Shown: positions 1-64,000 of the stretch, piece after piece | Layout of the letters: every line of letters begins with the position of its first letter | Position numbering within the stretch: the first letter of the stretch is position 1 | Origin: Polyangiaceae bacterium | GTDB lineage: Bacteria > Myxococcota_A > Polyangia > Polyangiales > Polyangiaceae | Assembly (NCBI GenBank): GCA_019637295.1 | Contig: JAHBVX010000003.1 | Span: 124,001-188,000, forward strand | Reading direction: 5' to 3' | Length of the DNA: 64,000 bases | Position numbers and translations under genes: made by a program | Notes under the pieces: model-generated | Databases searched by the model: none | The model's input: only the letters and a program-made list of their open reading frames with translations | Told to the model about the DNA's origin: nothing

Positions 1-1
1 G

Positions 2-502
2 AGCGGCAGCGCCGGCGCCTCGGGTTCGGCCGGGAGCAGCGGCAGCGGCGGCTCGGCGGGCAGCGCGGGATCCGGGGGAGCTGCTGGGAGCGGAGGGTCC
101 ACCGTGAACATCGGTGTCGCGACCAAGGTCAAGTGCGATGACAACTTGGAGTGCAGCGTCGTTCAGTCGACCACAGACGGCGGCGTCGCCCTTGCTCAGA
201 AGTGTTGCTGGCATCCACCGAATGCTTCGGGCGCGTGTGCCATCAGCCTCAACTCCTGTCCGGCGCCAGCGACAACCATCCGCTGCGACAGCAAGAACGA
301 CTGCGCCACGGGCCACTGTTGTTTCGAGCACGCCTTGGCGAGCGGAGAGAAGCGGGCGACGTGCGCTCCCACGTGTAGCAGCGTGCAGGGCTTCGGCCGG
401 ATGATCCTGTGTTCGTTGAACTCCGAGTGTCCTTCGCCTCAAACGTGTAAGCCCCTCAACTCCATTGACTTGCCGGGCGGCTACTACGCCTGTCAGAACT
501 GA
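2..502 (+). CDS. Cys-rich surface protein with Gly/Ser linker (5' end outside window)
   Basis: The reading frame is open from the window edge, so the N-terminus, probably a lipoprotein signal as in the downstream paralogue, is not visible. The first ~33 residues are Gly/Ser/Ala-rich and low complexity. The rest is a compact domain with 16 cysteines, including paired-Cys motifs (QKCCW, HCC) and a KCDDNLEC start. The protein at 530-1434 has the same domain with all 16 cysteines in the same order, so the two are tandem duplicates. Such Cys-rich modules on flexible Gly linkers are common in myxobacterial exported proteins and are probably disulfide-bonded (family knowledge). No enzymatic function is recognisable. 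The next gene starts 27 nt downstream. Confidence 0.75.
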   Translation, partial: SGSAGASGSAGSSGSGGSAGSAGSGGAAGSGGSTVNIGVATKVKCDDNLECSVVQSTTDGGVALAQKCCWHPPNASGACAISLNSCPAPATTIRCDSKNDCATGHCCFEHALASGEKRATCAPTCSSVQGFGRMILCSLNSECPSPQTCKPLNSIDLPGGYYACQN

Positions 503-515
503 TTCAACCACGAAG

Positions 516-521
516 AAGGAG
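516..521 (+). promoter_or_regulatory. Ribosome binding site AAGGAG
   Basis: AAGGAG lies 8 nt before the ATG at 530. It supports that start over the in-frame alternatives in the other half of the frameshifted gene. Confidence 0.6.
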
Positions 522-529
522 AGCAGAAC

Positions 530-1434
530 ATGAAGAGCCAGGGCATCAGCACCTTCACCCGCGTGGCCAAGTCGTCCGCTCTGTGCGCGGCGACGATCCT
601 CGTCGTGGCGTGTTCCTCCGACTCGGAGCACCGGTTTGGCAACAACGACGCCGGCACCGACGCGTCGAGCGGCGGCAGCTCCGCCTCAGGGGGTACCGGC
701 GGCTCGGGTGGTTCCGCTGGCACGACGGGAGGCGCTGGCGGGAGCTCCGGCGCGACGGGTGGCCAGGCGCTGCGGGAAGCTCGGGTAGTGCGGGGGCAGC
801 CGGCGTCGCGGGCAGCTCTGGTGCTGGCGGCGCCGCGGGAAGTTCCGGCGCTGGCGGGATGGGTGGTGCAGGCGGTGCGAGCGGCGCCGGGGGCGCTACC
901 GGCGGAACGGGCGGCACGGGAGGCACCGGGGGCGCTACCGGCGGAACGGGCGGCACTGGGGGGTCGGGAGGCACCGGGGGCGCTACCGGAGGAACGGGCG
1001 GCACCGGCGGAGGCGCAACGGTGAGCGTTGGTGTCGCGGGCAAGGTCAAATGTGATGACAATCTGGAGTGCAGTCTGACCTCCGGTGGCGGTCAACTTGC
1101 GCAGAAGTGCTGCTGGAACTCGTCGACCGAGTCTGGGAGCTGTGCGCTCAGCGTCAACTCCTGCACCTCTCCGCTGACCACCATCCGCTGCGACAGCAAG
1201 AACGACTGCTCGTCGGGCCAGGTCTGTTGCTACACGCGAAGCCTGCTCGTCAGCCCAACCATGCCGAGCGCGACGTGCCAAGACACCTGCCCGTCGGGTA
1301 CGCAGATTGGCGTCACGCGGTTCGAACTGTGCGCTCCGGCGCCGCTCCCGGTGCTGCCGTGTGGCATTAACGCCTCCTGCGTACCGGTGACGAACAACCC
1401 GTACCTGCCGGCGGGATACCACCGCTGTCAGTGA
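530..1434 (+). CDS. Lipoprotein with Gly-rich linker and 16-Cys domain; apparent frameshift near 763-766
   Basis: The start at 530 is preceded by AAGGAG at 516-521. The N-terminus is a lipoprotein signal ending in VVAC (lipobox Cys28), followed by a Ser/Gly/Thr linker. That frame leaves the Gly-rich composition after about residue 78 and ends at 1024 in Arg/Pro/Ala-rich text. From about 763 the adjacent frame continues the Gly/Ala/Thr repeats and enters the 16-Cys domain, ending at 1434. One extra base between 763 and 766 would join the two halves into a protein of about 302 residues closely resembling the upstream paralogue. The break lies in a GC-rich repeat, so sequencing error, slippage-based phase variation and a real pseudogene are all possible. 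Confidence 0.7.
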
Positions 1435-1445
1435 GGCGCGGGCGC

Positions 1446-3251
1446 TCAGCGCTCGCCCAGCTCCCAGCGCCAGAGCGTCTCCACCACCAACGCTACGGCT
1501 TCGTTGAGCGCGCGGCGGTAGCTGCCGAAGGCCATGTTCAGCTCGGCGGCCATCACCAGCCCCTTCGCCTCCGATCCAAGGAAGCTGCGCCGCAGGACCT
1601 GCGCGTGGCGGACGTGGCCCGGGTAGCTCTGAAGTAGATCGATGGCCTCGTTCACGCGCAACTGGAGGCGTTCGGCCCGCACGCCGACCGGCGCGCTGGC
1701 GGGCAGCCCGTCCGCCACCAAGCGCGTGCGAAGCAGCGGCGAGCCGGCAAGGCCATCGACGCGGCGCAGTCGGCGCAGCGCTCGCCTGGCCGCCGCGTCG
1801 AAGGCCTTGCGCGGCAGCACCTCGAACACCATCTGCGCGCCTTGGGGGCCGGGAGGGAGCACACGGTGGTTGTGGATGTAGCGCGCTTGCCAGTCTGCTC
1901 GTGAGGCCCGCCGCCAGTCGTTCCCGAAGATACCGTGAACCGTGGCGTCCAGCTCGAACTGACCGAGAACGTCCAAGTTCCGGTCCTTACGATTGACCCA
2001 GTCCTCGGGATGCGCGTGAACCGAGCCGACCGCCGTGCGGCAGCAGAACACCAGGCGCCAGGCCAGGTGAGCGAAGATCCGAGTCTGTATCGCGGAGGGC
2101 CCTTGATGGTGCTCGAGACTGAACCAGTAGCGCGCGAAGGTTCCCGCTTCGCCCTCCCGGAGCGGTGCCTTCTGGAAGTAACGGTCGGTGGCAGCGACGA
2201 AGGGATCCTGCTGCAGGACGCCGGGCAGAGGCGAGCCGTCGAGGGTCACGTACAGGATGAACCCTCGAGGCGCCTGGGTGGCGTCCCGGAATACCACGAC
2301 ACCCTCGGGCTCATGCTTCGCCCAAGCGGCAGCGATCAGCGCAGAGGTCGGCCCCTCGTGTTCGGCGACGTGGGAGAGCATCCGCTCTAGGTCTGCCGGC
2401 TGGGCTACATCGGGATACAGATCGTCGCCGGTGGCGCCGCGGGAGAAGTTCGAGCCCACCTCGTTCTGAAGCATGAAGTAGAGCTGCGCGAGTTTGCCCT
2501 CTTGTTCTGCCCCTACGGTGCCTTCGATGGTGTTCAGAAGTTCGTCGTACGCCCGGTCGAGCAGCTCGCGGCGGAGGTCGAGACCGCGACGCTCCAGGTG
2601 CGTACGCATGGCCTCGGCGAGCACGTCATGCATGCGTACCCCCTGCGAAGCTGGCTGCACGTAGCTCTGGCCGCTCACCCAGTCGTAGAGCTCGGCAGCG
2701 CGAGCCTCGGTGACGTCGACCACCCGAGCGAGCAGCCGCTCGGTGGTGATCGTCAAGAGGGCCGACGCGAAGAGCGCACGACGATGCTCTTCGCTGGGCG
2801 CGTCCGAGAGCACGTCACTGACCAGAGGGGCGAGGCTGTCGGCGACCTGCGCCGCGACGAACCGCCGTTCAGGGTGGGCGAGCACGGTGTCTGCCGCCAA
2901 CACGAGCCAAAGCGGGTGCCCCTGCGCGAACGAGTCAATCCCATCGCGCTCGGCCTCGGGTATGCCTCGGGCTTCCAGGTAGCGGCGCGTGGCGTCGCTC
3001 GAGAGAGGGCTCAGCTCCAAGACCTGCAGAATCGAGCGCCACCCCGGATCCATGAGCACGTCGTGACGTGGGGCGCGCCGGCTCGCCACCACGACTCGGC
3101 AGCGCGAGTCGAGGGCCAGCACGAACACGTCGCGGAACCACGCTTCCAAGGCGGCGAAGTGGTGAAAGTCGTCCACGACGACCAGATCCGCCCCCGCCGT
3201 CAGCTCACGAATCGAGGCTCTCCAGCGCGAGCGATCTCGCCCTCTGACCGC
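1446..3251 (-). pseudogene. STAND-type ATPase / regulator remnant lacking its P-loop
   Basis: The frame is open from an in-frame stop at 3252-3254 to 1446, about 600 codons. Near the top it reads ADLVVVDDFHHF, a Walker B strand. This is followed by a sensor-like VVVASR segment and a helical region (SFAQGHPLWLV) typical of MalT/NB-ARC-like NTPases. The Walker A P-loop that should precede it is absent: about 25 codons upstream of Walker B comes a stop. The only usable start, GTG at 3176, lies inside the Walker B strand, which argues that the gene is 5'-truncated. The C-terminus (AFGSYRRALNEAV...LLW-like) resembles the short helical tail of some actinobacterial and myxobacterial ATPase regulators (weak inference). 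The 5' part was probably lost by deletion or rearrangement. Confidence 0.6.
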
Positions 3252-3254
3252 TCA

Positions 3255-3623
3255 GCCTGGCGTTGTTCACGCCGCCTGAGGTCTCTTACGCATTTCTGCT
3301 CACACGCTCCAACCTGAGTGACGCCCACGTGAAGCACCTGAACAGATCTCCACCAGGATCGTGGTCACGAGCTGAGCTTTCAATCCATCTCGCTTGGAAG
3401 TCAGCGAAACGCGGCAAGCCGTGGAGCCGACTCGACTCGGAGGGATGTCTGCGGACTACGTCGCCTACCTCTGGAAGCGGCGGCTCTCGCCGCGGGCGCT
3501 CCCATGAGGGCGCGCACCTGCTCGTCGCGGCGCGCCGCCTTGCGCCCAGATCCCGCGCGCGTCGAGCCAGGGCGACGGAGCGAGTACCCCGCGAGGCCAG
3601 AATGGCCGCGGGGGCTCGCCGCT
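3255..3623. other. Gene-poor stretch between ATPase remnant and Uma2 gene
   Basis: No convincing gene is visible on either strand. Possible frames are Arg/Pro/Ser-rich with no domain-like pattern. The first ~200 bases are visibly richer in A+T than the flanks. The stretch adjoins the broken 5' end of the ATPase remnant, so it is a candidate rearrangement scar. I see no transposase, tRNA or clear terminal inverted repeats. Confidence 0.4.
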
Positions 3624-4151
3624 TCAACGAAACAACTGCGACAGATCGATCGCCAGGTCGGGGAACACGCGAGACAGCGCCCGTTCTCGGGTGACCTCGA
3701 TGGTGTGAAGCCCGGAGCAGAGCTCGACCGAGCGATCCGCCGGGTCTACGATCCAGTATTCGGGCACGCCAGCCTGGGCGTAGACGAGGCGCTTCGTGAT
3801 GCGGTCGTGGCTTCTATTGTGTGACAGCACCTCCACCACGAGATCGGGGATCTGTCCGATGGGGCCGTCGAGCGAGGTCAGTCCATTCCGCAACACGAAC
3901 ACGTCCGGCTGGACGATTCGGTTGGGCGCCAGCCGCACGTCGAGCGGAGCAAGCCCAACGAAGATGGGCGCGCGTGCGTCGGCCCAGGTCGATATCTCGC
4001 GGAAGACCCGCCCGACGACGGTCTGATGCATCGGACTGGGTGCTGGCGGCATGTACACCTCTCCGTCCAGGAGTTCGACGTGCTGATTCGACTCTGGCAG
4101 CGCGAGAAAGTCCTGCTCGCTGACCAATCCGTACTGTGCTGCCGAGTCCAT
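3624..4151 (-). CDS. Uma2-family (DUF820) restriction-endonuclease-like protein
   Basis: The protein is 175 aa from the ATG at 4151; a longer in-frame extension to 4361 has unstructured composition and was rejected. Visible Uma2 signatures, in order, are HVELLDGEVYMPP near the N-terminus, HQTVVGRVF, LDVRLAPNRIVQPDVFVLR, IPDLVVEVLSHNRSHDRITKRLVYAQAGVPEYWIVDP and a C-terminal FPDLAIDLSQLF. The E/D and ExK-like residues (PDV, VEVLS, KR) match the PD-(D/E)XK nuclease core of the family (family knowledge). Members are numerous, often stand-alone, and their biological role is unclear. No strong ribosome binding site precedes the chosen start. A methyltransferase or toxin partner is not present. Confidence 0.85.
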   Translation of the reverse strand: MDSAAQYGLVSEQDFLALPESNQHVELLDGEVYMPPAPSPMHQTVVGRVFREISTWADARAPIFVGLAPLDVRLAPNRIVQPDVFVLRNGLTSLDGPIGQIPDLVVEVLSHNRSHDRITKRLVYAQAGVPEYWIVDPADRSVELCSGLHTIEVTRERALSRVFPDLAIDLSQLFR

Positions 4152-4336
4152 GCGAGAAGAATGCTCCGACTCATCCGGATGCGCAACGAGGTGCGGGCGC
4201 CTGCCCGAGTATTGGACGCCTGCATACGTGGGACAGGTCACGCGAACTCGCCCCAGGGGACCACTGATCAAACATGCGTCCGAGGGCGTGCGTACTTGCG
4301 CCCAATCGCCCGCCACGCTATCTCGCCGCGCGCTCG

Positions 4337-5152
4337 ATGAGCCCGCTCCGCGCCTTGCCAACCCTCGTCCAGGATCGGGGCAACGGGCCGCCGCTCTTGC
4401 TCTTGCACGGGGTGATGGTCCACGCCGTCACCTGGCGGCTGCTGGTCGAGCCGCTGGCCGCCAACCATCGGGTCATCACCGTGGATCTTCCCGGGTGCGG
4501 CAGCGCGCCGAAGGATCCAGCGGCGCCGCGCGACGCACGCTCGCTGGCCGCGGGCGCGGCGGCGTTGCTCGACCAGCTCGGTATCGAGCAGGCGACCATC
4601 GTCGGTCACTCTCTCGGCGCGGTGGTGGCGCTGCAGCTCGCGCTCGACCACCCGAGCCGGGTGCAGCGCCTCGTGTTGCTCGCGCCAGCCACCTTCCCCC
4701 GCAAGAGCCAGCGAGCGCTCCATCGCGCGCTCGGCTTCGGCACAGTGCGGCGGCTGGGCGCGGCGGCGCTGCGCGCGCAGCGTGATCGCGTGATGCGGGC
4801 CTCCTTGCGCTACCACGGACGGCGCTGCACCGCGGAGGAGGTCGCCACCTACGGCGCGCCCCTCGGCGAGCCCGGCGGAGCCGAGTGCATGCTCGACCTC
4901 GCCGCGAGCGTGTTCAGGCCTGCGGAGCTGTCCGCGCTGGTGCACGGACTCCGGGCTCGACCGCCAGCCGTGCCCGCGCTGGTGCTCGGCGCCTGGGGCG
5001 ATCCCCTCGTCGCGCCGCTCGGGGTGCAGCGGCACGCGGGACTGCTCCCGAACTCGCGGGTGTGCTTCATCGACGACGCGGGCCACGCGCTGCAGGTCGA
5101 TCAACCCGCGCGCGTCCTTCAGGCCATGCAGCACTTCCTCGCAGCGACGTGA
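4337..5152 (+). CDS. Alpha/beta hydrolase
   Basis: The protein is 271 aa from the ATG at 4337, chosen because homology-like sequence (LPTLVQDRGNGPPLLLLHG) begins just after it. The catalytic triad is readable: oxyanion HG in LLLHGVMV, nucleophile Ser92 in GHSLG, acid in LGAWGDPLVAP, and His in DDAGHALQ. A lid-like helical region (about 120-200) separates the core halves. The substrate is unknown; small ester or lipid hydrolases share this layout. Its stop is 5 nt before the start of the cNMP/patatin/acyltransferase fusion gene and the two are followed by a P450, so it probably works in the same lipid-related operon. Confidence 0.88.
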   Translation: MSPLRALPTLVQDRGNGPPLLLLHGVMVHAVTWRLLVEPLAANHRVITVDLPGCGSAPKDPAAPRDARSLAAGAAALLDQLGIEQATIVGHSLGAVVALQLALDHPSRVQRLVLLAPATFPRKSQRALHRALGFGTVRRLGAAALRAQRDRVMRASLRYHGRRCTAEEVATYGAPLGEPGGAECMLDLAASVFRPAELSALVHGLRARPPAVPALVLGAWGDPLVAPLGVQRHAGLLPNSRVCFIDDAGHALQVDQPARVLQAMQHFLAAT

Positions 5153-5157
5153 GCAGC

Positions 5158-8121
5158 ATGGACGCCGAGCGAATCGCCACCACCTCGCCCTTCCTTCGCG
5201 GCCTGCCCCCCGCGTGGCTCCGCGAGCTGCTCGCGCGCGGCACGCGACGGACCGCGGCCGCGGGCGAGCGCCTGCTCAGCGAGGGAGAGCCGGCCCGGGC
5301 GCTCGTGCTCGTGCTCGCCGGCGAGGTGGTCGTCACCCGCGGCGGCGACGCGCTGGCGCACGCCGGCGGACGCGAGCGCGAGGGCGCGCTGTTCGGTCGC
5401 GCCGCCGTGGGCGGCCCGCCGGAGGCCGCCACCGTCAGCGCGGCGGGCCCGGTGACGCTGCTCAGCTGGGACGAGGCCACCCTCGCGGCGCTCCCGCAGG
5501 CCCCCGCGATCGCCGCCGCCCTCGACACGCGGCTGTCGCTCAGGCACCAGCGCGCCGGGCTCGCCGAGGTGCTGCGCCGCCTGCCGCTGTTCGCCGCCGT
5601 CGGCACTGGCCTCTCGAACTGGCTGCTCGACGTCTCCACCCTCGCGCGCTACCAGCGCGGTGAAGCGCTGTGCCAGCAGGACGAGCCCGGCGACGCCCTG
5701 TTCGTGCTGGTGCGCGGCGAGGTCACGGTCACGCGGCGCGGCGACGACGGCGACCGCCCGCTGGCCACGCTGCGCGCGGGCGACAGCTTCGGTGAGCGCG
5801 CGGCGCTGCACGGCAGCGCGCGCAACGCCACCGTGCGCGCTCGCGGCGAGGTGCTGGCGCTGCTCGTGTGGCGACAGACCCTCGAGGTGCTCGTCAAGCA
5901 GTCGCCGCTGTTTCGCCAGCTCATCGCCGGCATGGTCGCCGAGCGCTCGGAGCAGACGGCGCCGGCGCCCGCCGAAGTGACCCTGTTCCTCGGCCGCGGG
6001 GCGCTGCCGCTCGGGCGGCTGGTGTCGCTGGCGGCCGAGAGCGTGCGCCGGCAGTTCGGCGATCGCGTGCTGGTCGTCGAGCTCGCGTCGCCGCCGCCGT
6101 CCGTCTCGAGCCTTCCGGGCAGCCTCGTGGTGGAGGCCAGCGACGCGGCGCGCGTGCGCGCGCTCGCGGACCGCGACGTGGAGCACGTGTTCTGCTTCGC
6201 CGAGAAGGGCTCGCAGGCGCAGGCCGTCGCCGCCGTCGGCTCCGCGGCCACCGCCATCGTCTACGTCACGGACGAGCCCGACGAGCCCTTCCCCCACGGC
6301 GGACTCGGCAACCGCCCCATCCGCTTCGTCGCCACCGGCGCGGCTTACAAGCCCGGCGCCGCCACGCGCTCGGAGCTGCACCGGCTGCGGGTCGAGCTCG
6401 GCGCCCTCGCCGAGCGCTTCGACGCGCTCTCTCCCGCGGCGTCCGCCGCCATCGGCCGGCTCGCGCGCGTGCTCACGCGTCGAACCGTCGGCGTCGCGCT
6501 CGGCGGCGGAGCGGGCTGGGGCTGGGCCCACGTCCCGCTGCTGCGCCAGCTCGTCGCTGCACAGATCCCCATCGACTTCATCGCCGGCGTCAGCTTCGGC
6601 GCCTGCGTGGGCGCGTGCTTCGCCAGCGGAGGGCTCTCGGGCCTCGAGCACCTGGTCGCCACCCGTCACGTGCTCGCCCTCGGTCCGGGCGTCGCGCCCA
6701 TCACCACCTGGTCCATCTCCGCGTTCTTCGAGCTCATCCTCGCGCGCTCGCGCTTCGAGGATCTCGAGGTCCCCTTCTTCGCCGTCGCCGTCGACATCCT
6801 GTCCGGCGACGAGAAGGTGTTCCGGCGCGGCAACGTGCCCGACGCGCTGCGCGCGAGCTGCTCGCTACCGGGTTACCTCGGCCCCACCATCCTCGACGGC
6901 CGCCGCTACGTCGACGGCAGCGTGCGCAACAACGTGCCCACCAACGTGCTCAGCGCCGAGGGCGCGGACTTCATCATCGCGTCGAACGTGGTCCCGGCGC
7001 CGCGCCCGCTGCCCCCGGAGCCCGACGACACGCTGCTCGAGCGCCTGCGCGGCCGCCTGTCGCCCCTCCGGCGCATCCGCGACGCCTATCGCTCGTTCTA
7101 CCTGCTCGGCAACACCATGGGCGATCGCAGCGACCAGGGGCAGGTGTACTACTCGCCGGATCTCAGCCGCTTCCCGCTGCCCGACTACGGCCGCGCCGTC
7201 GACATCATCGCCGCCGCCGAGCCCGGCGCGCGCGCCGTGGTGCGTGAAGCGGTGGACAAGTACCGCGCCTTCTCCGGCAGCGAGGTGCTCACCGCGCCGC
7301 CATCGTCGCGGTTGGCGGCCGCGCCGCCGCCGCCCCCGCCCGAGGAGCCCGCGCCAGGCCCGACCCTGCTCACCATCGCCAGCCGCAACTTCTTCCGCAA
7401 CGGTTACCTCGCCGGGCTGCGCGCGTTCGGCTGGTACTTTCGCTACGAGACGGAAGGGTACGAGCACGTGCTCGAGGGCCCCTCGGCGCTGCTGGTGGGC
7501 TACCACGGGCGCCCCTTCGCGTGGGACCTCGGCCTGCTCTCTCTGCGCATCCACGACGATCTCGGCGAGTACCCGCGCCCCTTCACGCTGAAGACCCTGG
7601 GCAAGCTGCCCTTCTATCGCCAGCTCGCCGAGGGCTTCGGCGCCATGTACGACGAGCCCAGCGACGACGAGCTCGCGCGCATCCGCACTCGCGGTCTGCA
7701 CCTGCAGGTCATGCCCGGCGGTCTTCGCGAGGCCCTGCGTCCCTTCTGGCGCGCGTACGAGGTGGACTTCGGCCGCCGCCGTGGCTATCTGCGCTTCGCC
7801 GATCGTCACGACTTCCCCATCATCCCCGTGGCCGCCGCCGGCGTCGATCACGGCTACCTCGGCCTGAACGACGGCTATCGTCTGTCCAAGCGCCTGTTCG
7901 GCAACGGCATGATCCCCGCCTGGATCGGCGTCGGCCTGTTCGGCGTCTACCCCTTCGTGCTGCCCTGGCCCGTCAAGATCCGCCAGCGCGTCGGCCCGCG
8001 CATCGACCTTGGTCCCATCAAGGCGCGCTGTAGCACCGAGGAAGAGTTCCTCGAGACCGCCAACGCCGTCGTGGTGTCGGCCATCCAAACGATGCTGGAC
8101 GATCTGCGCCAGCGACACTGA
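5158..8121 (+). CDS. Two cNMP-binding domains + patatin-like phospholipase + acyltransferase fusion
   Basis: The protein is 987 aa from the ATG at 5158, 5 nt after the hydrolase stop. Residues ~10-110 and ~140-255 are two CRP-like cyclic-nucleotide-binding folds (the second with GDALFVLVRGEVTVTR and GDSFGERAAL). Residues ~440-720 form a patatin/NTE-type phospholipase with oxyanion loop GGGAGWGWAH, Ser479 in GVSFG and Asp586 in the DGS motif, so the Ser-Asp dyad is intact. After a Pro-rich linker, residues ~750-985 resemble a glycerolipid acyltransferase (LPLAT superfamily) with His783...Asp790 in YHGRPFAWD and a later VMPGG block. The H-to-D spacing is six residues rather than the usual four. 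One polypeptide would thus cut and re-acylate lipid under possible nucleotide control (inference). Confidence 0.87.
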   Translation: MDAERIATTSPFLRGLPPAWLRELLARGTRRTAAAGERLLSEGEPARALVLVLAGEVVVTRGGDALAHAGGREREGALFGRAAVGGPPEAATVSAAGPVTLLSWDEATLAALPQAPAIAAALDTRLSLRHQRAGLAEVLRRLPLFAAVGTGLSNWLLDVSTLARYQRGEALCQQDEPGDALFVLVRGEVTVTRRGDDGDRPLATLRAGDSFGERAALHGSARNATVRARGEVLALLVWRQTLEVLVKQSPLFRQLIAGMVAERSEQTAPAPAEVTLFLGRGALPLGRLVSLAAESVRRQFGDRVLVVELASPPPSVSSLPGSLVVEASDAARVRALADRDVEHVFCFAEKGSQAQAVAAVGSAATAIVYVTDEPDEPFPHGGLGNRPIRFVATGAAYKPGAATRSELHRLRVELGALAERFDALSPAASAAIGRLARVLTRRTVGVALGGGAGWGWAHVPLLRQLVAAQIPIDFIAGVSFGACVGACFASGGLSGLEHLVATRHVLALGPGVAPITTWSISAFFELILARSRFEDLEVPFFAVAVDILSGDEKVFRRGNVPDALRASCSLPGYLGPTILDGRRYVDGSVRNNVPTNVLSAEGADFIIASNVVPAPRPLPPEPDDTLLERLRGRLSPLRRIRDAYRSFYLLGNTMGDRSDQGQVYYSPDLSRFPLPDYGRAVDIIAAAEPGARAVVREAVDKYRAFSGSEVLTAPPSSRLAAAPPPPPPEEPAPGPTLLTIASRNFFRNGYLAGLRAFGWYFRYETEGYEHVLEGPSALLVGYHGRPFAWDLGLLSLRIHDDLGEYPRPFTLKTLGKLPFYRQLAEGFGAMYDEPSDDELARIRTRGLHLQVMPGGLREALRPFWRAYEVDFGRRRGYLRFADRHDFPIIPVAAAGVDHGYLGLNDGYRLSKRLFGNGMIPAWIGVGLFGVYPFVLPWPVKIRQRVGPRIDLGPIKARCSTEEEFLETANAVVVSAIQTMLDDLRQRH

Positions 8122-8152
8122 CCCGTCCGCTGATGGAGCTGTCACTTCGCTC

Positions 8153-9535
8153 ATGACCAACCTCGCCTACCACGTCGCAGAGATGACCAAGGCGGTCCGC
8201 CGACGACACCTGCGCGACGCTCGCGTGCCCGTTCTCACGCCCCCGTCCCGAGCGACCGGCTGGCTCGGGGTCTTCGCACGGAGTCCGTTGACGGTGCTCG
8301 ACCGCGCCAACGACGTCGCGGACGTCGTCCGCTTCCGGATCGCCTATCGGGACGTGTACCTGGTCAACGAGCCCCGCGCCATCGGTCACGTACTGTTCGA
8401 CAACGACGACAACTATCGGCGTGGCCAGCAGAGCCACGGCGAGCTGCGGCGGGTGCTCGGGCCGGGCATGCTCACCGCGGACGACGACGAGTGGGAGCGC
8501 TACCGCCGCCTGGCGCAGCCTTCGTTTCGCGATGCACGGCTCGCCGCCGTCTCCGCGTGCATCGACCGCCTCGCGCCGTCATTGCTCGAGCGCTGGGCAC
8601 AGGCCGCCCGCGACGGTCGGGAGCTCCTGCTCGGTCCCGAGACCATGCGCATGACGGTGCGCATCGCGGCCGAAGCGTTCTTCCAGTATCGGCTGGACGA
8701 CGGGCGCGCGTATCGCTTCTTCGACGCGCTCATGCTCTCCCAGACGGACGCCTTCACGCGCGCCGTCAGCCTGCGCACCGCGCTCTTCCCCTTCCGCCCC
8801 CGGCCCCAGAGCCCCGTGGGCGCCGCGTACCGCTTTCTGCGGCAGCTGTGCGAGGACATCGCCGACTCCGCCGCTGCGTCGCAAGACGACTACCTCGGCG
8901 ACCTGCGCGCCCCCGGCGCCGGGCTCGAGCGCGAGGTGCTGCTGGCGCAGATCATGACGATGCTCGTCTCCGCGCCGGAGAACCCCTCGAACTTGCTCAC
9001 CTTCGCGCTGTTCTTGCTGGGTACCCGCCCCGAGCTCGAGCGGCAGGCGCGCGACGAAGTACGCGCCGTCTTCGGCGACCAGCCCGTCACCAGCGCGGGG
9101 CTTCGGCAGCTGGTGCTGCTGCGCGCCATCATTCAGGAGACCCTGCGCCTGTACCCGGGGGCATGGGGCTTCGAGCGCATGGCCATCGCCGACGACGAGG
9201 TGGGCGGCTATCGCATTCGAGCGGGGTCCACCGTGCTCTTGTCGCCCTACGCGATGCACAGAAACCCGCGCCACTGGGATCGCCCGCTGGTCTTCGACCC
9301 CGCGCGCTTCCTCGAACCGCAGGTCGAGCGCCACCGCTTCGCCTACTTCCCCTTCGGCGGCGGTAAGCGCACCTGCATCGGCAATCGCCTGGCAGAGACC
9401 CTGGGTCTGCACTTGCTGGCGAGCCTGCTGCAGCGCTTCCGCATCACCCCGACGTCCGCCGAGCTGCCGCGGCTCGCGGCGCTGTTCACGCTGCGCCCGG
9501 CCGGCCCAGTGAAGGTCAGGGTCAGCGCGATCTGA
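8153..9535 (+). CDS. Cytochrome P450
   Basis: The protein is 460 aa from the ATG at 8153, 31 nt after the fusion gene. The heme loop FPFGGGKRTCIG carries the axial Cys408. The K-helix ExxR is in IIQETLRLYP, and the meander region follows (DRPLVFDPARFLEP). The I-helix, where most P450s have AGxxTT, reads LVSAPENPSN: the acid is kept, but the conserved Thr pair is replaced by Asn-Pro. That change is known from P450s with unusual oxygen activation or peroxide use (family knowledge). No ferredoxin or reductase is adjacent. Position in the hydrolase/phospholipase operon suggests a lipid or fatty-acid substrate (inference). Confidence 0.93.
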   Translation: MTNLAYHVAEMTKAVRRRHLRDARVPVLTPPSRATGWLGVFARSPLTVLDRANDVADVVRFRIAYRDVYLVNEPRAIGHVLFDNDDNYRRGQQSHGELRRVLGPGMLTADDDEWERYRRLAQPSFRDARLAAVSACIDRLAPSLLERWAQAARDGRELLLGPETMRMTVRIAAEAFFQYRLDDGRAYRFFDALMLSQTDAFTRAVSLRTALFPFRPRPQSPVGAAYRFLRQLCEDIADSAAASQDDYLGDLRAPGAGLEREVLLAQIMTMLVSAPENPSNLLTFALFLLGTRPELERQARDEVRAVFGDQPVTSAGLRQLVLLRAIIQETLRLYPGAWGFERMAIADDEVGGYRIRAGSTVLLSPYAMHRNPRHWDRPLVFDPARFLEPQVERHRFAYFPFGGGKRTCIGNRLAETLGLHLLASLLQRFRITPTSAELPRLAALFTLRPAGPVKVRVSAI

Positions 9536-9545
9536 CCGCCATCGT

Positions 9546-9609
9546 GTCGGTCAGACGCGGCGACGCCGCGGCGCGCGGCGCCGACCCGACGATTCCGCGT
9601 CGGACCGAC
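9546..9609. terminator. Long inverted repeat between convergent genes
   Basis: Arms 9546-9560 and 9595-9609 are 15 nt each and complementary at 14 positions, starting GTCGGTC and ending GACCGAC. They flank 34 nt that contain a further GC-only palindrome (near 9569-9582). The element sits between the ends of the P450 and hutH genes, which converge, and is placed to act as a bidirectional stem-loop terminator. It has no U-tract. Confidence 0.55.
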
Positions 9610-9616
9610 GGCGAGC

Positions 9617-11176
9617 TCAGGCCAGCTCGCCAACGGCTTCGCTGACCGCGCCGACCAGCTCGCCCTCGCGAATGCACTCGCTCACACGCTCGATGTCCTG
9701 ATAGAGCGGCCGGTCCTCGCTCAGCGGCGCCACCAGCGCGCGCAGCCGAGCGTGGGCAGCCTCCACCCCGCGTCCCCCGCGCAGGGGCCGGCGCTGTTCG
9801 AGCCCCTCGGCGGCGGTGATCAGCTCGATGGCCAGACAGCGCCGGACGTTGTCCACCACCTGCCCCAGCTTGCGCGCGGAGATGCTGCCCATGCTCACGT
9901 GATCTTCCTTACCAGCGCTGGACGGGATCGAGTCCACGCTGGCCGGGTGACAGAGCACTTTGTTCTCACTCACGAGGGACGCGCTCGCGACCTGCGCGAT
10001 CATCAGACCGCTCTCCAGACCGCTGGACTTGGCGAGGAACGGCGTGAGCCCGCTCGACAGCGCCGGGTTGACGAGCTGCTCCACGCGACGCTCGCTGATG
10101 TTGCCGAGCTCCGCGACGGCCATGGCCGCCAAGTCGAGCGCGTAGGCGACCGGCTGGCCATGGAAGTTGCCGCCGCTGACGACGTCGGCGGTCCCGTCCG
10201 GCGCGACGAACACGCTCGGGTTGTCGGTGACGCTGTTCATCTCGCGCTCGATGACCTGGCGCGCGTAGTCGAGCGCGTCTCGCGTCGCGCCGTGCACCTG
10301 CGGCATACAGCGCAAGGAGTACGGATCTTGTACTTTGGCGCAGTCCCGGTGGCTGACCATGATGGCGCTGTCGAGCAACAGCTGCCGCAGGTTCCTGGCA
10401 ACCGTGCTCTGCCCCGGGTGCGGACGCAGCAGCATCAGGCGCTCCTCGAAGGGGCGCTCGGAGCCCTCGAGCGCGTCCACGCTCAGGGCGCCGGCGATGT
10501 CGGCCACCGTGCACAGAGTCGCGGCGTCCGCGAGGGCGAGCGCGCCGAGGGCGGTCATGAACTGGGTGCCGTTGATCAGCGCCAGCCCCTCCTTGGCCTC
10601 CAGCGCGATGGCTCCCAGACCGGCGCGCTCGAGCGCGACCGCGCCGGGGAGCAGCTCGCCGCCGACCCGCGCCTCCCCTTCCCCGATCAGCACGATCGCC
10701 AGGTGCGCCAGCGGCGCGAGATCCCCCGACGCGCCGACGGAGCCCTGCGCGGGAACCCGCGGCACGACGCCTCGGGAGAGCAACTCGAGGAGCTGCTCGA
10801 TCACGACGGTGCGGACGCCCGAGTGTCCCAGGGCGAGGGTCTGCGCGCGCAGCAGCAGCATTGCTCGCACCGCGTCCTCGGGCAGATCGACGCCGACGCC
10901 AGTGGCGTGGCTGCGCACGAGGTTCTGCTGCAGGCGGCGCACGTCGCGCTCACCGATGCGCGTCTCGGACAGCGCGCCGAACCCCGTGTTGATACCGTAC
11001 ACCCGCGGGGCGTGGTCCCCGTCTTCGGCGATGCGGTCCACGGCCCGTCGACTCGCCTCGACGGCAGCGCGGGCGGCCGGGTCGAGCGCCACCCGGCGGC
11101 GGTCGCGCGCGACCTCGACCAACCCCGCGATGGTGAGCGGGGCTCCCAACAAAACCGGGGCATTCTGGGCAGCCAT
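9617..11176 (-). CDS. hutH: Histidine ammonia-lyase
   Basis: The protein is 519 aa from the ATG at 11176; an upstream start at 11212 adds 12 residues without family likeness. The MIO cofactor triad Ala149-Ser150-Gly151 lies in [14 protein letters not shown]. Tyr60 in [10 protein letters not shown] is the conserved base-region Tyr. SHATGVG (Ser89-His90) fits the histidine-selective branch, and KEDHVSMG carries the late active-site Glu. The enzyme converts L-histidine to urocanate and ammonia. No hutU, hutI or hutC is nearby, so the rest of the histidine-degradation pathway, if present, lies elsewhere. Related lyases acting on other aromatic amino acids are possible but less likely. Confidence 0.92.
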
Positions 11177-11280
11177 GGGGCGGACGCTACCCCGTGCTGG
11201 AGCGCGATTCACCTGAGATGCGCGCCAGACGAACTATCGGCTTGCTCGGATCGCGTCAGCATCACTATCCTCGCCGGCCC

Positions 11281-12960
11281 GTGGGCCGCCTTTCGTTCGC
11301 AACGCTCCAAGCCGCGAGCGCGATCCTCATCGCGTCCGTGTCCACCCCTGTCCAGGCCGTCGCTCCCGAAGCGTCTGCTGCGGACCGTCCCGTACCACCG
11401 CCGCCGCCACCGTCGGACGCGGTGCTGGGCGCGGACTTCAAACCGCACCTGGTGCTCGACACCGGTCGCGCGAAGCTGGAGCCGCCGGATCCGGACGCGC
11501 TCAAGATCCAGATCCACGGCGAGTATCAGGCGCGGCTCTCCGCCCACTCGGACGTGCCGCTGCGGCAGTTCCGCGGCGACGCCTCCACGCGCAGCCTCGG
11601 ACAGACCACTCGCCTCGTCCACTGGCTCCGGATCACGCCCCAGCTCACGCTGCGCGAGGACCTCAAGGTCGTCGGCCAGATCGACGTGCCCCGCGGCTTC
11701 ATCGCTGGTCAGCCGACGAGGCACGTGGACGCCGCCGAGACGGACTACGCGGAGCGACAGCCTGTGGAGGCGCACCCGCGGTGGCTGTACCTGGAGTACC
11801 TGTCGCCGGTAGGTCTCCTCCGCGTCGGCCAGCAGCCATCCCATTGGGGCATGGGGATCGTGGCCAACGACGGCGATCATCCCACGCTCTTCGGCGACTA
11901 CGAGCGCGGCGCGATCGTCGAGCGCATCTTGTTCGCGACGCGGCCCTTCGGCAAAGAGTCGCCCTTCAACGTCGCGATCGCTGGAGATCTGGTGTTTCGC
12001 GACTCGAACGCCAAGCTGAGCGACGACGAGCTGGCCTTCCAGGGCGTGCTCGCCGCGTTCTACGCGGACAAGAACGACAACATGCTGGGCTTCTACGGCG
12101 TGTACCGCGCGCAGTCACGCGAGAGCCAGGGGCTGCCGGGGCGCAACTTCGACGAGACGCTGAACGTGTTCGTGCTGGACTCCACCGGCAAGTTCAACGC
12201 CAAGATCCCAGGCACCAGCGGACACGTCTTCGGTGAGTACGAGGTAGCGTACATGCACGGCGACACGAACTACGTGCGCACGACCCAGCAGACCCGCACC
12301 AACACGCGTGAGGACGTGCGCGCCCTCGGCTCGGCAGTGCGCGTGGGCGCGGTCACGACCTCGGGCCGCGGCGACGATCGCTACGGGGACTTCGTCGCGA
12401 CCCTGGAGTGGGGCTGGGCCAGCGGAGACGCGGATCCCAACGACGGCGTGTCGCGTCGCTTCCGCTTCGACCCCAACCACAACGTCGGCCTGATCCTGTT
12501 CAACGAGACCCTGCGCTGGAAGACGGCTCGGGCGTCGAGCATCGCGCAGGATCCCGAGCTGGTTCAGCGACCGAACCCGGGCGCGGATCTCTTGCCCAGC
12601 GAGGGCGGCGTGTTCGGCGCCACCTACTTGAACCCGACCATCGTCGTCCGCCCGGTGCGTGAGCTCGATCTGAAGCTCGGCGCGGTCATCGCGCAGACCA
12701 CGGCGGACTTCGTGGATCCGGTGCGCGTCGGCACCCACGGGGTGTTCGAGAACTACGACGGTGGGGACCCACGCAGTCACGACCTAGGCATCGAGCTCGA
12801 CGCGGGCTTCGAGTACCGCCTGGGTCTCGACTACGGCATGACGCTGCAGCTCGGCGCCCAGGGCGGCGTGCTGTTCCCGGGCAACGCGCTGGCGGACGCC
12901 GGCGGGCACGCGATGGGCAACCAGTACATCGCGGTCGGTCGGCTCGGACTTCAGTATTGA
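11281..12960 (+). CDS. Outer-membrane beta-barrel protein, TIGR04551-like
   Basis: From the GTG at 11281 the protein is 559 aa with a signal peptide ending near VQA; two upstream in-frame starts (11194, 11218) would put about 20-30 charged residues before that signal. After a short Pro-rich segment come alternating amphipathic strands, e.g. IQIHGEYQARLSAHSD, RWLYLEYLSPVGLLRVGQQPSHWGMG, and a C-terminus ending in aromatic Tyr (AVGRLGLQY), as in outer-membrane barrels. The QPSHWGMGIV and GDYERGAIVERI blocks resemble a delta-proteobacterial outer-membrane family (recalled, not checked). Its substrate is unknown. The next gene begins 76 nt downstream. Confidence 0.75.
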   Translation: MGRLSFATLQAASAILIASVSTPVQAVAPEASAADRPVPPPPPPSDAVLGADFKPHLVLDTGRAKLEPPDPDALKIQIHGEYQARLSAHSDVPLRQFRGDASTRSLGQTTRLVHWLRITPQLTLREDLKVVGQIDVPRGFIAGQPTRHVDAAETDYAERQPVEAHPRWLYLEYLSPVGLLRVGQQPSHWGMGIVANDGDHPTLFGDYERGAIVERILFATRPFGKESPFNVAIAGDLVFRDSNAKLSDDELAFQGVLAAFYADKNDNMLGFYGVYRAQSRESQGLPGRNFDETLNVFVLDSTGKFNAKIPGTSGHVFGEYEVAYMHGDTNYVRTTQQTRTNTREDVRALGSAVRVGAVTTSGRGDDRYGDFVATLEWGWASGDADPNDGVSRRFRFDPNHNVGLILFNETLRWKTARASSIAQDPELVQRPNPGADLLPSEGGVFGATYLNPTIVVRPVRELDLKLGAVIAQTTADFVDPVRVGTHGVFENYDGGDPRSHDLGIELDAGFEYRLGLDYGMTLQLGAQGGVLFPGNALADAGGHAMGNQYIAVGRLGLQY

Positions 12961-13036
12961 TCCCGCGCCCGGCCCGTTGACCGGTGCCGGAGGCGGTGCG
13001 AGGATTTCCAGCAGGGCCTGCACGAGGACGAGCACG

Positions 13037-16000
13037 ATGAAGCATCGACTGACACTTGGAGTTCTGGCGCTCGGGCTCGGCTCGGCCGGCTGCGGCGTGG
13101 ACGAGATCCCGACCGGCCTGAAGCGCACCCCCGACGGCGCAGGCCCCAAGGTCCGCTTCGATCTCTACCACAAGCCGCTGCCCGAGGTGCCGCTGCCCAG
13201 CGACAGCGCGATGTGGCCGGACCCGTCGAGCCGCACCGGGCTACGGGTGAACGCCAGCGTGGTGGCGCCCACGAGCATCGAGGCGACGGCCCGCAAGAAG
13301 TTCGACACCCTCGAGGGCTGGGGCACCTACGCGCCCATCACCGTGGCCTTCGACAAGCAGGGCAAGGACGACGGCCGCCCCGCCATCGATCTGGCCAACG
13401 TCATCAGTCGCCACCAGAAGGACGACTACGAGCTCGCCGACGACGCCATCTATCTCGTCAACTTGGAGACGGGGGTCCCGGTGTTCCTCGACCTGGGCGA
13501 GGGAGCCTTCCAGTACGTGGTGCGAGAGAAGTACCGCTACTGGCGCAACGACACGCGCCAGCTCGAGCAGAACTTGATGTGGGACACGGCGGACGAGACC
13601 ATCGATCCGCTGACGGGCCTGCGGGATCCCAGCCGTCTGTCTGCTTCGGGGGTGCCCATCTACAAGCCCGAGTGGGACACGGACTTCGACGGCGTGCTCG
13701 ACCGGCCGAACCTCGCGGACGTGGACGGTTGCCCCACGCAGGTGGACGTCGCGCTGGACAAGGTGACCGAGACCGCGCGCGACCAGTGCATGGGGGACAA
13801 GCTGCTGACCTGGTACGAGCGCGAGACGGACACCATCATCGCCCGACCGCTGCTGCCCCTCGAGGAGAAGACCCAGTACGCGGTGGTGATCACCAACCGC
13901 TTGACGGATCCCGACGGCCGCCCGGTGCGCTCTCCGTTCGACTTCGTGTACCACCCGGCGCAGGAAGAGGGGATCAAGAAGCTCAAGGCGCACCTGTCGA
14001 ACCCCGAGCTCGCGTCGTACTACGGCGACATCGGCGGCAAGGGGCTCGAGCAGGTCGCGTTCACCTGGACGTTCACCACCCAGCCGGTGGTCGAAGATCT
14101 GCGGCTCATTCGCGACGGCCTGTACGGCAAGGGCCCCCTCGCGAGGCTGGCCAAGCAGTTTCCGGCAAAGGCCGACTTGACTCGCGCCGTGGGTCTGGTC
14201 GATCTGGAGGCCATCGCCGACGGCGCCGAGGAGCCGGCAGGCTGGGAGTCCGACTCCCGCTGCAAGGACAAGCTGAAGAACTTCTACATCGTGCGCTTCG
14301 ACGAGGTGAAGACCACCCTCCGAGAGCTCGCCAACCAGGGCTTCGGCTTCGAGGGCCCCACCCTCGAGTCGCTCATCGCCTCCTTCGACGCCATCAGCCA
14401 CATCGTCGTCGGCTCGGTGCGCTCGCCGTTCTTCATCGAGGGCGGCCCCCAGGGCAAGGATCCGAACGCCTCCTTCGCCCTCGATTTCCAGACCGGCGAG
14501 GGCAAGATCTACGAGGACAAGGTCCAGTTCCTGATCACCATCCCCAAGGCCGGCGGGGATCGTCAGCAGCCCTACCCCGTGGCGTACTACGGCCACGGCT
14601 ACACCAGCTCGAGCTTGGAGTCCCTCGGCTTCGCGGGGACCCTGGCCGCGCAGGGCATCGCGTCGGTCGGCATGAACGCCACCTTCCACGGCCTCGAGCT
14701 CGGGGAGTCGGAGCTGCAACTGGCCAAGAACCTGTTCCAGGGCGTGTGCCACGCGCCCTTCGCCAGCGGCCTGCTCACCGGTCGCGCGCGCGATCTCGAC
14801 GGCAACCTCACACGCGACTCGGGCGGGGACTACTGGACGAGCTACCTGTTTCACACCCGGGACGTGGTGCGCCAGAGCGCGGTCGATCTCCTGCAGCTGT
14901 TCCGCGTGTTCAAGTCCTTCGACGGCAAGACCATGAGCGACCAGGACTACGACGGCGATGGCGCGCCGGATCTGGCCGGCGACTTCGACGGCGACGGCGT
15001 GCCCGACATCGGCGGGCCGGGCGTAGGCATGCACGCCTGGGGTCAGTCCTTGGGCGGGATCCTGGCGCCCTTCGTGGCCGCCCTCGATCCGCAGGTCGTC
15101 AGCGCCGCCCCCACCGCCGGCTCCGGCGGCTTGCTCGACGTGGGCTCCCGCACGTTTCAGGGCGGCGCCTTCGAAGGCATCTATCTGCGCAACTTCGGCC
15201 CGCTGCTGGTGGGCATCCCGGCCCAGGAGTTCCACGACCAGGGTAAGGCCAACGAGACGAAGTGCAGCAAGGACCAGATCAGCCTCCGCTTCGTGGTGGT
15301 GGACGTGAACAAGGCGCGGGAAGTGGAGTTCCAGTGCACCGATCGTCAGCCCTTCGCCCAAGGCGGCACCGCCTTCGTCACCAACCTGCGCAACGGCGAG
15401 AAGCGCTGCGCTCGCATGGACGACGAGGGACGCTTCCGCATCGGCATCCCCTCCAGCCTCGGGGACAAACTCGAGGTGCAGCTCTGGGACGAACCGGACG
15501 TGGTGGACTCCTACAGCGGCGAGACGGGCTGCAACCCCACCGTCAGCGACGAGCACCGGGCAGTGCTGATCACCAAGTGGGGCGCCGGCCTCGTGCCCGA
15601 GGGAGCTCCGGATCCCAACGGCGTGATCGAGGGTCCGGTCTGCACCGCGACGGACGGCTGCTCACGCTTCCAGGACAAGTACTACGCAGCAGGCTCCCCG
15701 CTGGTGGCCATCGCCGAGGGCTTCGGCCACATCCGCCAGACACCGTCTCTGCGCCGCTTCATGAACCTGGCGTCGAACATCATCGATCCGGGCGACCCCA
15801 TCAACTACGCACCCTACTTCGCCCTCAAGCCGCTGACGGATCCCTTCGGCAACCTGCACCCGCCTACGGGCATGCTGAACGTCGTGACCGTGGGCGACAT
15901 GAACGTACCGCTGTCGAGCGGCATCGCGCTCGGGCGCGTCGCGGGCGCGCTGCCGTTCCTCACGCCCGACGCGGCCGAGCGTTACCCCGCCTACGCGGAC

Positions 16001-16681
16001 TACGTCACGCCCGCCGCCATCTACTCCAGCCTCGGCGGCAAGACACCGAATCGGGTGCTGGTGGACAATCATGTGATGGAGGGCATCAACCGCCTGCGCC
16101 GCCACCCGCCGGCATCCTGCGGACGTAATGAGCTGCCGGTGACGCTCGAGGACGTGGTCTGTCACCCAAACTGCTCCGAGAGCGACACGAGCGCGTGTCT
16201 CTCCGGACAGACCTGCGTGAGCGGTCGCTGCGTGGCCGCGCCCGTCAGCGACAACGACTGCGCGCAGTACCTGTACGACGCCGACGTGCTCGACGAGGGA
16301 CAATCCCTGTACGGGGAGGCCGAGGCCGCGGTGCCCTTGCGCATGGGTCGCATCGCGGTGCCCGCCACCCCGGACACCATCAACGCCGTCTGGGCGCCTC
16401 GCCTGAAGGGGGTTCCCTTCGGGCCGGACTCGTCCGGGTGGAGTGCCAACGCGCGCATAGTGGCGCAGCTCCAGGCCTACATCGAGCCCAAGGGCGTGCA
16501 CGGCTTCGAACCGTCCGCGCCCTGCGAGAACTGGGACTCGGGCCAGTACATGACCAACTTGATCGGTCGCTTCTTCGCCAGCAGCGGCACGGACCTGTAC
16601 TACCTCTCCCATCCCACGAGCCACCACTGTCTGGCCAAGCCCATCGGCAAGGGTGTGTGCGGGTTCGTCAAGATCCCATGA
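13037..16681 (+). CDS. Large lipase-like lipoprotein with GxSxG and DxDxDG repeats
   Basis: The protein is 1214 aa from the ATG at 13037, with lipobox GSAGC. The N-terminal ~400 residues are beta-rich with surface-protein character (PLPSDSAMWPDPSSR). An alpha/beta-hydrolase core follows: YYGHGYTSSSLES, then VGMHAWGQSLGG with candidate nucleophile Ser671. Just before the latter is a calcium-binding-like run (DYDGDGAPD, DFDGDGVPD). Near the C-terminus is a short Cys-rich module (CHPNCSES, CLSGQTC). A smaller paralogue lies at 55415-57436. It is probably an outer-surface hydrolase of unknown substrate. The stop overlaps the next start as ATGA, implying translational coupling to the biotin carrier gene. 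Confidence 0.78.
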   Translation: MKHRLTLGVLALGLGSAGCGVDEIPTGLKRTPDGAGPKVRFDLYHKPLPEVPLPSDSAMWPDPSSRTGLRVNASVVAPTSIEATARKKFDTLEGWGTYAPITVAFDKQGKDDGRPAIDLANVISRHQKDDYELADDAIYLVNLETGVPVFLDLGEGAFQYVVREKYRYWRNDTRQLEQNLMWDTADETIDPLTGLRDPSRLSASGVPIYKPEWDTDFDGVLDRPNLADVDGCPTQVDVALDKVTETARDQCMGDKLLTWYERETDTIIARPLLPLEEKTQYAVVITNRLTDPDGRPVRSPFDFVYHPAQEEGIKKLKAHLSNPELASYYGDIGGKGLEQVAFTWTFTTQPVVEDLRLIRDGLYGKGPLARLAKQFPAKADLTRAVGLVDLEAIADGAEEPAGWESDSRCKDKLKNFYIVRFDEVKTTLRELANQGFGFEGPTLESLIASFDAISHIVVGSVRSPFFIEGGPQGKDPNASFALDFQTGEGKIYEDKVQFLITIPKAGGDRQQPYPVAYYGHGYTSSSLESLGFAGTLAAQGIASVGMNATFHGLELGESELQLAKNLFQGVCHAPFASGLLTGRARDLDGNLTRDSGGDYWTSYLFHTRDVVRQSAVDLLQLFRVFKSFDGKTMSDQDYDGDGAPDLAGDFDGDGVPDIGGPGVGMHAWGQSLGGILAPFVAALDPQVVSAAPTAGSGGLLDVGSRTFQGGAFEGIYLRNFGPLLVGIPAQEFHDQGKANETKCSKDQISLRFVVVDVNKAREVEFQCTDRQPFAQGGTAFVTNLRNGEKRCARMDDEGRFRIGIPSSLGDKLEVQLWDEPDVVDSYSGETGCNPTVSDEHRAVLITKWGAGLVPEGAPDPNGVIEGPVCTATDGCSRFQDKYYAAGSPLVAIAEGFGHIRQTPSLRRFMNLASNIIDPGDPINYAPYFALKPLTDPFGNLHPPTGMLNVVTVGDMNVPLSSGIALGRVAGALPFLTPDAAERYPAYADYVTPAAIYSSLGGKTPNRVLVDNHVMEGINRLRRHPPASCGRNELPVTLEDVVCHPNCSESDTSACLSGQTCVSGRCVAAPVSDNDCAQYLYDADVLDEGQSLYGEAEAAVPLRMGRIAVPATPDTINAVWAPRLKGVPFGPDSSGWSANARIVAQLQAYIEPKGVHGFEPSAPCENWDSGQYMTNLIGRFFASSGTDLYYLSHPTSHHCLAKPIGKGVCGFVKIP

Positions 16682-17184
16682 AGTACTTCGTCTCGCTCGA
16701 CGGCGAGGAGCTCGCCGTCGACATCGAGCCCGCCCCGGGGGGCTACCTCGCCACCGTGCCCAGCAGCGGCGAGACCCACGAGCTGACCGTGCGTGCGCTG
16801 TCCCCTCGAGAGTTCACGGTCGTGTGCGATGGCCGCATCTTCGACTGGGTCGTCAGCTCCCACGACACCGAGCTCGACGTCGCCGGCACGCGAGCTCGTC
16901 ACGTCCCGCGCGTCGAGAGCGAGCGCGCTCGCGCCCTGGCGAGCCTGTCCGGCTCTGCAGCCGCTGCCGCGGGCGGGCTCATCTTGTCGCCCATGCCAGG
17001 CAAGGTACTCAAGTTGCTCGTGAGCGAGGGTGACGAGGTCGTCGCCGGCGCTCCCCTGGTGGTGGTAGAGGCGATGAAGATGGAGAACGAGCTGTGCGCA
17101 CCGACTGCCGGCGCCGTGCGCAAGATCTTCGTGTCCCCCGGCGAGGCAGTCGAGAGCGGCGCGCGCCTGCTCGACGTGAGCTAG
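16678..17184 (+). CDS. Biotin carboxyl carrier protein / biotinyl-domain protein
   Basis: The protein is 168 aa and starts by ATGA overlap with the preceding gene. The N-terminal ~90 residues are a beta-rich domain found on carrier proteins of acyl-CoA carboxylases. An Ala/Gly hinge leads to a lipoyl/biotinyl domain (about 95-168) with the biotinylation site EAMKMENEL, Lys134. It would carry CO2 on biotin between a biotin carboxylase and a carboxyltransferase. Neither partner is adjacent, so they must be encoded elsewhere. The gene is 3 nt upstream of the PLP enzyme, an unusual pairing that may only reflect operon packing. Confidence 0.9.
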   Translation: MKYFVSLDGEELAVDIEPAPGGYLATVPSSGETHELTVRALSPREFTVVCDGRIFDWVVSSHDTELDVAGTRARHVPRVESERARALASLSGSAAAAAGGLILSPMPGKVLKLLVSEGDEVVAGAPLVVVEAMKMENELCAPTAGAVRKIFVSPGEAVESGARLLDVS

Positions 17185-17187
17185 TCC

Positions 17188-18204
17188 ATGGCTGAGTTCC
17201 CCAAGCTTGCCCTCGCCCACCTGCCCACACCCCTGTGGCGCTCCGACGCGCTCGACCGCCTGGTCGGCGCCGAGGTCTGGGTCAAACGCGACGACATGAC
17301 CGGCGGGGCGGAGGCCGGCAACAAGATCCGCAAGCTCGAGTACCTGCTGGCGGACGCGCGCGCTCGCGAGGCTACCCACGTGATCACCTGCGGGGGCGCG
17401 CAGTCGAACCACGCCCGTGCCACGGCCCTGCTCGCCGCGCAGCTCGGGCTCGGTTGCCGCTCCTTGTTGCGGGTCAACGACCCGAGCGCCCCGCCGGCTC
17501 CAACCGCCAACCTGCTGCTCGGCCAGATGGCTGGCGCCGACGTCGTGTTCATCTCCGCTGCGGAGTGGACCGAGCGGACTGCCCTGATGCAGCAGCACGC
17601 CGACTCGCTGCGCCAGGCGGGCGCGCGCCCGTACGTGATCCCGGAAGGGGGCTCGAATGGCCTCGGCGCCTTGGGCTACGTGGACGCGATGCGCGAGGTC
17701 CGCGAGCAGCTCGAGCTCGGCCTGTGCGGCGCCCGCCAACCCTTCGACGCCATCGTGCACGCTTGCGGCTCCGGCGGCACGGCCGCCGGCGTCGCCATCG
17801 GTGCGGACGAGTACGGCGTCGCACCCGTAGTCCACGCCATCGCGGTGTGTGACAGCGCCGGCTACTTCGAGCGCGCCATCGGAGCCGTGACCCTGGACGT
17901 GGCGGCGCTGAAACCCGAGCTCGATAGCTTCGCCGAGGTCGTCGTCCACGACCACTACAAGGGACCCGCCTATGCCGTCGCCAGCGACGAGCAGCTCGAC
18001 TTCATCGCCGTCGTGGCGCGGCGGACGGGGCTGGTGCTCGATCCCGTGTATACCGGCAAGGCCCTGTTCGCGTTGGCGCGACTCGATCCCAAGCCCTCAC
18101 GGGTGCTGTTCCTCCACACTGGAGGGCTGCCCGGACTGCTAGCGCAGGCCGAGGAGCTGGCTCAGACCTGCAAGCGCCTGAGCACGTCGTCCGCCCACTC
18201 CTGA
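17188..18204 (+). CDS. D-cysteine desulfhydrase / ACC deaminase family PLP enzyme
   Basis: The protein is 338 aa, starting 3 nt after the biotin carrier gene. PLP-binding Lys46 is in AGNKIRKLEYL; the phosphate/substrate loop CGGAQSNHARA follows, then PEGGSNGLGALGY and a late HTGGLPGLL. These motifs define the fold-type II family that includes D-cysteine desulfhydrase (DcyD) and 1-aminocyclopropane-1-carboxylate deaminase. Both release ammonia and a keto acid or sulfide. Sequence alone does not separate the two; D-cysteine desulfhydrase is the safer reading because true ACC deaminases are rarer outside plant-associated bacteria. Its 3' end overlaps the convergent FHA gene by 43 nt. Confidence 0.88.
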   Translation: MAEFPKLALAHLPTPLWRSDALDRLVGAEVWVKRDDMTGGAEAGNKIRKLEYLLADARAREATHVITCGGAQSNHARATALLAAQLGLGCRSLLRVNDPSAPPAPTANLLLGQMAGADVVFISAAEWTERTALMQQHADSLRQAGARPYVIPEGGSNGLGALGYVDAMREVREQLELGLCGARQPFDAIVHACGSGGTAAGVAIGADEYGVAPVVHAIAVCDSAGYFERAIGAVTLDVAALKPELDSFAEVVVHDHYKGPAYAVASDEQLDFIAVVARRTGLVLDPVYTGKALFALARLDPKPSRVLFLHTGGLPGLLAQAEELAQTCKRLSTSSAHS

Positions 18205-18830
18205 TTCGCGTCGTCGATCGGCCAACCACCCACGGTCGCCACTACCCCCGCAAGCCGGGAGCGCTCAGCTGGCCCGAGCACGACGCGCCCCCGCTCGGCA
18301 GACGCGAGCAGCCGCGCCACGCTGGCGCGCACCATGCTGGCCAGATCCGGCAGGCTCTCGGCCGTCTCGGGGCTGGCGACCAGCGTCTCGAGCACCTCGA
18401 TCGAGCCGAAGGCCGGCTCGGTGACCACCTCCGCCACCTGGGGCCGGCTGCTCTGCTGCTCGATGAACTCGATCCCGGGGGACACGCTGGGCCCCGGGGC
18501 GGTGAGGGTGGTGCCAAAGCGCAGCGCCGCGGTGCCGAAGCACACGATGTCCCCGGTCTGCAGCGGCTTGGAGCCCTGGACCCGCTCGCCGTTCACGAAC
18601 GTCCCATTGCTGCTCTTCAGATCCGTGACCGCGACGGACGTGCCGCTGCGACGCACCAGCGCGTGCTCTCGGGACACACTCGGCTCGTCGAGGAAGAACG
18701 CGACCCGACTACCCCGCCCCACCAGGGTCTCTCCCTCGTGAATGCGGTAGCGCATACCACGGTGCTCGAGCCAGAAGATCACGGCGTGGAAGGCTACTTT
18801 ACCGCTGACCCGAATTGGAAGCGAAGACAT
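18162..18830 (-). CDS. FHA-domain protein
   Basis: The protein is 222 aa from the ATG at 18830. Residues ~25-105 form a forkhead-associated domain with the phosphothreonine-binding signature: GRGSR, SVSREHALV, then SSNGTFVNG. The remaining ~115 residues (Glu/Ala/Leu-rich, with VLETLVASPETAESL) match no domain I recognise. It would bind Thr-phosphorylated partners made by the Ser/Thr kinases that such genomes carry in number, two of which are in this window. It is the last gene of a minus-strand run headed by the lipoprotein at 26540, 39 nt after the sulfatase gene. The 3' end overlaps the convergent PLP enzyme gene. Confidence 0.85.
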   Translation of the reverse strand: MSSLPIRVSGKVAFHAVIFWLEHRGMRYRIHEGETLVGRGSRVAFFLDEPSVSREHALVRRSGTSVAVTDLKSSNGTFVNGERVQGSKPLQTGDIVCFGTAALRFGTTLTAPGPSVSPGIEFIEQQSSRPQVAEVVTEPAFGSIEVLETLVASPETAESLPDLASMVRASVARLLASAERGRVVLGPAERSRLAGVVATVGGWPIDDANQEWADDVLRRLQV

Positions 18831-18869
18831 GGGGCCTGGGGCCAAAAGGCCTTGCCACCGCGAATTCGC

Positions 18870-21101
18870 TCACCGGGGCGGCTTGACCACGACCTCGCGC
18901 AGCTCACGACGGAAGGCGCGATAGCGCTCTACGACGGGGTCGCTCTTGGCCTTGTCGTCGAGCAGGTCCTTCTTCTCACCCGGGTCGTTGGCCAAGTCGT
19001 ACAACGCGGTGGGCCGCCCGGCGCTCGCCATGAGCTTCAAGTCGTTCTCGATGAACGCCTGGCGCTCTCCGTTGTTCGGCCCTGCGCTCATGTCCACGAA
19101 CACGATGCGTGACTTCACCTCGTGCCCAGGCGGGTTCATCACGTCGAACAAGAGCGAGGTGCCGCTGATGAAGTCCGTGCCCTCCCCGGAGGGAGCCGGT
19201 AGGCGATAGAGATCCAGGATGGTCGGTACCACGTCGATGATGCCGCGGCGCTCTTTGATCCGACGCGGCTCGGCTCCCGGGACGTGGATCACGAAGGGTA
19301 CTCGCACCAGCTCCTCCCAGATCTCGAAGCCGTGACGGATCATGCCGTGCTCACCGAACGCCTCACCGTGATCACTGGTGATGATGATGGCCGTGCGGTC
19401 GGAGAACTGGCTCTTCTCGATGAAGTCGAGCAGCCGACCGACGTGCTCGTCGGTGAACGCCACTTCGCCGTCGTACAGCGCTCGACTGTCGCGCCCAAAG
19501 TCGTGCTTCTCGTGGCGCACGTACTCGGCGTGCGGGTCTACGTAGTGAACCCACATGAAGAAGGGCTTGGACACTTGCTCGGGCTTGCCGAGCTGCTGCA
19601 GCGCGGCGTCGGTGATCTTGTCGCTGTTGACCGTCTTGTCCGACTCTACGGCGATGGCCTTGGGCGCACCGGAGGAGTCGATCACGTCGAAGCCCCGCTC
19701 GAAGCCGACGCCCTTCATGAAGAAGTACCAGTATCCCTGCACGCTCATGGTGAAGATGCCGGCCTTCTGCAGGCGCTCCTGCACGAAGGTGTCTTGGGGC
19801 CCGAAGCGGTTGAAATGGCTCCAGCCCCGGTGGGTCTCGCTGGTGTACTTGCCGATCAGCATCGGCGGGAGGCTCTTGGACGTATACGACGCGAGCGCGT
19901 AAGCCTGCTCGAACACGGTACTCTTCTTGGCCAGCCGATCGATGTTGGGTGACACCGGTCGCTCGTAGCCCATGTAGCCGAGGTCGTAGCGCAGGGTGTC
20001 GATGGTGATGAGCACCACGTTCATGTCCTTGGGCAGACGCGCGTCGACCCAGGCCTTGGCGTCCTTCGGCGCCTCCTGCTCAGGCTTCTCGATCACGATG
20101 GGCCTGGCGTCTGCGCCGGAGCAGTCCTGATCGATGCCGTCGTCCGGGACGTCTTCCGCGCCTGGATTGATGGCGGGGTCGGCGTCGTTGCAGTCGCCGC
20201 CGCCGAAGCGCGACGCGAAGCCATCTCCATCGGCGTCGAACGCCTTGCGCAGGCGCGGCAAGAGCAGCTTGGCGAGCGGCGCGTCGCGCTCGAGCGCGAT
20301 GGCCACCCGGCGCTCCTCGAGCGCGGCGCCGCCGGCTCGCCAGGTCAGGCCCGCGGGCGCGAGCGCGAGCGCGATCAGCGCGGCTAGGGGCACCCGGAGC
20401 AGCAGCGCAGGCAAGGCGTACGCCGCGGCCGCCACCGCGAGCAGCAGCCCCGGCGCGCGCAGATCGAGCTCCTGGCGTTTCAGCACGCCAAACAGCGCCA
20501 GCGGACCGCCGCTGCCGCTCGTGGTGCCCTGAGACACGACGATCGCGAAGAATCCGATCACGATCGCGGCCGCGACGGCGATGGCGACCAGCGGCCGCTC
20601 GGTCAGGGTCGGGGCGCGGGGCGCTGCCAAGCGCGCGGCTCCCAGACTGACCACGCCCAGCACCAGCGCCAGCAGCAATGCGCTGAGCGCCATCCCCGCG
20701 CCGGTGGCGGCCGCGGACGCCGATGACGCGAGCAAGCGCGTGCCCAGGACAGCGCTCGACCACAGCCAGACGCACACCCCCAGCGCGCCGAACACCACGC
20801 TCAGCGACCAGCGTCGCTGGGCCGCCGCGTCGAGGGCGCCCACATGGGCGCGCAGAGCCTCCGGCGACGGCGAGCGCGACGGGTGCAGCAGCACCGTCGC
20901 GACGCCCAGCGCCAGCCCCAGGCCGACGGTCAGGGGCCACGCGATGCCAGCCGAGCCCAGAGCCAGCGCCACGAGCGACGGACTCTGCTCCTGCGCGGCG
21001 GCGGCCCAGCGGCCATCCACCAGACCCGTCAGCAGCGAGGCGACGCCGCCCACGGCGGCGCCGGCGGCAACCCGCCGTGGATAGCTCGCGCGTTCAGCCA
21101 C
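18870..21101 (-). CDS. Multi-TM membrane sulfatase-fold enzyme with MopE-like calcium loop
   Basis: From the GTG at 21101, which overlaps the xerC stop (GTGGCTGA), the protein is 743 aa. Residues ~8-270 contain about six hydrophobic segments. An acidic loop follows with DADGDGFASR, GGGDCNDADP and DGIDQDCSG, the MopE/EF-hand-like pattern. The catalytic domain is alkaline-phosphatase superfamily: ITIDTLRYD metal ligand (~367), SPNIDRLA, and later SDHGEAFGEHG (~575). Where arylsulfatases have the formylglycine Cys/Ser-x-Pro-x-Arg, this protein has TSKSLPPMLIGKY, with no Cys and no Arg at +4. A Ser/Thr nucleophile as in LtaS or phosphoethanolamine transferases is therefore more likely (inference). 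It may transfer head groups on lipid or glycan. Confidence 0.8.
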   Translation of the reverse strand: MAERASYPRRVAAGAAVGGVASLLTGLVDGRWAAAAQEQSPSLVALALGSAGIAWPLTVGLGLALGVATVLLHPSRSPSPEALRAHVGALDAAAQRRWSLSVVFGALGVCVWLWSSAVLGTRLLASSASAAATGAGMALSALLLALVLGVVSLGAARLAAPRAPTLTERPLVAIAVAAAIVIGFFAIVVSQGTTSGSGGPLALFGVLKRQELDLRAPGLLLAVAAAAYALPALLLRVPLAALIALALAPAGLTWRAGGAALEERRVAIALERDAPLAKLLLPRLRKAFDADGDGFASRFGGGDCNDADPAINPGAEDVPDDGIDQDCSGADARPIVIEKPEQEAPKDAKAWVDARLPKDMNVVLITIDTLRYDLGYMGYERPVSPNIDRLAKKSTVFEQAYALASYTSKSLPPMLIGKYTSETHRGWSHFNRFGPQDTFVQERLQKAGIFTMSVQGYWYFFMKGVGFERGFDVIDSSGAPKAIAVESDKTVNSDKITDAALQQLGKPEQVSKPFFMWVHYVDPHAEYVRHEKHDFGRDSRALYDGEVAFTDEHVGRLLDFIEKSQFSDRTAIIITSDHGEAFGEHGMIRHGFEIWEELVRVPFVIHVPGAEPRRIKERRGIIDVVPTILDLYRLPAPSGEGTDFISGTSLLFDVMNPPGHEVKSRIVFVDMSAGPNNGERQAFIENDLKLMASAGRPTALYDLANDPGEKKDLLDDKAKSDPVVERYRAFRRELREVVVKPPR

Positions 21102-22056
21102 CGCCTGCTCCGCGCCGGCGGCGTTGCGCCATGGGATGAGCGCGGTCGTACACGCCCAAGAGCTGCTCCAGCGACACATGGGTGTAGCGCTGCGTGGTGG
21201 AGAGACTCGAATGACCCAACATCTCTTGAATGACCCTCAGATCTGCCCCTCCCTCTAACATGTGTGTGGCGCAGCTATGCCGAAGAGCGTGCGGGTGCAG
21301 ATCCGCCCGCCCGGCCCCCAGGGCGCCGTAGCGTCGGATCAGGTGCTGGATCTGCCGGACGCCCAGCCGCCGACCGAGTCGACCGAGCAGCAGCGCCGTC
21401 GGGTGGAGCTCGCCCGTGCGGGGGTGGCGGAGCTGGCTACGCTGGGCGAGGTAGGCCTGCGCCGCAGCACGCGCCTGGGTACCCATGGGCACGAGGCGCT
21501 CCTTGCGGCCCTTGCCGAGCACACGGAGCTCGCCGGGCTCCAGGGACACGTCGCCCAGATCGAGCCCCACGACCTCGCTGACCCGGAGCCCGGAGCCGTA
21601 GAGCAGCTCCAGGATCAGCGCATCGCGCAGCGCCGGGGCCGTCCCCGCGCGCGGGCCGCGGCCCGGGGCCTCCACGACCTCCTTGGCTTGGTCCACGGCC
21701 AGCAGCCCCGGCAGCCTGCGCCCGAGCTTGGGTGACCCGAGCAGAGCTGCCGGGTTGTCCCGCGCCAGGCCCTCGCGCTCCAAGAAGCGAAACAGCGTGC
21801 GGGTCGCCGACAGCTTGCGCGCCAAGCTCGCCGCCGAGCGGCCGCGCGCGAGCTCGGCGAGCCAGGCCCGCAGGACCAGGCGATCGACGTCTTCGACTCG
21901 CGCGCCGCCGCGCGACCGCTGGCGCACGAAGCTGACGAGCTGCTCGAGATCCCGTCGGTACGCGAGCACCGTGTGGGGCGAAGCCCGACGCTCGCCCTCG
22001 AGGTGCGCCAGGAACCGAGCCACGGCGCTGCCCAGCTCGTCGGGGTGTGAGGTCAC
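21094..22056 (-). CDS. xerC: Tyrosine recombinase XerC
   Basis: The protein is 320 aa from GTG at 22056, which overlaps the upstream stop as GTGA. A longer in-frame upstream extension to 22686 is antisense-like Arg-rich text and was rejected. The N-terminal SAM-like domain spans 1-115 (HTVLAYRRDLEQL). The catalytic set is complete: Arg158 (GLRVSE), Lys182 (GKGRKE), His256 and Arg259 (PHALRH), His282 (LGHSS), Tyr291 (RYTHV). XerC with XerD resolves chromosome dimers at dif. The surrounding operon is membrane-related and has no phage genes, so this is the housekeeping enzyme and not an integrase. Confidence 0.92.
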   Translation of the reverse strand: MTSHPDELGSAVARFLAHLEGERRASPHTVLAYRRDLEQLVSFVRQRSRGGARVEDVDRLVLRAWLAELARGRSAASLARKLSATRTLFRFLEREGLARDNPAALLGSPKLGRRLPGLLAVDQAKEVVEAPGRGPRAGTAPALRDALILELLYGSGLRVSEVVGLDLGDVSLEPGELRVLGKGRKERLVPMGTQARAAAQAYLAQRSQLRHPRTGELHPTALLLGRLGRRLGVRQIQHLIRRYGALGAGRADLHPHALRHSCATHMLEGGADLRVIQEMLGHSSLSTTQRYTHVSLEQLLGVYDRAHPMAQRRRRGAGGG

Positions 22057-22700
22057 GCCTGCCACACTGCCATCGTCCACAGAATCGCGCCGGAGAGCGC
22101 CAGGATCAGTCCCACGCGGGCACGCTGCCAGCTCACCCTGCCGTCGGGCAACAAACCTCGAACCGCCAGCATTCCAAGCCCCCCGAGGGCGCACAGAAAG
22201 CCGATCGCGAGCAGCACCAGCATCAGGGGCGTTGGCGCGTCGTCTCGCTCGAGGGCGCGCCGGGCCGCCTCTGCCGCCGCTCGCGTGCTGGCGGCCGGCT
22301 CGCTCGCCGAGTGGCTCTCCAGCCTCGCGATCTCCCGATTGGCGCGCTCGAGCCGCGCCGGCTCCACCGGCCACAGGTGGCGGCTCTCCAGCGCTGCGCT
22401 GCGAGTGGCGCGCCACGCCGCCAGCGCGTCCGCCGGGCGACCCGACGCCTCCGCGCCCAGCGCGATCGCCTCCAAGCGCCCGTAGGCCCGGGTCACGTGG
22501 GGGGCACCGGGCGCATATGCGGAGGCAGCCCGCCGCGCATGCAGCGTCGCGTCGCGCAGCTCGCCCTCGTCGAAGGCTCGATCGCTGCGCGCGAGCTCGG
22601 CTTCGCCGTCGCGCACTTGGCGCGCCGTAAACACGGCGAGAGCCAGCACCGCCGCGGCCAACCCGAGCGCCGTGCCTCGAAACCACCTCGCGCGCGCCAT
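22053..22700 (-). CDS. Membrane protein with helical repeat region, unknown function
   Basis: The protein is 215 aa. One transmembrane segment lies at residues ~10-26. An Ala/Arg/Glu-rich helical stretch (~30-150; e.g. FDEGELRDATLHARRAA) resembles TPR or coiled-coil sequence. Two hydrophobic segments close the protein (MLVLLAIGFLCALGGLGML and VGLILALSGAILWTM). I do not recognise a family. It sits between the ABC-2 permease (7 nt gap) and xerC (4 nt overlap), so it may assist the permease or simply be co-transcribed. Confidence 0.75.
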   Translation of the reverse strand: MARARWFRGTALGLAAAVLALAVFTARQVRDGEAELARSDRAFDEGELRDATLHARRAASAYAPGAPHVTRAYGRLEAIALGAEASGRPADALAAWRATRSAALESRHLWPVEPARLERANREIARLESHSASEPAASTRAAAEAARRALERDDAPTPLMLVLLAIGFLCALGGLGMLAVRGLLPDGRVSWQRARVGLILALSGAILWTMAVWQA

Positions 22701-22707
22701 GAAGTAC

Positions 22708-23640
22708 CTACAGAAAGTCGCGTCGTCGGAAGACGGCGCTGGCGACGGCCAGTAGGCCCACGCTCCACGCCACCGCCTGCAGCGCGGCCATCAGGACGTA
22801 CTGCGCCAGCGGGGTGCCGTGCGCCTCGCCCGTGAGCAGCGGTCGGGGTGGAACGTGGAGCATCAGGTTCGGGACCACACGACTGAGCACCACGCCCATC
22901 TGCTGGATGGCCTCGCCAAACACCCGTGGCGGAAGGTTGGCCAGCGTATCCGCCGAGCGACCGACGATGAACACCCCGAAGGTGAAAATCGCCGTCAAGA
23001 ACGGTGACGAGAACGAAGCGAACACCGTGGCAATGGCCACCACGATCATCACCTCGCACAAGGAGAGCGCGACCGAACCCACGATCACCCGCCGGTCGTC
23101 CGGCGCGCCCGCCGCGAGCCAGAACCCGAGCGCGAAGGTGCACAGAGCCCAGACGATGGGCAGCAGCGTGCGCCAACGGGGACGCCACAGCGCGACCAGG
23201 CCGAGCAGGATCGGGGGCGCGGCGACCCCAGCAGCCACGACTGCGGTCGCGCGCCCCGCCAAGAGCCCGAGCGCCAACAGCAGCACCCCGGCGTTCGCCG
23301 CTGCGAACACCATCAGCGTCAACCACGTGCCGACGAACTTGCCGACCAGGTACTCGCTGCGCGAGATGGGGCGCGCCAAGATCGGGAACAGGGTCTTGAG
23401 CTCGAGCTCGCGGTAGAGCGAGGTAGCGCCGAGGACCACCGCGACGATCACCGAGTAGGCGGAGATCGAGGCTGCACCCAGATCGCTCACGACCCTCGAG
23501 CCGTCGCGCGATGCGAACTGTCCGACCACCATCGCGTAGCCCAGGGTACCGAGGGCCAGCGCGAACAAGCCGTGCAGAACCCGCGCACGGACCGCCTCCC
23601 GATACGTGTTGAAGGCAACGACGAAGACTCGGCTCAGCAT
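22708..23640 (-). CDS. ABC-2 type transporter permease
   Basis: The protein is 310 aa. It starts with a cytoplasmic stretch MLSRVFVVAFNTYREAVRARVLHG, typical of ABC-2 permeases of the NosY/GldF type. About six transmembrane segments follow, with the conserved loop ELELKTLFPILARPISRSEYLVGKF between the second and third. No ATP-binding subunit is adjacent; it must be encoded elsewhere or upstream of this window's cluster. Likely substrates include lipids, drugs or copper-enzyme factors, but the sequence gives no specific hint. It is 19 nt downstream of the SRPBCC gene and 7 nt upstream of the small membrane protein gene. Confidence 0.85.
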   Translation of the reverse strand: MLSRVFVVAFNTYREAVRARVLHGLFALALGTLGYAMVVGQFASRDGSRVVSDLGAASISAYSVIVAVVLGATSLYRELELKTLFPILARPISRSEYLVGKFVGTWLTLMVFAAANAGVLLLALGLLAGRATAVVAAGVAAPPILLGLVALWRPRWRTLLPIVWALCTFALGFWLAAGAPDDRRVIVGSVALSLCEVMIVVAIATVFASFSSPFLTAIFTFGVFIVGRSADTLANLPPRVFGEAIQQMGVVLSRVVPNLMLHVPPRPLLTGEAHGTPLAQYVLMAALQAVAWSVGLLAVASAVFRRRDFL

Positions 23641-23659
23641 CGGCGCGGTCCGACTGCCG

Positions 23660-24346
23660 TCACCGACCCTGGCGAGCCACCGCGACGGGCGCGAGCTTGG
23701 TTCGAATACGGTCGGGCATGCCGAGGATCAGCGACTGGACTCGGCCCTCGAACAGCGCTCGGGCCAGACCGGGCCCCAGGTCCACGACCGCGGCCACGGT
23801 CAGCAGCGAACGGCGGCCGTCGAACTCCTGCACGCGGAAGAAGCCCCAGGTGTCGCGGATGCCGGCGGGTCGCGAGGGATCGAGCCGGAAGCGGACCTGC
23901 TCCCCGTCCCGCTCGAGCACGACCGAGTAGGTCGCGCTCACCAGCGCGGTCCCGCTCGTCAGCTCCACCACCTGGCGGCCCGGCTCGGCGTGCACGAGAG
24001 TGGCCCGCTGGGTGCGCGGCAGCAGCTCGGGCAGCTTCGCGACGTCGACCAACGAGCGGAGCACGACGCCGGGTGGCGCGTCCACCAGCACGTAGCTGAC
24101 GCCTCCGACGGCTCGGTCGCCCCTGCTCTCGAGCTGGAGGGGACGGCTGACCACCCAGCCCTCGAGCAGCTCGCTGCGCTCCTTGAGCGTGAGGGAGCCA
24201 ACCGCCGCCGGCCCGTGCACGCGCAGAAACCCGGCGCGGCTCGGCGCGAGCCGGCCCGGCGGGGGCCCTTCGGGCTCCGCCGCACCGTTGTGGGCGATCC
24301 CGAGCAGCGACCCGATCAGGAGCGCAAGCCTCGACGCGCGGCGCAT
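23660..24346 (-). CDS. Exported SRPBCC/START-like protein
   Basis: The protein is 228 aa with an N-terminal signal peptide (MRRASRLALLIGSLLGIAHNGAAEPE). Residues ~70-215 match the polyketide-cyclase/Coq10/START-like fold: GVSYVLVDAPPGVVLRSLVDVAKLPELLPRTQRATLV opens the helix-grip fold, and SRPAGIRDTWGFFRVQEFDGRRSLLTVAAVVDLGPG gives the later strands. Such proteins bind hydrophobic ligands such as quinones or lipids (family knowledge). Secretion to the periplasm is unusual for the family but occurs in delta-proteobacteria. It lies upstream of an ABC permease, so a lipid-handling partnership is conceivable. Confidence 0.78.
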   Translation of the reverse strand: MRRASRLALLIGSLLGIAHNGAAEPEGPPPGRLAPSRAGFLRVHGPAAVGSLTLKERSELLEGWVVSRPLQLESRGDRAVGGVSYVLVDAPPGVVLRSLVDVAKLPELLPRTQRATLVHAEPGRQVVELTSGTALVSATYSVVLERDGEQVRFRLDPSRPAGIRDTWGFFRVQEFDGRRSLLTVAAVVDLGPGLARALFEGRVQSLILGMPDRIRTKLAPVAVARQGR

Positions 24347-24398
24347 GGCCGGGAACAGTAGAGCACGCGCCCCGAGCCCGCAACCGAATCACCCGCCC

Positions 24399-26540
24399 TC
24401 AGGGCTCGAGCACGAACACGTTGAGCAGCCAGGGGCCGGACTGCCCCGCATAGCCGTCCACTTGCACGAAGTAGGTGCCCGCCGACAGGCTCAGATCCAG
24501 GAAGCTTCGCTGCGACCCATAGCCTGCGGCGCAGGATTTCTCCAGCTCCGCGCCCGGACAAGCCGGTCCCTTGCGCACGTTCAGCAGCGTGGCGTAGCCG
24601 CTGCCCAGCATGTCCAGTACCACGCGCCGGGCCGACGGCAGGGTCAGCTTCAGCATCTGCTCGGGAGCGCCCCCCGGTCCGCTGCCGCCGAAGTCGCAGC
24701 CAACATCGTACAGCGCGCTGGCGTTGGCGGAGTTGCCCTGGAACATGCCCCCGACGAGCGGGATCTCGATGGCCTCGGCGCAGCTGTCCGCGAACGCGAC
24801 CAGCGTGGGGGCGACCGCCTTGCGCACCAACGCTTCCAGCTCGACGTTGGAGCCCGCCTGGGACTCCACCACGACGCGATAGCTCCCGGGCGCCACCGCC
24901 TGGCGCGCCACCCGCAGGGGGGTGCTGCTCAGCGCCGTGCAGCTGACGACGTCGCTCGGACCGGCGCAGGGCGGCCTGACCAGCGCGGTGGAGACGACGT
25001 CACCCTCGGCGAGTCGCGTGATGAGCAGCACGTCGGACTTCTCCGCCAGCTCGAGCGCGAACGCAGCGTCGACCGCGCCGGACAGACAACCCAGCTTCGC
25101 GTCATCCGTGTGCGTGCCCAGATCGATGTTCTGCTTCTGCCCGGGCACCAGCGCTGGCGCCGTCGCGCACGTCTCGCTCGGACCCGGCGACGTGGGCGCG
25201 CTCAGCACGACTAGTACGTCCAGCAGCGTGGGCGCGGTCGCAGCGACGGCGAGGTAGAGCGTCTGAGGCGTGGTGACGCGGGTGAAGGCGTGCGCAGCGT
25301 CGCCCACGCTGCAGGCGAGCTCGCTGCTCGCTCCGGCGCACGGCGCCTCGAGCAACGTCAAGCTCGGCTTGCCCCAGCCGTCCACCGAGACGGCGTAGAC
25401 GTGCACGTCCGCCGCCTGCGCGACGTCGATGGCGTACACCAGCTCCCCAGTGTTGGCTGGACAGCCCAGGCTCAGATCCTTGTCGGCGTCGATCAGCGGC
25501 ACCAGGAAGTTGGCGCCCACCGGCGCAGGCGCCGCAGTTCCACAGGTCTCGTTGTCCGGCTTGGGCGACTGGGGCAGGAACTGCACGCTGAGCGTCACCG
25601 GCGACGTCCCGTTGCCGAACACGACCAGCGCGTGAGCGCCCGGCCCGAGCGCCCGCAGCCGGACCCGGGAAATCTGCCCGCCGGTGCCGAGCGGCAGCGA
25701 GGAGTGACAGGCGGTCTCGGTCGCCGCGACGCCACACTGCTCGAAGCCCGCCAGCGCGACCTGACCCACCGCGGTGGTAGCGACCACGTCCACGTCGATG
25801 GGCTCCCCGGTGGGTACGATGAGCGCCACCACGGCGTCCTTCCAACCCGCACCCGTGCCCACGCAGCTCGCGCCGTAGTCCGCGCTCAGACCCGCCAACC
25901 CCAGCGAGTACTGGCCGGGAGCAGAGATCTCGAGCGCCTTCCCGCAGGTGTCGAACGCGGGCGTGATGCACTCGGCCTCGTCGATCTCCCCGTCGCAGTC
26001 GTCATCCTTGCCGTTGCCGCAGATCTCGTCGAACGTCCCCGCCACGGTCGGATCCGTGTCATCGCAGTCCGTGCCGCCGCAGGCCCAGTCCGGATCCCCA
26101 TCGCCATCCACGTCCCGAGGCACGTTCTCGCAGCTCTGAGTCTCCTCGATGCAGCGATCGATGGTGCAGGTGGACTGGTCCGTGCACGTCACGGGCTCCC
26201 CTTCTCGGCAGCCGAGCTTGGGATCGCACACCTCGGACCCGTCGCAGTGAACGTCGTCGATGCAGAGACTGTGATCCGGAGTATGCCTGCAGCGCATCAC
26301 CGTGAGGTCGCAGGCGTCGAAGGTGCACTCGATCGCGTCGTCGCACTGCTCATCGTCGCTGCACGGCGCGCCGAGGGTGGGATCCGCATCGCTCTGTTGG
26401 TCCGCCGCGGGAGCGTCCGTTGCGCCGTCCGCCGCCGCTTCGGCAGCAACGAACGGACTCGGCACGTTCGCGTCTCCGCACGCCGCCGGCCCGATGAGAG
26501 CGGCGAGCACGAGCACCAGACAGACGACCACGCGCGGCAT
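24399..26540 (-). CDS. Cys-rich MopE-like lipoprotein with beta-domain repeats
   Basis: The protein is 713 aa from the ATG at 26540, with lipobox GPAAC. Residues ~55-190 hold about 20 cysteines in CTFDACD, CEN and DCDDTDP modules, ending with the MopE metal-binding motif ICGNGKDDDCDGEIDEAEC. The rest consists of about four related ~120-residue beta-rich units, each starting with a DTCGKA-, NETCG-, ETCATA- or DSCAEA-like motif; these resemble pre-peptidase C-terminal (PPC) domains. It is anchored to the outer membrane surface and probably binds calcium or copper (family knowledge). Similar architectures in myxobacteria are adhesins or protease-associated proteins. The role is unknown. Confidence 0.8.
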   Translation of the reverse strand: MPRVVVCLVLVLAALIGPAACGDANVPSPFVAAEAAADGATDAPAADQQSDADPTLGAPCSDDEQCDDAIECTFDACDLTVMRCRHTPDHSLCIDDVHCDGSEVCDPKLGCREGEPVTCTDQSTCTIDRCIEETQSCENVPRDVDGDGDPDWACGGTDCDDTDPTVAGTFDEICGNGKDDDCDGEIDEAECITPAFDTCGKALEISAPGQYSLGLAGLSADYGASCVGTGAGWKDAVVALIVPTGEPIDVDVVATTAVGQVALAGFEQCGVAATETACHSSLPLGTGGQISRVRLRALGPGAHALVVFGNGTSPVTLSVQFLPQSPKPDNETCGTAAPAPVGANFLVPLIDADKDLSLGCPANTGELVYAIDVAQAADVHVYAVSVDGWGKPSLTLLEAPCAGASSELACSVGDAAHAFTRVTTPQTLYLAVAATAPTLLDVLVVLSAPTSPGPSETCATAPALVPGQKQNIDLGTHTDDAKLGCLSGAVDAAFALELAEKSDVLLITRLAEGDVVSTALVRPPCAGPSDVVSCTALSSTPLRVARQAVAPGSYRVVVESQAGSNVELEALVRKAVAPTLVAFADSCAEAIEIPLVGGMFQGNSANASALYDVGCDFGGSGPGGAPEQMLKLTLPSARRVVLDMLGSGYATLLNVRKGPACPGAELEKSCAAGYGSQRSFLDLSLSAGTYFVQVDGYAGQSGPWLLNVFVLEP

Positions 26541-26645
26541 CGGCCCGAGGAGTTAAGCACCTCGGAGCTGCGCGAGCCCAAGAAAACCCACGCCCTGGCG
26601 CCCCCGTGGTGCTCCGTCGCGAGGCGTGGCAGTCTAGCCGGCCTC

Positions 26646-27989
26646 GTGACCAACGAACGGCTGACGCGTCAAGAGCTGTCGTGGCTGCTCGCCCAGGAGG
26701 CGCGCGGCGCCGCCAAGGCCCTGCGCGACGGTGTCACTCAGCTCACCCAACCCCCACCGCCGGGCATCGTCGTAAAGTCGAGCGACGGCGAGGTCTCCAC
26801 CAGCCTCGACGCGCTGGACGAGGCCATCACTCGACTGGGCGAGCTGCAGCTCGGCGCGCAAGCGACGAAGGCTCGCCGCGGGCGAATCGACCTAGCGGCG
26901 TTGCTGTGCGAGGTCGCGCCCAACGCGAACATCTCGATGGAGCCGGGCGCGGGCACCGAGGTGTTCGGCGAAGAGGGCGAGCTGCGTCGCATGCTGCACT
27001 TGCTCATTGGCCAAACCAACTCGGCGCCCTCGCCCAGCAGTCAGGGTTCGAGCTCCAGCGTGGAGATCCGCCGTCAGGCCGAGTGGGTCAAGCTGAGCGT
27101 CGAGCTTGGTCCGGATGCGTCGCCCACCGCGGAGCTGGAGCGACGCTGGCTGGCGCGCATGGCCACCCGGCACGGCGGACGTTTGGAGTTGGAGGGCGGC
27201 GTGCAGACCATGTGGCTGCCAGCGGACGGCGCCGGAGACGAGGTCAACGAGCTTCGACGCGAGCTCGAGCAGGCGCAACAGCTCGGCGAGGTGTACGCGC
27301 GCGAGTTGGCCCAGGTCGTCTCCAGCGGCGCGATGCCTTCCTCTCCCCCTCCACCCGCGGAGGCGACGTCCAGCGCGGCTCCGCTCGGTACGCTGATCGC
27401 GGTCGCTGCCGTGCTCGAGCGGCACGTGCGGGGCTGGCTCGAGGGCGCCCGGCAGGAGCAGGCTCCGGCGGCGGAGCGTGGCGCCGCGCGCAGCGGCGTG
27501 ATGCACGAGTTCGCGCAGGAGCTGGAGCGCATCGCAGCGTGTCCGGTCACGGAGGAGCCCAGCGCCTGCGACGTCGCGACCGTCGTGGGCGACGCCATCG
27601 AGACGCTCGCGCCTCGAGCCGCCCGCCTCGGGGTGCGGCTCGAGACGGCGCTGCCCGGCTCCCTGCCCAGCACCGTCGCGCCGCGCACCCTCGCGCTGGC
27701 AGTCCTCGGCATGTTGCAGCAGGCCATCCTGGCGTCGCCGCGCGGCAGCACGGTTCGGATCACCCTCTCCGAGCAGCTGCCGCTGAAGCTGGTGGTGAGC
27801 GACGGTGGTCCTTCCGTCCCCGAGCCCCTGCGGGACGAACTGCTGCGTCGCGCGCTGGATCCGAGCTCCGTCGGTCGGCCGGATGGCCTTGGACTGCTCG
27901 CCGCGAACGCGGCGGCCGGGGCGGTGGGCGGCCACGTCCGCTTCGAGGACGACGGCGCCGAAATGGTGCTCGTTCTGCGGGTCCCCTGA
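26646..27989 (+). CDS. Atypical histidine-kinase-like protein with two ATPase-like modules
   Basis: The protein is 447 aa from the GTG at 26646; longer upstream extension is antisense to the lipoprotein gene. The C-terminal ~140 residues are a recognisable HATPase_c domain: ALAVLGMLQQAILASPRGS as the N-box (Asn replaced), VSDGGPSVPEPLRDEL as the G1 box and GRPDGLGLLAANAAAG as the G2 box. Residues ~85-190 look like a second, degenerate copy (ELRRMLHLLIGQ ... MATRHGGRLELEGG). A coiled coil joins the two. No convincing phospho-acceptor His with the usual HExxxP block is visible; GVMHEFAQELERI is the closest. It is probably the partner of the receiver protein 41 nt downstream. Confidence 0.72.
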   Translation: MTNERLTRQELSWLLAQEARGAAKALRDGVTQLTQPPPPGIVVKSSDGEVSTSLDALDEAITRLGELQLGAQATKARRGRIDLAALLCEVAPNANISMEPGAGTEVFGEEGELRRMLHLLIGQTNSAPSPSSQGSSSSVEIRRQAEWVKLSVELGPDASPTAELERRWLARMATRHGGRLELEGGVQTMWLPADGAGDEVNELRRELEQAQQLGEVYARELAQVVSSGAMPSSPPPPAEATSSAAPLGTLIAVAAVLERHVRGWLEGARQEQAPAAERGAARSGVMHEFAQELERIAACPVTEEPSACDVATVVGDAIETLAPRAARLGVRLETALPGSLPSTVAPRTLALAVLGMLQQAILASPRGSTVRITLSEQLPLKLVVSDGGPSVPEPLRDELLRRALDPSSVGRPDGLGLLAANAAAGAVGGHVRFEDDGAEMVLVLRVP

Positions 27990-28018
27990 CGGATTCGCCA
28001 CTTCCGGCGAGTCTCGGC

Positions 28019-28024
28019 TATGAT
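28019..28024 (+). promoter_or_regulatory. -10 hexamer TATGAT, near-leaderless response-regulator promoter
   Basis: TATGAT ends 6 nt before the GTG start at 28031. A transcript starting the usual 6-7 nt downstream would begin at or next to the start codon, giving leaderless mRNA. No Shine-Dalgarno sequence is present. No clear -35 was recognised. Confidence 0.4.
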
Positions 28025-28030
28025 GGCGGG

Positions 28031-28408
28031 GTGACTCGCATCCTGGTCGTGGAGGATCAAGACTCCATTCGCAAGCTGATCGAGGCGCTGGTGCAGGCTC
28101 GGGGATACGCGGTCACGGCCGTCTCCAACGGCGCCAAGGCCATCGACACCGCCGCGGTCTCCCCGCCGGACCTCGTGTTGCTCGACCTGATGCTGCCGGG
28201 ACAGTACGACGGCTTCGAGGTGTGCCGCCGGCTGCGCGCCGATCCCTCCACCCGCGACGTTCCCGTGGTGATCATCAGCGCCCTGGACGATTCCGAGTCT
28301 CGCGCCAAGGCAACCGCCGCTGGCGCGAACGCGTACTACACCAAGCCCTTCAGCCCGATCGCGCTGCTCAAGGAGATCGAGCGACTGAAGAAGCCCGACG
28401 GTGCGTGA
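28031..28408 (+). CDS. Single-domain response regulator (receiver)
   Basis: The protein is 125 aa from the GTG at 28031. It is a bare CheY-like receiver: acidic pocket in LVVEDQ, phospho-acceptor Asp in VLLDLMLPG, switch Ser in VIISALDD, and the conserved Lys in YYTKPFSP. There is no output domain, so it works through protein contacts, probably downstream of the kinase-like protein ending 41 nt earlier. The likely -10 at 28019-28024 gives it its own promoter as well as read-through from the kinase gene. Confidence 0.9.
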   Translation: MTRILVVEDQDSIRKLIEALVQARGYAVTAVSNGAKAIDTAAVSPPDLVLLDLMLPGQYDGFEVCRRLRADPSTRDVPVVIISALDDSESRAKATAAGANAYYTKPFSPIALLKEIERLKKPDGA

Positions 28409-28416
28409 GCGCGAGC

Positions 28417-28800
28417 TCAGAGCAGATTCAGAAAACCCTTCGCCCGCGAGCTGGCAGCTTCGATCAGTCCCTTGGCCTCGGTGGCCGGGATACGCAGGCG
28501 CTCGCACAGGTGCTCGAGCAACTCCTTCTCTTTGTCGTGTTGCTCGCCATCGATGTAGGTCAAGAGCACCGCGTGCTGGAGCAGCACGCGACGATCGTCG
28601 AAGCTCATGTCGGTGACCGGGACGTCGTCGAGGGAGCGCGGATCCTTGGCATAATGACGCAGCTCCGCCGCCTCGCTCGGTGACGCCTCGAACGCGTCCA
28701 GGAGCGCCTCGATCACCTCGAGCTCCTCGTCGGCCACGCGGCCGTCCGCCCACGCCACGCTCACCAGCCCTTTGAGGATCGCCATGTTCTGCTCGTGCAT
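28417..28800 (-). CDS. TerB-like acidic protein
   Basis: The protein is 127 aa from the ATG at 28800. It opens with ILKGLVSVAWADGRVADEELEVIEALLDAF and later has LTYIDGEQHDKEKELLEHL. This paired WADG...E and DGE...E pattern is the metal-binding TerB/DjlA-N fold, an all-helical domain first seen in tellurite-resistance operons (family knowledge). Here it is stand-alone without other ter genes, so tellurite resistance should not be assumed; a role in stress sensing or membrane signalling is possible. It converges with the receiver gene, 8 nt between stops. The upstream repeat-rich gene on the same strand ends 32 nt away. Confidence 0.8.
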   Translation of the reverse strand: MHEQNMAILKGLVSVAWADGRVADEELEVIEALLDAFEASPSEAAELRHYAKDPRSLDDVPVTDMSFDDRRVLLQHAVLLTYIDGEQHDKEKELLEHLCERLRIPATEAKGLIEAASSRAKGFLNLL

Positions 28801-28832
28801 GGGCGCTACCGCGCCACAACACGGCGCGTGCG

Positions 28833-30818
28833 TCAACGTGCGATCAACGTTACGCGCACTCGGCCGGGCTTGCCCTCGGGGGGGGTCAGCCGCGACGCGG
28901 TCACGGGAATGGCCAGCCACTGACGCGCGCCGGGCTTCTGGACCGTAACCTCCACTCCCTCGCCGCAGGGAAGCGCTTCGAATCGCGCGCGAGTGCCGAC
29001 GATGGCCGTCGGCTGGACGTTGACGCGCTCCGGCCCGGCGCGCAGGGCCACATCGGCTCCGGGAGGCAGGTCCTTGACGATGATCTCGGCCTCGCAGCTC
29101 GACGGCCGTGCGGACCGTTGAATCGACTCGGACGCCGCTGCTCGCAGGCCGCTCGCGCCGGAGCCGAGCGCGGGGACGGAACCTGGCAGCGCCGTCGAGC
29201 CCGCGACGCCGAGCGCGACGACGAGTCCAAGGGCGGTCACCAGGACTCCGGGACGCTGCGGCGCGCCCCGCGCCTCCGGCCTGGAGTTCGGGTCGTCGAC
29301 GGCGACGGCGGGGGGCGTCAGCTCGCTCACCGGTGGCGGCAGGGCAGTCGCCTCCACGCCCGCGATGGCCTTGAGATCGCGACACAGCTCCGCGGGCGGG
29401 GCGATCTCACCCACGGCGAACGACTCCAGCAAGCTGTCCACGGAGCTTTGTCGTGGCGCGTAGCGAGGGGGCGCATAGCGACGCGCGCTGCGCTCGGGCA
29501 GACTCCTGACGCGAGAGGCCTCCTCGAGCTGAGCGCGCTCGAGCAGCGTGCTGTCGTCGATGGCCTCCACGGGGGGCAGCACCGCCGCAGGCTCGGCTCG
29601 CACCGCGAGCGCGGGTTCAGGTGTAGGGGCCGCTGGCGGCGCCACCTCGACCACGACTGGGGCCTCGGGCGCAGCCTCGGCGGCCACCTCGACGACCGCA
29701 GCCTCGGGCGCAGCCTCGGCGGCCACCTCGACGACCGGGGCCTCGGGCGCAGCCTCGGCGGCCACCTCGACGACCGGAGCCTCGGGCGCAGCCTCGGCGG
29801 CCGCCTCCACCACGACCGGAGCCTCGGCCACCTCGACCGCGGGCAAGGGCGCGGTCACCTCGGTGCTCCGCGCGCGGGCGACCGCCGGTGGCGGCTCCTC
29901 CACATCGAGCTCGAGCCAGGCCGCCGCGGGGATCGGCTCCGTGTGTTCCATCGGCTCAACGCGCTGTCCGAGGTCGAGCGTGCCGAGCACCGGGGTCAGC
30001 TCGCTCGACCTCTCCGCCGGTGCCTGTATCGGAGCTCGACCGCGCAGCGCTACGACGCTCTCGGGCGCGGTGCCGATCTCCGCCACCCGATCCGGGAGCG
30101 AGCGCGTCGGCTCCTCCTCCATCACGTCGTCCACGATCAGGTCGGGTACATCCAGCAGCCACTCGGAGGCGGACGGCGCGGAGGGGGAGAACTCGACGAC
30201 GATGTCGTCGACGCATTCGACGGAACTCTCGTGCTGCGCGAGAGCCTGGGGCGCGTCGCTCCACTCGATCGACGCGACCGCGTCGTCATCCCATACGGCC
30301 GGCTCGGGCTCGGGGGGGACGGCCGCCCGGGTGAGCGCCGCCGCGACCTCGACGTGGACCTCGCTGGCGTGCGCTGCGGGCTCGGACTCGAGCACGAGCA
30401 GGCCTCGCTCCTTGGCACGCTCGGTGTCGCGATGTAGCCGCGCGAGCGCGCGCCGCCCGGCGCCCCGATTGACGGGGATGAGCGCGCTCTCCACCTCCCG
30501 CACGAAGGCCTCGACATCACCGGTGGCTGCCCGGCGGCTCGCCCGCAGCAGCGGGTTGGTCACACCGCTCGCCTCGAGCAGCAACGCCGCGAGCAGGCGC
30601 CGCAGGCCGCGCTCGGCTCCGATTTCGTCCGTGGGGTGGCCGCCGTGAACCCGCACCGAGCCATCCCCCTCGAGCAGCACCTGTTCGCTGGACACGTCTC
30701 GCGGCGAGCCGAGGACGTGGTCCGCCGCCCCGAGCACCAGGTAGCCGGCCACCTCGGCGGCCAAGCAGGCGGCTCGCCCGCGGGCCGCCGACATCACTTC
30801 CAGCAGCGTCACGCTCAT
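28833..30818 (-). CDS. Acidic, repeat-rich membrane protein of unknown function
   Basis: The protein is 661 aa from the ATG at 30818, overlapping the hisF stop as ATGA. The N-terminal ~160 residues are a folded helical/beta region ([49 protein letters not shown]) seen in some myxobacterial kinases and signalling proteins. Next is a long acidic, Pro/Ala/Val-rich disordered part containing four to five copies of a 13-residue [13 protein letters not shown] unit. A single transmembrane segment near residue 525 ([17 protein letters not shown]) is followed by a ~100-residue PEGA-like beta domain ([17 protein letters not shown]). It probably spans the inner membrane with a PEGA-like periplasmic tail. 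Function unknown. Confidence 0.75.
29662..29820. repeat. Tandem 39-bp in-frame repeat
   Basis: Four adjacent copies: 29662-29700, 29701-29739, 29740-29778, and a 42-nt copy at 29779-29820 with one extra codon. Copies differ by only a few bases. On the minus strand each encodes the [13 protein letters not shown]-type unit of the disordered linker. The near-identity at DNA level suggests recent expansion and likely length variation between strains. Confidence 0.9.
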
Positions 30819-31579
30819 GCTTCACCTCCACGGACCCACACACCGCGCGACGCGAGGTAGCGCTTGACCTCCGAGATCGAGAACACCCCGTCGTGAAAGA
30901 TGGACGCCGCGAGCGCCGCGTCGGCGCCGGCGGTGGCGAGCCCTTCGTACAAGTGCTCCAGCGTTCCGACGCCACCGGACGCGACCACGGGCACCGCGAC
31001 GGCGTCGACCACCGCGCGAAGCAGCTCCAGCTCGTATCCGCTCCTGGTCCCATCGCGGTCCATGCTGGTCAGCAGGATCTCGCCCGCGCCGAGCTCTGCC
31101 GCTCGCTTCGCCCAAGTGACGGCGCCGAGCCCCGTGGCGCGCCTACCGCCGTGAGTGAACACCTCGTACCCGTCACCGACGCGCTTGGCGTCGACCGCGA
31201 CCACCAGCGCTTGGGAACCCCACGCCCTGGCAATTTCCGCGATCAACTCCGGGTGCTCGATGGCGGCGGTGTTGACGCTGACCTTGTCGGCGCCAGCGTC
31301 GAGCAACTCGGCCACGTCTCGCGCGCTGCGAACCCCGCCGCCCACGGTCAGCGGCGTGAACAGCACCTCCGCGGTGCGCTCCACCGCGTCGAGCAGCGCG
31401 CCCCGCTTCTCGTGCGACGCGGTGATGTCGAGAAAGGTGATTTCGTCAGCGCCCTCGGCGTCGTAGCGCTGAGCTTGCTCCACCGGATCCCCGGCATCTC
31501 GCAGGCCAACGAAGCCCACGCCTTTGACGACCCTCCCGTCGCGGACGTCGAGGCAGGGGATGATGCGCTTGGCCAGCAT
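30815..31579 (-). CDS. hisF: Imidazole glycerol phosphate synthase cyclase subunit
   Basis: The protein is 254 aa from the ATG at 31579; longer upstream text is antisense to the next gene and was rejected. It is a complete (beta/alpha)8 barrel starting [21 protein letters not shown]. Catalytic Asp11 is in CLDV and the second Asp in [21 protein letters not shown] and [11 protein letters not shown] are the phosphate-binding loops. With HisH it makes IGP and AICAR in histidine biosynthesis. HisH and the other his genes are not adjacent. It is translationally coupled to the repeat-rich protein downstream, and 99 bp of intergenic DNA separates it from the divergent zinc-ribbon gene. Confidence 0.97.
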
Positions 31580-31663
31580 GGCTAACCCCCGGCCCATACC
31601 GAACCTTTCGGCACTGGGCCAAAGTCCCTGCAACGGCGGTCCCCTGGCGCGGCTGAAAACCAG

Positions 31664-31669
31664 TATCAT
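31664..31669 (+). promoter_or_regulatory. -10 hexamer TATCAT, short-leader promoter
   Basis: TATCAT ends 9 nt before the ATG at 31679, so a transcript would have a leader of about 2-4 nt. It lies in the divergent region between hisF and the zinc-ribbon/kinase operon. No clear -35 was recognised. Confidence 0.35.
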
Positions 31670-31678
31670 TCTCTGGCC

Positions 31679-33226
31679 ATGCGGAGCTGCCCACGCTGCG
31701 GACGACCTGCCGAAGGCGAGTGCCTTGCGTGCGCGGGGGGCAAGACCCTGGTCCTTGGCTCGCCTCCGGCCCCCCCCGAGCCCAGCCACAGCGGCCCGGC
31801 CCCCCGCGCTGTGCCGGCCCCTCCCCCGCAGCAGCTCGAACCCGAGACTGTCTTGCGTGCCCCGGCCCCGAGCCGGAAGCCACACCCCCCGGCCCCGCCG
31901 GGCGGCCCGCGCAGCCGCCACCACCGCGGCGTGGCCCTCGACCGGCGGCTGCCCGTGCGCGCCAGGATGTCCACCACCCTGCGCCAGTTGCTGGCCGGCT
32001 CGGGCCTGCGACTCGAGCCGCCGGCGGTCGAGGGCGAGTCGCGCAAGTCCCGAGAGCGTTGGCCTTGGATCGTGGCCATCGCGACCACGGCGCTGGTGCT
32101 CGGCGGCGGGATCGCGGTGCTGGCCTCCGTGAGCCGCGTGCGCGTGGAGGCCGAGGTCACCCTCGATCCCAAGGGCGCACAACGGCTCAGCGTGCGCTGC
32201 ACGCGCTGCAGCGACGGGCTGCAGGTGACGGTTGGCGATCACTCCGCTCAGCTCGCGTCGGGTAGGGCGACGCTCACGCTATCTCCCGAGCTGCCGGCCG
32301 GGCAGCGCGCGCTCGACCTGACCCTCGGCGGCTCATCACAGCAGCTGCTTGCTCGGGTGTGCGCGCGCATCGTGCCAGATCTCGCGCCGCTGAAGCGACA
32401 ACCGCCGGTGCTGGGCATCCTGGTCGAGGCGCTGCCCGACAGCGCCGTCGTCATCGATGGACGCAGCGTGTCGCTCGATGCTTCCGGCCGCGGGAGCCTC
32501 GAGCTCGCCCTGGCCAGCGCCCTGAAGGGGTCGGCCAGCGCCCGGACCGAGCTGGTGCAGAGCATCCCCTTTCGGATCAGCGGGGGCTCCTGCCCCGAGC
32601 AGCGCGGCGCGGTGTCGCTGCGACTCGGTGTGGTCCGCCTCGATGTACGAGCGCCCGGGGAGCGCATCGTGGTCGACGGCGACAGCTTCTTGCTGGCGGG
32701 CACCACCGAGCCCGGCGCCCTGGTGACGGTGGAGGGCCGAGGGCTGACGGTCGACCCCGCCGGCCGCTTCCTGCAGCGCATGACCATCTCGGCTCCGGGC
32801 CGTCGCACCATAACGGTGCGCGCCGACCTCTCGGGGCTCGCGCCGCGCCTGGTCGAGCGCCAGATCGAGCGCGTGGCGGACGCTTGGGCTCACGCCAACC
32901 AGAGCGCGACCGGGGCCGTCCGTTCGTGGAGCGAGCTGTCGTCTCCCGCTGCGGAGCGCGCGGCGGCGGCCGTCTCGGGCACGGTCGCGCGGACGGACAC
33001 CCGCGACGCGGTCGTCTCCGTACTGTGGCTCGACGTGGACGATTGCACGGCGCCGCCCTGCGTCGCGCGGGTCGTCTATCCCGGCCGCTACGACGCCAGA
33101 CCCGGGCAGCGCGTGCTGGCGCTCGGAGCGCTCGGGCTACCGAGCAGCGACGCCGCAGGCCACCCGGTGGCCGAGCTGGTCGCTGAGCAGATCGCGCTGC
33201 GGCCCGTCGAGGGAGGTGCACGATGA
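31679..33226 (+). CDS. Zinc-ribbon membrane protein, kinase-operon partner
   Basis: The protein is 515 aa from the ATG at 31679. It opens with a zinc ribbon, Cys4-Cys7 (CPRC) and Cys15-Cys18 (CLAC). A long Pro-rich segment follows. One transmembrane segment lies near residues 130-150 ([22 protein letters not shown]). The ~360 C-terminal residues are beta-rich and PEGA-like ([35 protein letters not shown]), probably extracytoplasmic. The downstream kinase begins with its own zinc ribbon and overlaps this stop as ATGA. The two are therefore co-translated, and the shared N-terminal module suggests they meet in the cytoplasm (inference). Confidence 0.75.
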
Positions 33227-35316
33227 CCGAACCCCGAACCTGTCCGTCCTGCAGCGCGGAGACCACCAGCCGGTCCAAGTACTGCGCGGAGTGTGGCGTG
33301 CGCCTGTCGTCGCGGGCGCTGCTCGACACCGGTCCACCCGTGTCGCAGCGACGGCCGCACGTCTTGAACACCGCCGCAGGACGCGCGCAGGAGGACAGCG
33401 CGGACGCTCCCCTCGCGGACCCGCTGATCGGCGTGACCATCGCTGGCCGGTACCGCATCATCGAGCCCCTGGGCCGCGGCGGAATGGGGGTCGTATACCG
33501 AGTCGAGCATGCGCGCATCGGCAAGCTGATGGCGCTCAAGCTGCTGACCGGTGAGCTCTCGCGCGATCCGGAGGTCGTGGCTCGCTTCAAGCGCGAAGCG
33601 CTGATGGTCAGCAAGCTGAGTCATCCGAACACGGTGCAGGTGTTCGACTTCGGCACCGCCGAAGGCATGACCTACCTGGCCATGGAGTACCTGCGCGGAG
33701 AAGATCTCGGGCGCGTGATTCGACGGGAAGGTCCGCTCGGCGCCGAGCGCATGGCGCGGCTGGTGGTGCAGGTCTGCAGCTCGCTCTCGGAAGCTCACCG
33801 GCTCGACATCATCCATCGGGATCTGAAGCCGGAGAACGTGTTCGTGCTGCAGGGTCCGTCCGGGAGCGAACTGATCAAGGTGCTGGATTTCGGACTGGCG
33901 AAGCTGCGCGAGTCCACGGAGCTCGGCGAGGTGACCAGCCGCGGCGCGATCGTCGGCACGCCGTTCTACATGTCGCCCGAGCAGATCCGCGGTGAGAGCG
34001 CCGATCAGCGCAGCGACGTGTACGCGCTCGGCGCGCTCATGCACATGTGCCTCACCGCCGAGCCGCCGTTCGACGCGCCCCGTCCGATGGGCGTACTGAC
34101 CAAGCACTTGGTCGAGGCGGCGCGGGATCCGAGCGAACGGTACCCGGAGCTGAACATCCCCCCGGGGCTGTCAGCGATCGTGCTCAAGGCGCTGCAGAAG
34201 GAGCCCGAGCGCCGGTTCGCCAGCGTGGACGACTTGCAGCGCGCCTTGATCGCAGAGCTGCGGGACGAGGGCCAGCCGAGCGCGGAGCTCTTGCTCGACA
34301 GCGGGCAGATGCAGGCCCTCGCGCAGCGCGACAGCATCGCGGCCACCCGCGACGAGGTCGAGCGCTACGAGCGCAAGCTGCGCCGGCGCGGCGCGCTCAC
34401 CTGGATCGGGCTTGGCGCCGCGCTGCTGGCGCTGCTCGTCGGCGGCTACCAGGTCATCTCGCTCGCCCAGCGCCCCCCAGCGTTCGCGGGCGAAGAGCGC
34501 GAGCCGAACAACGCCGCGAGCGAAGCCAACCCCGTACCCTTCGGCAGCACCGTGCGTGGACAGCTCGGTCGCCGACTGGCACCGGACCGAAGCGATCGCG
34601 ACTTCTTCAGGGTGGACGTGCCCGAAGACGTGACGAACGTCAGGCTGTCCCTCAGCGCACTGCCCAACCTCGCGCTGTGCGTCTGGGTCTATCGCATGGG
34701 CATCGACTCACCCCTCGGCACCTATTGCCCCGGGGGCGCGGGGCGCCCCCTCGAGGTCCCCGTGCTCGAGCTGTCGCCCGGCCCCCACTACCTCGCGGTG
34801 ATGCAGGACCGGGACGGCTACGCCGAGACCCCGCCCCCGGTGCTCGAGAACGTGTCGGATCAGTACGTGCTTGCCCTCGAGCGCGTCGAACCGAGCGCGA
34901 GCCACGAGTCCGAGCCCAACGACACGGAGAAGGACGCCAACGTGATCGACGGGAGCATTCGCGGCCGGCTCGCCTGGATGCGTGACGTGGACGTGGTCTG
35001 CGCCAAGCCGGGCGGTGCGGTACGCTTCGTCATCAGCGACGCGCCCTCGAGACCTGTGCAGGCGGTGCTCCAGGTCACGCCCCGGGGTGGCGAGGGGGAC
35101 GGGATACCGGTGCGGATCCACGCTGGGCGGGCGCTGGACGCGACGGGGTCGAGCGACGTTCCAAGCCCGTGGACGAGCCCTGTGGTGCAGGCCAGCGACA
35201 CGGAGCGCGCGTGCTTGACCCTGACGCTGGTGCCCAACCCCCTCGCGCCGTTACCCTTGCCCAAGATCGCACCCGCGAGCCCGGAGGAGTACCTGATTCG
35301 TGTCGAACCCGACTGA
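33223..35316 (+). CDS. Transmembrane Ser/Thr protein kinase with zinc ribbon and PPC-like sensor
   Basis: The protein is 697 aa. Residues 7-24 form a zinc ribbon (CPSC...CAEC). The kinase domain spans ~75-355: glycine loop GRGGMGVVY, Lys in LMALKLL, catalytic loop HRDLKPENV, DFGLAK and an SPE box. All catalytic residues are present. One transmembrane segment lies near ~395-415 (WIGLGAALLALLVGGYQVI). Outside are two PPC-like beta domains, each opening with an acidic-Pro-Asn signature (EREPNNAASEANP, SEPNDTEKDAN). It belongs to the bacterial PknB-type receptor kinases common in myxobacteria. The next gene, a beta-propeller protein, starts within its last codons, so sensing and response may be linked. 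Confidence 0.9.
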   Translation: MTEPRTCPSCSAETTSRSKYCAECGVRLSSRALLDTGPPVSQRRPHVLNTAAGRAQEDSADAPLADPLIGVTIAGRYRIIEPLGRGGMGVVYRVEHARIGKLMALKLLTGELSRDPEVVARFKREALMVSKLSHPNTVQVFDFGTAEGMTYLAMEYLRGEDLGRVIRREGPLGAERMARLVVQVCSSLSEAHRLDIIHRDLKPENVFVLQGPSGSELIKVLDFGLAKLRESTELGEVTSRGAIVGTPFYMSPEQIRGESADQRSDVYALGALMHMCLTAEPPFDAPRPMGVLTKHLVEAARDPSERYPELNIPPGLSAIVLKALQKEPERRFASVDDLQRALIAELRDEGQPSAELLLDSGQMQALAQRDSIAATRDEVERYERKLRRRGALTWIGLGAALLALLVGGYQVISLAQRPPAFAGEEREPNNAASEANPVPFGSTVRGQLGRRLAPDRSDRDFFRVDVPEDVTNVRLSLSALPNLALCVWVYRMGIDSPLGTYCPGGAGRPLEVPVLELSPGPHYLAVMQDRDGYAETPPPVLENVSDQYVLALERVEPSASHESEPNDTEKDANVIDGSIRGRLAWMRDVDVVCAKPGGAVRFVISDAPSRPVQAVLQVTPRGGEGDGIPVRIHAGRALDATGSSDVPSPWTSPVVQASDTERACLTLTLVPNPLAPLPLPKIAPASPEEYLIRVEPD

Positions 35317-36511
35317 CCCATCTGCAGCCCGCGCCGGGCTGTTGCTCGCGTGCGCGGCAGGCGCCGTCGTCTGGGCGGCAGAGGCGCGCCCGGTCGACAC
35401 GGCGCTGCCCACTCGCGTGCAGGTCGGAGCCGCCGCCGGCCCCAGCCCCATGGCCCGCCTCGACGCCGCGCGCAGCGGATCGACCACCGTGCCCCTCCCC
35501 GAGCGACCTCGGCTCGACTGGCGGGCCCGCGTCGTGGGAGGGGCTCACCGCGGCGCGGTCGTGGACCGGCGTGGCAACGTGATCGTCTCGACGCGCGGAA
35601 GCTCGCTCGTTCAGCTCGATCCGCGCGGTCGACTGGCCTGGTCGGCGCGCGCGACCGAGGGCAGCCTCGTCACCGGTCCTGCGCTGACGGCCAGCGGCAC
35701 CCGAGTCGTCCAGACGTCCCAAGGCGCGCTGCTGGCGGTGAGCCCGACTGGGGACGAAACGAGAGAGGTCAGCCTCCGCGTTCGCCCGGGCGCCGCAGCG
35801 AGCGAGCTGCTGCCCACCGGGGACGGGGGCCTGGTCGCCAGCGCGGGCGCGGTCGCCACCTGGCTGCGGCACGACCTGTCCGAGCTCGGGCGCGCGACGT
35901 TGCCCGAGTCGATCGCTGGCACCGTCGCCCGCGCAGGTCACGTGCTGCTCGTGACCGAGCGGGGCGCCGTGTTCGAGTGGGCGCCCCCTGCACCACCGCG
36001 ACGTCTCGGGAGCTTCGGCGGCGCGACCCCTACCGGAGCGGTGTTGTCCAGCCCTCGCCACTTGTCGGCGGTGGTCGACGGCGCCTTGCTCGTCGATCTG
36101 AACTTGAGCACCGAGACTCGGCCCGTGCGCCTGAGCTCACTGCAGCGCCTCGACGGTCCGCCCACGGTCCTGCCCTCGGGTGAGGCCTTCGTCACCACAG
36201 ACGACGGCCTGCTGCTCGGCTTCGATCGCGCCGGTCGCGAGACAGCGCGAGTCTCCCTCGAGCCGCCGCGGGTCGACGCCCCGGCGTCGCCCGTCGCCGG
36301 CGCACCCAGCCCCGCGCCCATCGTGGACGCCAAGCGCCGCATCGCGTTCGTTCGTCCGGGGCTGGAGGTGGGGGTCGTGCTGCCCAGCGGGGTCGTTCAC
36401 TTCGCCGAAGGAGCGGCTTGCCACGACCCCGAGTCGCTGGTCGTGGCCGGCCGCCAGCGCCTCCTGCTCACCTGCAGCAGCGGGCAGGTCTTCGCCATCG
36501 CGTCGCGCTGA
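35300..36511 (+). CDS. Exported PQQ-like beta-propeller protein
   Basis: The protein is 403 aa from the GTG at 35300, overlapping the kinase stop by 17 nt; a GGAGGAG run at 35283-35289 supports this start. The N-terminus is hydrophobic with a likely signal peptide (LLLACAAGAVVWAAEARP). The body has repeated blades of the form GAVVDRRGNVIVSTRGSSLVQLDPRGRLAWSARA and GEAFVTTDDGLLLGFDRAG, as in BamB/PQQ beta-propellers. It is probably periplasmic and may interact with the PPC-like sensor domains of the preceding kinase (inference). A BamB outer-membrane-assembly role is unlikely in this context. Confidence 0.78.
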   Translation: MSNPTDPSAARAGLLLACAAGAVVWAAEARPVDTALPTRVQVGAAAGPSPMARLDAARSGSTTVPLPERPRLDWRARVVGGAHRGAVVDRRGNVIVSTRGSSLVQLDPRGRLAWSARATEGSLVTGPALTASGTRVVQTSQGALLAVSPTGDETREVSLRVRPGAAASELLPTGDGGLVASAGAVATWLRHDLSELGRATLPESIAGTVARAGHVLLVTERGAVFEWAPPAPPRRLGSFGGATPTGAVLSSPRHLSAVVDGALLVDLNLSTETRPVRLSSLQRLDGPPTVLPSGEAFVTTDDGLLLGFDRAGRETARVSLEPPRVDAPASPVAGAPSPAPIVDAKRRIAFVRPGLEVGVVLPSGVVHFAEGAACHDPESLVVAGRQRLLLTCSSGQVFAIASR

Positions 36512-36520
36512 AGTGACGCC

Positions 36521-37312
36521 TCAGTGATGCAGCGCCGTGAGCATGAACGACAACGACTGGCTCGTGCCCTTGATGTCGCTGTCGTCGCGATCGGTGGTGG
36601 AGGTAGCCATCACGCGCAGCAGGCCACCGAGCGACCACTGATCGCCAACCCACGCGTCGTAGCCGAGGAACAAGGCCGCCCCCGCGCCGTTCTGGTTCGA
36701 CTGCTCGTCGGCCAAGCGGTTGTCCAGAGTCATGGTCGCAGCGCCGAGCATGCCGCCGAAGTGAAAGCCCTGCTCGTCGTTTGGGTAGTAGTCCACGAAC
36801 AGCCCGAGGAGGCCCTGACCCCACGACGTCTCTCTCGCGCGCTCCGAGCTACCGTCGAGCTCGATCCGCGGCTCGTCCACCGCGTTGGCCGACACGCCTC
36901 CACCGATCACCAGACCCGCGGCGGGGGTGCCACCGAGCCACAGGTCGAGCGCCGCGCCCCCGCCAGACAGCTTCCCCTCCACGCCAGTGTCCTCGACCGT
37001 GCCACGGCTCGCGCCCGCGCCGAGCGAGATGCGCAGGTAGAAACCGTCGTGCCGCTGCCGCGTCGGATCCAGTCGCGGCGGTGGGAGCACGGGCGGCTGG
37101 GTGTAGTACGGACCCGGCGGCTGGGTGTAGTACGGACCCGGCGGCGGCGGCGCTGGCGCGGAAGGCGGCGCTGGCGCAGGGGCCTCGACCGCGCCGCTCT
37201 GGACCTCCGGCGACTCCACGACCTCGTCGTCCCCCGTCGGCTCTTGCGCCCACGCAGGCCCGGCGATCAGCGCGATCCCCGCACCCGTGAGCACCGCCAG
37301 CCGCTCTCGCAT
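36521..37312 (-). CDS. Outer-membrane beta-barrel protein with Pro/Tyr-rich linker
   Basis: The protein is 263 aa with a signal peptide ending near WAQ. A Pro/Ala-rich linker contains two copies of the unit PPGPYYTQ. The C-terminal ~180 residues are beta-barrel-like: FYLRISLGAGASRG, LDLWLGGTPAAGLVIGGGV, GLLGLFVDYYPNDEQGFHFGGMLG, ending in SFMLTALHH. The pattern resembles OmpA/OmpW-type small barrels of delta-proteobacteria. The substrate is unknown. It converges with the beta-propeller gene and is divergent from the radical SAM operon. Confidence 0.75.
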   Translation of the reverse strand: MRERLAVLTGAGIALIAGPAWAQEPTGDDEVVESPEVQSGAVEAPAPAPPSAPAPPPPGPYYTQPPGPYYTQPPVLPPPRLDPTRQRHDGFYLRISLGAGASRGTVEDTGVEGKLSGGGAALDLWLGGTPAAGLVIGGGVSANAVDEPRIELDGSSERARETSWGQGLLGLFVDYYPNDEQGFHFGGMLGAATMTLDNRLADEQSNQNGAGAALFLGYDAWVGDQWSLGGLLRVMATSTTDRDDSDIKGTSQSLSFMLTALHH

Positions 37313-37387
37313 GACCGGAGCATGCCCCCATCGCCGCGCCGGTGCAATCGCCAGCCATCAACGCCGGACGGCACCAGCCCGCTCTAG

Positions 37388-37393
37388 TATAGT
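37388..37393 (+). promoter_or_regulatory. -10 hexamer TATAGT for the radical SAM operon
   Basis: TATAGT (overlapped by TAGTAT at 37385-37390) ends 10 nt before the ATG at 37404. This leaves a leader of only a few bases. It is the only good -10 in the ~90 nt between this operon and the divergent outer-membrane gene. Confidence 0.4.
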
Positions 37394-37403
37394 GTGGCCC
37401 AGT

Positions 37404-38510
37404 ATGGCCGAGCGACCGCGACCCAAAGTCTACAGCCTCGCGATCGAGACCACGCCCGTCTGCAACCAACACTGCGATTACTGCTACAACGAGTGGCGCG
37501 CAGACAACGGCGCCTCGCTGCGCACGGGCCAGTCCGACTCGGTAATCGCCCGGGTAGAGCGCCTGCTCGACGCTTGGGACGTCGACCATGTCACGGTGAC
37601 GGGCGGCGAACCCTTCGCGCACGCGCGCGTGTTCGAGTTGCTCGACAGCATCGCGGCGCGCGGAGTCGCGATTCAGATCATCTCCAATGGCGGGCTCATC
37701 GACGCGAAGCTCGCCGACCGCATCGCCGAGCGGCAACTGCGCTACATCCAGATCACGCTGAACGGACCCGACGCGGAGCTGCACGAGGCACACGTCGGCA
37801 AGGGACACTTCGACAAGACGCTGCGCGGCATCCGCCTCCTGCGCGAGCGAGGCGTTCCCGTCGTTGGCTGCATCGTGGTCACCAAGAAGAACCACGACCG
37901 CATCGGCGAGACGCTCGAGCTGTTCCGACAGCTGGGCGTCAAGCAGGTCGCCCTCAGCCGCTTCAGCCCCGCCGGCTACGCGGCGCGCTACGCCGCCCAG
38001 CTCCTCCCCACCCGCAGCGAGCTGCTCACGGCCTTTCACCAGGCGCTCCCCTTCGCCCGCGAGCAGGGCATGGTGCTGCACTGTACGATGCCCGTGCCGC
38101 CCTGCACGGTGGAGCTCGAGGACCTCGCGCCCATTCACTTCGGCACCTGCCCCGTAGGCACCTCGATGCAAGAGCTCGCCCTGGGCCCAGACGGCAGACT
38201 GAAGAACTGCACCCTGCACAAGACCGCGCTCGGGGGCGTCGCCGACGTGCTCGATCCGAGCGTGGATCTCGTCGCGCTGCTCGCTGCCCCCGAGCGGAGC
38301 GAGTACCGCAGCGAGCTGCCAGAGTTCTGCCAAGGTTGCAGCCACGCCTCGACCTGCGGCGGCGGCTGCGGGGCCGCGGCCGAGTGGGTCAGCGGTCACG
38401 CGAGGAAGTTCCCCGACCCCCTGGTCCTGCAGCACGTGGACGACCACCTGGCGGCGCGCTTCGAGCGCGAGCGCCGCGACGGCAAGACGCATCTGGAGCT
38501 AGTCCTGTGA
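37404..38510 (+). CDS. SPASM-domain radical SAM enzyme (peptide/protein modification)
   Basis: The protein is 368 aa from the ATG at 37404; upstream in-frame text is antisense to the barrel gene. Cys20, Cys24 and Cys27 form the CxxxCxxC radical SAM cluster site in TTPVCNQHCDYCYNEW, followed by GGEPFAHARV. The C-terminal SPASM-type region carries extra cysteines for auxiliary Fe-S clusters: FGTCPVGTSMQELALGPDGRLKNC, FCQGC, STCGGGC. SPASM enzymes commonly act on ribosomal peptides, installing thioether, C-C or other crosslinks (family knowledge). The next gene, 27 nt downstream, encodes a short Cys-repeat protein that is the obvious candidate substrate; a second radical SAM gene follows. Confidence 0.9.
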   Translation: MAERPRPKVYSLAIETTPVCNQHCDYCYNEWRADNGASLRTGQSDSVIARVERLLDAWDVDHVTVTGGEPFAHARVFELLDSIAARGVAIQIISNGGLIDAKLADRIAERQLRYIQITLNGPDAELHEAHVGKGHFDKTLRGIRLLRERGVPVVGCIVVTKKNHDRIGETLELFRQLGVKQVALSRFSPAGYAARYAAQLLPTRSELLTAFHQALPFAREQGMVLHCTMPVPPCTVELEDLAPIHFGTCPVGTSMQELALGPDGRLKNCTLHKTALGGVADVLDPSVDLVALLAAPERSEYRSELPEFCQGCSHASTCGGGCGAAAEWVSGHARKFPDPLVLQHVDDHLAARFERERRDGKTHLELVL

Positions 38511-38537
38511 TCGAGACGCAGAACGGGAGCGACCGCC

Positions 38538-38915
38538 ATGACGGATGACGACAAGAAGACGATCCTGGCGCGACGGGCGCGCTTCGTCGCGGCCGCGCTC
38601 ACCAGCGCAGGGCTCGGCGCGCTGGCGGTCCAAGGCTGTGGCGGCGACACCAGCTCGCCGGGCACGGACGCGGCCGCGGACGGCGCCGTGGACGCCCAGC
38701 CCGACGGGCCGTCGGTGTGTTTGTCGCAGCCCTTCGACGGCGGGCACGACGCGCCCCAGCCCTGCCTCTCGCCGCCGCCCCCAGACGCCGCGGACGACGC
38801 GGACGACGCGGACGACGCGGAGCCACAGCCGTGCCTGGCCCCGCCCCCGGCCGAGGCGGGCGACGACGCCGTCCCCCAGCCCTGCCTGAGCCAACCCCCA
38901 CCCGACGCGGGCTGA
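38538..38915 (+). CDS. Candidate radical-SAM substrate: short exported protein with Cys-Leu/Pro repeats
   Basis: The protein is 125 aa with GGGAG about 10 nt upstream of the ATG. The N-terminus has RR at 12-13 and a hydrophobic run ending LAVQGC (Cys34), fitting a Tat-like or Sec lipoprotein signal. A Gly/Asp/Ala linker follows. Then come four repeats around Cys61, Cys76, Cys99 and Cys116, each CL(S/A)(Q/P)P followed at +6 or +7 by Asp or Glu. Between the second and third is a run of Asp-Asp-Ala triplets. The only cysteines besides the lipobox one are in the repeats. It lies between two radical SAM genes and is the likely target of both. An unmodified disordered lipoprotein remains possible. 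Confidence 0.72.
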   Translation: MTDDDKKTILARRARFVAAALTSAGLGALAVQGCGGDTSSPGTDAAADGAVDAQPDGPSVCLSQPFDGGHDAPQPCLSPPPPDAADDADDADDAEPQPCLAPPPAEAGDDAVPQPCLSQPPPDAG

Positions 38916-38919
38916 ACGC

Positions 38920-41085
38920 GTGCGTCGCGATCGCCCTCGCGTCCTTCTGCTCTGGCCCGGCGGGCTGTTCTCCGGGGGCGCCAATTTCGGAGTGCCGCAG
39001 CTGCTGATGATCGCGTCTGCGCTGCGCAAGGCTACCTCGGCGGACGTGGACGTCGTGGACCTCGACATGGAGCGCGCGTTCGGTCCGGTCAGCCTGGAGC
39101 GGCTGTGCGCCCGCGGCTACGACCTGGTCGGTATCTCCTGCTATTCGTCCTACGACTACTTGAAGGTGATGGCGATCGCCGAGCGGATCGCCGCCTTGCT
39201 GCCGCGCGCGTGGATCGTGACCGGCGGCTACCACCCGAGCGCGCGTCCCGAGGACTTCACTCGCGAAGGCTCCGCCATCGACTTCGTGGTCGTGGGCGAC
39301 GGGGAGCGACCCATGGTCCGGCTCGTGGAAGCGCTCGAGCGCGGCACGCGGCCACTGGTGACCGTACTCGGCCCAGACGCCGTGCCCCACCCGGCCGAGT
39401 TGATGCCTTACGACTGGTCCCTGCTCGAGCGCTACCGACCCATCGCGCGTCGCGTCGCTTCTCAAGCAGAGATCTATCTGTCCCGCGGCTGCCCTTACGA
39501 CTGCGCGTTCTGCATGGAGCGCGCGAAGCGGGACGTCTCCTGGCGCTCCATCGAGCCCGAAGCAGCCATCGAGGAACTGCATCGCCTCGATGGCTTTCTG
39601 GATCTCTCCAGCTGGACGTTGTTCGTCGCTGACGCGCTGTTCGGCATGAAGCGCGCGTGGCGGCGCAGCTTCCTCGAGTCGTTGGCGAGGCGACCGCTGC
39701 GAGCGCGCAAGGTGTGGCTGCTGATCCGCGTGGATCTCATCGAGCGCGAGGACCTGGAACTGATGGCGCGGGCCAACGTGAGCCCAGGCTTCGGCCTCGA
39801 GTCGGGGGACCCGGAGCAGCTCGCGCGCATTCGCAAGTCTGGACGTCTGGACACCTATCTCGAGCACATGCTCGAGGTCGCCTCCTGGGCGCGCGAGCTG
39901 TCCGTACCGTTCGGCGCAAACATCATCGTCGGTCATCCGGGCGAGACGGAGGCGTCCATGAGGCGAAGCGCCGCGTACATGGAAAAGCTGTTCTTGTCGC
40001 CCGCGGGCACGACGGGGTTCTTGAGCGTCGATCCGTTCCGCCTGTACCCCGGCTCTCCGATCGACGAGGACCGGGCTGAGTGGGAAGCGCGCACGGGCAT
40101 GCACGTGCACCACTATCCCTGGTGGGAGGACGGCGACCAAGACTTCTTGAGCGAGTGGGTCGACCCCTCGTCCGAGCTGACCTTTCGTGAGACGCTGAGC
40201 CTGCGGCACGAGCTGTTCGCCCCGATCGTCAGCCAGCTGCGTGACCGCTTCGTGTACGACGGTCCAGCGCGAGACTACTACCTGCGCGCGATAGATGAGC
40301 AAATCGATCTGGTGAAGCCCCGACGGGTGTTGCGTCAGCTCGGGATGTGGCACCTGTGGCGAGGCCTGCTCGGTCAGGTGCCAGACCGATCGCGGGGCCT
40401 CGATGCCGACGACGAGCTCGCGTCCGTCGCGCGGACCGCTCGCCAGCACACCCTGGACGCCATGCGCATTCGGCCCTCACCCGCCGTGGCACGCGCACTG
40501 CTCGACGTCCCGCGCGAACGCTTCGTCGATGCCGAAGACATCGCGCGCAGCGCCGACGACCGAGCCCTGCCCTTGGGCGCAGACTCGCGCTCGACGATCT
40601 CGGCGCTGCACGCGTACGCCATGGCGCTGGACGCGCTCGGGCTGGCCGAAGGTGACACGCTGGTCGACCTCGGGGCGGGCAGCGGCTACGGCTCGGCGGT
40701 GGCGGCCGAGGTGGTCGGGCCTCGCGGCTCCGTGCTGGCCATCGAGCTCGTGCCCGAGCTCGCGGAGCGGGCGCGCCACGCCCTCAGCAGCAGGCCGCAG
40801 GTCAGCGTTCTGTGCGCGGACGCCCACGAGGTCGCGCGCTGGCAGGGCGCCAGCCGCGTGATGGTCGGCTTCGCCGTCTCGGAGGTCCCCGCTCGCTGGA
40901 TGGACGCCCTCGCGCCCGGAGGGCGCATGGTTCTCCCGGTCGGTCGCCGCGATCAACGACTGCTCCTGCTCGAGAAGCGCGCCGACGGCACGCTCACCCG
41001 GGACCTCGGCGCGGTTCGCTTCGTCGCGGATCGCTGCGAGAAGCAGCTCGCCGCCGCGGAGCTCGGGTCACACGTCGCCGAGTGA
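38920..41085 (+). CDS. B12-binding-type radical SAM enzyme fused to PCMT-like methyltransferase
   Basis: The protein is 721 aa from the GTG at 38920, 4 nt after the small-protein stop. Residues ~8-150 are a cobalamin-binding Rossmann-type domain (RVLLLWPGGLF...DLVGISCYSSYDYLKV, GGYHPSARPEDF), without the DxHxxG ligand motif. The radical SAM core has Cys191, Cys195 and Cys198 (SRGCPYDCAFCME) and GFGLESGDPEQL. Residues ~510-715 match protein-L-isoaspartate O-methyltransferase: MRIRPSPAVARALLDVPRERFVDAE and VDLGAGSGYG as the SAM-binding site. PCMT homologues in some RiPP pathways turn Asp into aspartimide (family knowledge), and the neighbouring protein is Asp-rich. The combination is unusual; the reaction is not predictable. 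Confidence 0.85.
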   Translation: MRRDRPRVLLLWPGGLFSGGANFGVPQLLMIASALRKATSADVDVVDLDMERAFGPVSLERLCARGYDLVGISCYSSYDYLKVMAIAERIAALLPRAWIVTGGYHPSARPEDFTREGSAIDFVVVGDGERPMVRLVEALERGTRPLVTVLGPDAVPHPAELMPYDWSLLERYRPIARRVASQAEIYLSRGCPYDCAFCMERAKRDVSWRSIEPEAAIEELHRLDGFLDLSSWTLFVADALFGMKRAWRRSFLESLARRPLRARKVWLLIRVDLIEREDLELMARANVSPGFGLESGDPEQLARIRKSGRLDTYLEHMLEVASWARELSVPFGANIIVGHPGETEASMRRSAAYMEKLFLSPAGTTGFLSVDPFRLYPGSPIDEDRAEWEARTGMHVHHYPWWEDGDQDFLSEWVDPSSELTFRETLSLRHELFAPIVSQLRDRFVYDGPARDYYLRAIDEQIDLVKPRRVLRQLGMWHLWRGLLGQVPDRSRGLDADDELASVARTARQHTLDAMRIRPSPAVARALLDVPRERFVDAEDIARSADDRALPLGADSRSTISALHAYAMALDALGLAEGDTLVDLGAGSGYGSAVAAEVVGPRGSVLAIELVPELAERARHALSSRPQVSVLCADAHEVARWQGASRVMVGFAVSEVPARWMDALAPGGRMVLPVGRRDQRLLLLEKRADGTLTRDLGAVRFVADRCEKQLAAAELGSHVAE

Positions 41086-41934
41086 GTCGAACACGGCCCG
41101 AGCGTCCTGCCCGAGCGCGTCGCGACCCAGCGGCGGCAGCGAGCCGAAGTGACCAAGCCACCTCGCGTGCTCGCGCTGCAGTCCCCGCGCAGCCGCACGC
41201 GTCTTCAGCAGCGTGAGCGCGACTTGCTCGCCGACACGCTCGGTCAGCGCGGCGCCCAGGTGCCGACTGCGGCGTCCCACCTCGTGAACGGTGGCTTCGT
41301 GGGCTGCCTGCCACGCGACGTGCTCCGGGGTTGGACCTCGGTCCGCCTCGGGACAGCCCACCCAGATCTCGCTCCCCCGTACTCGTCCGCGTAGCCACAG
41401 CGGGCGGACGCAGCACACGACGCTCTGCTCGAGCTCGGGCGCCACTTTGGCCAGCGCGACGAGTCGGTCGGCGAGCTCGTCCAGCCGAGGCGCCGGCGGC
41501 GGGAGTGCGTCGACCACCTCGCGCTCCAGCAGCGCGGCGGCGCGCAGCACTTCGGACAGCGGCCCGAGCTCGGCGAGGGGCCCGAGCAACTCCGGCGCGG
41601 CCACCTCCCTCGCCCCAAGCTGGGCGATGTCCCGACACGCTACCGCCTCGGCCTGCTCCACCCCGTCGAACAGCCACGCCATCAGCTGCAGCGCCGCCAT
41701 GGCCTGGTGGCGGGCGACCTGCCCGAGCAGGCGGGCGTCTTGCCCGAGGCAGCGCGACTCGGCCTTGCCGGCGAGCCCGGCGACCCAGGCGACGTAGCGT
41801 GGCTCCCAGACGGAAGCGGGCTGGTCCCGGCCGCCCCGCACGTGCGCGAGCACGTGAAACACCAGCTCCGCCCAGGGCCGCCGCTGGCCGAACGCCGGCG
41901 GGGTGAAGCTGCCACGGGGCTGGCCATGAGCCAC
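41068..41934 (-). CDS. Unknown Ala/Leu-rich helical protein next to radical SAM cassette
   Basis: The protein is 288 aa from the GTG at 41934. It is mostly helical (LLGQVARHQAMAALQLMAWLFDG, DELADRLVALAKVAPELEQSVVCCVRPLWLRG). A cluster EHVAWQAAHEATVHEVGRRSRH contains an HExxxH, which resembles but does not equal the HExxH metalloprotease motif. I do not recognise a family. It converges with the B12 radical SAM gene and overlaps its last 18 nt, and is divergent from the IscA-like gene. Composition and codon use look native. It could belong to the modification cassette, but the opposite strand makes this only a possibility. Confidence 0.6.
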   Translation of the reverse strand: MAHGQPRGSFTPPAFGQRRPWAELVFHVLAHVRGGRDQPASVWEPRYVAWVAGLAGKAESRCLGQDARLLGQVARHQAMAALQLMAWLFDGVEQAEAVACRDIAQLGAREVAAPELLGPLAELGPLSEVLRAAALLEREVVDALPPPAPRLDELADRLVALAKVAPELEQSVVCCVRPLWLRGRVRGSEIWVGCPEADRGPTPEHVAWQAAHEATVHEVGRRSRHLGAALTERVGEQVALTLLKTRAAARGLQREHARWLGHFGSLPPLGRDALGQDARAVFDSLGDV

Positions 41935-41943
41935 GCCGGAGCA

Positions 41944-41949
41944 TATACT
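41944..41949 (+). promoter_or_regulatory. -10 hexamer TATACT for IscA-like gene
   Basis: TATACT lies 42 nt before the ATG at 41992, with TGGCCA at 41921-41926 as a weak -35 (17-nt spacing). This gives a ~36-nt leader. Confidence 0.4.
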
Positions 41950-41991
41950 GCATCAACGTCCGGCCGCTCAGGCTCGCACCCAGGTTCTACG

Positions 41992-42315
41992 ATGATTTCG
42001 ATTACTCCGCTCGCTGCAGACAAGGTCAAGGAAATCGCTCAGTCCGAGGGGCTCGACGGCCAGGGGCTGCGTCTGAGAGTCATCGGCGGGGGCTGCGCGG
42101 GATTTCAGTACGATCTGTACTTCGAGGACAAGCCGACGGACATGGACGAGACGTTCGAGTCCCACGGCGTCGCCCTGTACATCGATCCGCTGAGCTTTCA
42201 GTACCTCGACGGCACTGAGATCGACTTCGTCGAGGGCGTCCACGGTGCCGGGTTCAAGTTCGGAAACCCGAACGTCAGCGGCACCTGCGGCTGCGGCTCG
42301 TCCTTCTCGGCCTAG
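41992..42315 (+). CDS. A-type iron-sulfur carrier (IscA/ErpA/HesB family)
   Basis: The protein is 107 aa from the ATG at 41992. The three conserved cysteines are Cys35 (GGGCAGF) and Cys99/Cys101 (GTCGCGSSF). SITPLAADKVKEIA opens the family fold and YIDPLSFQYLDGTEIDFV is the typical middle. It transfers [2Fe-2S] or [4Fe-4S] clusters to apoproteins. No iscSU genes are adjacent. A nearby consumer could be the two radical SAM enzymes immediately upstream, but general housekeeping (ErpA-like) is equally likely. The ribosome binding site is weak. Confidence 0.93.
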   Translation: MISITPLAADKVKEIAQSEGLDGQGLRLRVIGGGCAGFQYDLYFEDKPTDMDETFESHGVALYIDPLSFQYLDGTEIDFVEGVHGAGFKFGNPNVSGTCGCGSSFSA

Positions 42316-42463
42316 CAGGCCGCGCCCGCAGTGAGGCGGGAGAGTCTGAGACAAGCTCTGCGGCAGTGGCTTGTCCTCTCGTCCGTCCGTCCGGAACCCT
42401 TGCCCGTGGGTCCGTTAGCGTAACTGGGCCCTCGCGCGCGCCGTACTTCATGCGCAAATGACG

Positions 42464-42476
42464 TTACGTCACTTTA
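42464..42476. promoter_or_regulatory. Palindromic operator-like site TGACGT-T-ACGTCA
   Basis: The site is a perfect 6-bp inverted repeat with a 1-nt centre, about 110 bp upstream of the rpoH -35. It resembles a dimeric transcription factor site. Which factor binds is unknown. Confidence 0.5.
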
Positions 42477-42528
42477 GCTGAGGAATATCCCAGCCGTTTG
42501 GAGGCTTGACGACAAGCTTCCGCATACA

Positions 42529-42565
42529 TGGACGAATGCTGGACGATTGGAACAACAAACTGGAC
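42529..42565. repeat. Three TGGAC direct repeats
   Basis: TGGAC occurs at 42529-42533, 42540-42544 and 42561-42565. Spacing of 11 and 21 bp, one and two helical turns, places them on one face of the DNA directly upstream of the promoter. Confidence 0.35.
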
Positions 42566-42585
42566 AAGCACTATTCAGATGGCAG

Positions 42586-42614
42586 TTGACCAACCTATGT
42601 CTAGGACATAAAGT
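42586..42614 (+). promoter_or_regulatory. Sigma-70-like promoter of rpoH gene
   Basis: TTGACC at 42586-42591 and TAAAGT at 42609-42614 with 17-nt spacing match the consensus at 5/6 and 4/6 positions. The predicted leader to the ATG at 42666 is about 45 nt. Confidence 0.5.
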
Positions 42615-42665
42615 AACTCGCTGAACAACTCCAGCTCTCCGCTACACCGCCTACCGAGGTCAGAC

Positions 42666-43547
42666 ATGGCTCGAGAAATAGACTCCTCCCTCTCCCGCTA
42701 CATCACCAGCGTCCACCAGTTCCCCAAGCTCGACCGCGAGCAAGAGCTCGTGCTCACCCGACGCTGGGTCGTCGATCAGAGCCCGGACGCCGCGGATGAG
42801 CTGGTGAGAGCGCACCTGCGCTACGTCGTCGCCATCGCGCTGAAGTACCGGCGCTACGGCGTCCCCCTCTCCGAGCTGATCGCCGAGGGCAACTTCGGGC
42901 TCGCCCACGCGCTCAAGAAGTTCGAGCCCGAGCGGGGCAATCGCTTCGTGACCTACGCCGCCTATTGGATCCGGGCCTACGTCCTCAACTACGTGATTCG
43001 CTCCTGGAGCCTGGTAGGCGTCGGCTCGGGGGCTCTGCGCTCCAAGCTGTTCTTCAAGCTGCGCCGGGAGCGGGTGCGCGTGATGAACCTGATCGGCGAT
43101 CAAGAGCAGGCCAATCAGGTGCTCGCCGAGCAGTTCAACGTGTCACCCACGCAGATCGCCAGCATGCTGCGGCGACTCGAGACCCGCGACCTCTCGCTCG
43201 ACGGCAAGGTCTTCGACGACTCATCAACGTCCCTGGTGGACACCCTCGTGGCGCCGGATCCGGACCAGGAGGACGACTTCGTCTCGGACCAGCGCCAGAC
43301 CGTCGTGAAGCGCACAGTGCGCAACGCCCTTGGCTCCCTCGACAAGCGCGAACGCTTCATCGTGGAGCACCGCCTGCTAGCGGATGCGGAGGACGAGCTG
43401 TCCCTGGCCGAGCTCGGCCGCAGGCTCGGCGTGAGTCGCGAGCGAGCACGCCAGCTCGAGGAGCGCGCGAAGCGCAAGCTCAAGCTGCGAATCGCCGAGC
43501 TCTCTCGTGAAGAGGGCTTTGCCCTCGAGGATCTCCAGGCCGCTTGA
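42666..43547 (+). CDS. rpoH: RpoH-type (sigma-32) sigma factor
   Basis: The protein is 293 aa. Region 2 is clear: ELIAEGNFGLAHALKKFEPERGNRFVTYAAYWIRAYVLNYVIRSWSLV. Just after it is KLFFKLRRER, matching the RpoH box (QRKLFFNLR) diagnostic of heat-shock sigma factors. Region 4 has LSLAELGRRLGVSRERARQLEERAKRKLKLRI, the -35-binding helix-turn-helix. Region 1.1 is absent, as expected for RpoH. It directs heat-shock or developmental transcription; myxobacteria carry several such paralogues, so a specific name such as SigB or SigC is not justified. rnpB begins 43 nt downstream on the same strand. Confidence 0.9.
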   Translation: MAREIDSSLSRYITSVHQFPKLDREQELVLTRRWVVDQSPDAADELVRAHLRYVVAIALKYRRYGVPLSELIAEGNFGLAHALKKFEPERGNRFVTYAAYWIRAYVLNYVIRSWSLVGVGSGALRSKLFFKLRRERVRVMNLIGDQEQANQVLAEQFNVSPTQIASMLRRLETRDLSLDGKVFDDSSTSLVDTLVAPDPDQEDDFVSDQRQTVVKRTVRNALGSLDKRERFIVEHRLLADAEDELSLAELGRRLGVSRERARQLEERAKRKLKLRIAELSREEGFALEDLQAA

Positions 43548-43590
43548 GTACGGCTGGCGCAGCGAGACCGCGCGCGGTAAGCTCCCCGGC

Positions 43591-43956
43591 GTCGAAGACG
43601 ATCGGGCAGTCGCTGCTTTCGGGCAGAGGAAAGTCCGGGCTCCGCAGAGCAGGATGCCGGGTAACGCCCGGTGGCGGCAACGCCGAGGAAAGTGCCACAG
43701 AGAACAGTCCGCCGATGCGTCAGCGTCGGTCAGGGTGAAACGGTGGGGTAAGAGCCCACCGCGCGGTCGGCAACGGCCGCGGCACGGCAAACCCCATCCG
43801 GAGCAAGACCGCATAGAGGAGCGCTCGAGGGCTGCTCGCCCAAGCTCCCGGGTAGGTTGCTCGAGCCGCGAGGCAACTCGCGGCCTAGAGGAATGATTGC
43901 CAGTCCCGCGGGGGCGACCCCACGGAACCCACAGAACCCGGCTTAGGATCGTCGAC
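43591..43956 (+). ncRNA. rnpB: RNase P RNA (bacterial type A)
   Basis: Landmarks in order: GAGGAAAGTCCGGGCTCC (P4 5' strand, CR I), GGTAACGCCCGG, GAGGAAAGTGCCACAGAGA, CCGCCGATG, GGGTGAAACGGTGGGGTAAG, AACCCCATCCGGAGCAAGACC (CR IV), GAGGAATGATTGCC and ACAGAACCCGGCTTA (P4 3' strand, CR V). P1 closes the molecule: GACGATC at 43597-43603 pairs with GATCGTC at 43947-43953. Length of about 360 nt fits type A. It processes tRNA 5' ends with protein RnpA, which is encoded elsewhere. Protein-like frames through this stretch are spurious. Confidence 0.96.
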
Positions 43957-43960
43957 GGCC

Positions 43961-43982
43961 GCGCCACCCACCCGGGTGGCGC
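43961..43982. terminator. Hairpin terminator between rnpB and convergent zinc-ribbon gene
   Basis: Stem GCGCCACCC (43961-43969) pairs perfectly with GGGTGGCGC (43974-43982) over a 4-nt loop. It is followed by CTTTCATT, a weak T-rich tract. It sits 7 nt from the end of rnpB and could serve both directions. Confidence 0.7.
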
Positions 43983-43988
43983 GCGCTT

Positions 43989-45635
43989 TCATTGCGCCGC
44001 GAAGACGAACGGGACGTTCACCGTCGTGGGGCCGCCGGACGCGGGGAACTGCCAGCCGCGCACTCGACTCGAGATGCAGTTGGCCAAACCCGGGTAGCCC
44101 TTCGGATCGCCGCTGGTCGACACGCCGGTGACGCTCCCGCTCGCCGCCACGTTGATGGTCACGGTGACGCGCGCCGAGCTCGGGGCATCTTTGCTCCGGG
44201 CGTCGAGCTGCGGCTGCCAACAACTGCGCCGCACGCTGCCGGTGTACTTGCCCACAGTCTGCTGCACTTGCGTGGAGTCGAGCCCGCCGCTGTTCTGCCC
44301 GGAGGTCTGCTTGGTACCCGGTCCCGAGGTGGGCCCGCCGCCTTGCAGGCCCGAAAGCCCTGCCAGGCCCGTGAGCCCGCCCGACTTCTCGGGCTCCTTC
44401 GTGGCGGGTGTTGCCGAGCCGACCTTCCCGCTGCCGGACTTGACCGCCACCTTCGTGCCCGCGTCTGTGTCGACAGCCACCTCCTCGGGTGTGCTCGGAT
44501 CCGTCGCGCTCGGCGCTGCCGCCGGGTCAGTCTTGCTCGGTACCTCCACGTACTTGACGATCGGCTCAGCGGGCGTGCGATCGAACACGACGAAGCCGAT
44601 CCCCAAACCGAACACCAACGCCACCACCACCGCCACCCAAGCGATGAGCGGTGTCCCGGTGCGCTTCTTGGGGATGACACTCTCGTCGATCTCGACGAAG
44701 GGCTTCTCGGACACGACCGCAGACCCGGTGCTTGGCGGCGGCTGGCCGAAGCCCTCGAAGGGTCCGCCAAAGGGCGACGCCCCACCGAGCACGGCGTCGG
44801 GCGATGCAGCGCCTGGCGGAGAAAACGGCGACGCCACAGGAGCGGGCGTGGGCGACAGCGCCCAGGGATCTCCGAACGGCGCCTGGGAGGCGCGCGCGCT
44901 CGACAGACCTTCCTCCACGATCGCGACGAGCTCGGGAAACGTCCGCAGCGGCAGCCACTCCTCGAACCCGTCTCGCCACACCAACGAGTCCGGCCCTATC
45001 GCGGCCGAGCTGGCCTTGGTTCGGAGCTCGGCGAGGCGAATGGGACCCACGGGCACGCCATTGATCCCGACGTACCACTCGTCCGCCGGTGCCGACAGGC
45101 TGGAGAGCGGGGCCGACTCGGGCGCGGCGACCACGTGCGAGAAGGCGCTCGCGAGGCCACCCACCGGCGCCACGACCGTACGGTCCTCGGGATCGTCCGC
45201 ATACGGGGCGAACCCGGCCTTGGGCTCGGCGACCTGCGCCAACAGATCCATGGACGGCGAGCTGACAATCGTGGCTTGACTCCCAGTCGGTGCGCGAGGC
45301 GGCGCCACGTACGCGGGCTTGCCGTCGCGCCGGGGTGGCGGTGCGGGCCGCGGCGCGGGCGCGGCGCGGGCAACGGGAGCAGGAGCGGTCACCGGACGAC
45401 CCGGTCGGGGCGGCGGGCCTGGTCGCGCTGCAGCCGGACGCGGAGTGGCCCCCGGCTCTCGCCAGCTGTTGGGCGGCGGAGCGTCCGAGCCGCGCGACGC
45501 CGGGGCCTCGGGCCCCGTCTTGCCAAGGCTGATGAGGTGCCCGCACTTGCGGCACTTCATGCGCACCGAACGACCGACGACTTTCTCGTCGGAGATCTGG
45601 TACTTGGCCTTGCAGCTCGGACAGAGAAACTTCAT
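43989..45635 (-). CDS. AgmX/GltJ-like protein: zinc ribbon, GYF domain, TM, TonB-like C-terminus
   Basis: The protein is 548 aa from the ATG at 45635; upstream in-frame text is not zinc-ribbon-like. Cys5, Cys8, Cys28 and Cys31 make an MJ0042-type zinc ribbon. Residues ~190-245 are a GYF_2 domain (EWYVGINGVPVGPIRLAELRTKA, DGFEEWLPL). One transmembrane segment lies at ~330-352. After a Pro/Gly/Ser linker, the last ~90 residues resemble the AgmX/PglI TonB-type domain (CWQPQLDARS, VTINVAASGSVTGVSTSG, RGWQFPASGG). This order is that of Myxococcus GltJ/AgmX, which binds MglA in the gliding machinery (family knowledge). Whether this organism glides by the same system is unknown. Confidence 0.85.
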   Translation of the reverse strand: MKFLCPSCKAKYQISDEKVVGRSVRMKCRKCGHLISLGKTGPEAPASRGSDAPPPNSWREPGATPRPAAARPGPPPRPGRPVTAPAPVARAAPAPRPAPPPRRDGKPAYVAPPRAPTGSQATIVSSPSMDLLAQVAEPKAGFAPYADDPEDRTVVAPVGGLASAFSHVVAAPESAPLSSLSAPADEWYVGINGVPVGPIRLAELRTKASSAAIGPDSLVWRDGFEEWLPLRTFPELVAIVEEGLSSARASQAPFGDPWALSPTPAPVASPFSPPGAASPDAVLGGASPFGGPFEGFGQPPPSTGSAVVSEKPFVEIDESVIPKKRTGTPLIAWVAVVVALVFGLGIGFVVFDRTPAEPIVKYVEVPSKTDPAAAPSATDPSTPEEVAVDTDAGTKVAVKSGSGKVGSATPATKEPEKSGGLTGLAGLSGLQGGGPTSGPGTKQTSGQNSGGLDSTQVQQTVGKYTGSVRRSCWQPQLDARSKDAPSSARVTVTINVAASGSVTGVSTSGDPKGYPGLANCISSRVRGWQFPASGGPTTVNVPFVFAAQ

Positions 45636-45703
45636 CGCAGGGGCAGCAGCGCGGGTCGGAGCACAGGATAGCGCGATGGGGCGGCCAGCGCGAAACTCGA
45701 AAC

Positions 45704-47197
45704 TCAAAGAAGGTTCAAGATGTGCTGCCGGATGGACGCCTTGGTGGCCTCGTCGGGCGCGAGGGACAGGCCCCGCTCCCACATCTCGGCAGCCTTGTTC
45801 CGAAAACCGGCCTTTTGGTAGAGAATTGCGAGATTCTTGACGGCCGGGAAGTGTTTGGCGTTGATCTCGACGGCGGTCTCGAGCTCGCTGATGGCCTCGT
45901 AGACCTTGCCCTGCTTGCCGTAGAGCAGGCCGAGGTGGAAGTGCAGGCGGTAGGCCAGCGGGTCGATCTGAACGCCCCGCTTCAGGTGCTCGACGGCCTC
46001 GTCGAGGCGCCCGGCCTTGTACGCCCGGACCCCGGCATCCAGGGCTCGCTCAGCCTCGTCCGAGCCCCCTTCGCCGCGCGGCGGCTCCTCGGGCAGCGGC
46101 TGCTGGGACAGCGAACTCTCGACGGCGGCCATGACGTCGGCGATTCGGAACGGCTTCTCGATGTAGTGATCGACGCCGCAGCTCTGCTTGAGATCCTCCG
46201 CGTAGCGCCATCCTCGATACACGGCGCTGACCATGATGATCGGGATCTGACCGTAGCGGGCGCTGCCCTTGATCCGACGAGCGATCTCGAAGCCGTGCAC
46301 TTCGGGCAACATCGCGTCCAGGATGATCAGGTCCGGGCGATGTTCCTTGACGAGGCGCAGCGCCAGCAGTCCACGCTCTGCCTCGAGCACCCGGTAGCCG
46401 CGGGTGGTCAGCAGCCGCTTGAGCATCTTGCGGATGTCTGCCTCGTCGTCCACGACGAGCACGGTCTTGACCACGGCCGGGCTCGTCGGCGCGCCATCCC
46501 ACGCGGGGGGCATCTCGGCAACTACGCTCAGGTCCCGCGACACGTCCCCGAAGTCAGCGTCTTCTACGTCTTCGGAGCGACTGATGCGACCGACGGCGTC
46601 GTCCACCACGACGCCGGGGGCGGCGAGCGGCTGCACCTCGGCAGGCGGTGGGGGAGCTGAGCCCGGCAGCGGCCCGGGAGCCACGCTGATGCGCCCCTCG
46701 GAGTCGACACCGAGGCGCTCGAGCACTTCGGCGGGGCAGCGCGGGCCAACGTAGTAGGCTTCTCCCTGGGCCTTTCGCGTATAGGCGAGCTGGATCACCT
46801 TCGCCATGGCGCCCTCGAGCGCCACATAGGGGTAGACCTTCTTGCCGGTGACGAACTCGAGCTCGTCGAGCACCTTCTTCTCCCGTGGGTTCGCCATCGC
46901 CACGAACAGCCGGTCTTCCCGAGCGAGCACCGGCAAGATCAGATGCTTCTCGGCGATCTCGCGGGGCAGGAGGTCCAGATCTTCGAGCCGGAGACACAGC
47001 TGCGACAGATCGATCCCGGGAATGCCGTGCTGCTCGGAGAGCGCCTTGAGGGCGTCGGTGTCGGTGATGGTTCCCTGCTCCGCGAGCCGCGACGCCAGTC
47101 GCCCACCACCCTGATTCAGCGCGGTTTCCAGCTGCTCCGCGGTGACCGCACGCTGCGCGAGCAGGATGCGCCCGATCTGCTTTCTGCTCTGGGTCAT
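45704..47197 (-). CDS. GspE-N/MshEN-like + receiver + TPR protein
   Basis: The protein is 497 aa. Residues 1-140 match the type II secretion GspE N-terminal / MshEN fold (QIGRILLAQRAVTAEQLETAL, LPREIAEKHLILPV), which in some proteins binds cyclic di-GMP. Residues ~245-365 are a receiver with Asp in LIILDAMLPE and Lys in YIEKPF. Residues ~385-497 hold about three TPR units (AVEHLKRGVQIDPLAYRLHFHLGLLYGKQGKVYEAI). No ATPase domain of GspE is present. It lies 68 nt upstream of the AgmX/GltJ-like gene, so it may regulate surface motility or pili by phosphorylation and c-di-GMP (inference). Confidence 0.82.
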   Translation of the reverse strand: MTQSRKQIGRILLAQRAVTAEQLETALNQGGGRLASRLAEQGTITDTDALKALSEQHGIPGIDLSQLCLRLEDLDLLPREIAEKHLILPVLAREDRLFVAMANPREKKVLDELEFVTGKKVYPYVALEGAMAKVIQLAYTRKAQGEAYYVGPRCPAEVLERLGVDSEGRISVAPGPLPGSAPPPPAEVQPLAAPGVVVDDAVGRISRSEDVEDADFGDVSRDLSVVAEMPPAWDGAPTSPAVVKTVLVVDDEADIRKMLKRLLTTRGYRVLEAERGLLALRLVKEHRPDLIILDAMLPEVHGFEIARRIKGSARYGQIPIIMVSAVYRGWRYAEDLKQSCGVDHYIEKPFRIADVMAAVESSLSQQPLPEEPPRGEGGSDEAERALDAGVRAYKAGRLDEAVEHLKRGVQIDPLAYRLHFHLGLLYGKQGKVYEAISELETAVEINAKHFPAVKNLAILYQKAGFRNKAAEMWERGLSLAPDEATKASIRQHILNLL

Positions 47198-47390
47198 GCC
47201 GCAGGTCGCATTCTACGCCACAGACGCCGGCTAAGGGCCTGAAAATGCGCCCCTTGTCCCGACTGCCACGGGGCTCCCCACCCCCCGCAGCCGGCGCACG
47301 GTCTCCATGGCCGAGACAGTCGCCGAATGGCTGACAGTGATGTAGGTTTTGCACAGCGCGGCGCTCAGACGTGCCGGGGCGACACACACC

Positions 47391-48821
47391 ATGCGATCCA
47401 CGCAAGGCTCCCACGGGGACCACAAGGAGGCGGCCGACGCTTCCCGAAGCGACGCCGCGGCATCCGGGGCGCCCGGACGCATCCTCGTGGTCGACGACCA
47501 ACGCAACATGCGCACCACACTGGCCATGATGCTGCGGGGTGGCGGCTTCGACGTCGACGAGGCCGCGGATGGCGGCGAGGGGCGCGAGCTCGGCAGCACG
47601 GGCGCACACGACGTGGTGATCACGGATCTGCGCATGGGCCAGTACGACGGTCTCGAGGTCCTTCGCGCGGTCAAGGAAGCCCAGCCGATGACCGAGGTCA
47701 TCGTGATGACTGCATACGGAACGATCGAGAGCGCCGTCGAGGCGATGCGTCTGGGCGCGTTCGACTACATCCAGAAGCCCTTCACGGAGCAAGAGCTGAT
47801 CGTCAAGGTCACCAAGGCCCTGGACAGCCGTCGACTGCACGGACAGATGCGCCTCTTGGCGCAAGAGTTCAAGGAGCGCTACCACTTCGAGAACATCATC
47901 GGTCGGTCTCAGACGATTCGTGACGTCCTCACGCGAGTGAGCAAGATCGCTCCAACCGACGCCATCGTGCTCATCACCGGAGAGAGCGGTACCGGCAAGG
48001 AGCTCATCGCGCGGGCCGTCCACGCCAATAGCAGGCGCGCGGACCGGCCGTTCGTCACCGTCAACTGCGCCGCCATCACGGAGACACTGCTGGAGAGCGA
48101 ACTATTCGGGCACGCTCGCGGGGCGTTCACCGGGGCCATATCCGCCCGTCGCGGGCTGTTCGAAGAGGCGGACGGCGGCACCTTCTTCTTCGACGAAATC
48201 GCGGAAACGACCCTGGCCTTTCAAGCCAAGCTGCTGCGCTCGATCCAAGAAGGCGAAGTACGACGGGTAGGCGAGAACAAGCCCGTCAAGATCGACATCC
48301 GCGTGATAGCCGCGACCAACGTTGACCTCTCGCAAGCGGTGGAAGAGCGTCGCTTCAGGCAGGACCTCTACTACCGGTTGAACGTGGCACGCTTCCACCT
48401 GCCGCCGCTACGCGATCGCCGCGAGGACATCCCGTTGCTCGTGGAGTTCTTCCTCGAGAAGTACAATCGCAAGATGAAGACACGAGTGCGACTGGGAGAG
48501 GGCGTGATCGATCAGCTCATTGGCTACGACTTCCCCGGGAACATCCGCGAGCTCGAGAACATGGTCGAGCAAGCGGTCGCGCTCGCCGCGGGCGGGGTGA
48601 TCACCACCGACGACATCTTGCCTCAGGCTCCCCGCAAGCACAAGAACTCCAGTGGCCGGACGCTGGCGGACATCGTCGACAGCGCGGAACGACAGGCCGT
48701 GCTCGAGGCGCTGCGCGCCCAAGACGGCAGCCGGGAGCGCGCGGCGGAGGCGCTCGACATCAGCCCAACCACCCTGTGGCGCAAGATGACCCGACTCGGC
48801 ATCACCTACGAGGAGCGCTGA
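47391..48821 (+). CDS. NtrC-family sigma-54 response regulator
   Basis: The protein is 476 aa from the ATG at 47391; an alternative TTG at 47349 adds residues without family likeness. The receiver has phospho-Asp in VVITDLRMG and Lys in IQKPF. The AAA+ domain carries Walker A GESGTGKE, the sigma-54 contact GAFTGA (RGAFTGAIS), FDEIAE as Walker B, and LYYRLNV. A Fis-type helix-turn-helix closes the protein (ERAAEALDISPTTLWRKMTRLGI). All residues for sigma-54 activation are present. The cognate kinase is not adjacent. It is divergent from the MshEN-receiver-TPR gene and followed 33 nt later by the metallopeptidase gene. Confidence 0.95.
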   Translation: MRSTQGSHGDHKEAADASRSDAAASGAPGRILVVDDQRNMRTTLAMMLRGGGFDVDEAADGGEGRELGSTGAHDVVITDLRMGQYDGLEVLRAVKEAQPMTEVIVMTAYGTIESAVEAMRLGAFDYIQKPFTEQELIVKVTKALDSRRLHGQMRLLAQEFKERYHFENIIGRSQTIRDVLTRVSKIAPTDAIVLITGESGTGKELIARAVHANSRRADRPFVTVNCAAITETLLESELFGHARGAFTGAISARRGLFEEADGGTFFFDEIAETTLAFQAKLLRSIQEGEVRRVGENKPVKIDIRVIAATNVDLSQAVEERRFRQDLYYRLNVARFHLPPLRDRREDIPLLVEFFLEKYNRKMKTRVRLGEGVIDQLIGYDFPGNIRELENMVEQAVALAAGGVITTDDILPQAPRKHKNSSGRTLADIVDSAERQAVLEALRAQDGSRERAAEALDISPTTLWRKMTRLGITYEER

Positions 48822-48854
48822 GCCGCTCGCCGCGCACCTCCCCCCAGTCCACGC

Positions 48855-49913
48855 ATGCCTCGCCGACCCCCGACCGCAGCCGCGACGTCAGCACGAACGA
48901 AGGAGCCGCCCTGGGCTCGGCTCAGCGACGACGAGCTGCTCGGGATCCGCTTCTGTGACTTGGGACTGGAGATCCGGGGCACCGTGCTGGAAGAGCGCAT
49001 CGCGCGGCTGTACGACGACCTGGAGGCCCGAGACATCCGCTTTCGGCCGCACTGCTGGCTGTCGACCGACTGGTTCTCTCCCGACGGGGTGCCGGGCATC
49101 GCCATCCCGTTCTACTTGGCCCACCCGCGGCTCGCCCGACTCGAGGAGAGTCAGGTTCTCGACGTGGAGGGCGGCACACCCCGTTGGTGCATGCAGCTGC
49201 TCCGACACGAAGCCGGTCACGCGCTGGACTCGGCCTACCGGCTGCACCGCAGGAAGGCTTGGCGCGAAGTGTTCGGGCCCTATTCCGCGCCCTACTCGAA
49301 GTTCTATCAACCCAAGCCTTACAGCAGGAGCTACGTGCTGCACCTCGACATGTGGTACGCCCAGAGCCACCCGGCAGAAGATTGGGCGGAGACCTTCGCG
49401 GTGTGGCTGGACCCCGCCAGCCGCTGGCGCAAGCGTTACCACGGCTGGCGCGCGAAGAAGAAGCTGGAGTACGTCGACGAGCTGTTGCGCTCCATCGCCG
49501 GCCAACCCGCGCCCGTACGGAGTCGCGAACGGGTCGAACCACTCAGTCGCCTCAAGACCACGCTGCGCGAGCACTACACGGCGAAGAAGGCGCGCTGGGG
49601 GCTGGACTTCCCGAGCTTTCACGAGCGCGACCTGTCGCGCTTGTTTCCGCCCCTGCCCGAGGGCACCAAGGGTCGCCCCGCCACGGCGTTCCTGCGCAAG
49701 AACCGCGCAGAGCTGCGGCGCCAGGTCGCGCGTTGGACGGGCGAGTACCAGTACACCATCGATCAGGTGCTCGCCGAGATGATCGCCCGCGCAGAGGAGC
49801 TGGACCTGCGGCACGCGCGCGAGGACGCCGAAGCGCGGCAAGACGCGATGATCATGCTCACGGTGCAGACCATGAACTACCTGCACGGCGGGCATCACCG
49901 GTTGGCCCGATGA
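48855..49913 (+). CDS. Putative zinc metallopeptidase (HEAGH)
   Basis: The protein is 352 aa. The zinc site is HEAGH (His118, Glu119, His122) with a likely third ligand in HPAEDWAETFAVW (Glu175 or Glu179). RCxxCW-like order is absent, but the DLGLEIRGTVLEERIARLYDDL N-terminus and the spacing match the Peptidase_Mx (putative zinc-binding metallopeptidase) family of proteobacteria. No signal peptide, so it is cytoplasmic. It overlaps the ATP-grasp gene as ATGA. The pair suggests a peptide built by the ligase and trimmed or matured by the peptidase, or the reverse (inference). Confidence 0.82.
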   Translation: MPRRPPTAAATSARTKEPPWARLSDDELLGIRFCDLGLEIRGTVLEERIARLYDDLEARDIRFRPHCWLSTDWFSPDGVPGIAIPFYLAHPRLARLEESQVLDVEGGTPRWCMQLLRHEAGHALDSAYRLHRRKAWREVFGPYSAPYSKFYQPKPYSRSYVLHLDMWYAQSHPAEDWAETFAVWLDPASRWRKRYHGWRAKKKLEYVDELLRSIAGQPAPVRSRERVEPLSRLKTTLREHYTAKKARWGLDFPSFHERDLSRLFPPLPEGTKGRPATAFLRKNRAELRRQVARWTGEYQYTIDQVLAEMIARAEELDLRHAREDAEARQDAMIMLTVQTMNYLHGGHHRLAR

Positions 49914-50947
49914 GGAAGTATCGAGTCATCGTCCTGATGCACGAAGATCTCGTGCCGCCCGAGTCCACCGACGGCTACTCGGACAAGGAGATCGCCGAGT
50001 GGGCGACCGAGTACGACGTCGTCGCCGGACTGCAGAAGCTCGGCCACGAGGTGTACATGATCGGCGTCGGCAGCGATCTGGGCGCCATTCGCGCTGCCTT
50101 CGCCGAGACGCGCGCGCACGTCGCGTTCAATCTCTTGGTCCACTTCCATGGTGTCGCCGTGTACGACCAGCATGTGGTCAGCTACATCGAGTTGCTGAGG
50201 AAGGCCTACACGGGCTGCAACCCGCGAGGCTTGCTGCTGGCCAGGGACAAGGCGCTGAGCAAGCGCCTGCTGGCGGCCCACCGCATTCGCGTGCCCAAGT
50301 TCCAGGTCTTCCCCCGGGGTCGCCGCGCCCGGCGGGCGAAACACCTGGATTTCCCGCTCGTCGTCAAGAGCGTCAACGAGGAGGCCAGTCTCGGCATCTC
50401 CCAGTCGTCCGTCGTCACGAACGACCAGAAGCTCGTCGAGCGCGTCGCGTTCATGCACGAGACCTTCGGCGTGGACGTCATCGTCGAAGAGTTCATCGAA
50501 GGCCGCGAGCTGTACCTGGGAGTGATGGGCAACCAGAGACTGCAGACGCTGCCCGTGTGGGAGTTGCCCTTCGACGAGCTTCCCGAGGGCGTCCCACACA
50601 TCGCGACCGCCAAGCTCAAGTGGGACCTAGACTACCAGCAGAAGTACCACATCCGCACCCAGCGAGCGCGCGACCTCTCGCCCGAGCAGGAGGCCGAGAT
50701 CGCTCACCTGGGCAAGCGCATCTATCGCGCGCTGTCGCTGTCCGGGTACGCGCGCATCGACCTGCGGCTAGCCAACGACGGCAGAGTCTACGTGCTCGAA
50801 GCGAACCCGAACCCCGACTTGAAGTATGGCGAGGACTTCGCGGAGAGCGCGCACGCCGCGGGCATCGCCTACCCGGAGCTGTTGCAGCGCCTGCTGACCC
50901 TGGGCCTGTCGTATCAGGCCGAGTGGAAGAGGAACGACGGCGACTGA
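49910..50947 (+). CDS. ATP-grasp ligase (D-Ala-D-Ala ligase-like)
   Basis: The protein is 345 aa, starting by ATGA overlap with the metallopeptidase gene. It contains an ATP-grasp fold: LLLARDKALSKRLLAAHRIRVPKFQVFP, then FPLVVKSVNEEASLGIS, DVIVEEFIEGRELYLGVMGN and late YARIDLRLANDGRVYVLEANPNPDL, the metal/ATP-binding block of Ddl/RimK-type ligases. Such enzymes make amide bonds from carboxylate and amine substrates via acyl-phosphate. Its substrate is unknown; the absence of cell-wall genes argues against peptidoglycan D-Ala-D-Ala synthesis. queA begins 22 nt downstream. Confidence 0.85.
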   Translation: MRKYRVIVLMHEDLVPPESTDGYSDKEIAEWATEYDVVAGLQKLGHEVYMIGVGSDLGAIRAAFAETRAHVAFNLLVHFHGVAVYDQHVVSYIELLRKAYTGCNPRGLLLARDKALSKRLLAAHRIRVPKFQVFPRGRRARRAKHLDFPLVVKSVNEEASLGISQSSVVTNDQKLVERVAFMHETFGVDVIVEEFIEGRELYLGVMGNQRLQTLPVWELPFDELPEGVPHIATAKLKWDLDYQQKYHIRTQRARDLSPEQEAEIAHLGKRIYRALSLSGYARIDLRLANDGRVYVLEANPNPDLKYGEDFAESAHAAGIAYPELLQRLLTLGLSYQAEWKRNDGD

Positions 50948-50969
50948 GCCTCAGGAGCGCTCCATCGCG

Positions 50970-52016
50970 ATGCGAACCGAGCTACTCGACTACGAGCTCC
51001 CGACCGAACTCGTCGCGGAGCGCCCCCCACCCCGCCGCGACGACGGGCGCTTGCTGGTGCTGGCTGCAGGCAGCTGCGAGCACAGGAGGGTGCGCGAGCT
51101 GGTCGAGCTCGTCCCAGAGGGCGCGCTGCTCGTGCTCAATGACACGCGGGTTCTGCCCGCACGCCTGCGCGGCGCCCGATCCTCCGGCGGCAAGGCAGAG
51201 TTCTTGCTCTTGCGTCGCCTGCAGGACGGCGAGCACGACCAGCTCTGGACCGCCTTGGCCAGACCCGCCAAGAAGCTCGGACCCGGCGAGCGCGTGACCG
51301 TCGGCGCGCTGCGAGCTACCGTCCTCGCACGCGGCGACGGCGGTGAGGTCAGCCTACGGCTCCAGTCACCCCTCGGCGTCAGCGAGGAGCTCGGCCGGGT
51401 CGGCCGCGTGCCGTTGCCGCCCTACATCGCGCGCGAGGATGACGCCGACGATCGTGAGCGCTACCAGACGATCTACGCTCGAAACGAGGGCTCGGCGGCC
51501 GCGCCCACCGCCGGCCTGCACTTGAGCGAGGAGCTACTGGCGGCCTTCGCGGCCCGTGGCGTGGAGCGAGCCCAGGTCACGTTGCACGTCGGGCTCGGCA
51601 CCTTTCGACCAGTGACCAGCGACGACCTCGACGACCACGAGATGCACGGCGAGTGGTTTCAGCTCGACGACTCGGTCGCACGCGCCATCGAGAGCGCGCG
51701 CGCTCGCGAGTGCCCCGTCGTGGCGGTGGGGACCACGGTGGTGCGAGCTCTGGAGAGCGCGCGAGACGCCGACCGACCCGGCCACGTTCGCGCCTGCTCT
51801 GGCGAGACCCGTCTGCTCATCCAGCCGGGTTTCTCCTTCTCTGTCACGGACAGTCTGCTGACCAACTTCCATCAACCGAGGAGCACGCTGCTGGCGCTGG
51901 TGAGCGCGTTCGCCGGGCTCGAGCGTGTACGCGAGGCCTACCGCACCGCGCTCGAGGAGCGCTATCGCTTCCTGTCCTACGGGGACGCGATGTGGATCCC
52001 GAGGCGCGCATCATGA
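50970..52016 (+). CDS. queA: S-adenosylmethionine:tRNA ribosyltransferase-isomerase
   Basis: The protein is 348 aa with CAGGAG about 13 nt before the ATG. Family blocks include LLDYELPTELVAERP, LLVLNDTRVLPARLRG, EGSAAAPTAGLHL, TLHVGLGTFRPV, TVVRALES and TNFHQPRSTLLALVSAFAG. QueA adds the epoxycyclopentane moiety from SAM to preQ1 in tRNA wobble position 34, the penultimate step to queuosine. The stop overlaps the tgt start as ATGA. No preQ1 riboswitch is visible in the short leader. Confidence 0.97.
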   Translation: MRTELLDYELPTELVAERPPPRRDDGRLLVLAAGSCEHRRVRELVELVPEGALLVLNDTRVLPARLRGARSSGGKAEFLLLRRLQDGEHDQLWTALARPAKKLGPGERVTVGALRATVLARGDGGEVSLRLQSPLGVSEELGRVGRVPLPPYIAREDDADDRERYQTIYARNEGSAAAPTAGLHLSEELLAAFAARGVERAQVTLHVGLGTFRPVTSDDLDDHEMHGEWFQLDDSVARAIESARARECPVVAVGTTVVRALESARDADRPGHVRACSGETRLLIQPGFSFSVTDSLLTNFHQPRSTLLALVSAFAGLERVREAYRTALEERYRFLSYGDAMWIPRRAS

Positions 52017-53116
52017 TTCGCTTCGATTTGCTGGCCAGCGCGCACCATGCCCGCGCCGGCGAACTGCACACCGCGCATGGCGTGGTGCCCACCCCCGCGT
52101 TCATGCCGGTCGGAACCCAGGCTTCGGTCAAGGCCATCGCACCCGAAGAGCTGGCGCGCAGCGGCACCTCCATGGTGATCATGAACACGTACCACCTGTG
52201 GCTCCGCCCGGGTCCGGAGGTCGTCGCCGAGCACGGCGGCCTGCACCAGTTCTCGCGCTACCCGGGCGCCATCGCCACGGACTCGGGCGGGTTTCAGGCG
52301 TTCTCGCTGGCGGAGCGAGTCAAGCTCCAGGAAGAGGGCTTCACGTTCGCCTCCCACCTCGATGGCACGCGCCTCATGCTGTCACCGGAGGAGAGCATGC
52401 GCATCCAGGGCCTGCTTGGCTCCGACATTGCGCTGCAGCTCGACGTCTGTCCTCCGGGCGACGCCTCCAGCGAGGAGGTCCGGAGCGCGGTGGCGCGCAC
52501 CACCCGCTGGGCCGCGCGCTGCCTCGCCAGCAAGGCGCCTTCCCAGGCGCTGTTCTGCATCGTTCAGGGCGGCGGCGACGTCGAGCTGCGGCGGTACCAC
52601 GCGAGAGAATTGTCGGCGCTACCCTTCGACGGCATCGCCCTCGGCGGTTTCAGTGTGGGGGAGCCGAACGAGACGATGCATCGCACCCTGGCGGAGGTGG
52701 CCCCGGAGCTGGATCCCGGCAGGCCGCACTACTTGATGGGTGTGGGTACCCCGCTGGATCTCGTGCGCGCGATCGGCGTCGGGATCGACGTCTTCGACTG
52801 CGTGATGCCGACGCGCAACGCGCGCAATGGCCAAGCCTTCACTTCCGCGGGCAAGGTGGTGATCAAGCACGCCCGTTATCGTCACGACCTCGGGCCGCTC
52901 GACGAGAACTGCGAGTGCCCGACCTGCCGCGCCGGCTACTCGCGCTCCTACCTGCGTCACCTGTTCATGACCCGGGAGCTGCTGGTGTTCCGGCTGCTCA
53001 GTCTGCACAACATCTGGTTTTATCAGCGCTTGGTGGCGGAGGCCCGCCGCGCCATCCTGGACGGGCGCTTCGCCGAGTGGGCCGCCGACGCGACGCGCGG
53101 GCTGGCGCGCGCCTGA
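52013..53116 (+). CDS. tgt: tRNA-guanine transglycosylase
   Basis: The protein is 367 aa, translationally coupled to queA. Catalytic Asp residues are in ATDSGGFQAF and FDCVMPTRNARNG. The zinc site is CECPTC followed by His in YLRHLF. YLMGVGTPLDLV and QALFCIVQGG are further family blocks. The enzyme exchanges guanine-34 in GU(N) tRNAs for preQ1; with QueA it forms the core of queuosine synthesis. preQ1 synthesis genes are not in the window. Confidence 0.97.
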   Translation: MIRFDLLASAHHARAGELHTAHGVVPTPAFMPVGTQASVKAIAPEELARSGTSMVIMNTYHLWLRPGPEVVAEHGGLHQFSRYPGAIATDSGGFQAFSLAERVKLQEEGFTFASHLDGTRLMLSPEESMRIQGLLGSDIALQLDVCPPGDASSEEVRSAVARTTRWAARCLASKAPSQALFCIVQGGGDVELRRYHARELSALPFDGIALGGFSVGEPNETMHRTLAEVAPELDPGRPHYLMGVGTPLDLVRAIGVGIDVFDCVMPTRNARNGQAFTSAGKVVIKHARYRHDLGPLDENCECPTCRAGYSRSYLRHLFMTRELLVFRLLSLHNIWFYQRLVAEARRAILDGRFAEWAADATRGLARA

Positions 53117-53133
53117 CGGCTGGGCTGGCGGCT

Positions 53134-55257
53134 TCAGTTGGGGAATGGCGCGAGGCCGTCCGCCACCGCGGGCCAAACGCTGCCGTCCCAGTCGTGGGGC
53201 GGGTTGATGCCGTAGTCGCCTTTGTGGCGGAACGCGGTCAGGCGAAGCGATGGCGTCGCCACGCCGACCTCGCTGCGGGGCACCAGCAAGAGCAGCGTGT
53301 TGCCGGAGATGATCAGGCGCGCGTTCGACGCGACAGACACCGGGCCCCCACCGGAGGCGTCGGTGACGTTCAGCTTCCACCCGGCCGCAGGGGTGTACTC
53401 AGCAGCGTACCAGCGGTCCGTGCCCTTGAAGAAGTCGTTCGCGTACTGCGCGGAGGGTTGATAGTTGTTGGCGGCCAAACCGTCGGCGTCGAACACGAAG
53501 CCGTACTGGAAGTGGTTGGTCGAGTCGGCGGTCGGGATGGGCGAAGCCACGGTCGCGTACAGCAGCAAGAAGTCGCCGTCCGGTACTGGCACCTGAGCAT
53601 CCACGCACAGCGTCAGACCGTTTGCGCCTGGCCCACACGGAAAGTCGCTGTTGTTGAAGAGCTGCGCGACCTGCGCGGGGCTGAGCCCGAGCAGCATCCC
53701 CCCGAAGCGCTTCAGCGTACTGAAGTCGTTCGCGACCAGCTTCTTCCCGATCGTGAGCAGGGAGTGCAGGATGTCTTGGATCGTGAGGGAGCTACACAAC
53801 GCGACCGGATTGATGCCGAAGAAAGCGCCGAGCGTAGTCACGGTTTGCATCAGCGGGTCCCCATCGGAGCAGGGCGCAGCTTGGGGAGCCACGCACTCGA
53901 TGCGCCGGTTCTGGAATCCGAGGGAGCGGTACCGGTACTCGACCAGACTGTCGAACGACATCGTGGCATGTCGCAGCTCGTGGTACGCGCTGACGGTCGC
54001 GGGGCCTGCCTGCTTGCACACGAAGCCGAAGTCGAGCTCGACGGGCGCCCCCGAAGCGGACGCCTGCGAGATGTCCTGGGTGAACGAGGCCTGCTCGGAG
54101 CCCGCGGGTGGGCTCACGAGCACCGTCGACGACGAGGACGCATGCCCGCTGAGCGTCAGCAGCACCGAGTCGTGGTCCTTCAGGTCCTTGGTGACCACGG
54201 TCGCCGTTGCCATGTAGGGTGTATCGACCACGCACTCGGTGCACGGCAGGTTCAGCGAGAGGGAGCTCTCGCCTGCGTAGCTCGGGTCGAAGGCCTGCGC
54301 GAAGGCCTCCGCGGCCTTGCCGAGCACCTGGTCGGTCCCGAGCTTCTCCGCAAGCGCTGCCTTCAGCGCCTCGGCGGTGGCGGTCCCGGAGTCCCGGAGC
54401 GCGGCGCCCGCGTCAGTCGCGGGTTCGGGCTTGGGCGGCGCGACCGCTGGGGGGGGCTGCGAGCAATGGACACCCCACGCCAGCCAACCGTCCGTCACGG
54501 CGCCCCCGCTGGTGATCGCCTGCACGCGAACCTCCACGGTCCCGTGCCCCTCGCTCTGGCACTCCAGCGGAACCTCGACGTCGTACACATCTCCGTTCCC
54601 GCCTGGCGAGAGGTACACGATCCGGTCGTTCGACACGGGTTTGGTCAGGCGCGCCGCGCCACTGGCCTCGGCAGTGATGATGTAGTTCCCGTCGTACTGC
54701 GCCCATACGCGCAGGTCCGTGGTCCAGGTTTGGCCCACGTCCATGTACGCTTCACTCGGGATGTGTACCTGCACACCCTGCGACCACGCGATGTTCTGGT
54801 CGGGATTCAAGGGCAGGCGAGTCTTCACCTTGGAGAAGTGCGGTACCGGCGCGATCATCCAGGAGTCCCGTAGCCCCGCGGTCACGCTCGCCCCCAGCAC
54901 GAACGCGCCCAGGGCTTCGACGCCGCCGCCGGCGGACTCGAGCTCGGGCAGCGGCAGCACGCTCGCCCCGTCCGCCGTGTTTCCCAGGCGCAGGAACAGC
55001 GCGGCGGGCGCTGCGAAGCCGAGGCCGCTCGGCTCGAGCAGGTAGCTCCACTCGTCCGTGCCCGTCTCCAGCGTCACGCGGATGTCCGCGCTCGCTGGCG
55101 CCGCGCCCGGCGGGACCCACAGCATCGCGCGGCCGTCGTCGCTCCAGACGAAGCGCTCGGGCTTGCTGGCGCCGCCGGACGCGTCGTCGCTCCCGCAAGC
55201 GGTGGTTGCGCCCACGAGCAGCGCACAGCACACAACGCGAAGGTCTCGTCGCTTCAT
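53134..55257 (-). CDS. Large beta-rich lipoprotein of unknown function
   Basis: The protein is 707 aa from the ATG at 55257, with signal VVCCALLVGATTAC (lipobox). Residues ~35-130 look like a beta-sandwich (MLWVPPGAAPASADIRVTLETGTDEWSYLLEPSGLGF), resembling a ZU5/TonB-plug-like fold seen in other surface proteins. Later parts have FWMVHC-like and CTECVVDTPYMATATVV segments and about ten cysteines, probably disulfide-bonded. I recognise no enzyme motif. It is divergent from the lipase-like lipoprotein at 55415, so the two may be co-regulated from the 157-bp region between them, which shows no clear promoter. Confidence 0.7.
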   Translation of the reverse strand: MKRRDLRVVCCALLVGATTACGSDDASGGASKPERFVWSDDGRAMLWVPPGAAPASADIRVTLETGTDEWSYLLEPSGLGFAAPAALFLRLGNTADGASVLPLPELESAGGGVEALGAFVLGASVTAGLRDSWMIAPVPHFSKVKTRLPLNPDQNIAWSQGVQVHIPSEAYMDVGQTWTTDLRVWAQYDGNYIITAEASGAARLTKPVSNDRIVYLSPGGNGDVYDVEVPLECQSEGHGTVEVRVQAITSGGAVTDGWLAWGVHCSQPPPAVAPPKPEPATDAGAALRDSGTATAEALKAALAEKLGTDQVLGKAAEAFAQAFDPSYAGESSLSLNLPCTECVVDTPYMATATVVTKDLKDHDSVLLTLSGHASSSSTVLVSPPAGSEQASFTQDISQASASGAPVELDFGFVCKQAGPATVSAYHELRHATMSFDSLVEYRYRSLGFQNRRIECVAPQAAPCSDGDPLMQTVTTLGAFFGINPVALCSSLTIQDILHSLLTIGKKLVANDFSTLKRFGGMLLGLSPAQVAQLFNNSDFPCGPGANGLTLCVDAQVPVPDGDFLLLYATVASPIPTADSTNHFQYGFVFDADGLAANNYQPSAQYANDFFKGTDRWYAAEYTPAAGWKLNVTDASGGGPVSVASNARLIISGNTLLLLVPRSEVGVATPSLRLTAFRHKGDYGINPPHDWDGSVWPAVADGLAPFPN

Positions 55258-55414
55258 CCCGACGAGCATGCCACCCTACTCCCGACCGCGGGCCGGTCCC
55301 GCTGGGTGAATTTCGGGGGATGCGAGTGCACCAGTCCTCGCCCGCTCGTTCCCGCGCCGCACCAGCCAGCGGGCGTCGCTGCAGCCCTTGTGCGCCCCGT
55401 GAGTTGTCGGCACC

Positions 55415-57436
55415 ATGCGCGCCATGGGTCCCTCGAACGCACCGCTCCTTCTGTCCCGAGCCATCGTGACCACGCTGGCTCTCTCGACCGTCGCGTGCGG
55501 CGGCGAGGACGATCCGGCGCGACCGGCGCTACGCCTGCCCGACGACGGGCTGCCGGCGAGCTGCCACCCGTTTCGGAGCGCGGGCACCTGCGGCCTGCCG
55601 TTCCCGTCGAGCGCGTACCTCGAGCCGGACGCGAGCACCGAGACGGGCTTTCGGGTCGCGTTGCCCTCCGAGCTGCTGCCGGCTTCGGCCGCCACCAGCG
55701 CGCCCTTCGATCCGAGCGCGCACAACCGCGGCGATGGGTTCTCCCCCGCGAGCCCGATCCTGGTCTACCTCCCGGAGAAGCTCGACGACAAGACCCTCCC
55801 GTCCAGCGCGGACTTCGATCAGAGCCTGTCCACCGACAGCGCGACGCTGCTCGTGGACCTCGAGAGCGGCGAACTGGTCGCGCACTTCAGCGAGCTGGAC
55901 CTGTCATCGTACATCGAGGACGAGGAGCGTCAGCCGCTCATGATCAGGCCGGCTCGACATCTGCGTCCGAATCACCACTACGGCGTGGCGCTCACCCGCA
56001 CGCTGCGCACCCGTGACGGTCAGGTCCCCGAGCGCCCCGTTGGCTTCGCGGGCGGGCTCGCCGGCGCAACGAGCAGTGACCCCATCGCCAAGCGCGCCAT
56101 CGCCGGCCTGAACACCACGCTGGCGAAGCTGCAGGCGCTCGGCGTGAAGAAGAGCGACCTGGTGCTGGCCTGGGACTTTCGCACGGGCAGCCTCTCGCAA
56201 ATGACCCGAAACGTGATCGCGATGCGCGATCGCGCGCTCGCCGAGGCTGGGCAGGCTGGGCTCGGATTCAGCATCGACAGCGTCGAGGACGCGCCGAGCG
56301 CCGAGATCTTCAAGCGCATCCGCGGCACGTTCAAGGTACCGAGCTTTCTGTCCAGCGACGACCGGACCAAGCCGGAGACCGAGCTCGTGATCGGCAGCGA
56401 TGGCTTGCCCAGCCAGCAGCGCGTGGCCGAGTACCCCTTCGAGCTCGTGATCCCTGCGCGCGCCGTGGACGACGGCCCGTTTCCCCTGCTCGTGTACGGG
56501 CATGGCCTACTCGGCGCGGCCAATCAGGTGTCGAGCGGTCACGTGCGGGGGTTCTGCAACACCAAGGGCTACGTGTGCATCGCCACGGATTGGATCGGCC
56601 TCTCGGAGCAGGAGGAGGGTGGCATCGGACAGAACAACGGCGCTTGGCTCGCGATCCAGGACATCAACCGCTTTGCGTACGTCGGCGATCGGCTGCAGCA
56701 GTCTCTGGTCAACTTCATGGTGCTGACGCGCACGGCAAGCGCCATCCTGTCCGACTCGGCGGCAGCTCTGCCGGGCGGCGGCAGCGCCCACGACGCCGCT
56801 CAGAAGCCGGTGTATTACGGCATCAGCCAGGGCGGAATCATGGGCAGCAGCCTGCTCGCGTACTCCCCGGACATCGAGCGCGGCGTCGCGCAGGTGGGCG
56901 GCAGCGCCTACTCGCTCATGATCCAGCGCAGCGTCAACTGGAACCAGTTCCTGCCCGCGATCAACAGCGCGTACCCCGACCGGGTCGCGCAGCAGTTGCT
57001 CATGGCGCTCTGGCAGCCGCACTTCGATGCGTCCGAGGGCTCGGGGACGGCCTGGGCTCAGGGACAGCACCCTCCGCTGCCCGGCGCTGGACAGAAGCGC
57101 ATCCTGCTCCAGATCGCCGTCGGTGACTCGCAGGTCGCCAATCTGGCCGCAGAGATACAAGCACGCACGATGGGCATCCCGTCACTGGCGCCCACCGCAA
57201 AGCCCGTGTGGGGCCTGGACACGACGCCCGGGGGCGAGGTGAGCGCGATCGCCTTCTGGGACCTGGTGCGCGACCCGCCGCCGGACAGCAACGCGACCCC
57301 CCTCGACGACAACGACGTCCACGCGGATATCCGCAAGCTGCCGGAGAATCAGCAGCAGACCGACGTCTTTCTCCGCACGGGCGTGGCCGAGAACACCTGC
57401 GGCGGTCCGTGCTCGTTCCCCGGCGCGCAGTTCTGA
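55415..57436 (+). CDS. Lipase-like lipoprotein, paralogue of the 13037-16681 protein
   Basis: The protein is 673 aa from the ATG at 55415 (ATG at 55424 is equally possible), with lipobox LSTVAC. The sequence opens PASCHPFRSAGTCGLPFPSSAYLEPD, similar in style to the larger paralogue (PLPSDSAMWPD). Hydrolase motifs: LLVYGHGLLGAANQV as the oxyanion strand and YYGISQGGIMGS with candidate nucleophile Ser471. It lacks the calcium-like DxDxDG repeats and the extended N-terminal region of the paralogue. It is probably surface-anchored; the substrate is unknown. The convergent TPR gene starts 20 nt beyond its stop. Confidence 0.78.
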   Translation: MRAMGPSNAPLLLSRAIVTTLALSTVACGGEDDPARPALRLPDDGLPASCHPFRSAGTCGLPFPSSAYLEPDASTETGFRVALPSELLPASAATSAPFDPSAHNRGDGFSPASPILVYLPEKLDDKTLPSSADFDQSLSTDSATLLVDLESGELVAHFSELDLSSYIEDEERQPLMIRPARHLRPNHHYGVALTRTLRTRDGQVPERPVGFAGGLAGATSSDPIAKRAIAGLNTTLAKLQALGVKKSDLVLAWDFRTGSLSQMTRNVIAMRDRALAEAGQAGLGFSIDSVEDAPSAEIFKRIRGTFKVPSFLSSDDRTKPETELVIGSDGLPSQQRVAEYPFELVIPARAVDDGPFPLLVYGHGLLGAANQVSSGHVRGFCNTKGYVCIATDWIGLSEQEEGGIGQNNGAWLAIQDINRFAYVGDRLQQSLVNFMVLTRTASAILSDSAAALPGGGSAHDAAQKPVYYGISQGGIMGSSLLAYSPDIERGVAQVGGSAYSLMIQRSVNWNQFLPAINSAYPDRVAQQLLMALWQPHFDASEGSGTAWAQGQHPPLPGAGQKRILLQIAVGDSQVANLAAEIQARTMGIPSLAPTAKPVWGLDTTPGGEVSAIAFWDLVRDPPPDSNATPLDDNDVHADIRKLPENQQQTDVFLRTGVAENTCGGPCSFPGAQF

Positions 57437-57456
57437 GACTCGCTCCCGCTCCGCAC

Positions 57457-58428
57457 TCAGAACGAGCCGCTGCCCACAACCACCCCGCCGCCGCGCAGGG
57501 GCACGGCCGCCACGCCGTGCCAGCGCCGAGCTTCCCGCTCGGGCTCGGCCTTGCGCCCGAGATCACCGATCAGGAGCACGGTCCCGAGTCCGACGCCGAC
57601 CGCCGAGACACCCAGGCTGATGTTCGTGTACAGCTTGTTGTCGTTGAAGCGGTCGAAGTCCTCGCGGTTGGGACGCTCGTTGAACTTGCTCTCGGCGTCG
57701 TTGACCTGGAGCCCGAAATAGACCGCAGCGCCGCCGGCAGCTACGCCCACACCCAGCGACACCCAGGTGAGCGCGCGCACGCCACCCTTCTTGGACGGAC
57801 CCGCGTCCATCGGCGCGTCCGACTCGGGCTCCTTGGACGCGGTTGCCGAGCGAGGGCGGTCCTTGACCGGGCGGAGCGAGTCGACCTCGATGGTGCGAGT
57901 CGAGCCGGCGTTCAACTCCAGGCGCTGAGGCTTCGCCCCCTCCACGCCCAGCAGCAGCACGTCGTGCTCCCCGGGGATGAGATAGACGCGTTGATCGCCG
58001 CGGTACTCCTCTTCGTCGACGCGCAGGCGAGCCTCCGCCGAGCCCTCGAACTGAATGATCGCCAGCTTGGGCGTCAGCTTGGCCAGTCGATCCGTGGCAT
58101 CTTGCCGGTCCTGCTCCGCGGCCTCGTCGAACTCGAGCACGCGCTGGTAGCTGCGCGCCGCGCGCGCGAGTTCCCCCGACTTCTCGTACGAGTCGCCGGC
58201 GTTGATCAAGGGAGCGGGATGGGGCGCGAGGCGGAAGGCCTCTTCGAAGGCACGCGCCGCCTCCTCGAAGCGGCCGGACGCGAAGGCCTTCTGCCCGGAC
58301 TTGAAGAAACGGCGGGCGTCGGCCTTGGTCTTCGCCGACTCTTGCGCTGCCGCTGGCGGCGCGAGGCCGATGGGTGCCAGCGCCAAGAGGACCGTCAACG
58401 CCAGACGGCGGCCGCGGACGAGTGTCAT
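57457..58428 (-). CDS. TPR/PEGA-like periplasmic or membrane protein
   Basis: From the ATG at 58428 (a start at 58437 is alternative) the protein is 323 aa. A signal peptide ends near AAAQ. Residues ~25-100 are two TPR units (FFKSGQKAFASGRFEEAARAFEEAFRLAPHPAPLINAGDSYEKSG). A PEGA-like beta domain follows (YLIPGEHDVLLLGVEGAKPQRLELNAGS). Two hydrophobic segments near ~225 and ~270 flank a short loop. This TPR-PEGA-TM order is very common in myxobacteria, usually of unknown function. It is divergent from the beta-propeller lipoprotein gene. Confidence 0.78.
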   Translation of the reverse strand: MTLVRGRRLALTVLLALAPIGLAPPAAAQESAKTKADARRFFKSGQKAFASGRFEEAARAFEEAFRLAPHPAPLINAGDSYEKSGELARAARSYQRVLEFDEAAEQDRQDATDRLAKLTPKLAIIQFEGSAEARLRVDEEEYRGDQRVYLIPGEHDVLLLGVEGAKPQRLELNAGSTRTIEVDSLRPVKDRPRSATASKEPESDAPMDAGPSKKGGVRALTWVSLGVGVAAGGAAVYFGLQVNDAESKFNERPNREDFDRFNDNKLYTNISLGVSAVGVGLGTVLLIGDLGRKAEPEREARRWHGVAAVPLRGGGVVVGSGSF

Positions 58429-58447
58429 TTCCAGCACCGTTCGATGC

Positions 58448-58453
58448 TATCAT
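58448..58453 (+). promoter_or_regulatory. Extended -10 (TGCTATCAT) for beta-propeller lipoprotein gene
   Basis: TATCAT at 58448-58453 is preceded by TG at 58445-58446, an extended -10. It lies 14 nt before the ATG at 58468, giving a short leader. Confidence 0.35.
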
Positions 58454-58467
58454 GCCTTCCATCGCGC

Positions 58468-59640
58468 ATGCCTGCTCGCCGCCCCACGCAGATCGCCGCT
58501 TGGCTCTTGGTCCCCCTACTCGGCGTCGGGTGTCTCAAGTCCCTGGACGAGTCGCTGATCGGCGCGAACACGGACGGCGGCAGCCTCGGCGGCAGCGCCG
58601 GGCTCGGCGCTAGCGGGGGGACCGGGGGGACCGGCGGGACCGGCGGGACCGGCGGGGGCATCGGCGGCAGCGCGGGGGACGCGGCCACGGATGGCGGGTT
58701 GATCGGCTGGGATCCGACCAAGTACCCAGTGACGGAGCTGGCCAACGACAACCTGGCCCGCCAGCTGATCGCCGCCGACGATCAGCACCTCTATCGCGCG
58801 CAGCGGGGCGTGCTCTCGGAGCTGTATCGCGTGCCGCTGGCGTCCACCACCGAAGCCAAGGTTCCGGGGGTGTCGCTGCCCCCCTCGCAAGCGCTGCAGG
58901 CCCCGGCCGGCAGCTTGTTCGTGTTCGCCGCGGGCACCGGCTCGCTCTCCCGGGTGCCCAAGACCGGGGGCGGTGTGCAAGAGGTGGCGCCCCCCGCGCA
59001 GATGGGCCAAGGGCGCGCCCTGTTCACCGCCGCGGACGGCTTCGCCTACGTCACGGCGGATGCCGCGGCGGCTGGGCCCGCGCTGCTGCGCTTTGGGCTC
59101 GCCAGCTCCACCACCACGGCGGAAGCGCTTTACCCGCTCGAGACCGGGAGCGAAGAGGCCGCAGGCGTCGTCGCCACCCCGAGCTGCGTCTTCTGGATCG
59201 GAGCGGGCAACGTGTGGATGGTGCCTCCCGCTGGAGCCACGGACCGTCACAGCGCGCTGCCCGCACCCCTGGCGGACGTCACGGCGCTGAGCGCGGACGC
59301 CGTCAACCTCTACTTCACGCGCGACGATGGCAGTGTGTGGCGCAAGGCGCTGCCCTCGTCGTGCAGCGACAGTGGCGCCGCCGCCGTCAATCTCGCGGAT
59401 GGGTTCGTCGGCCTCGTCAGTATCGTGGCGTTCGAGGGGAAGGTCGCGTTCGCTGCCACGGGCGACACGGCCATGCTCTACGCGGGCGGCGGCGTCTTCG
59501 TCGTGAGCGCGGCGGGTGGCGCCGTGACCCAGGTCGCTCCGGCAGACGGCGGGCCTGAGCTCGTCATCAGCGCCGGTAGCTCGCTCGCCTTCGCCACCCT
59601 CGAGGGACGGGTCGCGCGGGTGCCGAAGAGCCCCAACTGA
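58468..59640 (+). CDS. Gly-rich-linker lipoprotein with beta-propeller-like domain
   Basis: The protein is 390 aa from the ATG at 58468, with signal ending LLGVGC (lipobox). A Gly/Ser/Thr linker of ~60 residues (TGGTGGTGG-type) is followed by a repeat domain with blades such as LIAADDQHLYRAQRGVLSELYRVPL and TADGFAYVTADAAAAG, like a six- or seven-bladed propeller. The linker resembles those of the 2-502 and 530-1434 proteins, although the C-terminal domain differs. Its stop abuts the stop of the convergent kinase gene with no spacing. Function unknown; probably surface exposed. Confidence 0.78.
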   Translation: MPARRPTQIAAWLLVPLLGVGCLKSLDESLIGANTDGGSLGGSAGLGASGGTGGTGGTGGTGGGIGGSAGDAATDGGLIGWDPTKYPVTELANDNLARQLIAADDQHLYRAQRGVLSELYRVPLASTTEAKVPGVSLPPSQALQAPAGSLFVFAAGTGSLSRVPKTGGGVQEVAPPAQMGQGRALFTAADGFAYVTADAAAAGPALLRFGLASSTTTAEALYPLETGSEEAAGVVATPSCVFWIGAGNVWMVPPAGATDRHSALPAPLADVTALSADAVNLYFTRDDGSVWRKALPSSCSDSGAAAVNLADGFVGLVSIVAFEGKVAFAATGDTAMLYAGGGVFVVSAAGGAVTQVAPADGGPELVISAGSSLAFATLEGRVARVPKSPN

Positions 59641-61299
59641 TCACTCGTAGGGGCTCGGCCGGGGCGGCGCGGGACCGCCCGGCTCCTTCGCCTTCGGCGG
59701 CGCTGCGACCGGCGGCGGGCGGAAGGGTCGAGGCGGTGACTTCTTGACGCTCGTAGCGACCGGCGGCGCCGCGGACGCTTCGGGAGGCGGCTCCGTGGCC
59801 TCGGGAGGCGTCTCGACCGCCGCGGGCGCCGTGGGCGCCACGCTCGGCTCGGGCGCCGCCGCGCTCGAGGTCAGGTTCACGATCGTGGTCGTGCGCGCCG
59901 GAGGCTTCAGCAGGAAGAACGCGATGACGCCCAGCGCGACGGCGAGTCCGAACACGCCAATGGCGTAGCCGACGAGTCCGCTGCCCTTCTTGACCACGAC
60001 GACGGGCGTCGGAGGGTAGGCGTGCGAACCGCTGCCGTACTGCGCGAACTGGCCGTACGCCGCCAGCGGACGGGTGCCGCTCGTGCTGATGGCCGCCACT
60101 TGACTGATGGCAGAAGGGTGGCTGAGCCCGCTCGGCGACGACAGGCTGCTCGGCTGACTCGGCGAGGAGACGTGGCTCACGGAGCTGGGGCTCGTGACCG
60201 AGCTGATTCCAGTCGTCCCCGTGGACTCCGGAGGCGGTGCGGCTAGCGGATCACTGGGCGGCACGTTGACGCCTGCGGGTGCGTCACCGTCGAGGGCGCG
60301 CAGTGCCGAACGAATCGCCTTGCGGCGTTGGTCGATCCTGGCTCCTAGTACCTTCTTGAGCAGGTTTGCGACTCCGGCGCGCGGCACCACCACGCGCTCC
60401 GACTTGAGGAACGCGGTCAGCTCTTGCTGCAACTCGAGCGCCGTCTGAAAGCGCTTGTCCAGATCTCGCTCGAGCGCACGCAACACGATGGACTCGAGCG
60501 CCTTCGGGTAGTTCGGATCGAAGCTCGTAGGCGCCGGGATCTTGCCGGACACCACCAAGTGCAGCGTCTCGGCGTCGTGCTCACCCCGAAACAGGCGGCG
60601 ACCCGTGGTCAGCTCGAACAGCACGATCCCGAGGGCGAACACGTCCGCGCGACGATCGACGCGCTTGGCCATCGCCTGCTCCGGAGACATGTAGCCGAAC
60701 TTGCCCTTCAGCTGGCCTGCGCTGGTCGCCTCGCTCGCGCGGCCCATGGCGCGCGCGACACCGAAGTCGACGATCTTGATCATGCCATCCACGCCGATCA
60801 GGATGTTGTGCGGCGAGATGTCGCGATGGACGACATCCATGCTCTGACCGTGTTCGTCTTTGAGTTCGTGCGCCGCGTGCAAACCTGCGGCAGCGTCGGC
60901 GATGATCCGCACCGCCATTTCTGGCGGCACCGGCCGGCGGCGACCGGCTTCGGAGATCACCGCGTGCAGCGAGTCCCCCTCGACCCACTCCATGGCCATG
61001 TAGGTCACACCGCGATCCTCGGCTACCTCGTACACGTCGACGACGTTCTCGTGCCGGATCGCGCGAACGATCCGGCCCTCGTCGAGGAACATGCGCACGA
61101 ACTCCTGCTCCGCAGCCAGGTCCGCGAGGATGGCCTTGACCGCGACGAGCCGGTCTTGTTGGCGGGTCGGGCCGCGCTCCCGGGCGACCCAGACGGTCGC
61201 CATGCCGCCGCGCCCGACCCGCAGCAGCAGCTCATAGGGGCCGAGCCGGTTGCCGCGCTGCAGCTCTTCGGGTGGAGTCGACAGGTCGATGGAATTCAC
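59641..61299 (-). CDS. Transmembrane Ser/Thr protein kinase
   Basis: The protein is 552 aa. The kinase domain spans ~20-300: GRGGMATVW loop, Lys in DRLVAVKAI, HRDISPHNI as the catalytic loop, DFGVARAMG and an SPE box (YMSPEQAMAK). The HRDISPHN variant in place of HRDLKPEN is common in myxobacterial kinases and keeps the catalytic Asp and Asn. A Ser/Thr-rich segment (~355-420) may be autophosphorylated. One transmembrane helix lies near residue 455 (VGYAIGVFGLAVALGVIAFFLL), with a Pro/Ala-rich tail outside. No extracellular sensor domain is evident. Confidence 0.92.
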   Translation of the reverse strand: MNSIDLSTPPEELQRGNRLGPYELLLRVGRGGMATVWVARERGPTRQQDRLVAVKAILADLAAEQEFVRMFLDEGRIVRAIRHENVVDVYEVAEDRGVTYMAMEWVEGDSLHAVISEAGRRRPVPPEMAVRIIADAAAGLHAAHELKDEHGQSMDVVHRDISPHNILIGVDGMIKIVDFGVARAMGRASEATSAGQLKGKFGYMSPEQAMAKRVDRRADVFALGIVLFELTTGRRLFRGEHDAETLHLVVSGKIPAPTSFDPNYPKALESIVLRALERDLDKRFQTALELQQELTAFLKSERVVVPRAGVANLLKKVLGARIDQRRKAIRSALRALDGDAPAGVNVPPSDPLAAPPPESTGTTGISSVTSPSSVSHVSSPSQPSSLSSPSGLSHPSAISQVAAISTSGTRPLAAYGQFAQYGSGSHAYPPTPVVVVKKGSGLVGYAIGVFGLAVALGVIAFFLLKPPARTTTIVNLTSSAAAPEPSVAPTAPAAVETPPEATEPPPEASAAPPVATSVKKSPPRPFRPPPVAAPPKAKEPGGPAPPRPSPYE

Positions 61300-61476
61300 G
61301 GCTGGCCGGGGGTCGTACGGAGGGGCCCTGAAAGCGTATCAGGCAGAGCGCCCGAATGCTCGCTGGTAACCGCTCAATTTCATGTGAGAATTATCCTACA
61401 TTGGCCCCATGACCCCCGTCACCCGGAGCAGGGCGTAGTTGCCCACCGGGGCCCACTGAGGGTAGGGACGCCCATC

Positions 61477-61923
61477 ATGGTCTCCCTCAAGGAACTGGCG
61501 AACGAGCCGACCAAGCGCGCGGAGGTCATCCAGGACGCCTGCCGCGTGCTCGACCAGGAGGTCGCCGACAAGTCCGGCGTCAGCGGGATCGCCATCAAGA
61601 CGGCTTATAAAGTGGTCCAAGGGGTCAAGCCCGGGTTCATCCCCGAGGTCGTCGACAACCTGCTCGACGACTTCCTGGACGCCCTCGAGCCCATGCGCCA
61701 GCAAGCCGCGAGCAGCGGGCAGCGGCCGAGCCGCTACTTGAAGGACAACGCCGGGCAGATGGCCGACGCGCTGCTCGCCATCACCGACCGGCGCGCCGAG
61801 CGCGCCCAGCGGGCGATGATCAAGAAGACCTACGAGCGGCTGCGACCAACGGCCAAGAAGCACGTCGAAGCCGCCGCGCCCCGCCTGGGCGACTTGGTCG
61901 ACAAGCATGTCCCAGACGCCTGA
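61477..61923 (+). CDS. Conserved small helical protein, unknown function
   Basis: The protein is 148 aa from the ATG at 61477. It is charged and helical: EVADKSGVSGIAIKTAYKVVQGVKPGFIPEVVDNLLDDFLDALEPM in the middle and ADALLAITDRRAERAQRAMIKKTYERLRPTAKKHVEAAAPRLGDLV at the end. The same pattern occurs in small actinobacterial proteins of unknown function (recalled as a DUF6918-like family; not checked). No membrane segment, signal or metal site. It is divergent from the kinase gene, and korA follows 147 nt downstream. Confidence 0.8.
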   Translation: MVSLKELANEPTKRAEVIQDACRVLDQEVADKSGVSGIAIKTAYKVVQGVKPGFIPEVVDNLLDDFLDALEPMRQQAASSGQRPSRYLKDNAGQMADALLAITDRRAERAQRAMIKKTYERLRPTAKKHVEAAAPRLGDLVDKHVPDA

Positions 61924-62070
61924 CGCCATGCGAAACCGGCACGGTGCGCGTGACTTGTCTTGTCTCAAGTGGTAGCCCTGCCCCCCAAGAGGCAAGCCCT
62001 CTCTAGCCGAACGCCGAATCGAGGGGCGGCGAACGGCAGCCACGATCAGCACGAGGTAGACGACGAGACA

Positions 62071-63936
62071 ATGGCCAACCCCGAGCCCCAGTCGACCCCA
62101 CTCCCACACGCTGCCAAAGAAGTCTCCGGCGCCGTCGTACGCTTCGTCGGCGACTCCGGTGACGGCATGCAAGTCACCGGCTCCCAGTTCACCGTGGCCG
62201 CGGCCCTCGCGGGCAACGACCTGGCGACCTTCCCGGACTTTCCCGCGGAGATACGCGCGCCCGCCGGCACCACCTACGGCGTCAGCGGCTTCCAGATCAA
62301 CTTCGCATCCCGGGACGTCTTCACCCCGGGTGACAGCCCGGACGTGTTGGTCGCGATGAACCCCGCGGCGCTCACCACCAACATTCGGGATCTCAAGCGC
62401 GGTGGGCTCGTGATCGTCAACAGCGGCGCGTTCACCGCGACCAACTTGAAGAAGGCCGGCTACGAGAAGAACCCGCTCGAGGACGGCTCTCTGGACGGCT
62501 TCAACGTGTTCGCCATCGACATCTCGAAGAGCACGCTGGCGGCGGTGGAGCACACCGGGCTCAGCAAGAAGGACGCCGAGCGCTGCAAGAACTTCTGGAC
62601 CCTCGGCCTGATGTTCTGGATCTACGACCGAGATCTCGCCTCCACCATCAAGTGGGTCGAGGCGAAGTTCGGCAAGCGCCAGGAGCTCGTGGACGCCAAC
62701 GTCGCGGCGCTCAAGGCCGGCCACGCCTACGGCGAGACCGCGGAGATTTCGCATTTCCACTACAAGGTCCCGCCCGCCGCGGTGGCGCCGGGCACGTACC
62801 GAAACATCGGTGGGAACACGGCGCTGGCCTGGGGCTTCGTGGCGGCGGCACAGCTCGCCGAGCGTCCCCTGGTGCTCGGCGCCTACCCGATCACACCCGC
62901 GAGCGACGTGCTCCACGAGCTCAGCCGCTTCAAGCACTTCGGCGTCACCACGATCCAGGCGGAGGACGAGATCGCGGCCATTTGCCTGGCGCTGGGCGCC
63001 AGCTACGCCGGCTCCATCGGGCTGACCACCTCGAGCGGTCCCGGCATCGCGCTCAAGGGCGAGGCGATTGGCCTCGCGGTGTCGACCGAGCTGCCGCTCG
63101 TGATCGTCAACATCCAGCGCGGCGGTCCGAGCACCGGGCTGCCCACCAAGACCGAGCAGGCGGATCTGTTCCAGGCGGTCTACGGCAGAAACGGCGAGGC
63201 TCCCGTGTGCGTCCTGGCGGCCTCCACCCCCGGCGACTGCTTCTACATGGCCATCGAGGCCGTGCGCCTGGCGGTCAAGTACATGACCCCGGTGATGCTG
63301 CTGACGGACGGCTACCTGGCCAACGGCGCGGAGCCCTGGCGCATCCCCGACATCGCGGACCTACCGAAGATCGACGTGACGTTCCGCACGGACCCCGAAG
63401 GCTTCCACCCCTACCTCCGAGACGAGACGACGCTGGCGCGTAACTGGGCCATCCCGGGTACACCGGAGCTCATGCATCGCATCGGCGGCATCGAGAAGAG
63501 CTTCAAGTCCGGCCACATCTCGTACGATCCCGAGAACCACGAGCTGATGTGCCAGACTCGCGCCGAGAAGGTCGCACGCATCGCCGACGACATCCCGGAG
63601 CTTCAGATCGAAGTGGGTGAAGACAGCGGCAAGCTGCTCGTCCTCGGCTGGGGCTCCACCTACGGTGCGATCCGGGAAGCGGTCCAGCGCGCGCGAGAGC
63701 GCGGACTGTCCGTGTCCCACGCCCACCTGAAGTACATCAACCCGTTCCCCAAGAACCTGGGCGAGGTGCTGGCTCGATTCGAGCGCGTGCTGATCCCGGA
63801 GATGAACCTGGGGCAGCTGGTCAAGATCATCCGCTCCCAGTACCTGGTGCCCGCGGAGAGCTACCCCAAGATTCAAGGTCAGCCGTTCAAGATCGACGAG
63901 GTCGAGGAACGCATTCGCCTAGTGATGGAGAGCTGA
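62071..63936 (+). CDS. korA: 2-oxoacid:ferredoxin oxidoreductase, fused gamma-alpha subunit
   Basis: The protein is 621 aa from the ATG at 62071; upstream in-frame residues are not family-like. The N-terminal ~190 residues are the gamma domain (VRFVGDSGDGMQVTGSQFTVAAA, FPAEIRAPAGTTYGVSGFQI). From ~225 onwards is the alpha subunit (GNTALAWGFVAAAQ, YPITPASDVLHELS, AEDEIAAICLALGASYAG). This gamma-alpha fusion is typical of KorA. With KorB it oxidises 2-oxoglutarate or pyruvate to the acyl-CoA and reduces ferredoxin. The korB start is 3 nt after its stop, so the two are one operon. Confidence 0.95.
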   Translation: MANPEPQSTPLPHAAKEVSGAVVRFVGDSGDGMQVTGSQFTVAAALAGNDLATFPDFPAEIRAPAGTTYGVSGFQINFASRDVFTPGDSPDVLVAMNPAALTTNIRDLKRGGLVIVNSGAFTATNLKKAGYEKNPLEDGSLDGFNVFAIDISKSTLAAVEHTGLSKKDAERCKNFWTLGLMFWIYDRDLASTIKWVEAKFGKRQELVDANVAALKAGHAYGETAEISHFHYKVPPAAVAPGTYRNIGGNTALAWGFVAAAQLAERPLVLGAYPITPASDVLHELSRFKHFGVTTIQAEDEIAAICLALGASYAGSIGLTTSSGPGIALKGEAIGLAVSTELPLVIVNIQRGGPSTGLPTKTEQADLFQAVYGRNGEAPVCVLAASTPGDCFYMAIEAVRLAVKYMTPVMLLTDGYLANGAEPWRIPDIADLPKIDVTFRTDPEGFHPYLRDETTLARNWAIPGTPELMHRIGGIEKSFKSGHISYDPENHELMCQTRAEKVARIADDIPELQIEVGEDSGKLLVLGWGSTYGAIREAVQRARERGLSVSHAHLKYINPFPKNLGEVLARFERVLIPEMNLGQLVKIIRSQYLVPAESYPKIQGQPFKIDEVEERIRLVMES

Positions 63937-63939
63937 ACC

Positions 63940-64000
63940 ATGTCCAACGTCGTACCCGCCCCCAAGCTCACGAGGAAAGACTTCGAGTCCGATCAGGACG
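63940..64000 (+). CDS. korB: 2-oxoacid:ferredoxin oxidoreductase beta subunit (3' end outside window)
   Basis: Only ~20 residues are visible, starting MSNVVPAPKLTRKDFESDQD from the ATG at 63940. KDFESDQ is the typical opening of KorB just before its WCPGCGD cluster/TPP motif (family knowledge). The spacing of 3 nt after korA supports the call. Confidence 0.85.
   Translation, partial: MSNVVPAPKLTRKDFESDQD

Follow-up and report, generated by a model that had tools for sequence, protein, structure and literature searches.

Two radical SAM enzymes encoded in the window, the 64,000-nucleotide stretch of a Polyangiaceae genome analyzed here, probably constitute a dedicated post-translational maturation system that modifies Cys-Leu motifs of many exported envelope proteins. 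The three-gene cassette described in the initial annotation is present, with gaps of 27 and 4 nt between the open reading frames (Table 1). The proposed promoter hexamer, TATAGT, is found at 37388-37393, but a consensus scan detected no sigma-70-type (-35/-10) pair there, and the shared promoter is not confirmed. Of the 40 genomes of the order in which SPASM and B12-dependent genes are both present, 36 have them side by side on the same strand and in the same order. The fourth gene is convergent with the B12-radical SAM gene and overlaps its end; it had been overlooked, as had the N-terminal motif of the small protein and the unlinked paralogues.

Table 1. Features of the locus (positions within the window)
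Feature	Position	Strand	Remarks	Basis
SPASM radical SAM enzyme P0001	37404..38510	+	368 aa	ORF, Pfam
Candidate substrate P0002, exported Cys-Leu repeat protein	38538..38915	+	125 aa	ORF, relatives
N-terminal motif TILARRARFVAAALT, residues 8-22	38559..38603	+	signal-peptide-like	alignments
Lipobox-like V-Q-G-C34, candidate lipidation site	38628..38639	+		sequence
Cys-Leu motif 1, PSVCLSQP (C61)	38709..38732	+		sequence, motif statistics
Cys-Leu motif 2, PQPCLSPP (C76)	38754..38777	+		sequence, motif statistics
Cys-Leu motif 3, PQPCLAPP (C99)	38823..38846	+		sequence, motif statistics
Cys-Leu motif 4, PQPCLSQP (C116)	38874..38897	+		sequence, motif statistics
B12-binding radical SAM and PCMT-like domain fusion P0003	38920..41085	+	721 aa, GTG start	
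Fourth conserved gene P0004	41071..41934	-	288 aa, HExxH-like	

SPASM and B12 radical SAM enzymes are both known as peptide modifiers. P0001 matches the Pfam Radical_SAM family (1.9e-27) and carries the core CxxxCxxC at C20-C24-C27. Its seven auxiliary-cluster cysteines (C234, C249, C269, C309, C312, C318, and C322) are invariant in 58 of 58 homologues and follow the SPASM pattern (CX9-15GX4C ... CX2CX5CX3C) at C249...G264-x4-C269 and C309/C312/C318/C322; the last SPASM cysteine is absent, and C234 is an extra, invariant one. No NCBIfam SPASM equivalog reached its cutoff for P0001 (best, 96 versus 265 bits). P0003 combines B12-binding (residues 28-135; Pfam, 2.8e-16), radical SAM (186-351; 3.8e-14), and PCMT (512-703; 1.7e-35) domains. 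Its radical SAM cysteines (C191/C195/C198) are invariant in 48 homologues, and its composition is that of a B12-dependent radical SAM enzyme. The PCMT domain retains the STIS and DLGAGSGYG motifs expected of PCMT enzymes, and the structural model aligns with 2yxe (Z 29.0, rmsd 2.0, 208 residues aligned). In a diverged group of loci, clade 2, the PCMT active site is degenerate and these motifs do not qualify. Isoaspartate formation is therefore unlikely as a common reaction, as some candidate substrates also lack an Asp near the motif (L006).

The four Cys repeats attributed to the small protein were confirmed as SVCLSQP, QPCLSPP, QPCLAPP, and QPCLSQP; P0002 has no match in Pfam, and a PHROGs search returned nothing. 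In the window background (34 open reading frames, 17,315 aa), Leu follows 7% of cysteines and P-x-[PVAI]-C-L is absent, whereas among 79 family proteins Leu follows 254 of the 340 cysteines located beyond residue 36, and 173 of 174 when the cysteine stands in P-x-[P/V]-C. Chance repeats are rejected on these grounds. A Cys-Leu motif lies downstream of the N-terminal profile in all 79 proteins, although this profile spans only the first 30 to 32 residues, i.e., upstream of the motifs, and in 20 of 20 further profile matches chosen for long frames or low scores. Eleven of the 79 have a single motif; each motif must therefore be a complete site, which disfavors crosslinks between motif copies or disulfides. 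Isolated cysteines repeated in flexible, Pro-rich segments could also suit a scaffold model, in which a small molecule or cofactor is assembled by the enzymes on or for the cysteines, which then act as attachment or redox/metal sites; scaffold-type biosynthesis is known for 3-thia-amino acids, built on a carrier peptide (PMC9303977). Such a role is very improbable, since the near-invariant Leu is more in keeping with a pair of side chains than with a free thiol as a handle, and genes for a ligase, a protease, or export do not recur at the loci.

Conservation of the N terminus suggests how the enzymes might find their substrates. The signal motif is almost invariant in clade 1, to which the window locus belongs, R12 and R13 being invariant in an alignment of 43 proteins, and TILARRARFVAAALT in P0002 is probably a recognition element. 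The canonical Tat register (RRxFLK) is absent: RR is invariant, but the hydrophobic/aromatic residue comes one position later (RRxx[FL][VI]). A cysteine similar to that of VQG-C34 is found in many relatives, as judged by eye. The small protein had been viewed as possibly a modified, membrane-anchored surface protein of no recognized family, with a lipoprotein-type export signal and no obvious leader. It and its relatives do appear exported, often lipoprotein-like, and no family was assigned at curated cutoffs, but a leader-like element exists, N-terminal in clade 1 and C-terminal in clade 2.

The source genome encodes six further, unlinked proteins with the N-terminal motif ILARRaxFVAAALA and at least one Cys-Leu motif, one of them a TPR/barrel-type protein, and genomes of relatives encode up to 13 family proteins. 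P0002 is thus one of seven candidates in its genome, which are mostly unlinked and include some larger, envelope-type proteins. Its proposed status as a substrate, though not as the sole one, is supported by the test that the initial annotation had set: Cys-repeat proteins recur next to the two enzymes, and the number of repeats varies. The unlinked paralogues rule out the classic RiPP arrangement of one linked precursor. Enzymes without a nearby Cys-repeat protein, which the initial annotation had considered damaging to its proposal, occur at three loci (L003, L016, and L173) and do not refute it, because the corresponding genomes have 8 to 11 unlinked members.

As in RiPPs, the gene for a putative precursor is repeatedly linked to those of the modifying enzymes, precursor paralogues adjoin the enzymes, and tailoring of RiPPs is typical of SPASM and B12 radical SAM enzymes (PMC5682303). 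Cleavage of the small protein could then free a modified peptide that serves as an antibiotic, signal, or metallophore, with the unlinked homologues as further precursors. This conventional route is improbable: the only genes that recur at many loci are those for the enzymes, for the substrates, and for the HExxH-like protein, with no export or cleavage set among them, and the family includes OmpA-domain, TPR/PEGA-barrel-type, and other larger proteins that are not peptide precursors.

Co-occurrence across genomes ties substrates to enzymes. Among 184 genomes of the order, SPASM is present in 40 of 42 genomes with the B12-radical SAM enzyme (p 2e-34), the N-terminal substrate profile in 33 of these 42 versus 1 of 142 without it (p 5e-27), and the fourth gene in 32 of 42 versus 2 of 142 (p 1e-24), these being Fisher p-values that ignore shared ancestry. 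Co-loss within genus g36 (G133 and G134) argues against mere descent. In 379 Myxococcota genomes, the refined profile A2 matches all 20 genomes that encode a close B12-radical SAM homologue and none of the 359 others. There are exceptions: G184 has substrates with PCL motifs and no enzyme was found there; G118 has a B12-radical SAM homologue without the rest of the system; and in G155, the SPASM enzyme, a substrate, and the fourth gene are present without B12-radical SAM, indicating that the B12 step is not obligatory. Beyond Myxococcota, coverage consisted of a GTDB pattern scan, in which 14 of 16 loci were from named myxobacterial or deltaproteobacterial metagenome-assembled genomes (MAGs); L017 is from an uncultured MAG, and L018 is a weak actinobacterial match to the radical SAM core only.

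In clade 2, identity is about 30% for SPASM and 34 to 44% for the B12-radical SAM enzyme. GPCLS-repeat, lipoprotein-like proteins are encoded directly upstream in 12 of the 14 loci that reach far enough, and they have a conserved C-terminal motif in place of the N-terminal one. It could be argued that the genes form one regulon in which the motif stays unmodified, as a metal-binding or disulfide site, while the enzymes have another target; in its favor, the motif persists in G184, where no enzyme was detected. This is scarcely credible given the exact co-occurrence of profile A2, the odd and single motif numbers, which argue against disulfide pairing, and the fact that two diverged clades, whose proteins differ at the N terminus but share the Cys-Leu motif, both show operon structure.

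P0004 has a conserved GR...Q..HE..[HV] motif and no Pfam or NCBIfam match. The HE motif is HEATV in the window protein and most clade 1 relatives and HExxH in clade 2. Like P0004, the alphaKG-HExxH oxygenases (ChlH, BpmH, and PflC; PMC12636437) are RiPP associated and have an HE-containing helix, but there is no match at the sequence level, and the HExxH metal motif of that family is lacking in the window protein, where the second His is Val, while it is present in clade 2. Foldseek returned no significant match for the P0004 model, and alignment with the ChlB HExxH domain (8s5f; Z 5.7, rmsd 4.0, 151 residues aligned) is weak and tied with other HExxH-type enzymes.

For the favored maturation system, both radical SAM enzymes would act in the cytoplasm on proteins destined for export. 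The common N-terminal motif I-L-x-R-R-x-x-[F/L]-V-x-x-A-L would be both recognition element and signal peptide, and the Cys-Leu pair of each P-x-[P/V]-C-L-S motif would be an independent target. Radical C-S or C-C bond formation involving Cys and/or Leu is the probable reaction of the SPASM enzyme, and radical C-methylation that of the B12 enzyme; taken together as the exact chemistry, this pairing is a guess and a rather doubtful one. The HExxH-like protein may be a third enzyme or an accessory. Export would follow modification, with lipidation of the proteins or their insertion in the outer membrane. A single enzyme pair would thereby serve many scattered substrates, from small lipoproteins with 1 to 7 motifs to OmpA-type and barrel-type proteins, the latter with the motif in a Pro-rich linker. 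Their role can only be guessed: metal binding, as in bufferins, or protection/stabilization of surface proteins.

No account of such a system turned up in the literature searched, and family models at curated cutoffs name none. The nearest precedents are RiPP-lipoprotein hybrids made by MNIO enzymes and bufferins. In these hybrids (DAG-RiPPs) and the ChrH/DybH MNIO subfamily, cytoplasmic modification precedes export with a lipoprotein signal, and the targets of one enzyme type range from peptides and lipoproteins to proteins over 30 kDa, all sharing a short motif (PMC12636315). The proposed system would resemble them in modification before export, a candidate lipoprotein signal, and one enzyme set for varied substrates with a short motif. 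It differs in having two radical SAM enzymes and repeated P-x-P-C-L rather than an MNIO (DUF692) and C-terminal CPACGMG or repeated EGKCG, and in its dedicated N-terminal signal motif and its scattered substrates, which number as many as 13 in a genome. Bufferins/oxazolins are Cys modified and exported, with signal peptides that are not classical leaders and may form part of the recognition site; some are lipoproteins, and fusions with larger proteins occur (PMC12452194). Their MNIO, DUF2063 partner, and Buf domains were not matched in P0002 (Pfam) or among the recurring genes listed. P0001 shares SPASM architecture with TvgB and ranthipeptide/sactipeptide synthases, and P0002 shares a repetitive core motif with the TvgB substrate, in which each repeat is modified (PMC9062424), whereas substrate motif and export route differ from those of SPASM maturases. 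P0003 shares its B12 domain and radical SAM core with the C-methyltransferases TsrM, CysS, TokK, and MgmA (the P0003 model aligns with TsrM 6wte at Z 19.9, rmsd 4.2, 413 aligned, and with MgmA 9ccb at Z 18.6, rmsd 4.0, 372 aligned), but identity is 13 to 20% and it has the added C-terminal PCMT-like domain.

Most known cases of radical SAM tailoring concern peptides encoded next to their enzyme. Here, one pair appears to have as many as 13 substrates, mostly unlinked and including outer-membrane-type proteins, with a near-perfect genomic signature. The substrate list, minimal motif, and natural variants (the SPASM-only locus, the degenerate PCMT, and the C-terminal recognition motif) make the chemistry testable. 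RiPP-lipoproteins may exist beyond the MNIO family, as a 2025 preprint proposed (PMC12636315), and the Cys-Leu system would be their radical SAM case, extending the idea to whole envelope proteins. It is a tentative but serious possibility that it represents a general, phylum-wide envelope-protein modification pathway, rather than a natural-product one, in which a dedicated signal-peptide class directs lipoproteins and OmpA-type and barrel-type surface proteins to the enzyme pair for a Cys-Leu modification; if so, its scope would be comparable to that of a lipidation or sorting system.

The three-gene set put forward in the initial annotation, a SPASM radical SAM gene, a small-protein gene, and a B12-radical SAM/PCMT fusion gene, separated from one another by 27 and 4 nt, was confirmed, and a fourth gene (P0004) is co-conserved with the B12-radical SAM gene. 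A sigma-factor-like gene (42666-43547, plus strand; RpoH-like by eye) lies downstream in the window and is syntenic in three relatives (loci L003, L016, and L173).

Cassette genes in the window (G000:C19:124001-188000; genome, 7.65 Mb in 25 contigs) and family members elsewhere in the same genome (C, contig)
Feature	Position	Strand	Remarks
SPASM radical SAM enzyme (P0001)	37404-38510		
Small Cys-Leu protein (P0002)	38538-38915		
B12-radical SAM/PCMT fusion (P0003)	38920-41085		
Fourth gene (P0004)	41071-41934	minus	Convergent with B12-radical SAM gene, overlapping its end
85-aa protein	C25:158 kb		Two motifs
Proteins with acidic TSP3-type stretch	C25:45 kb and C1:735 kb (one each)		Stretch ends in CLSIDP or CLWLDLDV
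116-aa protein	C19:831 kb		Three motifs
216-aa protein	C1:270 kb		C-terminal end KPQICLSFGCSDW
414-aa protein	C7:76 kb		TPR-like region, segment CMPCLSPPPP, barrel-type C-terminal part

P0003 was used as the query against 84,980 species genomes, which yielded 15 clear relatives; the SPASM gene is immediately 5' of the B12-radical SAM gene in all 12 of their loci that hold both. The predicted recurrence of a Cys-repeat protein beside both enzymes, with variable repeat number, was borne out: at most loci, between the two enzyme genes or just upstream, there are one to four genes for paralogous small proteins that contain two to six Cys-Leu motifs. These proteins share an N-terminal [I/V]LxRRxxF[V/I]xxAL motif, followed by a lipobox-like Cys and Cys-Leu motifs in Pro/Asp/Ala-rich sequence. 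In some substrates (L006:2754-3275, L064, and L065), long Gly-rich spacers (GGAGGxQGPGGQGG type) replace the Asp/Ala-rich ones, flanking or separating the motifs.

The N-terminal profile spans only the first 30 to 32 residues of family proteins, and downstream Cys-Leu content is therefore an independent test. Cys-Leu occurs downstream in all 79 distinct family proteins, in which Leu follows 254 of 340 Cys residues, versus 14 of 201 in background open reading frames. The residue after P-x-[P/V]-Cys is Leu in 173 of 174 cases, and the favored context is P-Q-[P/V]-C-L-S-P-P-P. Eleven of the 79 proteins have a single motif; each motif is thus a complete site, and pairing of copies is not required.

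The window genome contains seven N-terminal-profile matches, all with Cys-Leu downstream. No precursor is linked to the cassette at L003 and L016, whose genomes encode 9 and 11 unlinked family members, respectively; the highest count per genome is 13 (G093). Members in other genomes include OmpA-domain proteins (OmpA 2.4e-16), a PEGA-domain protein with a TPR-like region, and barrel-type proteins (called by eye from sequence, without a model). The sole Cys-Leu motif of one member (L210:482-865) lies within a MYXO-CTERM-like tail, which scores 15.6 bits against the sorting-signal model TIGR03901, below the cutoff of 20.

Among 184 genomes of the order, the B12-radical SAM gene was found in 42, the SPASM gene in 43 (excluding one 31%-identity match), both in 40, and both adjacent in 36. 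N-terminal profile A1 matched 33 of the 42 genomes with the B12-radical SAM gene versus 1 of 142 without it. Co-occurrence P values ignore shared ancestry. Threshold effects account for several of the nine misses, as Cys-Leu members appear just above the cutoff or in the loci of those genomes (G120 and G121, recorded as G013 and G005; G088 and G090). Among 379 genomes of the phylum, the broader profile A2 matched all 20 with a close B12-radical SAM homologue (at least 49% identity) versus none of the 359 others; because the training set of A2 included proteins encoded in some of the genomes tested, the presences are partly by construction and the absences are unaffected. Within genus g36, enzyme and substrates are both missing from two near-complete genomes (G133 and G134) and both present in other genomes. 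One genome (G184; L174 and L175) has OmpA-type and TPR/barrel-type substrates with PCL motifs, but neither enzyme was found in it, reflecting either an assembly gap or loss. Another (G118; L161, on G118:C354) encodes a B12-radical SAM/PCMT homologue (55% identity) with an altered Cys-triad context, SSGCPSRCAFCAGP; neither SPASM partner nor substrates were found in that genome, and the homologue is possibly a repurposed paralogue.

In P0001 the radical SAM triad is accompanied by seven auxiliary Cys residues that are invariant, and the final SPASM Cys is lacking. The P0003 model resembles PCMT (2yxe; Z 29.0, rmsd 2.0, 208 aligned) and is B12-radical SAM methylase-like (TsrM; Z 19.9, rmsd 4.2, 413 aligned); fold sharing does not determine the reaction. 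P0004 matched no Pfam or NCBIfam family, and its model gave HExxH-type matches, all weak, one of them to 8s5f (Z 5.7, rmsd 4.0, 151 aligned), a domain of a RiPP oxygenase. His-Glu is kept in 37 of 37 P0004 homologues, as HEATV in most of clade 1, which includes the window system. G155 (L176, G155:C138:1000-10000) has a SPASM gene, a Cys-Leu protein, and an HExxH-like fourth gene without a B12-radical SAM gene, and this natural B12-less variant points to the SPASM step as the probable core reaction.

Clade 2 enzymes, mostly from other classes, are 34 to 44% (B12-radical SAM) and about 30% (SPASM) identical to those of the window. Their PCMT-like domain no longer contains its motifs, and HExxH is complete in the fourth gene. 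At 12 of 14 loci, lipoprotein-like proteins with 2 to 10 GPCLS-type motifs each are encoded 5' of the SPASM gene; these proteins lack the ILxRR motif and share a conserved element at the C terminus, LPxD[V/I/L]xx[R/K]L (variant in 1 of 12, L138). From these sequences, the enzymes have kept the Cys-Leu core, and the recognition element seems to have shifted from the N to the C terminus. Intermediates (G220, G301, and G358; 43 to 45% identity) combine a diverged ILxRR-type N terminus with Cys-Leu motifs.

The small substrates had no match at cutoff among NCBIfam, Pfam, and PHROGs models, and the enzymes had only superfamily-level matches or scores far under equivalog cutoffs. No description of such a system was found in the open-access literature, most subscription papers lying outside the search. 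The window system would work in a manner like that of RiPP-lipoprotein systems and falls outside the MNIO families.

The gene set, its order, recurrence, and co-occurrence, and the motif are established. Both enzymes would modify Cys-Leu in all family members ahead of export, with the N-terminal signal motif probably serving as their recognition element. MNIO systems provide precedent, as modification there proceeds at a rate that competes with export, and the recognition site may include the signal peptide (PMC12636315, PMC12452194). Conceivably, the SPASM enzyme creates a bond that involves Cys and/or Leu, with a methyl contributed by the B12 enzyme. The role may be either bufferin-like metal binding or hardening/protection of surface proteins; the occurrence of the motifs in linkers preceding outer-membrane-type domains would favor a structural/protective role. 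There is a fair chance that this represents a broader envelope-modification pathway.
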